Assembly: GCA_017506865.1 (NCBI GenBank)
Contig: JAFCMP010000530.1
Span: 186,001 to 250,000 of the forward strand
DNA from: Tribonema minus
Lineage: Eukaryota > Sar > Xanthophyceae > Tribonematales > Tribonemataceae
Reading direction: 5' to 3'
Length of the DNA stretch: 64,000 nt
Numbering within the stretch: position 1 is the stretch's first letter; the number at the start of each line of letters is the position of its first letter. Shown piece by piece: positions 1-64,000 of the stretch. The notes below the pieces were generated by a model. It had not been told where the DNA came from, made no database searches, and saw nothing but the letters and a program-made list of their open reading frames with translations. The translations under genes were made by a program, and so were the position numbers.

Positions 1-880
1 CAGAATACCACACACCATTGAACGTGGAGAACCCGATGGTTACATTTATGCGGCACTCAGGGTAAGCCCCGTTCATCTAACCCTGACCCTCGAGCAACGC
101 CAGGATCATCAACGACACCCCTACCTCAGTCCCCACGTACTTGAAGTAGGACCGTTAGGTTCAAGTTAGGGCTATCTGAACTCACCGTGACGTGCCGGCT
201 GTGCGGTAGCGGGGTGACGGTGAGCACATAGGCCGCCACTGTCGCGGGGGCAAGGAGGGGCAGCGTAGCGAGGGAGGGGAGCAGAGCGACGCGCATCATG
301 CAGCGGACATCAACACGGCGACAAACGGCAAGCTGAAGCTGGCAAAGCGAGCACGTAATGGGAACGCAGCTGCAGCGTAGACATGGCGTGGGACGCGCGT
401 ATTGCGCACTCGCTGGTGGGACCGCGACGGAAGCTGCTGGCACAGAGCAGTTTGCTCACGCGTGGCGCGCGCTGCACGGCCTTCGGTGGCGTCCATGCAG
501 AGCGGAGCGCTGCCGCCGGCAGGAGATGATGACGACACGCGCTGCCGAAAGCGCAGGAGCCGAACCGCGCTTGGCGGGCCTGAACCTTAGCTCTAAACCT
601 AGCCTTAACCCTGACCCTAATCCTGCGTGCTCCTGACGCGCACCTCACACGGTCAAACCAGCTGCCGCGGTCCGCTGCGCGCGCGCGCGGAGCAATCGGC
701 AGAGCTCCGCAGAGTCATGCGCTGTGCGCCGCCACGCATGTGCGTCAGACGCGTCGCGCAGGTGCGCACAGGCGCAACGTGGCAGCGCCCAATGTCCATC
801 GTGCGCGACCTATGTCGCAACCATCGTGGCACACTGCAATCCGGGGCGCAAGCACATGTGCGCCTGCAGTGAACGCTCAC
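1..880. other. Left edge, no gene assigned
   Basis: No exon could be supported here. The stretch should hold the 3' end of the Zn2Cys6 gene that reads leftward from 10.9 kb, because the last exon placed (881-1001) ends in phase 1 without a stop; I could not choose its terminal exon. Short degenerate telomere-like tracts are visible on the plus strand near 76-93 (taaccctgaccct) and 585-625 (runs of ctaaacc, ccttaaccctgaccctaa), and a TTAGGG-like stretch near 150-172. These are imperfect and scattered, so they do not show that the window starts at a chromosome end. Confidence 0.4.
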
Positions 881-3800
881 CGTCACCGGCCTCCTGGAAG
901 CAGCTGCGGTACCGCAGCAGCGCCGGGAAGGGGACGGCCCCCTTGTCCACGCAGTACAGGACAAACTGGCAGTCGCTGCAGGCACTGTGCACGCGGAACA
1001 GCTGCGGGGGCGGCGGCGGGGCGGAGCAGCAGCGGCGGCAGAGGCAGCAGAGCAGTGCAGCAGCAGCAGAGCGGCGTGTCGTGGTCAGTCGGTGCAAGTG
1101 CATCACCAATAGTGCGCACGGGGCTGCGCACGACAGTCCTGCGGAGCGCGACATCAATGCACTGTTGACACAGTCTTTTACAAAGTGTGTATGCCTCATC
1201 CGTGAAGGTCGAGCCTCGATTCTCGCCGGCTGACGATTTGTATCAGCTACGGGCGCTATCCCCAGTGAATTGCAAGAAGGAATGAGCACTTCTTCTATGG
1301 TGACACTTTGATTACTGTGAGAAATGACTGGCAAAAGTGCATACATCACACAATCAGCGACCAGTGCATGCACAGGGGGAGGGGCGGGGGGTATGACAGG
1401 TCACTAGCATTCGGTATGCGGCCCAGCAGCAGCAGCAGTCATCCAGCAGAGCTCTACAATCTGTCGGCGCTGAGCTTCGAGAGACTGAGCCTCTGTCATG
1501 TGAGCCGCATAGCACGTGCGGAGTTCCTCATCGCAGCACACAGCGCCGGTCTCAACGCATTGGCGGTGGGTGCGCTCTCATGCCGGCATTGGCAGTCACT
1601 GGCGCCAGCAGTCACTGCAGTGAGTGCTGGGCGCACCCGCGAGGGGGGGGGGGGCGGGGCTCACCTGATTTGCGATGCCGTCGAAGAACTCGTAGTGGTC
1701 GTTGGGGTGTATGACGGACCCCCAGACGTCGCGCACGTTCTCGGCGTACATCTGCGTCCCAGCGGCAGCAGCGGGCGCGGCGGCGGCGCGTGAGAGCGGC
1801 GCGCGAGCAGCAGCAGCAGCAGCAGCAGCAGCGGACAGAGCGCGCGAGGTGCAGGCGGCGGCGGTGCCGCAGAAGGCTGCAATTCGCCGACGATCGGCTG
1901 CGGGGGAGGCGTTGCACCGCCTCCGCGGCAGCGTCGCACGCGGATAGCGTCGGCGCCGCCAGGAAAGCGCAACTCATGTGACCTACAGCTGGTCGTCCGT
2001 GGCACGCTTTGCACTAGGTAGCAGTGCTGTGAACGAAATATGCAAAGGGTGGCTACACGGCGATGTTGCACATGCGCAATGGAAGGTCACAGGCGCATGC
2101 CCCCCCCGCCTCGGGCCACACACTCCAACGACGCCCGTCAACCGCGCGCCGCGGGCCGCGTCTTACAACCTGAGCATGGACATCTCTCATCAATGTGCCA
2201 GTATCTCAACCAACAAAGAGCGTTTGAGACGATCGCGAGCAACACCTCTGAGCGGGATGCAAAATCCGGCTCAGAGTGCTTGACGGCGATCACCCTTTTG
2301 ACTTGAGGCCATGGAATTCAAACGTGCTGAGGGCCGCACGAGGAGAACCGTTGAGTCCCATCGGTGAGCCAGGAAAACAAGCACTCGAAGTACGTAGGCG
2401 ACGTCGCGTCACACCGCTCAGCGCACCTCGTCCGCCTCCGGGCCCGACGTGAACAGCGTCGCCCACAGCTCGTTGTGGATGAAGCGGCAGCGCCCGCGCA
2501 CGACGAGGCGCTGGCTCACGGCGCACAGGTCGCTCGCCAGCGCCTGCACGTGCTCGGGGAGCGGCACCTCGAGGGGGCCCATGGGCGGGGGGCGCCGCCG
2601 CCGCGCAGCCTGCGGTGGCGGCGCGACATCATAGTTCGGGCGGCGGCGCGTTCAGACAGAGACATTCAATGCGGCACGCTCGCTGCTGCGAGCTGGCGGT
2701 TGGCGCTGCGGCTGCTGAGAGCATGCGTGCGCGAGCGGCAGCGGCGGCGTTGAACGCCGGCGGCGCTCGTATGGGCGCTGCATCCCCTTTTTGATGTGTG
2801 TAGGGAGCAGGGGGCAATGAGCGGTGACAGTTCGGCGCGGCCTTTGCGGGGCGTCATCGCAGCCAAGTTGAGCGGCAGCGCGTCAGCATCTGCGCCGCAG
2901 GGGCCGTGCTGGGACAGCGTTCGTCACCGGCGGGCGCGCTCGCGCAAGCGCCGTCTGTCATGTGCCGTGAGAAGGTTGATCGTCTGACCCTGCGAGCCGT
3001 TGCAAGACGAGGGTATTGAGCTGTGGCCCAAGCGGAGCCCCTGACGGCTCTTGGGTATGCATCTCTCATGGTGCAAAGGGCGCGAGACAGAGGGCTGCAG
3101 AGGGCGAACCACCGCACATGGCCGCAACGATTTGCTTTCACTCGGTACACAGCCGACTGCTGCAGCGGTGCGCGACGCGTCCGCCTATCAGCCGCAGCTG
3201 CTGCTGCAGCGAGGGGGCGAGCGAGCTCGCACTGCGCGCCGCGGCCAGAGCCGACAGCTCTCGCACTCGCGCCGGCACGTGTGCAGACCCATGGCGTCGC
3301 CGTGCGGCAAAAGCCATGCTGCTGAGCGCAGAGCGCCGCACTTCAACTTGACAGAGGCGTGCTAACCAACAACGCTGAAGGGCGCCGATGCGGCGCCGCG
3401 CACCTGCTGCGGCGGGCAGCTGACCAGCGCTTGGTAGCGCGCCTGGAGGTCCGGGTCGTCCGTGATGCGCTCCTGCGGCAGGCCGAGCATCTGCGCCATC
3501 GCCATGGTCTTCTGCATCTGCGCGGGGGCGACCGCGGCACGACGGCGGCGGCGGCAGCGGCGTCGATGTGCGCGGCGGTCAATTTACGCGAGCTGTAGAT
3601 AGCGGCGGCGCAGGCTGCTGCGAGGCGCAAGCTGCGTGCCACGCTGCGCGCAGCACTTGCAATCGTTGTTCGTGGCACTGCGCGTGGTCATTGCGCGTGC
3701 CCCCGCCACGCGACTGTCACTGTGTGCAGGCCTGTCATGCGAGGTTCTGGCAGTGGCAGATGCATCCACGGCTCGTGAGCTCTGTTCTGTGAGCAGACGC

Positions 3801-6800
3801 ATCAACGGCATGTGAGCTCTGTTCGCGCTTGTCCCCCCCCGCCCCGTGCGACCTCATCCGACAACTTCGCGCTGTGGCACTGCACGAACGTACACGGTAC
3901 GGTTCGCCTGGAAAGCGCCCGCGCAGCGTGCGCACAAGCATCAACATGAGCCCAGACCAGCTGCGCAACGCCGCCAGTGCCCAGCAGGCCGTGCTCCGCC
4001 GCGCCATGCCGCCCCCAACAGCTCGCACGTCGTCCATCGCGGCGCTGGCAGACAGCGCAGCATGTCAATGACAAGTGCTGCTGCCGCAGCGGCAGCGCAT
4101 GCGGCGCGCGCGGTTCCCTCCCTCACCAGCGCGATGCTCTGCCTGTCGAGCGCGACCTGCGCCCAGTGGCGCAGCACCACGAGCGCCTTGGGGCGCGACA
4201 CCTCGTCGTCCGCGTTGAGGCGCCAGAACGCGTGCATGATGGTGTCCGTGGGGTCCGGCAGCGCCTGCGCCGCCGGCGCCGCTGCCGCCGTTGCCGCCAC
4301 GAGCTCGCCGACGCCCTGCTGCCACGCCGCGACGCCCTCCTGCAGTGCGCAGCGCGCGGCGGCAGCAGCAGCGGCGCGGCGGCGGCGTCAGAGGATCCAG
4401 CACGCAGCGCGCTGGCGCTGCAGCGGCGTGGCGCGCGCATGCGGAGCGCGGGTGTCCCGCACTTCAACACCTGAAGCGTTGAGGCTCGCGGTGGCTGCCT
4501 GCTGCCGCACTGCGCCCTCCTGCGGCCGCGCACGGGCGCGCAGCGCGCTATCCCCATCGTAGCGCAACTGCGCCGAGAGGCGCATCCGGCTGCGGGGCCA
4601 TGCTCGGATAGCATCAGACACAGTTCTGTACCGCTATTACTGCAAGAAGTGTTGCGACAACCGGCCGCTGCGTGGCACAGCAGAGTTCGCCCTCCACCGC
4701 GTCTGGCGGCGGCAGCAGCGTTGCAGCGCTGCAGCGGTCGGTGAGCGGTTCCGCCAGCCGCCCAGCCTCTGGCTCCAGCCACAACCATGCTTCGAAAGAA
4801 CATGCCACGCGGCCGTGCCACGAGCTTCTGCTGCGCTCCATAGAAGTCTGTCTGCGCCGTCAGGCGGTTCGACGACCGTGCGAGGATTGCGCAGCGTGCC
4901 AACGACAGCGCTTGCCCGCGTACATAGGTAGCAGACTGCGCTGCAGCCGCCTGCGCTGTGCCACCCACACGCAGAGGGCTGCATGTCAAGTTGAAGTTGC
5001 ACACTCACCGGAAGGCGCGGCTCCGCGGGCACTTGATGCGGCACGCCGATCGGCGCGCCCATGCCGTTCATCTGCGGCAGAGCGTGTTGCTGCTGTTGCT
5101 GCTGCTGCTGGTGGTGCGCCTGCACGACCGAGCGGCCCACGCCGCCGTCCGCCGGGCTGCGCGCGGCGGGCGAGCGGGGTGGCGCGAGTGCAATCATTGA
5201 TCATGTACCCACGCGCGCAGTACGACAAAGTGCCACTCCAAATACGGAAACTCGGGTGCGGTCGAGCAGATGCGTGAACGAATGTCGTTAGGAGTCTTAC
5301 TGTTGGCGATTGGCGTTGTGCTGCAGCTGCCGCGCCGGCAATAGGGGTACGCTGCGCGAGGCTGGCGCCTCGGCGACGCAAGATGGTGAGGCACGGCAGC
5401 AAAGAGCACAGGTGCTGCTGCTGCGCTGCCTCACGAGACGCTGCCGCGCGCTGCTGCACGAACGGCTACACCTGCGTTCGGCGATCAATGCAAAACACGA
5501 TGGATCGATAGCGCGGTCATGCACAACGCGCGATGCACGTGGCGTGCCGCGCGCTGCTGCACGAACGGCTTTACCTGCGTTCGGCGATCAATGCAAAACA
5601 CGATGGATCAACAGCGCGGTCATGCACAACGCGCGATGCACGTGGCGTTGCCCTCTCCCTCCCTCCCCCTCCCCCTCCCCCCCCCCACGCGCGCACCCCC
5701 GCGGCGCCTCGTTGCGATCCCCGAAAACCGTTCCTGAAACCAAGCCGTCAAGACTTCAAGTGTGACGCACTACGTTCTGCTGGAGAGTCACCGCGCGCGG
5801 ACCGCGGGCGCTCAGCTAAACCTGCCTGCACCACCGCCCGCGTAGCACGGCAGCGTACGGCGCCAGCGTACGATGCGTCAAGTCCGCGGCACCTCTCCAT
5901 CTGCGTGGCGCTGCGCGTGAAGCGCTGTCGCCGGGCGCCGCGCACCGCGCCGCGGGGGCACCACGAGGCGCCAGGCGCTGCGCTGCGCCGGGTCGCGCGA
6001 TGGCGCTGCGTTGAGCTGGAGCGCGCGGCGCTGCTGCAGAGAAATGTCGCTGCTGCAGCAGCGCGCCCCGAGGCGGTGTGTGAGATGATCGCCACGGCAC
6101 GCCGCAGAGCGCCCCTCGCAGCCGTTGTCAACTCCGTTCGCGTAACGCAATCCTTGGAGCGGCCACGCGATCGGTTTGCTGACAGCGACAAGAGTCACAC
6201 AGGCGTCTCGTGTGCGGCATCATGTGAACACGCGCGAGCAAGTGGCGCGCTCATTCCGTGCAAAGTACCTGGCGCGCATGACAAGCTCCACCGCCCCCCC
6301 GCCCTGCTGCGGATTCCAGTAACCCTGGCGCGCTTCCGCCTGCCCCCCACCGCCGCCGCCTCCGCCGCCGCCGCCGTCCTCCTGCCACCGCTGCTGCACC
6401 GCTGCCAGCGGCGGCAGCTCCTGCTGTTGCTGCTGCATATGCTGCTGCTGCTGCTGCTGCAGCATGTGTTGCTGCTGCTGCTGCTGCATGTGCTGCTGCT
6501 GCTGCTGCTGCATGTGTTGCTGCTGCTGCTGCTGCACGTGCGGCTGCTGCTGCTGCATATGCTGCTGCTGTTGCTGCTGCTGCATGTGTTGCGGCTGGCC
6601 CTGGTGCGGCGGCGCATCGCGCGCGTGGTTGCCCTGCTGCTGCTGCTGCTGCTGCTGCTGAGCCTGCTGCTGCCCGCGCAGCGCCACCAGCGTCTCCACC
6701 ATCGCGTCGCTCGCCTGCTGCGACGGTGCAACGCGGCGCGGGGGGGGCGCGCGGGGGCATGAGTGTGCCGCGGGCGCGGCAGCGGGTCGGCCACCGCGCA

Positions 6801-9800
6801 GTGCGCAGCGCTACGTGCCGCTGCAAGACGCGCCAAACTGTGTTCAACGTGCCATCGAGTACAGCACAAGCGCCTCTCAACATGTGCGAGCACACGCCCA
6901 AGCGCGAATAATACGGCAATGCGCGCGTGCGCCTCACGATGTGCGGATTTGTGCAAGAAGGAGGGCGCGTGGTTGCAGTGATGCCGCCGCGGCAGCTGTT
7001 TGCTCTCGTGTAGGCGCGCGCATGTCGGACGCGATGCGCACTGGATGAGAGAGCGGCTGCGGAGCCAAACCCTAGTAGCTACCCTACCCCCCTAGCCCTA
7101 ACCCTGAAGGAATGAGCGACGGCGACACAGAACTCCAAGCGCACACCGGGTTGCCAACCGTGTAGCTACGAGAACACCATGAAGCTCAGCACCGCGCAGG
7201 AGCTGAGGGTGCTACGTGGCAGTTACATGCACGGCGGAGCTGCAAAACATGACATACGTATGAAGTACGACAATACGGTGACGGCGCGTCTGGGAATCCA
7301 CACACGAGGCTCTGCAGCTCCCGACAGTGCTGACCTGTTGATCTGGCAGTGCGCTTCCGCTGCCGCCATCGACGCCGCCGCCACTGCCACCACTGCCGCT
7401 GCCGCCGCCGCCACCGCCGCTGCCTCCGCCACCGCCGCCGCCACCACCGCCGCCGCCACCCAACGAGTCTGCGATCAGTAGATCATCGAGTGCATGAGTG
7501 TGCTGGATATATATGAGTCGCGGCGTGCGCAGCGCACGCTGCGGACATTCTGCATGCATCAAGCCAGCGCGTGGCGCGCACCGGCGGTTGGCTGCCTTCG
7601 GTCGCGGCGCATCACAGGCAGCACGTCTGCCGTACGTATTGGGAAGCGTGCGGCGACAGGCAGCGCGCGATGCACATGCGCGAGCAGTGGTGGCACCGAC
7701 CGCCGCGCCGCCAAACGGAAGTGACTGATCGCAACGGGCAAGTCTCCGCCGTGATCAGCACACGCTGCGCTGCGCCAACACGCGCCTCCTGCCGCTGGGC
7801 TTGAGCTTCGGCACGGCCTCCGCCGCCCGCGGCGCGCCGCAGCCTGGCGCCGACGCCCTGACGCGGGCGGCATCAGCGAAGACGCGCGTGTGCGCCGAGA
7901 GCTGGCGTGGCCTCGCACAGCATATCGCAGCAAGCGATGGCGTGCCCGCGCCACGCGGCGCTGTCCGCGATGGCGCGCGCTGCTGCAGCGCGCAGTCGCG
8001 GTGAAAGCGCTGCACGCGCGGCAGCGTGCGCAGACGAGCGGTCGGCGAGCAGCAGCTACGCGGCGCGCACCTCGGCGGCTGGGGCTTCGGTGGATCTCGT
8101 GCTGCTGCTCCTGCTGTTGGTGGTGCTGCTGCTGCTGCTGGTGCGGCAGCACCTGCTGCTGCTGCTGCTGTGGGTGCTGCTGCGGCGGCGGCAGCAGCGC
8201 CATGGGCGGCCCCGCACGATACGCGCCGCCGCCGCCGCCGCCCATTGGCGACGTCAGCTCGCGCGGCGCCAGCATGCCGTACTGCTGCGCTGCGTAGTGC
8301 GCGTGGTACGCCATGCCCGCGGACACGGCCTCCATCGCTGCCTGCGGCGCCAGGTGCACCTCCTGGCCGTAGCCGACGTCTGCGCGTACGGGCACAGCGA
8401 TCAAGGGGGGGGGGGGGGGGGGAGCAGCGGGGCATTGCGAAGAACAGCGAGTCTCAGCAGCGAGCCATAGAGCGCGCGCGTCGAGCCGTAGTGAGGCATA
8501 GCGGCGCCGGCGCGGTGCGCGCGCGATTGGGCCGGCGCGCGCGAGGGCGAAGGCCTGTGTTGCGCAAAGACGTAGGCCTGCGCCGCGCAAAAGACGCCAG
8601 GCCGTGCGAAATGGCACCGCAGTGACCGGCCCTCACACCAGTACACATGCACCTCCTTTAGGAGACGCCCCCTAGGGTGCTTGCTGTGCGAATGCCACAC
8701 TGCTGCTTCTGCTGCCGCTGCTTTCGCCTCCGAACGCGCACCGCCCCGGTCACAGCACGAATCGCTGAGCGACACTGCATCGCGCGATCGCCGCGCCGTG
8801 CTGATCGCAAAGGCTACGGCGAGGCGCATCACGCACGTGCGCGCGCCCGGCAGTGAAGGTGCGCACCTGTATACCGCGGGTGGTAGTAGATGGTGGGCGG
8901 GTGGTGGTGCTGCTGCATGTGCGCGCGCGCGCCGTCCTCGCCCGCCGTGTACTGCTGCTGCTGCTGCTGCTGCTGTGGCGGCGGCTGCGGGGACGCCCCC
9001 ACGCGCCGCCGCTTCACGTTGGCGTGCGCCTCCATCTGCAGCTGCGCCTTGGTCGCGCGCGCGCGGCTGGCGAGGAGCGGACAAGACAGGCGCATGCGTC
9101 AGCGGCGCAGGGTGAGGGTATGGGCATTCAAAACGTGAACTTGGGTCGCGCACGGCACGCTTTCGTCGACGCCGACAACGATGGCTGCCGGTCCACACGT
9201 GTGCGCTGTGATACCGTGTAGGCGCGCTGCGCGCTCGCTCTGCGTGATGAGGCGCCCAGGACGGAGGCACTGCTCGAGCCCGCGACGCGGGCAGGCGCTC
9301 GGCAAGGCGGCCATGGCTGGATGGCCAGGAGCGTACTCTTCAACTCGCGCGGCCTGTGTCACGCGCCGGCTGCGCGTCGCCGTCGGCTGACTAGCTTCTG
9401 GTGCCGCGAATGGCGCAGGAGTGCAGTGGCCTGGCGGTGCCTGGCGGCAGCGGCGGTCCTGAGCCAGGTACCCCCCCCACATGCAACTGTCGCTCCGACT
9501 GACGCGGCAGCTCTCTGCCACTTTCACACGCGCGACTGCGGGCGCGGACGAGCGCAGCAACAGCCACACTGCCTCCGCCGCTGTGGCGCGTGCTGCAGTA
9601 CGGCCGAATATCGACGAGGCGAAGCATGCCGCATGCTCACCTCGGGTGCGCCTGCGGAGGGTGACCGGAGGGGTCGCGCGGGGGGGGAGGGGGTTCGCCA
9701 TCCTGCGCGCACAGACGGAAAACAGCAGCGCTCAGATGGTGTAGCCCTCCGCTTAGGGTTCGGCGCGTACGGAGCGAGCGCCTCGTGCTGCACGCACACG

Positions 9801-10890
9801 CCATGGCCTGCGCATGCTCCGAGCGCAAGTCGTACAAGATAGGTTGGGCGTTGCGCGGCCGTCAGCGCAGGGCCAGAGACCGTGTCCGCTCCACCACGTG
9901 ATCCACAGCACGGACGCCGTCATTTGGCCAGGCGATGCCCGTCGGCAATTGGTGCGCTGCGGTCTGAGCGCAAGTTGGCGCTTCGTGCCGCTGTGTGCGG
10001 CGTTGGGCGCGTGTGCTGCCCCCTGATTAGTCGGTCAAGAAGTCACGTGCGCCAGAACCTTCTGCCACCTCCGCTTCCACGATGATCGATGCTGAGTCGA
10101 TGCCACGAGTGCAATACACATAGACGCCGCACGAAAAAAACGCAACCAGCGCACTCCCCTGCCGAAAACCTGCCACCATGGCGCCCCAGCACACCACCCC
10201 ATTGCACACACCGCCACCGCCTGTGCATCCTCTGTAATGCGCCATGCGTGCTGCTCAAGTATGGATACTGGGGAGCACTGTGCCGCGGTGCCTCAGCTCG
10301 CGATCTCCTATCGGCGACCTCGGCGGATACAGCACGCACCTTTCTGATGGAGACGGGCCGCCCGCGCCCGCGCGTCTGCGCGATGCACACTAGCTGCAGC
10401 CGCACGCACCTCCCGCAGGGGTCCCCTCTGTCGCACTTCACCTTGCTCTGCACGCGCGCCGGCAGAACGGGAAGAACCAGGGCGCATGCATTTGACTTTG
10501 CTGCAAGGCGATGCAGGAGGGGTAGAGGCAAATGGCTGGCGCTGGCTGTGAGCAAGCACTGACTGAAAGCCTCATCAGCAAAGCGTAGTGCTGCACTCAA
10601 GGTTAACCAAATGCGGAGACTCAGAGGTGAAAGAATTCAGCTACAATGGTTGTGTTGTCGCAGGAAACGATTGTGAGAAATGCCCATTTGCCCACCTTTC
10701 TGCACTCTGTGCAGGTGCGGCCATCCGGGTTATTACCGCCGGGTCGAGGGCGCTCCGCCAGCTGTCTAATGCCGCCACCCCCATCGTCACCACCACCACC
10801 CTCCTGGTGCATTCCATTCCTGTTATGCTGCTGGTGTTGCTGTGACTGCGAGGATCCATCACCGCCAGAGTCATCGCTGTCGGAGCTCAT
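881..10890 (-). CDS. Zn2Cys6 binuclear-cluster transcription factor, at least 13 exons, 3' end unresolved
   Basis: Likely a nuclear DNA-binding regulator. Exons, in transcript order: 10890-10696, 10447-10340, 9702-9641, 9066-8867, 8379-8071, 7468-7335, 6717-6269, 5156-5009, 4339-4127, 3517-3404, 2609-2427, 1751-1665, 1001-881 (last donor at 881 or 887). All junctions are GT-AG and phases agree throughout, giving about 774 codons before the unresolved end. Residues 57-80 form a perfect fungal-type cluster, C-X2-C-X6-C-X5-C-X2-C-X6-C, with its first two cysteines in exon 1 and the rest in exon 2. Next come a basic stretch (VKRRRV), then poly-Gln/His/Met and poly-Gly segments (exons 4-7), typical of activation or condensate-forming regions. 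The C-terminal exons are ordinary globular sequence; IHPNDHYEFF in exon 12 resembles a PAS-domain loop, as in AcuK/ERT1-type regulators, but that link is an inference. The start is the ATG at 10890. A symmetric exon could have been missed between 8071 and 7468. Confidence 0.72.
5441..5645. repeat. 103-bp tandem duplication in an intron of the Zn2Cys6 gene
   Basis: Two near-identical copies with a period of about 103 bp; for example gatcaatgcaaaacacgatg occurs at 5483 and again at 5586. The copies differ at only a few bases, so the duplication is recent. It lies wholly inside the intron between exons ending at 6269 and starting at 5156. Confidence 0.85.
6420..6660. repeat. CTG/CAG array encoding (H-M-Q5-7)n in the Zn2Cys6 gene
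   Basis: On the plus strand this is a run of CTG triplets broken every 21-24 bases by CAT or CAC-like triplets. On the coding (minus) strand it gives blocks of five to eight Gln separated by His-Met, so it is both a trinucleotide tract and a higher-order coding repeat. It forms most of the exon 6717-6269. Similar but shorter tracts lie in exons 8379-8071 and 9066-8867. Such arrays are prone to length variation. Confidence 0.9.
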
Positions 10891-13724
10891 GCCTCACGCT
10901 ACCATACACCTGTCGGAGCCGAGGATACGACTGTGCAGCCTGTTTCGACGGGGCACAAATTATCACTGCGACAGGACGAAAGCATGCAACGAGATAAGCG
11001 ATCGGCGCCTGTTCTACAGTAAAGGGCGATGGGAGAGGCTCAAAGGGTGCGGCACACCCTTAGCAGTGCACCGCAACACGCAGCTTGCAAGGTACATACG
11101 CATGAATGGCGCTTCCGATGATCGTGCAAGCAAGCACGATGGCAGGCAACCTAATGCTGAGTCGCTGTAGCTCGGCTTGCTTGCTTGTGGAAACCCGCGG
11201 GGTTTATCCAACCGACAGAAGCTGCAAGTGATAGAGAGAGCAATGGGTGCACCAGGCTAAAAACGCACCTAGGTCGATGTCGGCATAGCTCAGATCTCCT
11301 CAGGCACAGGCCGACCGTGCCGTCGCTGATTTACGCCACGGAGAGGCATTTCAACTTGGTGATTCGAGGGTTTGCAAACCCTAGACAAAGGCCCTTCAAC
11401 TTTGTGATTCGAGGGTTTCGCAAACCCTAGTTCAACTTGAAGTCCTCGAATCAATCTTGTGCGTGTGCACATATGTCAGTGTGTTTTTTTTTTGAAAAGA
11501 AAAATGCAAAACACTTCGGAAAAAAGATGGCAGGCACATTTGTGAGGTGGCGTCGGTGTTCGAAAGCAAAACGAAAATGGTTGCTGGATCTATGCGTTTG
11601 CCAAAACTCTAGTGGTTGCGTACTTTAGTATGGGGAGATGTGGGCTACTGAAGATTGGGGGTCCTACAGTAGGTATGTACGCATTGCATGTCAGGGTCGT
11701 GCGGTGCGTGGTGGCCAGCAGCCCTCATCATGCGTACAGCAATGCAAGCAGTCCAAGTGCAGTCACCAACTCGTGACCGAGGAAAACACAACGGGGGGGG
11801 GGGGGGGCACAGCTTCCTGGGCTTCAGGCTGGATCTCACGGATGTCATGGCCAGCCCGAGGTGGGAAGGCGTCCTACCTGCGAGGGTAGTTCAATCCTAT
11901 AGTATAGCCGTCACCCACTTGTGCGCTGATGATGTAGGCACGACACCTTGACAACAGCCTGCACTGTTCAGTCTGGTTGACGCAGCAGATGACCGTGTGC
12001 AGCGTCAGGATTGCTTCTTTACATCGTATGCGGATGGCGCCATTGTGGTGCTCCCACACAGGTGTTTACCATGTGCGTAAACATGCTGCCAACAAGCCAT
12101 CCTGTTGCAGACAGCAGAGGAGCCCCCCCTGTTGATGCACTTTGCACAGCAATGATGAAGCTGTCCAGAGGGCTGAAGCTGTACACGGACGGTGGCAACA
12201 TGCAGCGCTTTCCGGGTGTCATCATGATCACACGATCGCACATGAAGCGTGATGACGATGCTGCAACATTAATTTGAATGCCGTGCTGCCTGTTACACAG
12301 TGTGACGCAGCAGCATGTATCGCACGAGCAACTGTGGTCACAAAGCATAATCATGCTCCAGTCCACCAACATGGCGTCATGGGTGCATGTCCTTCCCATA
12401 CACACATCATCAACGACACGCATAATGTGCTGACTAAAGCGCAACGCCATGTTGCACCATCCATTGATGCTTGCTTTGGCCAACGCGACCGGTTCATGAG
12501 CGGACAATCACAACAGAATGCCAGGGCTGCCTCATGGATATGGTATGTTCATTCAAAGATGCCCGGGAGGAATAAAGTATGCACAAAAGTAAACCCGTCC
12601 ACAAACCGGCAGCTGTGCTGGAGCAACCTCGGTGGCCTGATCGCGCAAGTCAGTACGACGATCAAAGCGTGATATGTCCATGGCTTTGCCTTGACCGCCG
12701 GCTGGCGAATTGACGTGCGCTCAGTTGTGCTTGCGGGTGATGGGGTCTGCAGGGCAAAAGCCAGGACAGAGTACGTGGTGATGCTGACTGTTGGTGGCCG
12801 CAGAGCAACAAGCCAACTCCAGCATTGAGAAGTGGCCGCTTCACTCTACCCTATCAAGATGAATACCCAAATACAAGCGTAGTTCGACGATCGAAAGCCC
12901 GAGTCTGGTCATCTCATCGAAAACAACTGGTGCCCACAGGAAGGACCTGTGTTGTACTGCAGCCAGCCGAATGACAACAGGGCATCACATAGGCAGCGCA
13001 CGGGCGTCTGGTGGTGAACTGCAAACAAGCATTGCCATCGATATGCAAGTCAGCATCAACTTACTGGCATCCTGGAAGGCGTGCAGATCCCTGCTTGCAG
13101 AAGCCCAGTCCTTCTTGAGGGTCCTCGGCTGAGAGGCTGGCAGGGAGGCAGCAGCGGCGAGACGTTCACCACCGCAGTGTTCGCAACACATACAGCCTAC
13201 ACATTTCATGTCGTCTGAGGATATCATATAACCTTGAAGCAGATGCTGCACCACAGGCTCTCATCAGCCAAGAAGCAGCATTGGTTTTCTTGACGCGTTT
13301 CTGCAGTTTATTTTTGGGCACCACCGTCAAGGCGCCAACAACACTGAGCAACAGCAAAGCGTGCAGCTTCTCGCTCAGAGCGATGATTGAAATCGTCGTC
13401 GGACGCCAAAGGAACAGTCTCTACCGGGTGAGATAAACCACACTACCACTTCACTTCAGACTGCACGCAGCGTTGCAGAACTCGCACTTTTCTTGCTGAC
13501 TCACCAGAGGCGTGGAGCATGCCAAAGAGAACCGTGCTGGTGACAACGAGCGCCATGGGGATCTTCATGGGGGGGATCATGGCTCTGAACTGATGTGTAG
13601 GCTTCCAGGACACTGTAAACCGTGCTTTCTTGCACACACAAAAAAAAGCACGCGCGCTGATGCTCATCCGATGATGAACTGTGAAAATTCGACGACGACG
13701 ACGGGCACACACACACACCAGGCA
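10891..13724. other. Gene-poor stretch between divergent genes
   Basis: It separates the divergently transcribed Zn2Cys6 gene and the phosphoglycerate mutase gene, so both promoters should be in it. Base composition is markedly more AT-rich than the genes. Open frames near 12.0-12.5 kb on both strands have no recognisable family signature or splice context. A 14-base G run sits near 11793. A possible small exon on the minus strand at 13505-13589 is described under findings. Confidence 0.5.
11345..11445. repeat. Paired palindromic telomere-like repeats
   Basis: Two copies, about 44 bp apart, of a unit that starts in a TTCAACTT-type motif followed by gtgattcgagggttt and ends in aaaccctag. The first copy contains the perfect palindrome AGGGTTTGCAAACCCT at about 11368-11383; the second has one extra base at its centre. 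The arms match the plant/algal telomere motif TTTAGGG read in both directions. Confidence 0.75.
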
Positions 13725-16291
13725 ATGGTGCGACCGACTGCAGTCCTGGCTCTGGCGCAGGGGCTATGGCTCTATGGCGATGCTTTCTCATTACCCGGCA
13801 CGCGCATCACAGGCGCGCACACAGCCTCGAGACGGCAACCACAATCGCAACTCATGACGTTCAACTCCGGTGCCAGTTCCCACACCTCCCATCCTGAGGT
13901 ACAGGAGGCGAGGCTGCAAGCACAAGCTAGCAATGAGCCCAAGTATCGAGTGATTTTCATGAGGTGGGTTACAGATGACCACGCCGAACTCACGTGCAAC
14001 TTTTCCCCCTGCAATTGGAGGCCTGATTCTGTGTTTTGGCTGCACTGACTTCAAAAGCTGACCAGAGAGCTGATGCACTGCACAGCAAGTGCTTGCTTCA
14101 GTGCCAAAATTCTGTTGTTCTCTTGATTGTTGGTAGTCAACATGTAGAGCTTTCAGATTTCCATGCTCATGCTGGCAATACCGCTTCACATCGAACGCAG
14201 TATGCTAGCTGCTAAGCTAAGCCCCCGTTTCCTATCCGTATACTGTAGTGGTTGGATGGTCAATTGTAATCTAAACAAGTAGCTTGAGCAAGATTTGATC
14301 ACCATATCATGGCTTAGGGCAAGCAACTTTGCGCACGCTTGACCAATGTAAACACATTTGTGTTCGTGGCACCAGCGTGACGTCGAGGCATATGCCGGTT
14401 GCATGCTCGATTGCCGTGACTGGATCTCTTCCTGGTTGATTGAAGGCATGATATCTCTGCACGCGCGGCACGAGCTCCATGCGCGTTGATGCCTGGGACC
14501 CTCACCACCTGTGTGACTCAATCACACCGTTCAGCAAGGGTGCGCTCCAGTTCATATTGACATGTCATGTGCTCGGTGCGTGATGCTTTTTACGTGGTTG
14601 GCTGGCATTGCTGTCGCTTTGCCGTACTAGTGCATTGTGTGACAAGCATCGCCCCAAAGCCAGCTGTCACTGCCAAAAATCCAGGAGCTGCCGCCGGGAT
14701 AGCGATGGAATTGCGCATTCGCCGCACCATCATCGTATTCTGCTGCTGCAGACAACATCCACTTGCGCTGCTGCTGCAGCCGCATGCGCGCACACCTCTC
14801 CAGAGCCAGATGCATCACCAAAGTACCCTCTGCGCACGGCCCGTCCTCTCTCTCAGGCACGGCGAATCCACGTACAACGCGGAGGGGCGGTTCATCGGCT
14901 GGGCGGACCCCCCGCTGACGGAGCGCGGAGAGGAGGAGGCGCGGCGGGCGGCGCACGCGCTGCGCGAGCACGGCTTCGCCGACGCCATAGATGACATCTT
15001 TGTCAGCTACTTGCGGCGCAGCATCAAGTCGGGCTGGATCATTGCAGACGAGCTCGGGTGCTCGCACGTCCCCGTGAACAGCGACTGGCGCCTGAACGAG
15101 CAGATGTGAGCGGTCTGTCGAGGTGGATGTTAAATGCGCGTTGTCACTGCACAGCGCAGGCGCTGCCACAGGTACCTATGCGTGTCTGGGTGCAGTGCCT
15201 CCAGCAGCTTGTGCAGAGCCAGGAGAAGTCAGCCTGTGGCCCTCAGGCCACCAGTGAATATGCATCGCTGCACGGCCACGTCACAGCGCCTGCACTTTCT
15301 GGGACACCTTCGAGCTGCTTCAATGCTGCTCGTCTCGGTCGCAATGTTTCTCAAGGCGGACAAGCGCTGTACGCGCCGGACCGCTTAGTTTCACAGTCTC
15401 ATCTGCGTGCAATGCGCTGTAGTTTCCGCCATGTCGTTATTGTAGCGCTCGTGCGCTGCAAGACGCTTTGTGCACATTCTGCACGCAGTCATGAGCCGCG
15501 CCTTGCAGCTCGCGCACCTTGCAGCTCGGGCGCGCACTGCAGCAGGTCTGCCTGTTGGCGTGCGTGCACACGCCCTCGTCACTGCCCGTCCCACCGCTCT
15601 CGCGCGGTCATGCCGCACGGCCGCTACTGTATGTAGCTGCCCGCGCGCATCGCTCACGACGCGCGCGGCCCTCCCGCCTCCCTCCCGCGCCGCGCCGCGC
15701 AGGTACGGCATGCTGCAGGGGCGCCTGAAGCGCGACGTCGCGCACGAGCACGGCGTCGACCTCACGCAGAAGTGGCGCCGCTCGTACGACATTGCGCCGC
15801 CCGCGGTGGCGGGCGCGCGCGGCTACTTCCCCGCGGGAGATGCCAAGTACGCCGAGCTGACAGACGACGATGCGCCGGAGTCGTGGTGCGGCAGCGCGCA
15901 GACGGAGAGCCTCAAGGACACGCAGGCGCGCGCGTGGAGGCTGTGGAAGGAGCGCATCGCGCCGCGCGCGCGCGCGGGACGCACGTCGCTTGTCGTCGGC
16001 CACGGCAACGTCATCCGCGCGATGCTCAAGCGCCTGGATGGCATCGGCAATGAGCGCCTGCGCGAGGTCTGCATCCCGCGGGCCGTTCCGCTGGTGTACG
16101 AGCTGGACGCTGAGATGCGCCCTGTGCGCTCCGCGTACGCCTTCGGCGCGCTGTCGGGGTACTTCCTCGCGAACCCTAAGCAGATCGCCGCCGCGCTCAA
16201 GATCGAGTCCACGGAGGCGCAGCTCGGCCTGCGCGCGGGCGCGGACCCCGGGGAGACGAGCAGCAGCAGCGGCTCGTTCGCCGCAAGTTGA
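13725..16291 (+). CDS. Phosphoglycerate mutase, cofactor (2,3-BPG)-dependent type
   Basis: Interconverts 3- and 2-phosphoglycerate in glycolysis and gluconeogenesis through a phosphohistidine intermediate. Three exons: 13725-13963, 14857-15105 and 15703-16291; both introns are GT-AG (GTGGGT and GTGAGC donors) and the frame closes to 358 residues. The catalytic RHGES motif is split exactly by intron 1, with the arginine codon shared between exons 1 and 2. It is followed by FIGWADPPLTERG and, across intron 2, by NEQMYGMLQG, equivalent to the family's NERHYGALQG but with Met in place of the usual His. The second catalytic histidine is in the VVGHGNVIRA motif of exon 3. About 75 residues precede the mutase domain; they are Ala/Ser/Thr/Gln-rich and could be an organelle-targeting extension, with the start uncertain (an in-frame ATG also lies at 13512). 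The Ser-rich C-terminus after NPKQIAAALKIE is not part of the core domain. Confidence 0.9.
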
Positions 16292-17111
16292 AGTTTGCTC
16301 GTCCGCCGTGGTTTGTAGGCCTGCTGCCCTTGCGTACTGACGCTGCTGTCGCTGGCGCAGTGCGCATCGCACTTACTCCGCCCTTGTGTCTTTGTGCCGT
16401 TGCATTTATGGTGTATCAGTAGTTTCTTCATGTCATGCGTTTCACAGGGCCAGCCCGGGTGGGCGGCCCTTGTATATGATGCAGTCGGCCCTGCGGTGCT
16501 GCTCCGTACTGTAGTACCTACTACTTTGGAAGCGTTGACATTCATGAATCAGTCGATTACCTGCTGACGAGCGGAACGCGCCGTCATGCACACAGAAGCA
16601 ACACACGCTGGAAACCGCGCAAAGCATTGAACAATAAAACACGTATGCTAGTTGGCTAGGCCTTTCTTGCTTTTGGTGGTCCGTCTGCCGATGCATTGCT
16701 GCGACTATGCATTCGCATGCTCACATTGGCACTCCGTGGACCATTTCAATATCTGGTCAACACTCATTGACTTCATGCCATGTGCTGAATACGAACGAAT
16801 AGGATATGATATACACTCATTGACTTCATGCCATGTGCTGAATACGAACGAATAGGATATGATGTGTCCACCATGGTGGACGGCCGTGCTCAACTTTCAT
16901 CACGGCAGTGCTCAGTTGTCTCGCTGCTCGCCGTGTCGACTCAGTGCTGTAGTGTGCTGCAGGATTGGAGGATTGCTGACAAGTGCTGTTATCGGCGCTG
17001 CACCACTGCAGCAGTGGCTTACAGGGATCGCCGCTGGTGTGGCAGGCCCGCAACCCTTCAAGATCTTCCAGAGCAGAGCTAGGCAGCCAGCAAGTGGTGG
17101 CGGTCGTGGTC
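16292..17111. other. Intergenic spacer with a 53-bp tandem repeat
   Basis: No exon is supported. It begins directly in an AAGTTGAAGTTT motif overlapping the mutase stop codon. The piece 16761-16866 is a tandem duplication with a period of 53 bp (cactcattgacttcatgcca at 16761 and 16814). The right part should carry the promoter and 5' UTR of the RNA-binding protein gene; the open frame there extends upstream of the chosen ATG to 16983. Confidence 0.55.
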
Positions 17112-20100
17112 ATGGTTCGCAAGAGCTCTGTGGCGGATGTTGGCGAAGTGGCCATTGATGATGTGCCAAATCTCAAGGTGGCGCAGCTCAGGCCGATGCT
17201 GGCTGCACGCAAGCTGTCCACCGATGGCCAGAAGGCAGCGCTGGTGGCAAGGTTGCAGGCTGCCTTGAAGGAGCAGGACGGAGGCGGAGGGGAGGCTGGA
17301 GAGGGCGGTGGGGATGAGCCCGCTGCGGAGCCTGAGGCTGCAGCAGCAGCTGCGGAGCCTATGGACACTGAGCCGTCCAATGGCGCCGCTGCCGAGGCCC
17401 CCCAGTCACCAGCAGGGGGCGCCAAGCGCACACGAGGCAAGGGATCGAAGGAAGATACTCCGGCTCCTGCAGTCAGGTCCGCCGGTCGCAGGACCAAGGC
17501 AGCCGCTGCTGCTGAAGACGCCCCCGTGTCGCCCAAGGCGGCCAAGCGCGGCAAGCGCTCTGCAGAGGCGAAGGACGATGACAAGGATACGGAGGAGCCG
17601 GCCCCTGAAGCTGCTGCAGAGCCCGCCGCCAAGCGCGCCAGGGCAGCCACTGCGGCGGCGGCGAAGGCGGAGGAGGCGCCTGCAGCCAAGGAGGAGCCCG
17701 CAGCAGCACCAGTAGCAGCCGCGGAGCCGACGCCGGCGGCCGCGCCGGCTGCAACAGCAGTGCCCGCGGGCGCACCAGCGCCTGCAGGCGAGGCGCCTGC
17801 CGCTGCAGCAACAAAGCCTTTGCCCGCCAGCAAGGCGGCGATGGCCAAGCGAGCGGCGAGCAGCAAGGACGCCGCTGCCGAGCCTGAGGAGTCGGTGCAG
17901 GACATGGACCAGAGCAGCGACGACGCCAAGCCCGCGGCAGCCAAGGCGGCGGCGCCGCCGCCGGCGACGGCGCTGCCGGTCATGCTGTCAAACCGCGAGA
18001 TCCTCGTCGACAGGATCCCCAGCACACTGGGCGACGCGGACGTCGCGCTGCTGCTCGCGCACAGCGGCCCCAAGCCGGAGACGTTCGCCGTCTTCCGCGA
18101 CAAGGCGGGCGTGAGCCAGGGCGTCGCGTGGGCGCGCTTCGCCAAGCCGGACATCGCGCGCGGCGTCGTCGCGGCGCTCGACGGCCGCACCGTCTCGATG
18201 GGCCGCGTCCACGAACGCATCGCCAAGGCGGAGCGGCGCCAGCGGGAGATCCAGGAGAAGAAGGACACGGAGGCCGCCGCCGCCGCCGCCGCCGCTGCCG
18301 ACGCTGCCGACGAGGAAGCGAAGAAGGGCGGCGACGCGGCGTCGACCCCCGGAGAAGCAGCGAAGGAGGGCGGCGACGCTGCGCCGGCGGTGGACGCCAA
18401 GCCGGAGGCAGCACCTGCGGCGAAAGACGGCGACGTGAAGGTGGAGGGGGCGCCTGCAGCGGCCGCTGCTGCGACCGCGACCAAGGGCGAGCCCGCGGCA
18501 GTCACTGTGGACGCGCCGAAGGAGGAGCCAGCAGCGGCAGCGCCGGCGGCGGCCGCCACCGCAGAAGGCGCGGCGACGCCAGAGCCCGCCGCCGCTGCTG
18601 CTGCGCCCGCGGAGGCCGCCAAGACGGGCGCCGACGCCAAGCCCGACGGCGCCGCCAACAAGGAGGGCGATGACAAGTCGGCGAAGAAGGACGCGGCGGA
18701 CGGCGCGAGCGAGCGCGCGGCGTCGGAGCGCGAGAAGGACCCGGCGTGGCGCTGCGACGCGCGCGTCGTCGACGCGAACGTCGTGCTCGTGCTCGCGGGC
18801 GTGCCGGCGGCGTGGACGGATGACTGCGCGGGCATCGCAGCGGCGCTCGACGCGCTCAACTGGAGCAGCGTCGCCGCGGGCGCGGGGCTCTCGGCGCTGC
18901 GCTGCGAGCTGCTGCCGACGGTCGGCGACGGCAGCGGGGGTGGCGCTGGCGGCGGCGACGGCGCGGGCAAGGCGGCGGTGCTGATGCGCACGCGCTCGGC
19001 GCTGCGGGACGCGGAGGCGCGCTGGTGCGTGGAGGACGCGCCCAAGCTGGAGGTGAGCGCGGCCGGCTCCAGCAGCAGTGCTCAGGGGGCGCATGTGTGT
19101 ACGCATGTGTTTGACGGTGCAGCTCATGAGTGCCAGGCACAAAGTGTTGTGGGGATGGCGTGCGTCATCCTCACTTAGGCAGCCACGCATGACCTGTTGC
19201 AGTCGGCTGTGCGCGGTCATGATAGCATTTAGCGGCAAGTGCGATCTGCCATCAGCAGTGCGTTGCTGTGCGCAGATGCACATGGGGCTTAGCACGTGCT
19301 CGGTATCACCATCAGGCCAGCAGGCAATTTCGATCGCAGGGGTTCAACCCTTCATGTGCATTTGCCCTTCTTGTACGTTTCTAGCTGCTGCTGCTGCTGC
19401 TGACAGCAGTCAAGCTGTGCACATCCAACCGTTGAGGTTCAAAGGCGTTTCATCGTTTGTGTTGCAGAACACGCAGTACAGCAGCCCATGGTCATCTATG
19501 ACTCTTTATTAAGGACCCTGCACTCTCCACCGTCATATACTGTACCACTGAACTATTGCATACAAGGACGGCTGTCTGTCCATGAAATCATTTGTCGCAG
19601 TGTGAAGTTGAAGTATCACGCGCTGTAATGAATACATACAGTACTTGAGATGCAACAAACGACGAGCAAGTCTGATGCCAGATACTGCCATCTCTGTCAC
19701 CGTCGGTTGGAGACCTGCAGATGCTTCCTCGTGAGCAAGCTCCCCATGTCAAACCTCAACAGTTGATTACATTGCGCAGATCACATCGTGCAGAGCAGGA
19801 ATTACTGCTCGCATCATGCACTTTTGTGCGCCCTGTAGGCCTGTTGTTGATCGCGCATCAGGCGGTGCAAGTCGCTATCAACGGAGGCACAGAACGGCGC
19901 GCAGCGCCCCCTGCGGCAAACAGGCTCCTCTCGCGTCCATCTATGACGCGACGCCCCTTGTGGCTGACCTCTGCACCTATCAAAGCAAGTGCTCAGCGGC
20001 TGGCCAACACAAAGCTGCAACGGCACCAACTTCACATCGTATTCATGTCATAGGCGTAGTGCGGGCGCCCATTGGCAATCATCATGCCGAAATCGCAGCG

Positions 20101-23100
20101 CGCACGCGTCAGCCCCAGTTCTTCACGTCGATCGGCTCAGCTCACACCCACCGTCCCCCTTGCATATGTACCCCCACCGTCATCGCAGGCGGACGGCGTC
20201 ACGCTGAGCGTCGAGAAGGGCGGCGCCTTCGCGCTGGCGGAGGCGGCGGCGATGATGCGCGTCAAGTCCATCTACATTGACAACGCGGACCCGCCCATCA
20301 CCGAGTCGCTGCTGAAGATGGCGTTCAGCAAGTACGGCAACGTCGATAAGGTGAGAGAGCGGTCGCTTGCGCGCGGCATCCGCGTGCGGGAATAGCAACT
20401 GAACGCAACGGCAGGCACGTACGTGGTTTCGCACTGAGAGCCTATGTTTTCCAGGGGGATACTGTTAGCCCCCCCCCCCCCTGGTGAATCTGTCCACCTC
20501 TGCCATGCATTGAGGTTATGATGTTGTATTGCAAACACCTTCAGAAACTTCACTGCGTTTAGTTTTTGGATGCGTTGTTGGCCCCCACAACACTACATGT
20601 ACTTCAAGAAGTACCAAACGCATATGGTGTCAACACAATACCAATTGCGCCTGCTGCTGGCTCGGCACAATTAGCTGCACATATACTGCGGACCTAAACT
20701 TAGCTTGGCCAAATTATTGGAGTTGAAGCGGTTTCGCGGAGCATGGCTCAGGTCACAATATACGTACATGGTGCATGTTTGACGAGCAATCACCCGCTCT
20801 TCACAGCACACCAGTATGCTCTGCAACAGCGGTTGCAACTGTGCTGCTCGCACTCTCCCTGCAAGGAGCGGCTCACGCGCGTCGATTGCAGCACCGCGCA
20901 GTCGCTGCCGCGCCGCACATCACAACCATGTGTGAAGACGTATTCTGCGAGCAGTGCTCAACCCCCACCCCCCCCCCCCCCCCCCCCCCCCCCCCGGCGC
21001 GCTCGCGTGCAGATCGTGCACAAGCCCAAAGACGCGTCGTGGCGCGACAAGGGCGCCGCCAAGGACGCCGCCAAGGAGAAGCCGCGCTTCTACGCGACGA
21101 TTCAGTTCCGCAACAACGACCAGGCGCGCGCGGCGGTCGCGGGGATGCACGGCGAGATGCTGGAGGGCAAGAAGCTGGAAGTGACGCTCCACAAGGACGC
21201 GGACGCGGGCCGCCGCAGGCACCGCGACGACCACAGGTGTGTGGCGCGCCGCTGCGCAGTCAGTACAGTAGCGCTGCACCGGCGGTGTGCTACGGCGCGA
21301 GTGCCGCGCCATGATGTTGCGCGGTGCAGTGCGCTCAGTTCTGTGCTCATCCAGCTTCAAGTGCCTATGTCGTTGTGCTGCTGCGCGAGTACCCTTGTGG
21401 CTATTGCGGCAGTCACCGCTGCGGTGACTGCCGCCCTGTCATGCTCTGTGAGGCGTAAACTGTTTTGGGCTTTTTTTCTTCTAGTTGAAGTCACTGACAG
21501 GATGAGCAGCTGATTGGCGATCGCACGGCTCTACCGGCAGCTTCACGTGCGGAGGGTGCTCAGCACTCATGCAGCAACTTCCTGATGTATGGAGACCGGC
21601 TTGGTTGAGGACACTGCATCGCCAATGCAAAGCTAAAGCACGCAGCACGCACATGCCATGGCGTGAACATTGTACAGGCATGTAGCACCAGAATGCGCGG
21701 CAGCGCTCAGCAACTATGGCAGCTTACATGACGTGGAGGGGTCTGCACTCATTTTTCGTGCTGATGTTACTTCCTGTGCTTGTGCCGAAACAGGGACCGC
21801 TCAGGCAGGGGCGGCAGGTCCAGGTCGAGGGACCGGGGCTACCGCAGGTGAGATGCGTAGTTTGAATGGACTACACACGATATCTTCTGTCTGCGAGAGT
21901 TGTCTTGGTCGTTGACGTCGTTGCACCACAGCAATGAGCGTTGTGTCAGTGCCTCTGGACAATGGACAGTCACCCCTTGCCATGTTGAAGTATCAGTAGT
22001 TTGAGTTCAACAGAAGCAAGGCACCTCGGTATAGGCACGTTGTATGCTGAAGTTCTACATGTTTGGCGTCCGATTAAAGTTTTGGTCAACAGGTGCAAGG
22101 CAACTTGTACCTTTAGGCGGATGCATCTGCAGCATGTCCTACGAGTTTGGTATGTAGCGAACTTCAAGCAGAAGTTGACCATTAAGGCTGCGGTGGGTCA
22201 GTTTCCCAAGAAATAGAAGTGGGATAAGTCAAGCGCTGAGAGCGCTGAGGCGCTTCAATTAACGTGGTTCGCAGAGTAAGTGCTGCTGAGTTGCATGTGA
22301 GCAATTTTCACAGCCCCCCCCATGGCGCCGTCCCATGCATCTTCAAATCCATCTTTGCAGCAGTGTTTACTTATGACGTCAGCGCAGGCAGTGGACAACC
22401 CACACCAGCTTGCGAAGTGTGATGTACATTTCATGATTGGCTCACGTCATCAAAGCACTTGCGACTCCAGCAGTACGCCAAAGCGTGAGTTGGCCTTCTG
22501 TACATACTCTTTGTCATCACATTAATTTGCGCTGCGATCTTCCTTGAAGCGCGTAGTTGTAGTATGCAGCTGTGATGCCTTTGACAACCTCTAGAGATCA
22601 GCTTGTGAAGTGTGATGTACATTGAATGATTGACTCGTGTCATAATCATCATCGCGAGCTCAGCAGTACGTCATAGCCTGAATTGGACTTCTGTCCATAC
22701 TCTTGGTCATCTTGCACTGCGACCTTCTTCGAAGACGCGTCGTTGTAGTAGGCAGCTGTAGCGCCACTGCCTTAAAGCTACATGCCACGTGCGCACTCAC
22801 CAATGGCGATGTGGAGGATTGCCGCCACATGCACACGCACTCCTGCACGAATCCCCCGCAATCTCATCGTGCGCGGGTACCACAACACCTACACGCCAGC
22901 ATCTCTCGCAGTGCCACACGCACGCTGACGCTGCGCCGCCGTCCCAATCTCCGCAACGCGCGCGTGCGCAGCCGCCGCGACTACCGCTCCGAGGCGGGCT
23001 CGCGCAGGGACAGCAGGGAGCGGCGCAGGGGCGACAGCCGCGGCCGCTCGCGCTCGCGCGACCGCCCCGCGCTCGGCACCGGCAAGGGCAGCTTGGGCAT

Positions 23101-25011
23101 GGGCGTAGGCGGGCCGATGGGCATGGGCCCCGGCGGAAGGGGGGGACCCCCCGGCATGGGCCCCGGCATGGGCGGCCGCGGCGGTTTCGGTGGCGGCGGC
23201 GCTCCCGGATGGGGCGGGCGCGGCGGCGGCGGGCCGGGGTTCGGCGGCGGCGGCCGCGGCGGCCCGGGCTTTGGCGCAAGGCCTGAGGGCATGGGTGGCG
23301 GTGGCTGGGGCGCCCCAGGCTTTGGAGGCGGCGGCGGCCCGCAAGAGTTCGGGGGGCCAGGCCGTGGGTTTGGCGGCGGCGGGCCAGGCTTCGGAGGCCC
23401 GCAGACCGGCAGCCGCGGCGGCGGCGGCGCACCAGGGTTTGGCGCGGCGCGCGGCGTCAGCGGCGGCGCCGGCGGCCCTGGACAGATGGGCGGCCGCGGC
23501 GGCGCCTACGGTCCCGCCGGCAGCGGCCGGGGCTACGGCATGACCGGCGCCGGCGGCAGCGGCCGCGGCTTTGGAATGGCGGCATCAGCGCGCCCGCCGC
23601 AGGCCGCGGCACCTTTGGCGCCCCAGGCTCCTCGCCGGCAGCGGCGCGCGGCATGCCTGCTGCCGCAGGCCCCGGCCGCGGCGCTGGACCTGCCGGGCCG
23701 CAAGCTACGGGCTACGCCTTTGGCAGAGATGGCCAGGGCGCTGGCGCGCAGGGACCGCAGGGCCGCGGCGGCGGCGCCTACGGCAGCGGCGGACGCGGTG
23801 CTGCTGGCGGCGCAGGCTACGGCGCCGGCGGCTATGGCAGCGCCACGGGCGGCGCTGGTTATGGCGGCGCCGCAGGCGCTGGCAGGTACGGATCAGGACA
23901 GGGGTCCTTCGGCGGCGCTGGTCAGGCTCCCTACGGTGCTGGCGGCGACGGACCAAGGCAGCAGCAGCAGCAGCAGGCTGGCAGGGGCGCCGGCGGCTAT
24001 CAGGGGGGCGGCGCTCAGCAGCAGCCAGGCAGGGGTGGCGCCGGAGGTTATCAGGGATACAACGCCGCTGCACCTGCTGCGCAGATGGGCGGTGGCGGCG
24101 GTGTGGGTTCTGCTGCCGGCGGCGGCTACGGCGCACAGAGCAAGCAGCAGCAGGGTGCCTTTAACGGCAGCGGCGGCAGCGGTGCGCAGTACCAGGCATC
24201 CCAGGGACAACAGTACCCAGGCACCGGCGGCGGTGCTCAACAGCAGTCCGGTGCTGCGGCATCGCAGCAGCGGCAGCAGAGCAGCGGGTACAATCAGCAG
24301 CAGGGCGGAGCATACAATCAGCAGAGCGGCTATGGCCAGCAGGGCGCGTACGGTCAGCAGCAGCAGCAGCAGGCGGGCCAGCAGGCTGGCCAGCAGGCGG
24401 CTGGCTACTACCAGGCGGGCGGCGGTTACGGCCAGCAAAACGCGGCATACAGCCAGCAGGGGAGCGGGTACAGCCAGCAGCAGGGGGGGTATGACCAGCA
24501 AGGTGCGTACGAGCAGCACGGCGCGTACGGCCAGCAGAGTGCAGGCGAGGCAGCTGCCGCTGGCAGTCAGGCGGAGGCAGCGCGAGCGGCAGCAGCAGCA
24601 GCAGCGACGGCAGGTGCGTCAAGCTACACAGCTTCACAGACGACACAGGAGGCGCTGACGGCGGCTCAGCGCGCGCAGCAGGAGCAGGCTGCTGCACAGG
24701 CAAGTTATGCGGAGCAGTACAACGCATACTATGCGCAGCAACTGAAGCAGCAGCAGGCTGGCACCGCTGCTTACGGGCAGCAGCAGCAGCAGCAGCAGAG
24801 CTACGCACAGCAGCAGGCGCTGCAGGCTCAGCAGATGGCGCAGTGGGGCGCGCAGTATGGCAGCAGCGCGGCGCCGCAGCAGCAGCAGCAGGGAGGCGCT
24901 GCCGGCATCGTCGCCGCCGCCGCTGCGCCGGCGAAGGCTGCGTACGTTGATTACTCACAACAGGCGGCTGCGTATGCTGCCACCCAGCAGCAGCCTCATC
25001 AAACGTACTAG
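17112..25011 (+). CDS. SAP / RRM / RS / RGG / Q-Y-rich RNA-binding protein
   Basis: Probably a nuclear RNA- and chromatin-associated protein acting in transcription or splicing. Exons: 17112-19052, 20189-20350, 21013-21236, 21794-21847, 22972-25011; all GT-AG and in phase. Of about 1,470 residues, 19-52 form a SAP helix pair (DNA/chromatin binding). A long Ala/Pro/Lys/Glu-rich linker follows, then an RRM-like fold near 294-375 (ILVDRIP, GVAWARF), another low-complexity stretch, a second degenerate RRM-like part near 553-647, and a canonical RRM across exons 2-3 with IYIDNA (RNP2) and RFYATIQF (RNP1). Exon 4 and the start of exon 5 are Arg/Ser/Asp-rich (SRSRDR). The rest is a Gly/Arg-rich region followed by a Gln/Tyr/Gly-rich region with SGYNQQQ and GYGQQ repeats, like the prion-like domains of FUS/EWS/TAF15. 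The frame must shift by one base near 23575-23585 to join the Gly-rich and Q/Y-rich parts; I see no plausible intron there, so this is an assembly indel or a real mutation. The ATG beginning MVRKSS was chosen because the SAP domain follows directly. Confidence 0.82.
22420..22780. repeat. Diverged ~190-bp tandem repeat in intron 4 of the RNA-binding protein gene
   Basis: Two units align with many substitutions: gtgatgtacatt at about 22420 and 22612, then catgattg/aatgattg, cagcagtacg, ttctgtacatactctt/ttctgtccatactctt, and the gtagttgtagta/tcgttgtagta ends. Divergence shows it is much older than the 103-bp duplication in the Zn2Cys6 gene. It carries no open frame of note. Confidence 0.7.
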
Positions 25012-28000
25012 GCCCCATATCATTGGTTGAGCACGGAGCCGGGGGCTGGAGTCGTCAGCTATCTTGACACGCGGCGCGTTTGGCGCGTTGAGTCCGTGCG
25101 AACTCCAGTCGGCGCGTTTAGTTGATGCCACAACAGCGGAGTGGCGGGTGGAGGAGAGGAGTAACTGCGAGGAGGAAAAAGCGGCAAGGGCAGGCGGTGC
25201 GGTCAGTACGGCATGAGAATCACGGTATGCACGCCGTCCACGCAGTTTCATGAACAGCACGGCAGTCATTGCTCTTTGAAGGACCTAGGGTACACAGTGA
25301 TGTGCAACTGGGCGGTGGGGGCGGGGGGGAGGGGGGGGGGGAGGGGGGGCCTCAGGGTGGCTGCCTTTGTAGTCTAGAAGGGCGTGCTAGCAGGCGGCGA
25401 TACTATGCCTTGCGGCGGGCATGTTGACAACCCACAAAAGGTACGGACGGCACTTACAAGGCAATGGCGCGCCAATTTAGCTGCGAGCGACCGCAAGGGG
25501 ACCTTGGGGGGGGGGGGGGGGGGGGGGGGGGGAGGGAGTTGGGGGGGGGGCGGGGGGCGGCGGTGCACACCAACGGCCAACAGCAAGCAACGGAACGGTG
25601 GCAGTTTGGGGAGGTGTCAGAGATGTAGTGTAGCGCTTGCCCAAAAGCTCCAAACACACAGGCTATCGTAGATGCACGCCGTGCGGTCGCATTGTGCAAT
25701 GGAGGCGTTTGCACCAAGGGAGGCAATGCGCAGCTGCATGCTGTACGTTGGGACAGTCAGGGCTCGGACAGGGGAATAAATGTAACCAATTAGCCTGATG
25801 AGAACTGTGCGCATGCAATCGGGCGCGCTACGGTCTGTTTCCCGAAATCTGCCTTTCTTCGTGGTCTTTGGATGTCAACATGGGTGCCTTGGACTGTTTG
25901 CCTGCAACTGTGCACGCGACATGACAGGTGCGTCATGCGTTGGCGGATTAGTAGATGTGGGTGAAGTAGCAGTTACAGTTCAGCTGGTGACGTGCATGCA
26001 GTGTGCAACGCCTCCTTGCCCCAGTTTCGTACATGGCTGAAGCCGCCATGCGTCTGTGCATGCATTTGACGTCTTTGGAGGTTTTTGGCTCAGCCTAAGG
26101 TAAGAATTTGAGGTTGTTGGACGCTGCACCGAGGTCGCAGTATATGCGTCGATGTCAAGAATGCGACGTCACAAGCACTTGTCCCCACGGTCTCGCAAGG
26201 ATGAAGCACCATTGCTCATGTGTCTGACTCAGAGCTGTTGACATGGCGACTTTTGCACTGCATTGGCATCAGGGACACGTGTGGCCTCAGACAGCTTTGA
26301 TGCCCTCCCAACTGAGATTCCTGCATAGACTTCAACATGTCCTGGAGTAAGGTACTTCAGCGCGTACCACCGGACGCAGGCGCATCAGCTGTGCACTGCC
26401 CATTAGTTACATCAGAGCGTGTATTGCCTCTGCAATCCTGGCTCACCATCAGGTAAACTTTCCCACACGACATTGTCTTGATATTGCCCAGGAAGGCCGT
26501 TTGCGTCGACCTGAATTATAGAAGTAAGTGCGCCATGCCTCGGCATCAGGTGAGATGTTGGCCCCTGTAACCTGGTTCGCTGGTCACATATCGGGAGGCC
26601 ACCATGCGGTGTCTACGGCTCTCTCTCTCTCTCTGCGACTGTATGGATGATACATCTAGTTGATCTCAGAGTAGCTGGCGATATGTGTGCGGTCTGGCCA
26701 ACGTGTTCTTCCAGTTGCCTTCCGGGCAAAGTTCTCGAGGCAGCTGCACTGCGGTCTGGCGCTATCAATATGATTTAAGTATGTAGCTCCAGGACATGAA
26801 TTTGATGCAACATCAATGTCTTGTGCGTCGTGTGTGGACCTCTCGGAGCGGCGCCTCGTGGCAGAAATGGCTGCTGTTAGCGGGGGCAACATACTACGCT
26901 GTGTGTGTCTTGAATTCAGCAGCTGGTGCGACTATCAACACCTAGCAGTGTGAGTGCCTGTAGCCAGCATGACTATGTCAACTAGTGTTCCTAGTGCGTC
27001 GTCTGATTCTACACACAGTATGTGTGTCTTGAGAGACTGCTGAACAGGGAGTTGCATCCAGCAGGGCCAATCACGTACCTCACAATGTCCTCATGCATGT
27101 TGAAGCATGATTCAGTGATGCAGAAATACGTCATGTGGCACGAGGACGCGCTGAGGATCAATGTGTGCACTGTGTGCCTGAAGGTCTGTAAGCATGTCTG
27201 GCGTATCTGTCGGCACGTGAGCAGTGTGGATGTGCATGCAGGTATGCGGGGGCACAGGCAGCCTGCATTTGATATGCGGAATGTCCATCTCAAGTGCCTT
27301 GCGTATGCTGTCTTGGCACCTGAGCAAGCCGCAGGTGTCGCTGTTGCGACATTACCGCTCCAGGGGGGCAGGTGATACTACCCACAGCTCTTTGAACGGG
27401 GACTACAGCGTCACCGCGCTTCACAATATACCTGATGCGGCCGCTTGCAGCATTTAATCTCCATTTTATCATATAATTTAGCAGGACGTACACGACTTGG
27501 ACTACTTGCCACTGGCGGGCATAGGCTATAAATTTGCCACTGGCGGACTTCAAGCGGGTATGCGTTGCCATTGCCACGAGTTGGCGGGCTCAGGTCACAT
27601 CAAATGTATGCGAACACAATCATGAGCATGACACATTTGATGTCCATTGACGCTGCCTTGCTATTGGTGATTGCATGCGCTGCAACAATGGCATGTGTGC
27701 AGTTGCACAGGCTGCAGCCGCACAGTGGAAGTCTGCTGGTACTTCCGTCAACACAGCTGCATCCACTCTGATGTACACCACGCCCTTGCAGCGTACGCCT
27801 CGTGATCAGAATGTATGGCTTTGAGAGCAGTGATGTTCAGCATCCCATCAGCAAATCTGGACAGAGCTTTAAAATGCACACAGGCGCGCCCCTTGCCAGC
27901 AGAGGAATCTCCTCTTGGCGTTCCTGTACTTTTGCCGCCCACTATCTTCACCGTCAACATATAGCTTACATGTGTGTCTCCTGCTCACCTTCGCACTGTT

Positions 28001-29263
28001 CTCTTGTGCCGTTGCAGCTGCCCGGTTCACTTCGGTCGTGGCGGTTGCGCTGGCCATCAACACATTTCAGCGCCGCCTCAGTCAGGTACGACATGCTTAT
28101 TTCGAATCCAGGAAGATGACGCATGCTCAGTGATCACACCAAGCTCTGCAAGCACTAGCATGTTGCATGCGGATGTCATCAGCATCTTGCACGCTCTACA
28201 GCTTTGACAACGGCACACGCACAACTGATGCCTGGACGTGCTTGCATGTTGAGATGGTCAGCAGATCATCAACTATGCTCACCATTGATCTGCGATGCGA
28301 GGGCACAGCCTGCGCTGCCGTACACAACCACCTGTCAAGTCGCATTGCACAATGGGAACCATGCATATGGTCAACACTGCAGTGCTCCCCATCAGTGGAC
28401 ATTTGTTGCGGCCATGGCACACAGGATGTGAACTTGCACTGCCAACCCCTGCGTGTGCACGTAATGCTCACTCTGACACTTGCTATACCTGTTTGTCTAA
28501 ACATGTACAAGGTATCCTATGGCGCCGTCGCCGTGTTCATGCAGATACCAATGCTCCATGCTCAGCACACATCTGGCAGACGCGCCAATGAGCTTGACAC
28601 ACAATATTTGATTGTGGCAATTTGAGCTTCCAACTCGCTGCAGCCAGATTCCCACCACAGACTCTAGCCATGCGCTGCCTGCAGTCCAGGAGAACCTTTT
28701 GCTGCAGGCCAGGCTGTGCTGTTTTTCGTGATAGCAAAATGGGCCAAATGCCAGCTTGTGCGACCTTTAGTGTGTGTGACCTCAGATGGTGACTTCCAGG
28801 CATCATACACAGGGCCAGGTCCTAGATTCATTTTCATGATGTTCATCTCATAGTATAATATTTGTAGCTCAAGTCCTACGCCCTACACTGTAGTCTGTCA
28901 GAGCAAGTGCTCTTGGCCCTCACCTTCCTGGAATCTGCTGGACCGAGACTGGAAGAAGCGTTGTTCCCAACCATCAGGACTGCAGCTGGTTAAATCAAGC
29001 GGACAACTGGAATATAGACGATCTTTGTTTCATCCTCTACCCCTGACTTTGACCTTCTTGCTCAGCTACAACTGTGATTGTAATGTCTGATTTGTGTGAT
29101 GCACTCAGTTCACCTCATGGAGACAACGAGAGCTCTTGGTTGTCATCCATCCATCCATCCATCCATCCATCCATCCATCCATCCATTTTATCCTCACCCT
29201 GTCTTCAACTTCAACCATGCCCTTTCAAAAGAGCTTGCTTCAGTGACACTATGCCTGTGTTAA
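25012..29263. other. Gene-poor 4.2-kb region
   Basis: It starts with the 3' flank of the RNA-binding protein gene; a TGTAA, the green-algal polyadenylation signal, occurs at about 25779, some 770 bases past the stop. Long G runs lie at 25327-25350 and 25507-25550, a (CT)n tract at 26621-26635 and a (TCCA)n tract at 29144-29186. The one open frame with any character is at 27915-28133 (plus): 72 codons with two hydrophobic stretches (YSLHVCLLLTFALFSCAVAA and a following Val/Ala-rich piece) and a possible GTACGA donor at its end. I could not connect it to other exons. Confidence 0.5.
29144..29186. repeat. (TCCA)n microsatellite
   Basis: About ten uninterrupted ATCC tetranucleotide units lie just downstream of the retroelement 3' end. 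It is a simple repeat with no coding meaning. Confidence 0.95.
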
Positions 29264-30051
29264 GTACTTTTTATTAATTCTCGCTCAGGGCGCGAAAAAG
29301 CCCAGATGATTGGCATCTAGCTGTAAAGAATCTACATGTCGTATGACAGTCTGAAAGTGTCGCAACGACAACCACTCAAACGCCGCCGCCGCCAAATGGC
29401 ATCTCGGGGTCCTCCCCTACGTCCTCCTCCATGTGCCCCCCCCCCCTGGATTCTGCCATGTGTGTCATGACACGGCCAGAGTACGCCATGTGGAGCGCTG
29501 CCGACAGTGCCGAGCGTAAGCGCGCCAGGGCGATGCCCTTGAGAGCTTTAGGGCGCGCTCCTCCGGGCACTGACATCCTGCTGGCATACTCCGTCGCCAC
29601 AGCCTCCAGCAGCTTCCGCCCCTGCTCCCCGATGCTGCCAAATGACCCTATTGCCAAAGTGGCAAGTTTGTAGCAATTCTGATCATAATGACCAGAATAG
29701 TGGGTAGTCTTGGCGGCCTCTTGGTCGCGGCAGCATCGCTCGGGGTCTGCTGCAGTCTTCGCCGCCCGCGACGCCACCTGTGCCTCGAAGCAGGTAACGT
29801 CCACCATGAGCGGTAGGTGGCGTGTCGGGTCGTCGTAGCCGGTCACCGGGAAGGCGTCGGCAGGCAGCACGATGTCCATCCTGCGACTCCCCGGCGGCCC
29901 GGCGGATCCCAGAAATGGCGTGTAGTCCTCGTCCACCAGTCCCATTTTGAGGTATTGGGGCAGGATGCGCTGCGTGGCCCTCTTGACGCTATCGTGGACG
30001 ATGGTGTCGTGCGCCTTGACGCGTGGCGCTTGACACAGCGTTAAGTACTAC
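29264..30051 (-). mobile_element. Non-LTR-type retroelement, 3' end with C-terminal part of its polyprotein
   Basis: On the minus strand an open frame runs from about 30050 to 29376. It begins after a stop with a C/H-containing stretch (LCQAPRVKAHDTIVHDS), then VDEDYTPFLGSAG, DIVLPADAF and VDVTCFEAQVAS, and ends EMPFGGGGV. This order (Cys/His piece, DVxC.. acidic motif, SGHYDQ, GSFGSIGEQGRKLLE) matches the C-terminal tail seen after the reverse transcriptase in LINE-like elements; the family call is from memory of that pattern, not from a search. The reverse transcriptase itself is absent, so the copy is 5'-truncated. About 110 bases of 3' UTR follow the stop, ending in aaaaagtac at 29264. 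A second copy lies at 47205-47664 in the opposite orientation and ends with the same bases. Confidence 0.65.
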
Positions 30052-31677
30052 TTTGTAAACCCTCAATGGGAATGACAACGCCCGACCTGAGGGCGTTGTA
30101 CAGCTCTCGACTCCTCAGTGGCATCACACTGGCATAGTTTCTCTGCATGCCCCCAAAAGCATTCTCGCATCAGGGGCAGTGATGCATCCACTTGTGACCC
30201 TCTTGCCCCCGCGCTGGCGCTGATGCACCTTGCGGGGCGATCCTGACTTCTATGCCAAGTGGCTTGCATGTAAATTCCGCACAGTGGAATGGTTAGCAAT
30301 TGACGTGATGCTTGCAGTCGCACCACACTGGAAGATGAGAGTAATTATATTGCAGCTGCATCTGGTGCGCTAACTACGCCAATGATGGCATAGCATTGCC
30401 TCCATGTTTTGGTGCAATACAGCGTGCCAGAAACCTGCAATGGTTCATTTGTAATGCTACATGCAACAAAGATTATATGTGCAATGACAATTTCCAATCG
30501 TCTTGATAAAAGCGTGCGCAATACGAGAGAGCATTAATGCTCGCATTGTAACATCTGCGTGCAGGCTGAATTGCATTTGGAGTGCTGCTGACAACAGAAC
30601 GCTCGCTCAGCACAGCTGACACAAATGTGATGCATGTGCTCTGCACTTCCATCGATGACACACAATCACGCACTGCTGCCACAAAATCATGGCGTTACCA
30701 CACCTGCTGTTAATGTGTGCACTTGGACGCCAAGGACTGTTGTGCATGGCGTGGAAGCATTCAACGCAGTTCAAAGGCTCGAGGAGGAGCACATGACAGC
30801 AATACCGGCTGGACACAGCTGCGTACAGCATGAGATTCTGAGCACAAAAAATCGTTGACAAAGTCATCTGATGTCAACAGAGCTGCATCGATGCACGTGC
30901 GCAATGAGTTGATTGACTCTCCCTGCATCATTGTCAACATGACCCTGTCAGCCTGTGCGCGAGGCACTGTGGGCATCCAGCCGCTGACATTGTAACAATG
31001 AGGGACAACAGCTGAACCAATGTCATTACTGCCCAGCCCCGCCACCGTGACTTTGTGGCATTGTTCGACTGGCTAAAAAGTCCCGCTACGGCAGAGCCAA
31101 GCAAAGCAGCCGTGCGTCGTGCGCACTCGAAGCCTGCCCACCTGATCGCCCATCACCGCTGCTGTTGTGCAAACCAGGACAAGCCCCATGGAATAGCGAT
31201 CGTGTACATGCAGTCCTACATAGCACATATCATCCACGCAAATGGCACATGCAAGGGCAAATGGTTTCGGCTTGCACTGCACACCGCGCCATTGTGCAGC
31301 AGGCACGTACAACCATTTACAAGTATGCGAGACAGTCAGTGCACAGGAGAGCTTCTGACCATCACAACAGCATGTCCCAAGGCAGGGGAAACGGCAGCAT
31401 GTCATTAGCTGAGACAGCAGCCGTGACTCGACACCATCCCAGGTTCGTCCGCCGCCTCCACGCTCCGCACCTCAGCAGCAGCGCGGCAGATGCCCCCCGT
31501 CCCCCCTCCAAACTTACACACACATGAACTACGCACAGTTACTCTCTCTCGGCTGCGGCCCCCTGTGTGCCGTGGCCCTTCAGGCCGAGCGGACGCCAGT
31601 GGCGCGACAGGAGATTGCTAGTCGTCTACAGAGGAAAAAGGGAGTGTCGCGTCAGCGCTCAGATGCGGAGGCAGCGC
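30052..31677. other. Intergenic stretch, no gene seen
   Basis: It lies between the retroelement and the metallothionein 3' end. Open frames of up to about 120 codons at 31055-31527 (plus) and 30761-31045 (minus) show no motif, no splice support and no composition shift toward the GC-rich coding style of this genome. The right end should hold the metallothionein 3' UTR. Confidence 0.5.
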
Positions 31678-33317
31678 TCAGGCCTTGGTGCTGCCGCAGC
31701 CGCACGACTCCTTGCACGCGCACTCGCCGCCGGACGCCTTGCAGGAGCAGTCGCTCCAGGGGCACTCCCCCGTCTGCGCGCGCACGCAGCAGCAGCAGCA
31801 GCAGCAAGGGAGGGTGTCAGGACAACGGACGACTGGCGCGCTCAGCCGCGAGCAATTGCTAACATGTGTCAGCGAGCAGCAGCACATGATCTTGTTGTCT
31901 GGTTCAGGGCGTATGCTCGCGCTGCCGCAGTGGGCCGCAGTGAGACTGTAACAAGGTCGTGCTGGCGCACGCGCGGCAGGCAAAGTTACACGAGGCCACT
32001 GGCATGAGAGGCTGAGTAGGTGTTGCTGCGGGCAACAAGAATGAGCACGGTTGACTTGCGAGGCGCCAACAAGACTGGACAGAAACGAGACAGTGGTGGG
32101 CGTAATGCTACATTGCTGTGTCAAGCACCTCTTACTGAGTACCCGGGACCGGAGCAGTCAAACAGGACTGCACATAACAGTGGTAGATAATGAGAAAAAC
32201 CTTTGCAAAAACAAGTATCAGGGTAGAAGAGTATGGCCTGACTGACCGAGCTTACTGCGTACACAACGCAAAACCCGAGGAGGCGCCAACACGTTCAAAT
32301 ACCAGAAAGCCGCACAGTGGGATGGGACAGGCTAGACAGCCACTGTCGATGTTGACGAATTCAGCGAGGCATTCTTCACAGCGTTGTGAGGTGCAAGCAC
32401 ATGGCTGCAGTGCGAATGTCTGCTGTGTGGAGCCACAACATAAAGACTTGAAATCTCATGGCTGTCTGATGCGGAGCAGTGGCTGGGATAACTCGAGATG
32501 CAGCTACACTCTGAGGGGGCACATGGAGGTTCCAAAAGCCTGCTGAGGTTCTAGATACCGCGTCAAGTCCCGTCCAGCAACTATGACGGGCTCCAGACCA
32601 ACAACGACGAGAATGAGGTCGACAGAGCCCCTCCAGAAAAGCGATCTGAATGTTGACAGATAATGCGTGCGTCCCGTATCCCACAAGTGTAGTGGGTGCG
32701 TCCCGCGTCCGGATCGAATAAGTTGCCGGCGTGCAAAAAAAGAAATCGAATCGCAACCAACGGCAACGACTTGCCTTGGCCTTAGACTTCTTCGCCAGAG
32801 CGATCCACTGCTCCTCGGTGCGCTCCACGGTGCCGCCGCAGCCGCAGCCTGTGGTGAAACAGGAGCACATCAGTCAAGTTAAACTGCGCCAACAGCTGAA
32901 GCGCACACAGAAACATAGCACGCTGTGACTTACCCGACCCGCAGCCGCAGCTGTCTCCGCAGGGGCAGTCGCCGAACTTGCAGGCTGAGGCCTGAGGAAG
33001 AGAGCAGAATCCATAAACAGCAGCGCACGTAAATATCCGCGTCGTGATCTCCACACGGAGCTTCAACACTCATCGAGATCACTTCTTCCACTCACGCACC
33101 TTGGCGTCCTCGAGCGCCTTAATGCTGACGGTGCCGCAGGAGCAGGACTCGCCGCACTTGCAGCCTGCGCAGCACAAGCACACACAGCAGGCGTCGTCCA
33201 TCAGTCCCTGCCTCACACAATGTTGCAGCGCTAGATACCGCACCGGCAAGCAAACGGCGTCGGCTCACCCTCGGCCGTGGAGCATGAGCAATCGGCCCAG
33301 ATGGTGCACTTGGTCAT
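31678..33317 (-). CDS. Metallothionein-like cysteine-rich protein, 5 exons, 113 residues
   Basis: Probably binds zinc, copper or cadmium through thiolate clusters in the cytosol. Exons in transcript order: 33317-33269, 33164-33100, 32991-32934, 32848-32775, 31773-31678. Phases run 1,0,1,0 and the frame closes at the TGA at 31680. It has 21 cysteines, mostly as C-X-C and C-X2/3-C: KCTIWADCSC; CKCGESCSC; CKFGDCPCGDSCGC; GCGCGG; CPWSDCSCKASGGECAC plus KESCGC. Each exon carries its own Cys cluster; exons 2 and 4 also carry Cys-free linkers of about 11 and 19 residues (the second contains VERTEEQWIALAKKS). The intron between exons 4 and 5 begins GCAAGT after AAG, a good GC-AG donor. Two Trp residues are unusual in metallothioneins. 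Neighbours do not suggest co-regulation. I am confident of the protein; its metal preference cannot be read. Confidence 0.85.
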
Positions 33318-34285
33318 GATGGCGATTGAAACGGCCTGTTTAGCTCTCGTTCACACTTGTTTGCTACGTAGCTTAGATGGTCTTTTGAGGCAGCATGGCT
33401 CAGCTTATTTGCTAGGGTAGGTATCACGCCTGGTGCAAAAGCAAAAAAAATTGTGTGCTGGCGCAGGAGAGTGCCCCGCTGATTTGGGGCGGGAGCTTGC
33501 CTGGGGGCTTGCTTTGCTGCGAGCGCCCGGATTCACGGTGCTGTCGATCAGCAGCACGTCAGAAGCCTTGAGCCCCTGAATTAAAAAACTCAAGAGGCTT
33601 CACTCGTTGCGAACGCCGCCTGGCGCAGGTGAGCCCATGGCAATGATGAAGTAAATGCTCCTGCTTCAGCTCGACTCGACAACCTGCCTCATAAACCTCC
33701 ACTCCTGTGGTCTATGCTTTTCGACCAAAAATGCTCTGTGTTCCTCGCCGTTAGACGTCTCCCCAAAGTACAGTCAGCACCCAATAACGTTGCCGACGAT
33801 TTGCATTCAATATTACCTACTTCGGCTGGTGTCCATTGTTTACATCATCACATCATCGAGCAGCAACCAGATATACTTCCGGGTTCGTTTGCCCTTCTAG
33901 TCCTGCCCAATTCCGACGGATACTAGGGGCAGCAAGGCGGCAAAGCTGCTTCGCAAGCTGCGATATTGGCGTCGCCTCCCTCAAAAGTGTATTCTATGCA
34001 TTTGCAACGCTTGTAGGTGCGGTTCTGGGTCAGCTCTACTATTGCACCCTTTGTTGCAAGTCACCCTCACAAAGCTGACTCTGTTTGCTATGTATGCGAC
34101 TTGAGCTTTCCTTTGTATGCAACTGACTCTCCAGCACTTCCATTCATCCTGTGATTTGCCTGTCGAGCACCTTTGAACATTGCAGATGCTCACTTTTGCA
34201 AATTCATCGTTTTGTGCGCTGCCCCTACCCCGGCCCCCCCCCCCCCACCCGCCCCCACCAAGCTGGCAAATACTAGCAGCGCAGG
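33318..34285. other. Divergent intergenic region between metallothionein and casein kinase 1
   Basis: Both flanking genes are transcribed away from this 970-bp stretch, so it should hold both promoters. It is AT-richer than the coding DNA. No convincing exon is seen; a C-rich tract at 34231-34258 lies just upstream of the kinase ATG and could be a 5' UTR pyrimidine tract or the end of an upstream intron. Confidence 0.5.
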
Positions 34286-37200
34286 ATGGAGCTCAGAGTA
34301 GGCAAAAAGTACCGGCTCGGCCGCAAGATCGGCAGCGGCTCATTCGGGGATATATACCTAGGCACCAACATGACCACGGGGGAGGAGGTCGGCATAAAGC
34401 TCGAGTCCACCAAGACGAAGCACCCCCAGCTCCTGTACGAGTCCAAGATCTACAGGATACTGCACGGCGGGCTCGGCATCCCCACGGTGCGGTGGTACGG
34501 CGTGGAGGGTGACTACAACGTCATGGTGCTGGACCTGCTCGGACCGTCGCTGGAGGACCTCTTCAACTACTGCGGGCGGCGCTTCAACCTCAAGACAGTC
34601 CTCATGCTCGCGGACCAGCTGCTGAGCCGCCTCGAGTACGTGCACACCAAGTCGTTCATCCACCGCGACGTCAAGCCCGACAACTTCCTCATCGGCCTCG
34701 GCAAGCGCCAGAACATCATACACGTCATCGACTTCGGCCTCGCCAAGAAGTACCGCGACCCGCGCACGCACCAGCACATCTCGTACCGCGACAACAAGGT
34801 GGGCGCTGCGCTCTCCGCAGCGGCGCGCGCGCGCCCAGCGCCGTCGCCATGCGTGCTCCGCCGGTGTTGGCGCTGCTTGCAATCGCTTGCCCATGTCTGC
34901 AACACACGCGTTTGCGTCGCTGCGCAACGAGTGTTGCTCGCTGCCGCATGTTGCCCCTTGCAAGGGTTAACTCCCACCTGCTGTCGCCGCGTGCGGCCCG
35001 TGACGCGGCGGATTCCACGCCAGCCTCCCCGCTACGCACTGTGGAGACACATGTGCCTGTCGGTTCCAATTGCAGCCTGAGCCACGAGCGGTTGGAGCAG
35101 GGAGAGGGGCGTTCGCAGCGGCGCGGTGGCGGCGGGCGCTGCGATATCCACTACTCTACAGGGGAGAGCGCGGGCCGGGGGAGGGCGCGTCGCAGTTTCT
35201 GCTGCACGATGCCGCACCTCCGCGTGCGCGCATGCTTGGACATTGCATTGCATGCGCTGCAGCGCCGCGGCGCTCTTTGTGGCGCATTGCCAGCAGCGTC
35301 GCGGGCGGCGCCGCGAGCCTCAAATTCTGCTCCAGTCGATCTGCGCTCCATCTCTCAGTATGTCACCACGCGCTACGCAAGCTCCGGCATGCACGTCTGC
35401 GATCGCCGCAGCTTGGTCATGACGGCTTCGGGGCGGTCGCAAGACGACGCTCTTATCATCCCCGTTAACCCGCCCCCCCCGTGCCCCCCCCCCCCCCACA
35501 CCGCGGCCGCGCAGAACCTGACGGGCACGGCGCGCTACGCGAGCATCAACACGCACATTGGCATTGAGCAGAGCCGCCGCGACGACCTCGAGTCCCTCGG
35601 CTACGTGCTCATGTACTTCATCCGCGGCAGCCTGCCGTGGCAGGGCCTCAAGGCCAACACCAAGAAGCAGAAGTACGAGCGCATCATGGACCGCAAGGTG
35701 AGCGCGGCTGTGCTCACCGCATCAGGCGCTGTGCTTCGATCGTTGTGCTCCGATCCTGCTGGCTATGTGCTGGCCTTGCCCGCCGCAGCTCTCTGCTGCG
35801 CGGCAGCGCCACGGCGATTCGCGGCGTGCGAGCGTGTGGGCGCGGTAGGCGAGGCGTCTGCTGCCGCCGAGGCGTTCCGCGGCACGCACCGCGGCGCGGC
35901 GGAGCGCACGCGTTCGGATGGATGTGAATGCGCGCTGCCGCCGCTGCTGATGCTGGACCAGAGGGCCGGGGGGGGGGGGGGGTCCTGTCTTCAGTGCACC
36001 TGCACATGCGCGCAGGCCACATGCACGCGTCACCGGCGCTGTTTGCTGGCGCCAGCTACCCGTGCGCCCCGCGGTGCAGCACGACTCGGGCGGGGTTGCT
36101 ACCCGTGGGCCTCGCGGTGCAGCACGACTCGGGCGGGGTTGCCGGCGGTCGCATCATGACGCATTGCAGCGCGCGCGATAGGCCCTTTGCGCCTCCTGCA
36201 CGTCGCTGGCGGAAGTTGCAGCCTGCTGCAGCGCGGGCGCGGTCTGCTTCGGCGCAACACGCACCCTTCGCGCGCGGCGGGAGCGCAGGCGCAGGCAGCA
36301 TCCCCTGCGCCGCCCGCGCCGTGCACGCACGTGAACCTCGTCTACGAACATGGTTTTGCTGAAAAATTGGCAGCGCCCCGCCAACACAAGTGTCGTATGC
36401 AATGCGTGCCCCTAATGTGTGTGGGAGCCAGAGACCCCGCAGATGGCTCACTCACAGCGCCTTCCCCCGCCCGCTTGATCCCCCCCCCCCCCCCCCCCCC
36501 TCTGCTCGCCCCGGCAGATGAGCACGTCGACGGAGCAGCTGTGCAAGGGGTACCCCTCGGAGTTCCGGTCGTACTTTGAGTACTGCCGCTCGCTGCGGTT
36601 CGAGGACCGGCCGGACTACGCGTACCTCAAGCGCCTCTTCAAGGAGCTGTTCTACCGCAAGGGCTTCCAGTACGACAACATGTTTGACTGGACGGTGCTC
36701 AACCTGGTGAGCGCTGCTGCAGTGCGCGCACGCGCGAGTCGCTGTGTCGCTGTTCTGTTATGCGGTGAATGCGTGGTAGACCTGCGCCACTGTCTGACTG
36801 CACAGGGCAGCAGTTGACAAGCGCATTTGAGTACCTCTGGGCATGCTCCTACTGCCACCGTACCTCATGCTGGTCACCAACGAATCATATGTCGCACTGC
36901 GCACCTCCCTCGCCAGTGGGTTTCTGCATGAGAGCTCAGTGGCTCGCGCGACGTGCCGCCCTGGTGTCAGCACCGCCATGTACGCGTGCGCTGCGACGCC
37001 GAGGCAAGCGCGGCCGTGTAGCCCCCCCCGTGCTGCTGTATGCCCTCGGCGTGTCAGTGCTCAGCGTCACTTACATCCCCCCGTGCACCCCGCGCGCGCG
37101 CGCGCTCCGTCCTCCACGAAAGCAGCAAAACGAGCGGTCGCGCGCGAGCGTGGACCGCCCGCTGCGCGCGGAGGGCGACCAGGAGGGCGCCCAGGCGGAG

Positions 37201-39262
37201 GAGCAGGAGGGGGGGCAGGAGGGGGACATGGAGGGGGGGGCAGCGGGGGGTGGCGGGGGGGGTGACGAGCAGGGGGCGGCAGCGGCGGCGGAGCGCTCCG
37301 AGCGGGACCGGCGCAGCCGCGGCACAGCGGACAGGGACGACAGGAAGGACCCGCTGGCGGCAGCGGATCATGGTGCGTACGTCATGGCGGATTGGCTCGG
37401 TGTCGTTGTACTGTGGTCAGTGCGGTCCATGTGCGTAGTGGTGCTTTTTTATGCAGTAACTGGTGCTCGCAGTAGCGCGGGGAAGCTGCGGGCCTGACAG
37501 GGAAAGAGCTGCCTGTGGTGACGCGTCATGGTAAGTTGTGGTACATAGGTATCGTCTCGTTTTCTACGTTTGGGTCATGAGCCGGAAGGAGACTGTCGAC
37601 AGGTACGCCAGGAAACGAGCGCGTGATGATGATAGGTAAGAGGGCGGTCTTTGTCGTGGGCGGTTTGAAGGCGTCGTGTCAGCCCTGTCCTGATTATTCT
37701 TCTGTGCAGCTTCTGGCGTTTCGTAGAGTTGCAATCACGGCAGACTCACCGAGATACATTCCAGATGGTCGACAGCACGTGCACTGTGCACACGAGGTAG
37801 GCCATTTCAAGTCATCCATTCGATTATAGCCTTTTCAGACTTGTGTCAAGATGTCTGCTGCTGCATGTGAGCATCCAGCGTGTGTGCGACTCGCCAGCAT
37901 GAAACTATTGCCCTGACAGGCAGTACTCTTCACTCTACTTTTAGTGAAGCATACACGGCCGCACAAAACTTATTGCACTGCTTCATTATCTAGCGTGCGC
38001 GTGTAGATAAGTTAGGTTTAGCTCAACGAGCTCCACTTTAAGTTGAAGTTGAAGAACTTCAAATGGAGCAGTGTGAGATACAACAAGGGCAGCTACGCTT
38101 CGTTATTGAGGGTCTGGGATGTTTCAAGCAGATTTGGGGAGAGGACAGTGCGCAAGCTCGCTTGGTTGGTAGTTATTGAAGTTTGCAGCTCTGCTGTCTG
38201 TAGCTCGACTGTTGAGCAGAGAAGAATCAACCTGCTGGGCTCACCGCCATCGGCAGACAGCCATAGCATCAGCGGTGGCTTGAACCATTGAGGCAGGTGT
38301 GGACCTGCAATCTGCAAGCAGACGCAATGGCAACAGTGGCCAGCCTGCCACTGAATCGCAGTTACAACTGCTTCAATCTCTTTTGCTGCTGTTGCGATGG
38401 CCACCACATCGGGCGCGTGTGCGACGACACGCGCACGGCAACACATGCAAGCAGCTTCATGCACCCTCCATCGCTTGCACGCTGCCGCAGCAACGAAACA
38501 CATGCCCATTGCACCAAAGCATGAGAAACGCAGCTCAGCCATTGACCTCACCGCTACTGTAGCCGAGCTCGCATCTTTCCCCACAGGGCGCAGCAGCGCG
38601 ATGCACACATGCACCACAGAAATGTCAGCAGTTGCAGCAGCAGCAGCAGCGGCGGCCTGCAGGCACTTGGCACTCGCGCATGCTGGGCAGTGGAGATATT
38701 TGCAGGCCGTTTTCCAGCGCAGCACTGCATTGCGCAGGCAGCATTTCTGACATGCGGCTGCTTGCCGTTTGGGGTAGTCTCGCACTCTCCCTTGTTGGAG
38801 AGTAGCCAGCGTCCCCGGATTGAGCCTCGCAGGGCAATGACAGTACCATACTATGGCCCGCATCGTGGCCATGTGACCTTGGTGGCTAGTCAAGCACATG
38901 TAGTTTTTATGATATTTGTCCATGCTGACGTGCACACACTCGCTCGCCAAACCGCAGCACGGTCCGCGAGAACGCCGGTGCGCACCACCAGCGGCGGCGG
39001 CGGCAGCCTCGGCAATGACCCGCGCCTCGCGGGCGCCGCGGCGGCCGCGGCGGTGGCGGCGCAGCAGCCCGTCGCGGCGACGCGCAGCCGCGGCAGCGGC
39101 GCGTACGGCGGCAGCGGCAGCGGCAGCGCGCGCCACCGCGACGACGCGCGCTACGCGGCGCCGCGCGTCGCGACGACCAGCGGCGCGGCTGTCGGCGGCG
39201 AGCCCGCCACCGCCGCCTCCGGCAAGCGCGGCAGCGCCAGCAGCATGAACCGCTTCTTCTAG
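34286..39262 (+). CDS. Casein kinase 1 (CK1) serine/threonine kinase
   Basis: Phosphorylates acidic or primed Ser/Thr sites; CK1 acts in many signalling and clock-type processes. Exons: 34286-34798, 35515-35697, 36518-36706, 37123-37372 and 38958-39262; all GT-AG, phases 0,0,0,1, total 479 residues. The kinase domain is complete: glycine loop [11 protein letters not shown] (17-27), lysine in VGIKLE, catalytic loop [19 protein letters not shown] in place of the DFG loop, and the CK1 signatures [29 protein letters not shown] and SLPWQGLK, ending FDWTVLNL. The tail (about 184 residues) is not conserved: first acidic Glu/Gln/Gly-rich then Arg/Asp-rich (exon 4), then Gly/Ala/Ser/Arg-rich ending SASSMNRFF (exon 5). 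The acceptor of exon 4 could be three bases later. An alternative 3' end using small exons in the last intron is given under findings. The 3' splice sites of exons 2 and 3 follow long C runs. Confidence 0.9.
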
Positions 39263-40511
39263 CGGCGGCGCGCGCTGCGCCGCCGGCACCCGCTTGATCA
39301 TTTTTAGCCGCCACCCGGCGTCGTTTCGGCGACGCCACAGGCCGCTCTTGCGCCCCCAGGCGGGCGGCGACGTCAGAACGACCGTCGCCGTCGTTGCTGC
39401 CGCCGCCGCAGCAGGGCGTGACACTGCTGCCGCCGCTGCCGCCGCCGCCGCCCGCTGCCGGCGCTTGCTGTTCCATGTCTACACACTCGCTCGCACACCA
39501 CCGGCGCTGGCCACCGCAGCCGTCCGCTGCGGAGGCGTGAAGGCACAGAACAGGCGCGCGCGCGCTGCCGCTCCTCGGAACACCTGCTCACCGCAACAGC
39601 AGCAGCAGCCGCCGCAAGTGCCGGTCGCCGTCAAGCCCGCTAAGAGGAGGAATGGAGCGTGGACGTCATTGCGGGTGGCTCAACACCGACAAGGGGGACA
39701 CACAAGTCCCGACGCGGTTTGTCCTTTGGTGCCGCACAGATGGGGATACTTGGGGGACGGGGGAGACTCGGGGGAAAGGTAGCATACGGATTGCTGAGGG
39801 GGGGAGGGGGGGGGCACATCACAGTACATAGGGATGCTCCTGGGATGGGGGGGTTTTGGGGGGGGGGGGGGGGGGGGGGGGGGCTGCACAGGTGCTGGCT
39901 GCCGTGCGGTGGCCGTTCGTAAATAGAGGTCTTGTGTGACGTGTGCCGTCTGAGGCACTACATCAGGGCCTTGCTGCCCAAATCATGCACTGCAATGTGT
40001 TTGCAACAAACTGCTTGCACGTGCGAAGCGTATGCTTCTTGGAAGTACATAGTGCAAGACCTTAACATGCCGTCATGAGCGTGTCTATGCCTTTTAACAA
40101 GGTGCCAGAATGATCGCGCTGACAGCCAGCGTCCACTTTGCAGTTCTTTGACGCTGTTATTTATGAAAGGTGACGCTGTCGTGTGCTGCCAGCAGTGGGG
40201 TAGAGGTATTGAGTCCGCCTACCAGGATGTTCAACTGCCATAACCGTCAAGCATGGAAAATCGCGTTACTGCCTTGTGCTCCAACAGCTGTAGAGAGGTT
40301 TTGCAAATGTGACGCACAATCCAGAGCACGCATGGGGTGCGCAAGCCCGGTGCATGCAGCCAGCGTATTGCTGCATGGCATGCGAAGAGGCGCGCTTTGT
40401 GCGCAGCCAGCCTTGTACTTGAGGTACTGTATCCGTCCATCAGCCACTGGCGACTTCAGCGCGCCGCGCCCTTTGTTGGTGCAACGAGACGCGCCCTCCG
40501 CCCCGCGCTAG
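39263..40511. other. Convergent intergenic region with long G run
   Basis: It lies between the 3' ends of casein kinase 1 and the minus-strand TPR/F-box-like gene. A G-rich region at 39800-39882 includes an uninterrupted run of more than 20 G at about 39858-39881. Reading frames at 39294-39782 look like GC-rich 3' UTR or chance. No gene is supported. Confidence 0.5.
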
Positions 40512-43022
40512 CTACGCGAACACGTGCTCCGCCCACGCATCCAGCTGCGGCAGCGTGTAAGCGTAGAGCCGGAGCATCGCGTAGTAGCCCGCAAACAGCT
40601 CCGCGAGGCCCTCCACGCTGCCGACGGCGCGCTCGAATGCCGCCGCCGCGCGCGCCCCGCTGCAGCAGGTACGCCGCGAGCGTGTGTTCGTTGGCGACGA
40701 GGCCGGCGTGGCGCTCCTTGCGCGCCGCGCACACCGTCGCGAGCGCCACCAGCGGCGCGAGGTACCCCCACCGGTTGTGAGCGAGCCAGTCGCCGACGGG
40801 GCGCAGCGCCGCGCGCCACACGCGCAGCGCGCGCGCGTCGTCCGCCTCCAGCGCCGCCCGCACCGCGGCAGCGTCTGCGACGTACGCGTAGTGCGCGCGC
40901 GCGGTGCCGGGGGTCGCGCGCGGCGGCAGCTGCGCGGCGACCTCCGCGCGCTGCTGCGGCGCGAGGGCCGCGGGCGCGCGCTCCGCGGGCAGGCGCCGCG
41001 GCAGCGTCATCCAGAAGTTCCCGAACGCGCGCGTGTGCCACGTGACGGCGGCGCCGACGGCGGTCTCGTGCATGCGCGGCCCGCCGAACGTGAAGAAGAG
41101 CGTGTACAGCGTCTGCAGCGCGGCTTGCGTGAACTCGGCGACGGCGGCGGCGGTGGCGGCGGCGGCGCGCGGCGCGTGCACGCGCCGCAGCCCCGCCGCG
41201 ACGACTCCCGCGAAATCGTGCGCCACGAGCTCCTGCAGGTAAGCCTCGACGCGCGCGCGCGGCGTGCCCCCAGCCTCCCCGCATCGCAGAGCTGCACGAA
41301 GGGAGCGCTCCTGTCGAAGACGTCCTCCCCCATGCCGTTCATGCAGCGCGTGCGCGCCGCCAGCGGCGCCGTGAGCTCGCGCAGCAGGAACTTGACGGCG
41401 CGCACGTCGCCGACGCACGAGACCGCCTCCTGCAGCGGCGCGCGCGCCGCGCACGCGCGCCAGAACGCGCAGCGCTCCGCCTCCGACGCGTGCAGGCCCA
41501 CGGCGCACATGAGCGCCAGCGCGACCATGCTGGGGTCCGCCGCCGCCGCCGCCGCGCCGCACGCCGCCACCAGCGCCGCCACCGCCGCCGCCAGCGCCTC
41601 CAGCGCCGCGCAGGCGTCCGCGTTGGTGGCGGCGTCGCAGTACGTGCGCACGGCCGCGTCCAGTCCTGCGGTGACCGCTGCTGGCGGCAGTGCCGCTGCT
41701 GCGGCGGAGCGGCCCAGGCTGCGCGCGAGCTGGCAGCGCACCGCGCGGCGCACGCGCATGCGGCGGTGCAGCGACCCGCCACCGAAGACGCGGCAGGTGC
41801 GCTCCAAGGAAGCCAGGTCCGGTGGGCGCATGTACTCAGCGAGCGCCATGGCAGCATCTTGCGTCGTCGCCGCCAGCGCCCTGAGCACAGGCCCAAGAGA
41901 CGCCAGCTCGGCGGCAGTAGCGGCGGCGGCGGCGGTGCTGCTGCGCGCCGGGGCGCCGTCGGCAGCAGCAGCGCCGGCAGCAGCGGCGCTGCTGCTGGCC
42001 CCACCCTGTCCTGGCGACTCTTGCAGCAGCTGCTGCTGCACAGGGGTATCCCGCGCAGCGTCGGCGTCATTGGCCAGTTGCAGCTGCGCTGCCTCCTGAC
42101 GCCGGCACTCGGCGGCATCGCGCGGCATGGGGGCGAGGTCGGCGGCGACGGCGAACGCGGCGCTGGCCTCCGCGTGGCGGCGCAGCGCGGCGAGCGCGGC
42201 GCCGCGCCGCGCGTGCGCCTTGAACCACGACGGATCCGCCGCGACGGCGCGCACCGCGAGGTTGAGCGCGTGGTGGGCGTTGCCCCTGCGCAGCTCGATT
42301 TGGCTCATGTAGGCGTTCACCTTGCCGAGCTCCAGGGCGCACGCCTTGCGCCGCTCCTGCGGCAGCTGCAGCACGCCGGCCCACATGCTGAGCATGAGGC
42401 CTGTGGCCACGTCGTACAGGCGCAGCGCCCCCGGCAGATCTTTCGCGGAGAACTTGAGAGCCGCGCTTTCCTTGAGCACGATAAAGCGTGATCCAGCTTC
42501 TAGAATCCCAGCGGCGATATCCGCGCCTGGTGGCGCTGGCCCCAAGCAGGCACACGTGTCGCCGATATACATTCGGAGAGCCGTGCGCACACTGGCGATA
42601 GTGCCGCCACAGAGCTGGAATTGGGCGAGGAAGGCCTTGCCGGCTGGCTGCTGCGATTCGCTGCTGCCTTCCGGTGCCAGAATGGCGCGAAGTCGCCTAA
42701 CGCCCAGGCAACTGCAGGCACTCAGCGTAGCGGCTAGCACCGCAAGACGGCGGCAGTCTTGCAGCTGAACCTTGAGTGCCGATTCCACTGCACAGCTGGC
42801 CATGATGTTGGCCGTGGTGTCTGCGAAATCCGAGTCCTCGATGCCTGTGACCGGAAATGTGGGGGACGTCAAGGTATCGAGAGCCAACCTAGCGCCAACC
42901 TTGCAGTCACTCCAAACGTTGGAGGGTGCTCCTAGGCACAGTAGCCGGGCCACTGCATGAACCATTTCTGATCCCTCCTCAAGTTCGGGCCTGGGGTCGC
43001 CATGTCTGCAGGTCGCCGACAT
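40512..43022 (-). CDS. TPR / F-box-like protein, paralogue A, intronless, frame broken twice
   Basis: Function unknown; the architecture suggests a protein-protein adaptor, possibly in ubiquitination. The start at 43022 was chosen because MSATCRHGD then aligns with the start of paralogue B; upstream codons to 43121 have no counterpart. An N-terminal Cys-containing helical part (about 1-180) is followed by TPR-like helices (FSAKDLPGALRLYDVA; LELGKVNAYMSQIELRRGN; AHARRGAALAALRRHAEASA), an Ala/Gln linker, an F-box-like piece (LAEYMRPPDLASLERTCRVF), and a helical Ala-rich C-terminal half ending EHVFA. Frame is lost near 41275 (one G short in a G run) and near 40655 (about 20 bases missing relative to paralogue B). 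With those two corrections it reads to the stop at 40512-40514. It has no introns, unlike every other gene here. It is either a decaying gene or carries assembly indels. Confidence 0.65.
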
Positions 43023-43287
43023 GAAGTTGCCCTGCTGAGTCTGCAGCCCTGCTGCACTGCTGATATCCCTTGGTGAATCTCTCGAGCAGCAAATTTTCAC
43101 CTGCGCCTTCAAATTTGACACCCTGAAGTTGCCACGAGGCTGCTGCTGTCTCTACAGGCTCCGCTGCACCGAACACCCGCCGTCAACTTGAAGTTGTGAC
43201 ACGCCATTTTTCGGACCTCGAACGTGACAATAGTGCAAAGCGAGTGACAATAGTGCAGCGCACGACCCAAGTGCTGACAACGACCTA
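43023..43287. promoter_or_regulatory. Bidirectional promoter region between head-to-head paralogues
   Basis: Only 265 bp separate the two inferred start codons, so any core promoter is shared or overlapping. It contains two exact copies of gtgacaatagtgca at 43224 and 43244 (20-bp spacing, two helical turns) and the motif tcaacttgaagttg at 43184. No clear TATA box was seen. Role inferred from position. Confidence 0.5.
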
Positions 43288-45839
43288 ATGGCGACCACCT
43301 GCAGCCATGGTGCTCCAACGGCTCAAGATGGATCTGAAATGTTTCATGCAATGGTGCGACTGGGAAGCCTCGTTAACGCTCCCGACCATTGCTGGAGTGA
43401 TAGCAAGGCTGGCGCTCTGTTCGCTCTCAACACCATGACGTCCCCCGCAGCAAACTTCCCCATCGCTGTCGTCGAGGACACGGACAAAGCATTCGCCATG
43501 TCCAGCATCATGGCCGGCCTTGCAGTAGATGCGCTCCAAGCTTCTTCTAAAGAAGTCTTTGCGTCAATGCCGTCGCTTTACGCTGCTAGCCGCTACGGTG
43601 GACGCCTGCAGCTCCCTGGGCGTTGCCCAGCTCCGCGCCATCCTTGCATCGGAGAGCAGCAGTGTGGCGCACAAGCCAGCCGGCAAGGCCTGCCTCGCCC
43701 ATCTCGAGCTTTGCGGTGGCGGCCGCGCCAGCGTGCTGAAGGCATTACGAATGTACACAGGCGGCGTCTGTGACTGTCTGGGGCCCTACTCACCAGGCGC
43801 AGACGTCGCGGATGAACTCTGGGGCGTGGCTCGCGGCTCAGCATGCTAAAGGAGGGCGCAAACCTCAAGTTCTCAGCGGGAGACCTTACGGGAGCGCTGC
43901 GCGGGTACGGCGTGGCGCTGGGCGTCGTGCTGAGAGTGCGCGCAGGCATCTGCGAGCTGCCGAACGAGCGGCGCAACGACTGCTGCCTGGAGCTCGCCAA
44001 GGTGAACGCAAACCTGAGCCTCATCCAGCTGCGCAGGGGGGACGCCGACGCCGCGCTCGAGCGCGCAGCGAGCGCCGCCTCGAACGCGCCGCACTGGTTC
44101 AAGCCCCACGCGCGGCGCGGCGCCGCGCTCGCCGCGCTGCGCCGCCACGCGGAGGCCAGCGCCGCGATCGCCGTCGCCGCCGACCTCGCCGCCACACCGC
44201 GCGACGCCGCCGAGTGTCAGCGCCAGGAGGACGCGCAGCTGCAGCTGGCGCGCGATGCGGAGGCGCTGCAGGGCATTCAGGCGCAACTGCAGCAGCAGCA
44301 GTTGCTGCCAGCCAGCAATGGGGCCAGCTGCAGCGCCGCTGCTGCTGACGGCGGCCCGGCGCGCAGCACCGCCGCCGCTGCTGCCGCGGAGGTCGCGTCC
44401 ATCGGGCGCGTGCTCGGGGCGCTGGAGGAGACCAGTCAGGGTGCCGCAGCGGCGCTCGCCGGCTATATGGTCCCATCGGACCTGGCGCGCCTCGAGCGCA
44501 CCTGCCGCTTCTTCGGCGCCGCTGCGGTGAGTCGTCGCGTGCACGCCCGCCGCGCGGTGCGCTGCCAGCGCGCGTGCAGCCTGGGGTGTCGCTCTGATGT
44601 AGGGCCTGCGGTGACGTCAGCGGCGGCAGCGGCGGCAGCGCAGGCAGCGGCCGCCGGCGTGGAGGCGGCGGTGCGCGCGTACTGCGACGCGGCCAGTGAT
44701 GCGGACGCCTGTTTGGCGCTGGAGAAGCTGGCAGCGGCACTGGCAGCGCTGGTGCACGCGCGCGGAGGCACGCCGGCACAGAACAAGCCGGTGAGGATGG
44801 CGACGAGCAGCGTCGCAGGCGCGGACACGCCAGCGGCGGAGCGGTACGCGTTCTGGTGCGCGTGCGCGGCGCAGGCGGCGCTGCAGGAGCTGCAGGCGCG
44901 CGTGTTTGACGTGTCCGCCGTCAAGCTGCTGCTTCGCGAGCCAACAGCGCCGCTGGAGGCGAAGGCGCGCAGCATGCGTGTTATGGCGCAGGGCGTCATG
45001 CTCATGCAGGATGAATTCGCGGAGGCTTGCGAAGCGGGGACGCTGGGCAGCTGGCCCCCTTCTCAAGTCGAATCCTTCCTGCAGCAACTGTTCCGCTACG
45101 GACTCGTGAGCGAGGTCGCGGCGTCGCCGCGGTGGGCGCTCGACCCGCGCCGCCGCCGCCGCCGCAGCCCTGCCCGGGCACGCCACCGTCGCGTCCGGCC
45201 TCATCAGCTCCGCGTTCGTGATGCTCGCAACGCTGCTCAACGCGTACGGGCACGCGCTCAGGCGCTCCGCTGCCGGCACGGACGCCGCGCTGCACGTGCA
45301 GGCCTTCGGAGCGCTGCACGCGGCGCTGCCGCCGCGCCTCCCCGCGGCGCGCGCGCCGCCTGACCTCAGCGACGCGCAGAGCGCTGCAATCGCCGCGCGG
45401 CTGCCCGCGGACGCGACGCCCGGCGCCGTGTGCGCGCACCTCGCGTACGGCGTCGCCGCCGCCGACGTGCGCGCGGCGCTGGAGGCGGACGCGCGCGCGC
45501 TGCGCGTGTGGCGCGACGCGCTGCGCCCCGTCGGCGACTGGCTCGCGCAACCGGTGGGGCTACCTCGCACCGCTGGCGGCGCTGGTGGTGCTGCACGGCG
45601 CGCGCAGCGAGCGCTGCGGCGGCGTCGTCCCGAACGAGCACACGCTCGCGGCGTACCTGCTGCAGCGCGGCGAGGAGTGGGGCGGCGGGGCGCGCGCGGC
45701 GGCGGCGTTCGAGCGCGCCGTCGGCAGCGCGGAGGGGCTCGCGGAGCTGTTTGCGGGCTACTACGCGATGGTGCTCGACTACAGCCTCATGCTGCCGCGC
45801 CTGGACACGCTCACGGACCGGATCGTGGAACAGCGCTAG
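43288..45839 (+). pseudogene. TPR / F-box-like protein, paralogue B, frame broken four times
   Basis: Divergent head-to-head copy of the gene at 40512-43022, with the same order of parts: N-terminal helical region (DGSEMFHAMVRL), TPR-like helices (FSAGDLTGALRGYGVA; HARRGAALAALRRHAEASA), F-box-like segment (LAGYMVPSDLARLERTCRFF) and C-terminal helices (NEHTLAAYLLQRG; LAELFAGYYAM). Frame changes are needed near 43560, near 43820, between about 45125 and 45170, and near 45557, where two bases are absent relative to paralogue A. Between these points the sequence stays conserved at protein level with paralogue A, so decay, if real, is recent. I found no GT-AG intron that repairs any of the four points. 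The stop is at 45837-45839, and a TGTAA polyadenylation-type signal follows at about 45909. Pseudogene is preferred only because four lesions are many; assembly indels remain possible. Confidence 0.55.
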
Positions 45840-47204
45840 GCGGGGGGGGGGGCGCTTCGCGCGGCAGTGGCAGGCAGAGGCTGCTTGGGGCACACGGACC
45901 GTCACCTGCATGTAAAAGATGTAGTAACAGCTGCAGTGAATGCATGACAGTATACGCAGCAGTTGCGCTTGCCCGCTGCGTAAACGTTTTGGCGCGGCGT
46001 GTGTGTCGGGTACATAGTGCAGCTCCCCAAGCGGGCTCGAGGGCAGCGGCGGAGGGAGTATCATCTGAAATTTCATGCGTCGGTAACTTTGTGAGTGTTC
46101 ATGCATGCTTGATATATCCCAGCAGGTAAAGCTTGCACAAGCTCAATAGGAGCATACGTGTTGTACCTGATATACATGTATGATGTGGTGCAGAATAGCC
46201 CCCAACGGCTTCCTCACCTCAGGCAAAAGTAAATGAACTACAATCTCACTAGTTCGCCGCTATGCAACGGTTTGGGTATGCACCTTGATTAGCAAGGGTG
46301 CATACCACCAGGGAAGTCTGGGTACCAGGGGCCGTTTTTTGATGTCACAGCCTGGGGTGTTCTGGGTACTTCCAAACCCTAAATCTAGGAGCTCTTGGCT
46401 AGATTCACTTGTCCAGCTGGGTAGCAAAACTGAGGGCACCCCACCTACACCTTTGGGTGTCCTGTTAGGCTGGCTATAGCTATAGGGGGGCAACAGGCCC
46501 TTTCTACTATCACATCACCACCACCCTCACCACTAAACGGGACGCTTTATGTACGGAAGTCTGTTTTGCACTGGTTCCTCATTTGATCGTTTGCCGATTA
46601 GTTCTGTGCCCGGGTGTTGTGAATGCAATGTTTCTTGGTACCTGTAGGGCGTTGGTGTTGTACGGTGTGTAGTGTTGTGCAGGTATCGAGATGCATGCGC
46701 ACCTAGCATCGCATCAAGCATTGACAACACCTGGACGCCCATCGCCAATTGTGTTGTAACCTGAATACTCGACGGCACAGTGCTGCGCATAGCGCCTCAG
46801 GGACAGCCACTTGTATGGAGCGAGTAACAAATCTCAGCGAAAAGGAATGTGCTCACCCTTGTGTCTACATGCTGTGCAGGAGCGCTCTCGAGAGGAGCAA
46901 ACATATGACCAGTACCCTGTCGCACACATCGCATCAATGCTCATCGATGTCACCATTTGAGACCTGAGACCATGTCATTTCAGTACGATCAGTTAAAACT
47001 CTGACTTCTTCTTGAAGAACTCACCAACTTCAACCTCAACTCACCATATGGCAACTTCAACCTGAGCCAGGGCAAATTACATGCAGGCAACCTAGCCCTC
47101 ATCTGCAATGTCACTGGTGTCAAGTTGCCATATAGGTCGTCGCAAAGAGTTGGCAGCTGCAGCGAGACGTCTGTGCTGATGGTAGGCCCGCAAGTTTCCG
47201 ATCC
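45840..47204. other. Intergenic stretch containing a perfect hairpin
   Basis: No coding exon is supported. At 46275-46284 and 46297-46306 there are perfectly complementary 10-base arms (ggtatgcacc and ggtgcatacc) with a 12-base spacer. The surrounding 46260-46500 is AT-richer, with a 77-codon minus-strand open frame (46260-46493) of no recognisable family. The region may be a remnant of an unidentified element. Confidence 0.5.
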
Positions 47205-47664
47205 AAGTACCCACTATTCTGGTCATTATGATCAGAATTGATACAAACTTGCCACTTTGGCAATCAGGTCATTTGGCAGCATCGGGGAGCAGGGGCGGAA
47301 GCTGCTGGAGGCTGTGACGACGGAGTATGCCAGCAGGATGTCAGTGCCCGGAGGAGCGCACCCTAAAGCTCGCAAGGGCATCGCCCTGGCGCACTTGTGC
47401 TCGGCTCTGTCGGCAGCGCTCCACATGGCGTACTCTGGCCGTGTCATGACACACATGGCAGAATCCAGGGGGGGGGGCACATGGAGGAGGACGTAGGGGA
47501 GGATCCCGAGATGCCATTTGGCGGCGGCGGCGTTTGAGTGGTTGTCGTTGAGACGCTTTCATGCTGTCACACGACATGTAGATTCCGTACAGCAAGCTTC
47601 AAGTTAGATGCCATTCATCCCCAGGGGCTTTTTCGCGCCCTGAGTGAAAATTGATTAAAAGTAC
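47205..47664 (+). mobile_element. Second, shorter copy of the retroelement 3' end
   Basis: Homologous to 29264-29700 but in the opposite orientation. It begins in the THYSGHYDQN part of the frame, so it is 5'-truncated well inside the polyprotein tail, and continues through GSIGEQGRKLLEAV and SALHMAYSGRVMTHMAESRGGG. It is then out of frame at a G run that is shorter than in the first copy. The 3' UTR is shared (ggctttttcgcgccctgag) and both copies end at aaaagtac, here about 47657-47664. Truncation at variable 5' points with a fixed 3' end is the signature of target-primed reverse transcription. Confidence 0.7.
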
Positions 47665-48190
47665 ACATTACAGTCCAAGGTGCACAGCCCATCGGTCTCA
47701 CCACATCGCATTTGCCAACAAACAACATTGGTCGCATTGCAGCACAAGTCGCACGATCATACAGCGCGCCCATGTATGGGAATCCCGAAGCAGACATCAC
47801 CTGATGCCGCGTATGCGTACATGTATATAATCGACAAACCGGGCACCCCATGCCAGTGGCGCTACATAGCCCAACAGACTCAGGTGCACACCACTCCCGC
47901 GGGTGGGAGCGGCGGCTGAGGTCCCTATTATATACAAGCACTGAGCGCATGACACATATCAGAGTCCGTGTTCATCAACAGCGCTGGGAGCCAGCTAGCC
48001 GGCAAGCGCCTGTGGCTATCCCTCAGAGATCAGCTGGCAGCCAGCTTCTAAAAACAGAGACGCAAAGGATGACAGTCACGGTCAGGTCGATTTCGGCACA
48101 GCCTGCCGTCGCGCACTCCCATCTTCCCCCCGCCCCCTTCCCCCCCACCCCGCACCCCCCTTGCTCCGATCCCAGGCATTCCTCCAGACC
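47665..48190. other. Spacer between retroelement copy and COQ9 3' end
   Basis: Nothing coding is seen. The right part (48120-48170) is a C-rich tract and should be 3' flank of COQ9. Confidence 0.45.
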
Positions 48191-50213
48191 TCAGTGTGCC
48201 CCCCCCCCCGTCCGCAGGTCCCGCTGCGCCGGCGCGTCGTCGTGCAGGCCCAGCTCGCGCTCCACGTCCGCCAGGTCCCGCGCGCTGGCCGTGGGGTGCG
48301 GGTCCTCCTCGGGGGCGCCCGCAAAGACCGTCGCCGCCGCCGCCGCGTCGCCGCGCTGTTGAGCGCTGCTGCCGCCGTCGACGCCGTCCTGCCGCGCCGC
48401 TGCCGCCGCCGCCGGCTGCGGCTTCACGATGCTGTCCGTGAGCGGCTGCCAGCGCAGCGTCGCGGCGATGAGGTGCTTGGCGGCGTTGGCGGCGGCGCTC
48501 GCAGCAGGCGCGACCGTGGACGCGCCCGGCACCTGCGGCGACGGCGGTGGCAGCGGCGCAGAGGGTTCAGGCGGGGCCGCGCGTGCTCGCTGGCAGCGAC
48601 ACCCAGCGGATGCACGTCTGTGCTTATGCGAAGATCGCGCTGCTGCCAGGGTATGTAAAGGAACTTCAGGCGCTGCGGCGGGAAAACGCTCCTCGTTTCA
48701 CAAGCCGCACCTGCTGCAAGACGGGGCCCGCGAGAGACGCCACGGCGCTCGCCAGCGACGCCGCCGCCGTCGACACCCCCACCGCCACGTCCTGCGCCGC
48801 CTCCGGCGCGGTGCCCAGCGCGCTCAGGTCCGCCACGCGCCGTCTCAGAAATTTCCTGCGGCGATCGGCGGCGACGGGGCACGTGGTCAAGCAGTTGCAC
48901 AGAGGCCGATGGCGTGCGCGCAAAACAAATGTCATGTCACGGTGGCTCGCGCTGCATGGAGAGGCTTGAAGACTGACGGCTTGGTGGTATGGCGTGGGAC
49001 AATGTCAACTTCAGCTTCTGGGGAGTTCCCGCTTGCGGCTGGCACTTGCCATGTGCTGTAATTGCATGTCCCCGCGATGCATGCACTCAGCGGAGCCAAC
49101 ACAGGGCAAGCGACCCACATTGTGATTGTTGCTGCAATGCGGTATTGGCGTTGGAGCACAACACTCCGAAAAATGCTGATTTGACATGTCTAATGTATGC
49201 CACGAGCATGGGCTGTAGTCGTAAATCAGTCCTAAATCTAGGCATCAGAACAATGCACAGAGTTCAAGGCAGTTCTGAACTTCAAATCAATGCTCAGCAA
49301 ATGATGGTACAATGGCCTGCGCGGCACCTAAGGGCTCAGCGCTGACAGCGCTACCACCAGCGGAAGTGCCACAGTCTGCTGAGCGTTGTCACAGCATAAC
49401 GACCCCAGCGCATCTGGACACACACGCTCCACACACAACGCAGCAGCAGCGCTCACCAGGTCTCCGCGTGGTCCTCCGACGTGTCCGTCACCATGAACAG
49501 CTCCGCAGACACGTACGTGGCGCCGATGACGGCGCGCCGCAGCTGCGCGGCGCCACCGCCGTCCGCGTCGCCGCCGCCGCCGCCGTCGCCGCCGCCGCTG
49601 AGCCGCGCGAGCTCGTCCGTCAGCGCCGCGAGCGCCGCCGCCGTGTGCCGCGCGTTCTCCGGCGCGACGCCCTGCGCCATGGCGCCGGGCCACGCGCGCG
49701 CGTACGGCGCGAGCGCGCGCAGGCGCGCCTCCATCGCGACCGCGAGGCGCTCCGCGGGCGGCAGTGCCGCGAAGCCGGGGCGCGCGCCGCGCACGCCGCC
49801 GTCGTCTGCGCCAGCGCGTCGCGCATGAAGCGCTCCGCGAGCTCCGCGCCGCCGCGCGGGAACATGCCGGCGGCGGTGGAGTGGAAGCCGCAGTCGCGCG
49901 CGCCGCGCGCGAGCGCGGCCGCCGTCCAGCCCAGCTCCGGCACGTGCGCGAGGGCCGCGGCAAGGATGGCGCCCTTGGGGTCGTCGAAGGTGTCTGTGCC
50001 ATCGGCGGCGCCGCTGCTGCTGCTGCTGCTGCTGGTGGTGGTGGCAGTGGTGTCAGGAGTGGGGCTGGGTTCGTTGGTCGAGAGGGGCGGCGGGTGCTGG
50101 GTGAGCGGCGCCGCACCCGTGCTCGTGCTGAGCGCTGCAGATGTGCAAAACGCAGCAGCAGGGGTGTGTGAGTGTGGTTCCAGCGGTAGGAGGTCAGGCG
50201 AAACGCAGGACAC
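48191..50213 (-). CDS. COQ9: COQ9, ubiquinone biosynthesis lipid-binding protein
   Basis: COQ9 is a mitochondrial matrix-side protein that binds lipid and presents demethoxyubiquinone to the COQ7 hydroxylase. Exons in transcript order: 50213-49457, 48855-48711, 48532-48191. The family core is clear: AILAAALAHVPELGW, AALARGARDCG, GMFPRGGAELAERFM, then a helical part (LRALAPYARAWPGAMAQG) and the conserved end VIGATYVSAELFMVTDTSED with HAETW running across intron 1 into KFLRRRVADLSALG. Intron 1 splits a Trp codon (TG|G) and both introns are GT-AG. Exon 3 adds an Ala-rich tail of about 113 residues ending in a stop, longer than usual for COQ9. Within exon 1 the frame must shift by one base at about 49790-49805 (GCG/GGC repeats), with no intron possible there; an assembly indel is the simplest reading. 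The N-terminus is uncertain: the Ser/Thr/Pro-rich lead from 50213 is open but not a convincing targeting peptide, and an earlier exon may exist. Confidence 0.82.
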
Positions 50214-51590
50214 TACGCCAGTGCCGACGTCAGCAGCTCACAGGCTACAAGGCATTGGTACCACCCTTGATTGTATGATTTGAAGGTGCAGTGTCCATCG
50301 GGCTGCACGTGGAAAAACAGCAGCTGGTTGAAACCTGCGACGACTGGTGTGGTGAAGCACTGATTTTCGAGCTTGTGCCAAGCACGCCTAATGCCTGCGC
50401 AGTGCTTGCCCCGATCATCATCTTGGATCCATTCTGAACTGTCATTGGCCTATCGGGAGTCTTATCAGTGCTGGCACAGTCAGTCATCACGACTAGGTAG
50501 CTAGGTGCTGCGCATGTGTCTGGTTATGGATGCTGCTCACATGTACCAGGGCACCTGGTTCTCCAGATCAAGAAGCTACGACTTTGGTGTGCAGGCGTCT
50601 GTCAGACGTAAAGCATCGCTGACTATGGCTCGAAAAAACTTGGGCAATGCGTGCACTTACTTACTTCCGAACATCTAACAGGTTCAGAACATCTGAAGCC
50701 GAAGCCCACAAGACAACGTGCACATCACAGATGCTGACCTTTGTAGCAATAAGGGCCATGCCTGTCCCATCGTGGTGTCGGGCGTACCAGCGCTGTTGCG
50801 AGAAGGGCCCCAGGCCTGACCTGCGAAGTTGAAGTTGCTGAAAGTGTCCGGGTGCCGAGGCGGGACAGCCGCCGGGCAGCAGCTTTCGCTGAGGCGCCAA
50901 AACAGTTTCTGCAGATCATATCTGCCGATTCTGCCACCGCGATCCAGACAAGACGGCAAGCGCTCAACTTCAAACTGAGGAGAGGCAGGCCCTAACCCTA
51001 CTTAGTTGCACTTGCGACTCTCCTCCTCGGCGACTTGGATGGATTGTATACGCGTGGCACGTTGCAGCTTATGCAGCAGCAGTAGCTGCAGCTCAGCTCG
51101 GTAGTACTAGGCCCATTCCCGTTCTTGAGCAGTAAGCATATTGACAGTCCGATAGGTTCAAAGGAGCAGTGGACCAAATCGCAGGAGGCGCGCAACTTCC
51201 AGGTGAGAGCTGGCCTGATGATTGTTTCCTTCACCCTTTCAACTCGTCAGTGAATAAACTGCACCTCAACCTTTCCGCCAGCCACCACTCCAGCAATGAT
51301 GCTGCTACAACCTTGACCGGGCCTCAGGCACAGTTAGGGGTCAGCCGTGTGTGCCACCATCACCACTTTGGCGTTGATCTATGAATTCAGATCCCATTCA
51401 TATTCTTTGCTCGAATGCACACGCGCTTCAGCTCACACGCATAGAATGTGCAACAGAACCTACTTCTAATTTGGCTTGGGGGCCATTACTCGTGGTGGCG
51501 CAAATTGTGTAAGTTGCGCGTACTTCGAGGTAGGCAATAGGTCCTCAGTTGCTGCTTGGCGTGTTTTTGCATGTCCTTCATGGGAGCAAC
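50214..51590. other. Intergenic stretch upstream of COQ9
   Basis: It should contain the COQ9 promoter and perhaps its first exon. Minus-strand open frames at 50245-50490 and 50684-50973 have no recognised motif. A gaagttgaagttg motif is at 50824 and a telomere-like ccctaaccctac at 50992. No gene is supported. Confidence 0.45.
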
Positions 51591-52392
51591 ATGATTCTAC
51601 GAACACCAACGCTGCAGCGCGTAGCAGCAGCGCAGGCTCGCAGCCGGCAGTTCTTGGCTACGCATCGTGAACTTCTTCCACCTGCCACCCTGCACGACAT
51701 CAGAGACATCGAGGCCACTTTTTGACATGCCTTTGCAAACATTGATGAGCAGGTCACCAACCTGGAGGCACAACTGCAGCAGCCGGTGGTGGAAAAGCGC
51801 TCCCTCTGTCTGCGAGACACGGCGGCGCAGGGAAAAAATCGACCTGGCACGCCCGTGTGACCCTAGCTTGGCGTCTCCGAGGGCAGAGCTGCGCATATCT
51901 TTACTGCAGATGTGGGACGGCAGGCAGTGTGTTGTGGTGTGTGCGGAAACCGAGGGCTCTCTCTGTCTGCAAGAGATGGCGTTGCAGGTGGAAAAGAAGC
52001 TGGCACGGCTGTGCATTCCTAGCGTGACAACTCCAATGCAGGCGCTTTACATCTCCCTGCGGCAGATCAAGAAACGCAAGAATGTCGATGCGGTGTTGTT
52101 GGACGAGCTGCTGGCAGCCTTTCCTGGTGTGGAAGACGGACTGACTACCCTCAGCGAGCTCGGTGTATTTGCTGGTCGTCCTCAGTGGCGTCTGCTCGCG
52201 AACAATTCCACAGAAGCACGACGCGAGACGCCTCAGTTTTTGGCCGCGGTCGTTGACCCCATCTTCGATTGTGAGGAAACCAAGGACAACGTGCTCTCAG
52301 TGCCAAGTCTCAGTGCTAAGGTGTCTTTTGGACCTTGCAGCACACTTGAAGGAGCCTGTCTTTGTCTCCGCATAACTTTCTGGGGGGTTTGA
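51591..52392 (+). pseudogene. Broken ORF with coiled-coil and a repeated ~35-residue module, family unknown
   Basis: Two frames together read as one protein. From the ATG at 51591 comes a basic helical piece (QARSRQFLATHRELLPPATL), DIRDIEATF, an in-frame TGA near 51724, then FANIDEQVTNLEAQLQQP, which has coiled-coil heptads. The frame then changes at an A6 run near 51834 and stays open to 52392. A module occurs twice: SLCLRDTAAQ..K..LARPCDPSLASPRAELRISLLQM and SLCLQEMALQ..K..LARLCIPSVTTPMQALYISLRQI (positions about 51800-51910 and 51960-52070). The tail (LLDELLAAFPGVEDGLTTL, SELGVFAGRPQW) is ordinary globular sequence. The TGA could come from CGA by CpG decay. I do not recognise the family; a transposon-borne or orphan gene are both possible. 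Confidence 0.45.
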
Positions 52393-54905
52393 GCAAGGAA
52401 TACCACTGTATGCATCGAGTGTGTGCAATACTCTTTTCGTTGCAGTCGTTGCTCATCTTGTTGCTGCTGTTTCGACTTGCTGATGAGCATAGACTACTGC
52501 CGATTTCATGCACTTGCCATGCTTCGGAATCGTTCACGTCAACAACAGCACTATGTATTTTAGTGGAACCCTGGTGCTAGTACTTCGGATTGCCAGCTCA
52601 AGTCCCGTATTTGTGCTCTTCAAGTGCGTGCTGCGCTAGCAGTCTGGGAGTCAGTACTGGGACCTGGGCACTGTGAACATGCACCACTATGCCCTCAGAC
52701 TCGGACAGCTGCAAACTGGGCACGAGTATGCTCATGAGCACTGTCTGTCGGTAGTATAATTGAACTGCAGTCTCTGAGAGACGCAAGCACCAGCAGTCTA
52801 GCCACACACTACACGCATTTGCTTGCGCCAATTTCTATAGCCGTCGCCACGGCTGTCGCAACCTCCTTGATGCGAATGGCTGCTGCTGCAGGTCTGCATG
52901 CGCCAGGTAGGTAAATGCAAACTTTGGTGCCTTGTCACACGCAGCTTGTTGACCAGAGATAATGCTGATGCACAGCAGGCACTGCCGCCAAGGCAGCAGA
53001 AGCTTCAAGGCAAAGTCTCAAGCCATGAATGAGTGACGAGGCAATGTCATTAAGTGCATGCAATGTACGTAAAACAACAGGTGCCCTCAACAATTTGCAT
53101 GCCAACTAAATTTAATTCAACATTAAATCAGGAATGCACTGGCAGCGTTTCACTTGCATGCATTATGCAACAACACAAAGCATGCACAAGTACATGTCAA
53201 CACAAGCACGAACGGTGTGCGTCGACATCACTGGAGCGTGTCTGGTGAGTATATCACAGCAGCTCCATTTGCGCTGATCAGAGTAGCCCAAGCTGACCCA
53301 AACAGGCCGAGCGGCCAGCATTCATTCATGAGCCACTAAATCCCATCGCTTGAGCTGTCGGCGCTCGCATGCCTTCACCCACCATCATGCATGCCATCAT
53401 GCTTGCCACGCTCACCAACTAGGCTCACCATATGCTCACCACGCCTCCACACTCACCAGGCCCACCATGCGCGCTCAGCAAGCCAACCGCATTGGCCAGG
53501 GTCACCGTAAACGAGCAGGTGTGCTGGCGACTCTGACCATGCTGACCATTCCCGCCCTCATGCTTGCCATGCTGGCCGCGCCCACCATGCATGTCTGAGT
53601 GTCCCGGCCCGCAATGGTGTGATGCTGACCAATACTGACCAGGCTCGCCATGCTGTCAATGCTGACCAGTGTCCACTCCTGGGTCTGCTAACCATGCTGA
53701 TGCAGGTTCCCCAACTGGTCACCAAGTCTACATTCATACGTTATTCACTGCCATGCAAACCATGCTGACTGCTGGCCCGATGCCGCTCATGATGAGGAAG
53801 GTCCTGGTCGCCACACAGTCAGCGTAGTCCGCATCGCCGTACCGTCGTCATCTCCACTGAACACACCGTACAACAAAAAATGAGTTGTGGATTTCATTTC
53901 ATGTATGCCACGTCCCGGAGCGCGCAATTACAATGCAGCCTGATGCGCAGGCCGGAACCTCATGACCGCTTGGGGCTGTCCAATTACATCAATACTGCTG
54001 CGTTGATAGGACGCATTGGCAAATGCAAAAACTTTGCCCTGACATAAGAGCACCACGACAAAACATGTTGTGCAAGTCTTGGATGCGTTGCGTGCGACGT
54101 GCACTTGGTGCACTGTTGGCAGAGACTAATTATGGATATAGCTACATAGCCTGAGCGTACCTTCCTTTCTGACCCATCATCATCGCTATCGCTCGCTGCT
54201 TCTGGTTTTCAACACGAAGGTGAAGTTGCAGAAAGTTGAAAAGTGGTTGGCGGCAGCAGCGCGCTGCCAGGTGGCGGCTGTCATTGAGACGCCAATAGCA
54301 GCATGTCTAACTGTATGGTGCTGTTGCCTCGCTGCTGCGCGTCACACCAGCTGGCCGTTATAACCTGCTTCACTTTTCGCTGAGCTGGATGGGGCTGAGC
54401 GCTGTTGCATCATCGTGAAATTGCAGAAGTGACTTGACGATTGAGTTGTCACTGCTGCTGCACAAGAGGCAACTGAGGCGGGAGGTGAGAGCATGCGACC
54501 CTGTGTGCCTTGACAGCTGCTGTACTGTTTTCCGCAGAGTGGGGCTGCCATCTCGCTGGCTCGCGGGTGCTTTTCATGTGTGAGCGCATGTCTCTTTGAC
54601 TGAACTTGGCTGGTTGCTGGTAGCAGTACAACTGCCAGCACAGAGCCAGACGCACCTGCATGGCGACGAGGCCATGTTTCAATGCTTTACTAGCAAGATA
54701 CTCATGCTTTAGACTCCATACAGCGTCTTTCCGCAGCTGCTTTTGGTGCCACCAAACACCTCAGTGTTGACTCAATTACCGCGTACGTACCCTGCGTGCA
54801 CCGCACCCACCGCGCTGCAGGCCTCGACGCGGCGGTCCACCCAAGCCGAGCTCACCCTTCTGAACTCAGCGCTTGCTCCGCGCAAGGCAGAGCAGTAGGT
54901 GTCAG
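52393..54905. other. Intergenic stretch upstream of glutamate synthase, with degenerate minisatellite
   Basis: No exon is supported. Between about 53370 and 53780 the sequence is a degenerate repeat of short units around caccatgc, gctcaccatgc and gctgaccatgc. The segment nearest the glutamate synthase ATG (54700-54905) is GC-rich and probably holds its promoter and 5' UTR. Confidence 0.5.
53370..53780. repeat. Degenerate caccatgc/gctgaccatgc minisatellite
   Basis: Dozens of imperfect copies of 8-11-base units (catgcttgcca, ctcaccatgc, gctgaccatgctgacc) lie head to tail, with no fixed period. The open frame of 82 codons over part of it (53350-53598) is a by-product of the repeat. Confidence 0.6.
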
Positions 54906-57900
54906 ATGTTCCGGGTGCTGCGAAATGCGGGGGCGGGCTCGAGGGCATTGGTTGCCGCCAAGCGGTCAGCCGCGCGAGGCACGGCCTCGGTCTCCAAGCC
55001 CTCCTCAGCTGTGAGGGTGTTCCCCAAGGGGCGCATGGGCCTCTATGACCCCGCCCTCGAGAAGGACAGCTGCGGTGTTGGTCTGTGCGTGCAGCTCAAG
55101 TCCAAGGCATCCCGCGCCATCGTCGTGGATGCGAACGAGATGCTGGTGCGCATGACCCACAGAGGCGCCTGCGGCTGTGAGGAGAACACTGGCGATGGCG
55201 CGGGCATGCTGGTGGCGATTCCCGATGCCTTCATGAGGCGTGTTGCCAAGGAGGCTGGCATTCACTCCCTGCCCGCTGTCGGCAAGTACGCCGTGGGCAA
55301 TGTGTTCGTGCCCAAGATCCCTGAGGCCATTCCCGAGGCGAAGGCGATCATCGAGCGTGCTGTGCGTGCTCGTGGCATGGGTGTGCTGGGATGGCGTGAG
55401 GTTCCCTATGACAACTCCATGATCGGAGCCACTGCCAAGTCGACGGAGCCTTACATCCTGCAGGTGTGTCATCTGGAAATTGCTTGCTTGAGTTCAGTAT
55501 TATGGGGCGGAAACAGGCGGCGCTCATGCATGCGGGAGGTATTTCATCAGGTGGCCAGCAAACTTGGCTGTCAGCTGCCCGCTTTGTTATCAAACATTGT
55601 CAAAGTAAAGTGAAGGGGGCATACACCAGCAATGCGCAGGCTCTACACTTGTGTTGGATGGCAGTAGTGAGCATCATCGGTCCTCATCAGCAGATGATCT
55701 TGTTCCAGCGCTTCGGTTAAGTTTCAGGGTCTCATCATGCTGCCTCCATGGACTGAGTCAGAGCAGCAACATCAACTCCGTCACACATCTCCAATGCCGT
55801 CAATGTATTGCGATTTCAGGAACTCCATGGCGAGCCGTGCGTATCAGTATCTTTGAAAATAGAGTTTTGATTCTGGAACTGATTGCTATGTCAGGTCTCA
55901 ACTACAACAGATGCCTGATTTTCACTCTATAGAACGCACCAGCTCGTCAGATGTCGTTTCATGACTTTGATTTGAAGGCATCGGTGCGAATATAAAGTTC
56001 CCCAATGCGTCTTTCATTGTCACCTGCAATGCACAAGCAGGGTGACAGCTGTGTCGGCCATTTCAACCACTGCGCCTGGCCTGCCTGTAGTTTTGATGTC
56101 ATGAGGGACTTGGGCTGCATTGTGTGTGGCTGAGTGCACCAGGTGTGGCAATGTATCCGAGATCTCCAACAGGACAGATTTTTCAAGCCCAAGTGTGTGG
56201 CTAGCTCATTCAGCACTGCTCCCCCCAAAGACCTCACTATTTACTGGTCAACTACATCCAACATCTGCACCTTCACACAGAGCCGCGGAGTCAGCGCCAC
56301 CCACCCGTCACCCTCTCTCACAACCCCACGGTGTCATTGCTGTCCCCTCCCCTGCCCCCGCGCGCGCCCAGGTCTTCGTGGAGAACTCGGCGGACACGCC
56401 CAACTGGGACTTTGAGCGCGAGCTCTTCCGCGTTCGCAAGGTCGCGACGGCGGAGGCCGACGGCGTCCCCGTGCTCAACGTCAGCGACACGCAGTCGTTC
56501 TACGTGTGCTCGCTGTCGTCGCGCACCATCACTTACAAGGGGCAGCTCTCGCCGGAGCAGGTCATGCCGTACTTCCTCGACCTCCAGCAGGACGACTTCA
56601 CGTCGCACATCGCTCTCGTCCACTCGCGCTTCTCCACCAACACGTTCCCGTCGTGGAACCGCGCGCAGCCGAACCGCATGATGTGCCACAACGGCGAGAT
56701 CAACACGCTGCGCGGCAACAAGAACTGGATGTACGCGCGCGGCGGCATGATGCACAGGTGCGCGCGCGCTGCGCAGATGAGCGCTGCTATGCCCGCTGCA
56801 GAGCTCAGCTGCAGTGCTCACGTGGTGTGGCGCAGGGCTGCAGTGTCTGAGTTGCGCGCTCACGCGTCGGCTGCGTGAGGCGTCGTTTTGTTGTGTGAGA
56901 TTACGCTGTGGCTGTTGTGTGCATGTGGCTATGTGGCATCCTCACCTCTTGCTAGCTAGGACCTGATGTGCGCGTCGATTGTCAGATGGCTGGGCAACAA
57001 GTAAGTGCCTGTGCACAAGTAATGCTTGCGCTTCACGCCGAGCGTTCGCATTGTGCTGCGCCGGGATTGCATGTAATGTCTGCGCCTGCGCCGACGTTTC
57101 CGTGCATCGCGGCGTCTACAGTACTGCCATTGCACCTGGTGGCGGTCTTTGCACATGATGGGGAGCTGTTTTAAGCATCGCACTGACTTACGACTGCCGG
57201 CTGTTGCTTCATGTGGCGCAGCTCCTACTTTGGTGACGACACCCACCAGCTGCTGCCGGCGTGCAGCGACAACATGAGTGACTCGGGCAACTTCGACTCG
57301 GTGAGTACTGCTGCTGCTTCTGCTACGCTCTCCTTCTGCTGCGCCCAAGGCCGATGACTCGTTTGTGCATGTATTCGTCTTGTGGTGCGGCTGCTAGGAT
57401 ATCGTGCGGTGGCCTAGCAGTTATGGCCATGCACTCAGGAGCATACGATGCTGGTGCAGCAGCCATGTGGTGAACAGGAACATATCAGCAGTGCAAGGTG
57501 CTTGCTTCTGATGTACCCCTCTGCATGCATGCATGGCAATCACAAGTGGCGGTGCGAAATTCAGGCATCTCGATCAAGCAGCCGTCTGCAGTTCAAGACT
57601 GTAGGCGCTCACAACGTGGTGATTGTCTCTGGTCAACGCAAGTGTCGCTGCGCACACACAATGACTCATCACTGCAGCAGATCGCAGAGCCTTGCTCTCC
57701 GTGACAGTGCTCAGCAGCATCTGAACCACCACCACCCCCCCACCCCCCCCGGCGCGCGCGCACGCGACAGGTCCTGGAGACCATGGTGAAGGGCGGCGCG
57801 CGTGAGATACCGGAGGTCATGATGGCCATGGTGCCCGAGGCGTGGCAGGACAACCAGTTCCTGTCACCCACCAAGGCGGCGTTCTACGAGTACAACTCGT

Positions 57901-60900
57901 GCATCATGGAGCCGTGGGACGGGCCCGCGATGATGGCGTTCACGGACGGGCGCTTCATCGGCGCGACGCTCGACCGCAATGGTCTGCGCCCGAGCCGTTA
58001 CTACGTGACGGACGACGACAGGGTGCTGCTCAGCAGCGAGGTGAGGAGAGGGCGGGCTCGGGGGCCGATGACGCACGCGTGCTGACGGCGGGCGTTGTGC
58101 CGCATCAGAGGCAGTTTCAGAGTTCAAGGTTGAAGTTCAGAGTTGAACTATTGCGAGCGAGAAGTGGAGGGTTGCTTGCACTCTAGGTTGGATTTCCATT
58201 CTGCCTGTTCAGTGCTGTGCTTGAGCCTCATGCTGTGCTACTGTGTTTTTAAAGCCCGTGAAGTACATGCTTCAACGGCAGTACATCCAAATGCACAAGT
58301 GTATTTACACGCCCCTCCAGCAGCCGCCTGGCAACAGGCACGCCACGGCACCGCCAACCGCTTACGCTGCGTGATCCGCTGCCTCGGCTGGCCGCTCTGC
58401 TCGGGCGACAAACACACACAGGTCACAGCGTGTCATCTTCTGCTCTCAGAAATGCTCACAACTGCGCACTTGCTACTGTACCTGTTCTTTGACGCAGGTG
58501 GGCGTGCTACCTGGGGAGGACGACGCCGGCGTGAAGATCAAGGCGCGCCTGGAGCCCGGCAAGATGTTCCTGGTGGACCTGGAGAAGGGCGCCATCATAC
58601 CTGACGACGTCGTCAAGGAGGTGAGCTACTTTTACCACACGTATGTTCATGCCGCCATGAGCATGTACGCACAAGCTCTAATCGGCGCGTGCGTTACGCG
58701 CGCGCAGAGCAGTAGGTCAGGTCGGTGTGCGCGCTTGAGGTCACGTGTGGAAGCACGCAGCGCAGTTGGAGCTGTGTGAGAAGTGCGCGCCGTCGCAGGC
58801 TTGTACATGCTGATGCTATTCAGAAGATGCACGAGATTATGCGGTCACCAGGGTGTGAGAAAACGCGACCCAAGAGCAGACACACGGTGCATTCACATGT
58901 TATCTGTCTGTCTAATGGCACGCCTGAGGATGACTCCGCGCATTGGAGGGCACCGCATGACAGGGGCACCATTGCATGCCTGCTGTGCGTTGCGGGGTCA
59001 CACCACTCCCATCATCTAGAGTGTCTCAACTTCAAGTTGAAGCAGCTGACCCGCGCACGCCGTTCTTGTGATCCGCCGCACCCGCCGCACAGGACTACGC
59101 CTCGCGCCTGCCGTACGCCGACTGGCTGGAGCGCAACATGCTCAACCTCAAGGACTGGGCGGCATCCACCGTCACCAAGTACAAGGTCCCGCGCTTCAAC
59201 TTTGCGGACTCGACGCGCCGCTTCAACATGTTCGGCTACACGGCGGAGACGATGGACGTGCTGCTGCTGCCCATGGCCATCGGCGGGCGCGAGGCGCTCG
59301 GCTCGATGGGCAACGACGCGCCGCTCGCCGTGCTTTCCGAGAAGCCACGCCTCATCTTCGACTACTTCAAGCAGCTGTTCGCGCAGGTATGTACGCATGG
59401 ATGGCGCCGATGTTGAGCGCATGCTCGTGGCTGCATCTGCTCAGCGGCACACTCATTTGCCCTTCGTCCTCCTGATACTCGCATTGCGCATTGCTTGCAC
59501 TTGTGTCGCACCAGCCTGTTACACCATACCATCACGTACTTCAAATTGAACTTGACGCCGATCTCATCATGCTGCACCCCCCCCCCCCCTTTGGGTCACG
59601 CAGGTCACCAACCCCCCCATCGACCCCATCCGCGAGGAGATGGTCATGTCGCTGGCATGCCCCGTTGGCCCCGAGGCCAACATGTTGGAGGTGACGCCCG
59701 AGCACTGCTCGCGCCTCCTCGTCACCAACCCCATCCTGACGCTCGGCGAGATGCAGGCGCTCAAGGACACATCGTACCGCGGCTGGCGCACCAGGGTGAG
59801 CGCGCGCGCGCACCGTTTGTTATTTTCACGTGTGTCGTCGCCACACGCGGTGTGTGCGCTGGTCGGCACGCACGAGATGCGTATGCCGTCGGCAATCTGA
59901 GGGTTTGAATGGTCATGTCGCGTTTGGCTGGGTCCCATTTGCCGGAGGGCATGCGTCCAAGGACATGGCGCTCTGCGCTGGTCGACCTGTACAAGTTTCT
60001 CATGCGTCCAAGGACATGGCGCTCTGCGCTGGTCGACCTGTACAAGCTTCTCATGTTTGCTTGTTACAAGTCCATTTGTATTCACGCTTTGCTCTGAGAG
60101 GTTTTGACACAGGTAGCCTCGCTAGTCCCTTGCGTAATGCATCCGTATTCTCCCCCCTCCCCCCCCCCAAGGTCATCACGTCGAACAGTTTTTCACCTGC
60201 GTCATGAGTTGAACGGCATATTTCTGCACAATGCAAACACACCTGCATCGCTCACCCCCCTTATCCCCCCCCCCATCCCGTCCCAGGTCCTGGACTGCAC
60301 CTTCCCCGCCGGCAGTGGCACGGACGGCCTCAACGAGGCGCTCGACGCGCTGTGCGCGGAGGCAAGCGAGGCGCTCAACGGCGGCCGCATCCAGGGCCTC
60401 GTGCTCAGCGACCGCATGGCCGGGCCGGACCGCATGCCCATCCCCTCGCTGCTGGCGTGCGGCGCCGTGCACCAGCACCTGCTGCAGACGAAGCAGCGCC
60501 TCAAGACGGGCATCTTCGTGGAGGCGGGCGACGCGCGCGAGGTGCGTGCAGTAGTGGAGCGTTGCTGCGGATCGCCCGCATGGTGTTGCCTTCTGGAATG
60601 TGTTTGTGTTTGGTGCCTTGTAACATGCCTGTGCTACATGCTTAGTTGTTGAGCGCGGTTGCGTTGTTGCGAGCTGTGTATGCGCGGAAAGATGTGCGCA
60701 AGGTCAGCAGCTGAAGTTAAAGCACTCATATTTGGCGTCAGCGAGGCCGCCCGTTTGCTTGCCCATCTGCATCTCTCTGGCGCTCTCCTCTCGCACAGTG
60801 AGCGGCAAGCAGCCTTTGCGTCAGCGTCCCGTGCGCAACTGACGCCGCTGAGCACTGCTGCTTCCGCCGCCGCAGGTGCACGACATGGCCACGCTCATCG

Positions 60901-63632
60901 GCTACGGCGCCGACGGCGTGTGCCCGTGGGTCGGCTACGAGGCGCTGGCCAAGATGAACAACGACGGCCAGGTCGCCGCCAAGGCCAAGCAGGCCTTTGC
61001 CAACGAGGAGCTCTTCAAGACATACCGCAAGTCGCTGTCCAAGGGCATCCTCAAGGTGCGCAAGTGCGCACGTGCGCATGCTTTGCAGCACAGCATCAGC
61101 CCCCCGTGTTCTCGCTGCGTGCAATGGTGCTTGCTGGCTCGCGCCCAGACTAGGTGCGCGCTGCATTGTGTTTTCGACTTGTTGCGCGCTCAATCTTGAA
61201 CTTGAGGCGTTGCTCAGTGACTCTGGAGTGCTGATGCTTTCGTTACCCCCCCCCTTCCCCCCTGATGCTTACCCCCACCCCCCCCCTCACCCCCCTCCTT
61301 CAGGTCATGTCCAAGATGGGCATCTCCACGCTGCAGTCGTACAAGGGCGCGCAGGTGTTTGAGGCGGTCGGCCTGGCCGACGACATTGTGGACCGCTGCT
61401 TCACCGGCACCACCTCGCGCCTGCAGGGCACCGGCCTTGAGGCGCTGTACACCGACATACAGACGCTGCACGGCAAGGTACGCGATGCCGCGCCGCCGCC
61501 GCGCACGTGCGCTTGCTTGGTCGGTTGCTCGCTGCGGACGTTGTCTGGTGTCACTGCGCATGGCCCTTACGCACATGGTACACGTCAACTGAATGTCACA
61601 CCCGCTTTGCGTGCAAAGGAGCTTCGTAATGACACATTCGATGCAAACTCGTGCGGGTTGGCAGGAACTGTGGGCCGATCGCGTCATCATCACAGAGAAA
61701 TGATATGCTCATGCGTCGCTGTGCTTCTGGTTGCGCGCACCGCATGCAGGCGTACCCCGCGCACTCCAACGCCGCGCCCCTCATGGACAACTACGGCATG
61801 TACCACTACCGCGACGGCGGCGAGGCGCACCTCAACAACCCCGAGACGATGGTCTACCTGCAGGTGCGTCGAGCGCTGACGCTGCGAGTCGCCACTTGAT
61901 GTGTAGCAGTACTTCAAGTCTTGAACAGTGCCGCTTGTGCTCTCAGCGAGCTCCTGCATGCTTGAGAGTCGGTCACCCAGTGCATGCGGCCTGGGTCTGC
62001 AGTGCACAGCAGCCTCATGCCCCCTCTGATGGCACAAGCAACACAACTCACTGCACAGCTCTTGAGAGATGCTCGCGTGTACATGGCACTCACGACAACT
62101 TCATGCCCCCTGTTTCAATCTGCTCTGCTCCGCGCGCGCGCAGATGGCCGCGCGCAACAACTCGCGCGAGGCGTACCGCCAGTACTCGGAGGCGGTCACC
62201 AAGGCAAACGCCAAGGTGACGCTCCGCGGCCTGCTGCGCTTCAAGTCGGACCCCGCGGCCGCGATCCCCATCGACGAGGTCGAGCCCGCGACGCAGATCA
62301 TGAAGCGCTTCTGCACGGGCGCCATGTCGCTGGGGTCCATCTCACGCGAGACGCACGAGACGCTCGCCATTGCCGTCAACACGATCGGCGGGCGCTCCAA
62401 CACAGGCGAGGGCGGCGAGGACCCGGAGCGCTTCGCGGACTCGCGCCGCTCGTCCATCAAGCAGGTGCGTAGTGTAATGCAGGGTATCGTGTGCGCGCGT
62501 TGATCGCGTGTCTTTTGCATCCTTGACCTGCACCGTGGCGACGCGTATGGTGTGAAGGCCATGCACTGTGAAAGGTAGGCAGTTCACATAAAGCCCAAGA
62601 GAGCCTGTAGTGGCGCGTGCGCGCCCGTCATGCATCCGCGCTCTCCCTTGCCAGTCGTTTGCGACCACCTCTGCATCCTTGAGCTTTCAAATCACTGCCC
62701 TGCGCCGCACGCTGCTTCACGTCCGTGTCACCCTTCCCCCGTGCTCCGCGCATTACACCTTCTCACGCGCCGCCGCCGCTACCGTGCTGCTACGCCCACA
62801 GGTCGCCAGCGGCCGCTTCGGCGTGACCTCCAACTACCTGGCCAACTCGGACCAGATCCAGATCAAGATGGCGCAGGGCGCCAAGCCCGGCGAGGGCGGC
62901 GAGCTCCCCGGCAACAAGGTGACGCGCTACATTGCCAAGAACAGGCACACCACGCCCGGCGTCGGCCTCATCTCGCCGCCGCCGCACCATGACATCTACT
63001 CCATCGAGGACCTGGCGCAGGTGAGAGAGAGAGAGAGAGTGCGCGCGATGGCTGTGCTTGGTTGGTGGCACGGCTCAGTAGGTAGCTTGGCGGCAGCTGC
63101 TGTCACTGGCTTGTGTTCGTGTCTCCTGTTCTTTGCGAGCATTTTGCGCGTTTGGAAGTGCGCAGTTGGTGGCAGGGCTCAGCTCCTTGTTTGCGCTTTT
63201 GTGTCAAGCATGGCACAATCTTGTCATGTGTTCCCTCGGAATGTGCGTGTAGTGAAGCGGCTCTGGGTGCGTGTGATGCCCGCCTTGCTGCCTGCGTGTC
63301 CCATGCCGCAATGCCGCGCGCTGACATCTCTGGCACCCCCTTAGCGCATTGCGCAACAGCCATGGAAGCGGCGCCTTGCTTCACCGTAAGTCCACTCTGA
63401 CCTCCGTGCTGAGCACTGACCACGATCACGACAATTTGCTATCTTCGGTTGCAGCTGATCCACGACCTCAAGAACGCCAACCCCAACGGCGAGGTGTCGG
63501 TGAAGCTGGTCAGCGAGGTCGGCGTGGGCGTGGTCGCTGCTGGTGTTGCCAAGGCCAAGGCCGACCACATCACCGTGTCCGGCCACGACGGCGGCACCGG
63601 CGCGGCCGTGTGGACTGCCATCAAGGGCGCAG
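54906..63632 (+). CDS. Glutamate synthase, NADH-type, N-terminal 14 exons (cut by window end)
   Basis: Converts glutamine plus 2-oxoglutarate to two glutamates (GS-GOGAT cycle). Exons: 54906-55463, 56372-56757, 57222-57300, 57771-58040, 58498-58620, 59093-59386, 59604-59795, 60287-60541, 60876-61055, 61304-61477, 61750-61863, 62144-62464, 62802-63020, 63455-63632. All junctions are GT-AG and phase-consistent, giving 1,114 of roughly 2,100 expected residues. Residues 1-40 are Arg/Ala/Ser-rich, a likely plastid or mitochondrial transit peptide. [15 protein letters not shown] gives the class II glutamine amidotransferase nucleophile, Cys56, normally exposed by propeptide removal. [29 protein letters not shown] and [11 protein letters not shown] complete that domain (to about 470). 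The central domain follows, then the FMN-binding synthase domain from about 890 ([33 protein letters not shown]). The 3Fe-4S cysteines lie beyond the window. [14 protein letters not shown] resembles NADH-GOGAT more than ferredoxin-GOGAT; this was judged from memory. No lesions were seen. Confidence 0.95.
59951..60056. repeat. 51-bp tandem duplication in glutamate synthase intron 7
   Basis: Two almost identical copies (atgcgtccaaggacatggcg at 59951 and 60002), differing by one or two bases, inside the intron between exons ending at 59795 and starting at 60287. A recent local duplication without coding effect. Confidence 0.9.
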
Positions 63633-63900
63633 GTGCGTAGCAGAGGGTAGGCAGGGAGGAGAGGGTGTGTGTGTGATAATGTCGAGGCTTTGAGTTGCGT
63701 GCTTGACACTATGCATAGCAGAGGGTAGGCAGGGATGAGAGGGGGTGTGTGTGATAATGCCGAGGCGTTGAGGTGCGTGCTTGACACTACACACTATGCA
63801 GCGGCGCGGCTGTGTGGACCGCCATCAAGGGCGCAGGTGCGTAGTAGAGGGTAGGCGAGGAGGGGGGGGGGAAGGGGGTGATGGTGTTCAGGCTTTATGT
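63599..63900. repeat. Tandem repeat that has copied the 3' end of glutamate synthase exon 14
   Basis: The intronic unit starting cagagggtaggcaggga recurs at 63641, 63719 and, diverged, about 63845, with gcgtgcttgacacta after the first two. Between the second and third units, 63803-63836 repeats the last 34 bases of exon 14 together with its GTGCGT donor. See findings for the silent differences. Confidence 0.85.
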
Positions 63901-64000
63901 TGCGTGCTTCAACATGTTGCACGAAGAGGCAAGGGTCGATGGTAGCGTTTGCACTCTTAAAGTATGTTTTTTTTTTGCTGTTGTGCAACTGCGGGTTGGC

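Follow-up and report, generated by a model that had tools for sequence, protein, structure and literature searches.

Probably broken head-to-head members of an intronless TPR and F-box-like gene family in Tribonema minus

Two inverted homologous genes of Tribonema minus, here called A and B, have probably been broken recently; the intronless family to which they belong has at least 18 copies in the genome. They lie in a window of 64,000 nt, the whole stretch of DNA that was analysed (GCA_017506865.1, contig JAFCMP010000530.1, positions 186,001-250,000 of the forward strand), whose own numbering is used throughout. We are fairly confident that A and B were inactivated recently and belong to a multi-copy TPR and F-box-like family under birth-and-death evolution; probably neither makes full protein any longer.

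The pair and its family

The two copies and the sequence between them are as follows.
40512..43022, minus strand: copy A, a family gene without introns whose frame is broken twice, stop at 40512
43288..45839, plus strand: copy B, a family gene without introns whose frame is broken four times, stop ending at 45839
43023..43287, unstranded: spacer between the two 5' ends, 265 bp with a GC content of 0.54, self-complementary blastn matches reaching 10 bp at most

A preliminary description had given these coordinates, together with the head-to-head orientation, the spacer, the lack of introns and the divergence in DNA, and all were borne out on checking. The copies align by blastn over 2,641 columns at 71% identity, with similarity spanning from ~5 bp before both ATGs to ~30 bp beyond both stops, and in matched frames their proteins are 58.8% identical over 816 codons. 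Paralogue-guided alignment reveals no insertion of intron size in either.

The same description had suggested a rapidly evolving family under decay and proposed searching the genome for further members, and 16 were found outside the window, on eight contigs besides the window's own (the family count is a lower bound because one query protein was used). Two of the 18 copies are fully open (829 and 853 aa) and the other 16 carry lesions of graded severity, while the tree of 17 copies is star-like, which supports the suggestion. Several paralogues, some intact and some broken, are what a birth-and-death multigene family consists of; the evolution of A, B and their relatives is of this ordinary kind, and the loss of A and B appears to be no more than what rapid turnover of a gene family commonly brings. 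Copies stand in rows on C135 and C554. Insertions of at least 10 residues occur in five of the 18 (11, 14, 15, 17 and 62 residues), the one of 62 residues belonging to C554e, a decayed remnant covering residues 387-744 that is counted among the 18 and left out of the tree, flank analysis and rate tests (17 copies there).

With its many copies, the family illustrates rapid turnover within what appears to be an F-box-related group. Broken copies are expected in a large family, and the lesson of the A/B pair itself is therefore modest; since the one genome contains copies that are intact, newly broken or far decayed, as well as a relative that may have an intron, the timing of loss can be measured. 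One close parallel is the plant F-box (FBX) superfamily, where narrowly distributed genes and pseudogenes show rapid birth and death, relaxed selection and copies broken by frameshifts or stops, whereas the present family is intronless, matches the F-box weakly and has its TPR region first (PMC3030570). For Chlamydomonas, 88 FBX loci and only five pseudogenes are given (PMC3030570).

Frame breaks and the timing of loss

Compared with an intact paralogue, A has two breaks (near 41277 and 40650) and B has four (near 43543, 43814, 45148 and 45548), with no in-frame stop in either.
41268..41292, minus strand: A break 1, located only to this interval, where a G5 run and a CG repeat occur
40640..40665, minus strand: A break 2, net 20 nt lost relative to B
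43540..43550, plus strand: B break 1
43808..43818, plus strand: B break 2
45140..45170, plus strand: B break 3, within a triplet run
45543..45553, plus strand: B break 4

These counts, and the different places of the breaks in the two copies, match those first described. They come from paralogue-guided alignment, and in Ala-rich linkers and decayed copies the breaks called by this aligner may be misplaced or too many; direct frameshift-aware alignment of A with B drifts midway into a wrong Arg/Trp-rich frame. A loss of about 20 bases in A had also been noticed; relative to B, six codons are missing and the frame is shifted by two. Both intact paralogues keep the 20-nt stretch, and the loss therefore happened in A.

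Selection was judged from pairwise dN/dS combined with neutral simulation. The A-B value of 0.69-0.71 lies under both simulated neutral values (0.88 +/- 0.08 and 1.16 +/- 0.10, from two simulations), and that of B with C554b is 0.53 against a simulated 0.87 or 1.02. The claim that the proteins are conserved is thus true in a weak sense, the constraint not being strong. Neutral evolution since the A-B split would have left ~10.5 stops per copy, against the 0 observed in each, and the neutral time of A and B has an upper bound of 28-29% of the time since the split. By these sequence-based estimates, A and B were constrained through most of their divergence and then broke recently.

Visible past selection in both copies is also what would be seen if the breaks had been introduced in error during assembly or polishing of this very GC-rich sequence, A and B being in truth intact and functional. 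We consider this unlikely, even though several points fit it: the six lesions all break the frame and none is an in-frame stop, GC-rich simple repeats contain or adjoin A break 1 and B break 3, break counts without two decayed copies agree with a single Poisson rate (p = 0.46), as under random error, and frameshifts and stops show no significant correlation across copies (rho 0.28, p = 0.28). Control genes speak against it: among 80 HSP70 matches (25,602 bases; 73 of 98 candidates scored), with no same-strand neighbours less than 175 bp apart, comparable breaks number 0 against 20-30 expected, and of the 23 top-ranking histone matches out of 52 (7,779 bases) none is split or has an internal stop, where ~9 breaks would be expected from the A/B rate and 6 from the median rate of the family, though the histones are less GC-rich (0.54-0.70 vs 0.73 in A and 0.72 in B). 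An apparent internal stop is listed in eight of the 80 HSP70 and five of the 52 histone matches, and a kinesin set (122 of 191 candidates scored, table read by eye) was left out of the control counts. As no comparable HSP70 break was found, assembly error alone is an unlikely cause, a judgement that compares control genes in place of reads. One break is moreover a 20-nt loss, two family copies are lesion-free, and A lacks a TPR Asn that 16 of 17 copies retain, and differs from most of the family in its F-box-like segment (see below). The ratio of frameshifts to stops is no different between A and B together (6:0) and the two copies in clear decay (21:5; Fisher p = 0.55). It is also conceivable, but quite improbable in our estimation, that the genes still work in shortened form, and open frames of suitable length do exist: A is open from the ATG at 43022 for 671 codons (stop at 41007-41009), which would retain its TPR and F-box-like parts, and the longest open piece of B (43816-45360) has an internal ATG at 43843 that would give 506 aa. 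Annotated Arabidopsis F-box genes with mutations affecting their C-terminal ends provide a precedent (PMC3030570). The B product would nevertheless be without the conserved N-terminal region, and A has lost conserved residues.

TPR region, F-box-like segment and predicted role

Two parts of the protein can be compared with known domains.
42120..42515, minus strand: TPR region of A, limits approximate, second-motif clamp-like Asn replaced by Tyr
43816..44210, plus strand: TPR region of B, with K, N, N, K and R at the clamp-like positions, limits approximate
41778..41861, minus strand: F-box-like segment of A
44437..44520, plus strand: F-box-like segment of B

The TPR motifs are recognisable by PDB profile matches (STIP1 1.5e-6, SGTA 3.1e-5, SGT1 6.8e-4), all single Pfam TPR models falling below their own cut-offs, and by sequence similarity over the second and third motifs to the TPR domains of STIP1/Hop and SGTA the protein has a co-chaperone-type TPR region. 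To our knowledge STIP1/Hop and SGTA are without an F-box, in which they would differ from this family. Clamp positions were set by eye against a Hop TPR1 sequence, and the clamp-like residues are K in 16 of 16 copies, N in 16 of 17 (A being the only exception), K or R in 17 of 17 and R in 16 of 16. The carboxylate clamp comprises K5 N9 - N6 - K2 R6 (PMC2939883). Four of these five positions are conserved in the family, as in carboxylate-clamp TPR proteins, whereas the first-motif (N9-like) Asn is Ala in 14 of 16 copies, Asn in B and Ser in C279b, which leaves the full clamp incomplete and binding putative.

The F-box-like segment, in which A has Val where 14 of 17 copies have Phe, falls below all curated Pfam cut-offs. 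PF12937 gives E 0.23 in one of 20 family pieces and E 0.13 and 0.18 in two of three C26 relatives, with no match in C70, and none of the 20 matches listed for it genome-wide is at a family copy. Against true F-boxes, hhalign gives E 6.6e-4 (probability 27%), E 3.3e-4 (38%) when relatives are added, and E 0.028 (2%) at the same place with a whole-family profile; the three best of 43 sliding segments contain the region. A PDB search with a 65-column alignment of the segment returned no match up to E = 10, and AlphaFold models were too poor for fold search, both of the first 584 residues of A and the B pieces (pLDDT 40) and of the segment (pLDDT 54). These comparisons weakly suggest an F-box-like segment, and the predicted role is that of an SCF substrate receptor. 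In the intact members, C80 and C554b, the segment would dock on Skp1 in an SCF ubiquitin ligase while the TPR region would bind partners, possibly the C-terminal tails of Hsp70/Hsp90, the result being a chaperone-linked substrate receptor. In the yeast proteins Dia2 and Pof3 the TPR likewise precedes the F-box, but leucine-rich repeats follow it, unlike in this family.

Introns, origin and spread of the family

The preliminary description had raised a retrocopy and called for a search for an intron-containing parent. In C70, a divergent relative with a similar layout, a 734-bp GT-AG intron seems to interrupt the homologous TPR region at a point at which the family reads on without a gap; judged from this apparent intron of one relative, the whole intronless family may go back to a retrocopied founder. 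Since 17 of the 18 copies are without an intron-sized insertion, the C70 intron speaks for the founder and not for A or B, so that a retrocopy may hold for the former and is not shown for the latter. No run of at least eight A occurs within 600 bp downstream (577 in one) of any of the 17 copies, A and B included, though an old tail may have decayed.

An upstream motif bears on the later history.
43184..43205, plus strand: palindrome CAACTTGAAGTTG then TGACACGCC, oriented towards B, at -91

The motif recurs in eight of 17 copies (-125 to -45 interval), and the later spread therefore looks DNA-based; motif and interval were both picked after viewing the flanks, so that the computed chance figure is not a fair probability. 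As regards a promoter, B has this family motif and A has no TGACNCGCC copy in its own orientation. We infer that all introns of the founder were lost in one step, probably through retrocopying of a C70-like gene, that a short promoter element was acquired or retained, and that DNA duplication produced the rows on C135 and C554 and the head-to-head pair A/B. The fuller claim seems to us rather doubtful, namely that one retroposed gene gave rise to chaperone-linked ubiquitin-ligase receptors with a near-complete TPR clamp and an F-box-like segment, which reached at least 18 copies under a common short promoter element and are now being lost one by one, two having been found fully intact.

That A and B were made together by one local inverted duplication, as originally proposed, is possible but not what we favour. 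The layout and the onset of homology at both ATGs suit it, and a sister pair is not rejected (AU p = 0.12 and 0.31), yet the best trees group A with C135a and C135d (support 96 for protein, 75 for nucleotide), and the spacer and 3' flanks are without inverted similarity beyond very short matches. A viral or bacterial origin would explain the absent introns, but is very improbable: the same genome holds the same-layout relative with an apparent intron, and no relative of an intact protein was found in viral or genome contigs by single-protein scans, which detect close relatives only. The upstream motif was also tried as a family-only marker and rejected, TGACNCGCCNNTTTT having 29 sites genome-wide (six for the reversed control), four of them at family copies.

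A head-to-head pair in a multi-copy family

Read from the sequence, copies A and B face away from each other across a short spacer:

40512-43022, minus strand: copy A, ATG at 43022, stop at 40512
265 bp, from the ATG of A to the ATG of B: spacer
43288-45839, plus strand: copy B, ATG at 43288, stop ending at 45839

They align over 2,641 nucleotide columns at 71% identity, from about 5 bp ahead of the ATGs to about 30 bp beyond the stops, and their proteins are 58.8% identical (816 codons, matched frames). A frameshift-aware alignment to an intact paralogue gives two frame breaks in A, the second a net loss of 20 nt, and four in B, with no in-frame stop in either. Coordinates and alignments thus agree with the preliminary description, which had reported this arrangement, the spacer, the two and four breaks and a loss of about 20 bases in A. 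A 14-base direct repeat (GTGACAATAGTGCA) is present twice in the spacer upstream of B (window 43224-43257), and the 3' flank of A holds a run of 26 G (window 39858-39883). TGTAA, which resembles the green-algal poly(A) signal, lies at window 45911-45915, 74 bp past the last aligned codon of B, and is found within 100 bp downstream in only two of 17 family copies.

When the T. minus genome (158 Mb, 554 contigs) was searched with the protein of B's longest open piece, 39 matches at E <= 0.001 were merged and re-aligned into at least 18 clear copies, A and B included, a lower bound from a single query that bears out the earlier suggestion of a family. The copies, named here by contig, lie on C527, C80, C89, C135, C153, C279, C3, C334 and C554. 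Two keep a complete reading frame between start and stop codon: C80, of 829 aa, and C554b, of 853 aa. The other 16 carry at least one lesion, for example:

C89: one frame break
C135b: one stop, no breaks
C135a: 11 breaks and four stops, heavily decayed
C334: 10 breaks and one stop, heavily decayed

Insertions of at least 10 residues occur in five of the 18 (11, 14, 15, 17 and 62 residues); as all are small except the 62 residues of C554e, a decayed remnant, 17 copies are without anything of intron size. We consider it probable that A and B are recently inactivated members of an intronless, multi-copy birth-and-death family with TPR and F-box-like parts, a confidence slightly lowered by the C554e insertion, of possible intron size, and by the lack of a family copy among the PF12937 matches listed genome-wide. 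The same pattern of turnover is seen in plant F-box superfamilies, for which an excerpt of PMC3030570 describes many FBX pseudogenes broken by frameshifts or by premature stop codons, relaxed selection on members of narrow distribution, and 88 FBX loci with five pseudogenes in Chlamydomonas. The literature searched gave nothing direct on such a family in green algae, which does not prove it unpublished.

Reality and age of the lesions

Histone and HSP70 controls from the same assembly, which show no comparable breaks, make it unlikely that the breaks in A and B are assembly error alone. Judged from the match table, none of the 23 top-ranking histone matches out of 52 (7,779 bases; GC 0.54-0.70, below the 0.73 of A and 0.72 of B) holds a stop or is split, where the A/B rate predicts about nine breaks and the family median rate six. 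A frame break in HSP70 would leave neighbouring matches a few bases apart; among 80 matches (25,602 bases; 20 to 30 breaks expected) no same-strand neighbours lie less than 175 bp apart. A stop is listed inside eight of the 80 HSP70 and five of the 52 histone matches. Once the two decayed copies are set aside, break counts are consistent with one random rate (p = 0.46), and the number of breaks in a copy shows no significant correlation with its number of stops (rho 0.28, p = 0.28), as assembly error would allow. On the other side, the frameshift-to-stop ratio of A and B (6:0) does not differ from the ratio in the decayed copies (21:5; p = 0.55), and a conserved TPR asparagine is missing from A alone among 17 copies.

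The preliminary description had the pair diverged in DNA yet conserved in protein, and selection analysis upholds the conservation only weakly: dN/dS between A and B is 0.71, below both simulated neutral values (0.88 +/- 0.08 or 1.16 +/- 0.10). For B and C554b it is 0.53 (neutral 0.87 or 1.02), and for the young pair C80-C89 0.82, indistinguishable from neutral (0.91 +/- 0.15 or 1.14 +/- 0.19). Neutrality since the A/B split would predict about 10.5 stops per copy and none is seen, so the constraint-free period is at most roughly 28-29% of the time since the split, a rough bound taken from half of the A-B distance.

TPR region and F-box-like segment

In the PDB, a profile from 20 family pieces matches the TPR of STIP1 (E = 1.5e-6), SGTA (3.1e-5) and SGT1 (6.8e-4), and the region appears to be of co-chaperone type. 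Conservation is seen at four of five Hsp70/Hsp90-binding clamp positions, as defined in an excerpt of PMC2939883 and placed by eye against a Hop sequence (K 16/16, N 16/17, K or R 17/17, R 16/16); at the fifth, 14 of 16 copies have Ala. The same excerpt describes a rice protein with clamp TPR, FBD and F-box.

PF12937 stays below cut-off on the family pieces (one of 20, at E = 0.23) and on more distant relatives on C26 (0.13 and 0.18 in two of three, profile positions 15-33), has no match in a relative on C70, and includes no family copy among the 20 matches listed genome-wide. Compared with a profile built from 16 of these 20 true F-boxes, the F-box-like segment scores E = 6.6e-4 (probability 27%), or 3.3e-4 (38%) with its relatives, and the whole-family profile matches best on this segment (E = 0.028, 2%). 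When the family profile was cut into 43 sliding segments, the top three, which overlap, contained it (19.6-20.4), followed by a partly overlapping fourth (13.8) and the best elsewhere (13.0). On this evidence an F-box-like nature is plausible, not proven; two structure predictions were both unreliable. Intact members would likely serve as substrate receptors of an SCF ubiquitin ligase, with the TPR region binding partners, possibly tied to chaperones. The full protein is probably no longer produced from A or B.

Spread and origin

When up to 1,400 bp of flank was compared in 17 copies, long similarity was confined to C80/C89, with C135a/C135d alike in parts and, trivial overlaps of neighbours set aside, a few shorter matches elsewhere. 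In eight of 17 copies the stretch 45-125 bp ahead of the start contains TGACNCGCC in the orientation of the gene, compared with two of 416 control windows of equal length in the flanks, motif and window both having been chosen after inspecting these flanks; with the related pairs C80/C89 and C135a/C135d each counted once, six independent cases are left. B has this upstream motif, which A lacks in its own orientation. Its recurrence suggests that copies spread by DNA duplication carrying promoter sequence. TGACNCGCCNNTTTT has 29 sites genome-wide (six for the reversed control), four of them at family copies; the motif is therefore not exclusive to the family and may mark a wider promoter class. 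Two TGACNCGCCNNTTTT sites 1.6 kb apart, G000:C2:1404200 and 1405808 (L039, L040), each continue into TTTTGGCGG, resembling an E2F-type site.

A possible origin of A and B by local inverted duplication is compatible with trees forcing them together (AU p = 0.12 and 0.31, no rejection), even as A clusters with C135a and C135d (support 96 from protein and 75 from nucleotide sequences) in a star-like 17-copy tree with short inner branches.

The more distant relatives are:

G000:C70:134800-138300, parts at 2-355 and 1090-3138: L095, the C70 relative
G000:C26, near 89, 95 and 101 kb: L096, L097 and L098, in tandem about 6 kb apart

The C70 relative has the family's order of TPR segment, Ala-rich linker, F-box-like segment and C-terminal part, the likeness of the last judged by eye. 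Its third TPR motif is interrupted by 734 bp with ends GTGAGC and CAG, apparently an intron: with the 734 bp taken out, the motif is whole again and in frame. Of the GT-AG pairs tried, three preserve the frame, and this one alone leaves no additional stretch behind. By eye, the C70 relative has Met and Cys at the clamp K and R positions of the third motif. The F-box-like segment is common to the three C26 genes, which share LERTCRFF, are seemingly split into several exons and are perhaps a second, related expansion. The simplest account of these gene structures would be one intron-free founder of the intronless clade, perhaps a retrocopy. We regard a viral or bacterial origin as very improbable, if marginally less so because the scans for such a source detect close relatives only.

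Inside G000:C135, at about 205,120 and just downstream of the family copy C135c, there is a short telomere-like sequence (TTAGGGTTAGGG and close variants of it). Elsewhere in the window, a perfect 53-bp tandem duplication (16760-16863) borders a long ORF region, and a 732-codon open frame (16980-19175) that matches a SAP domain (E = 3.2e-7) is possibly a further long uninterrupted coding stretch.
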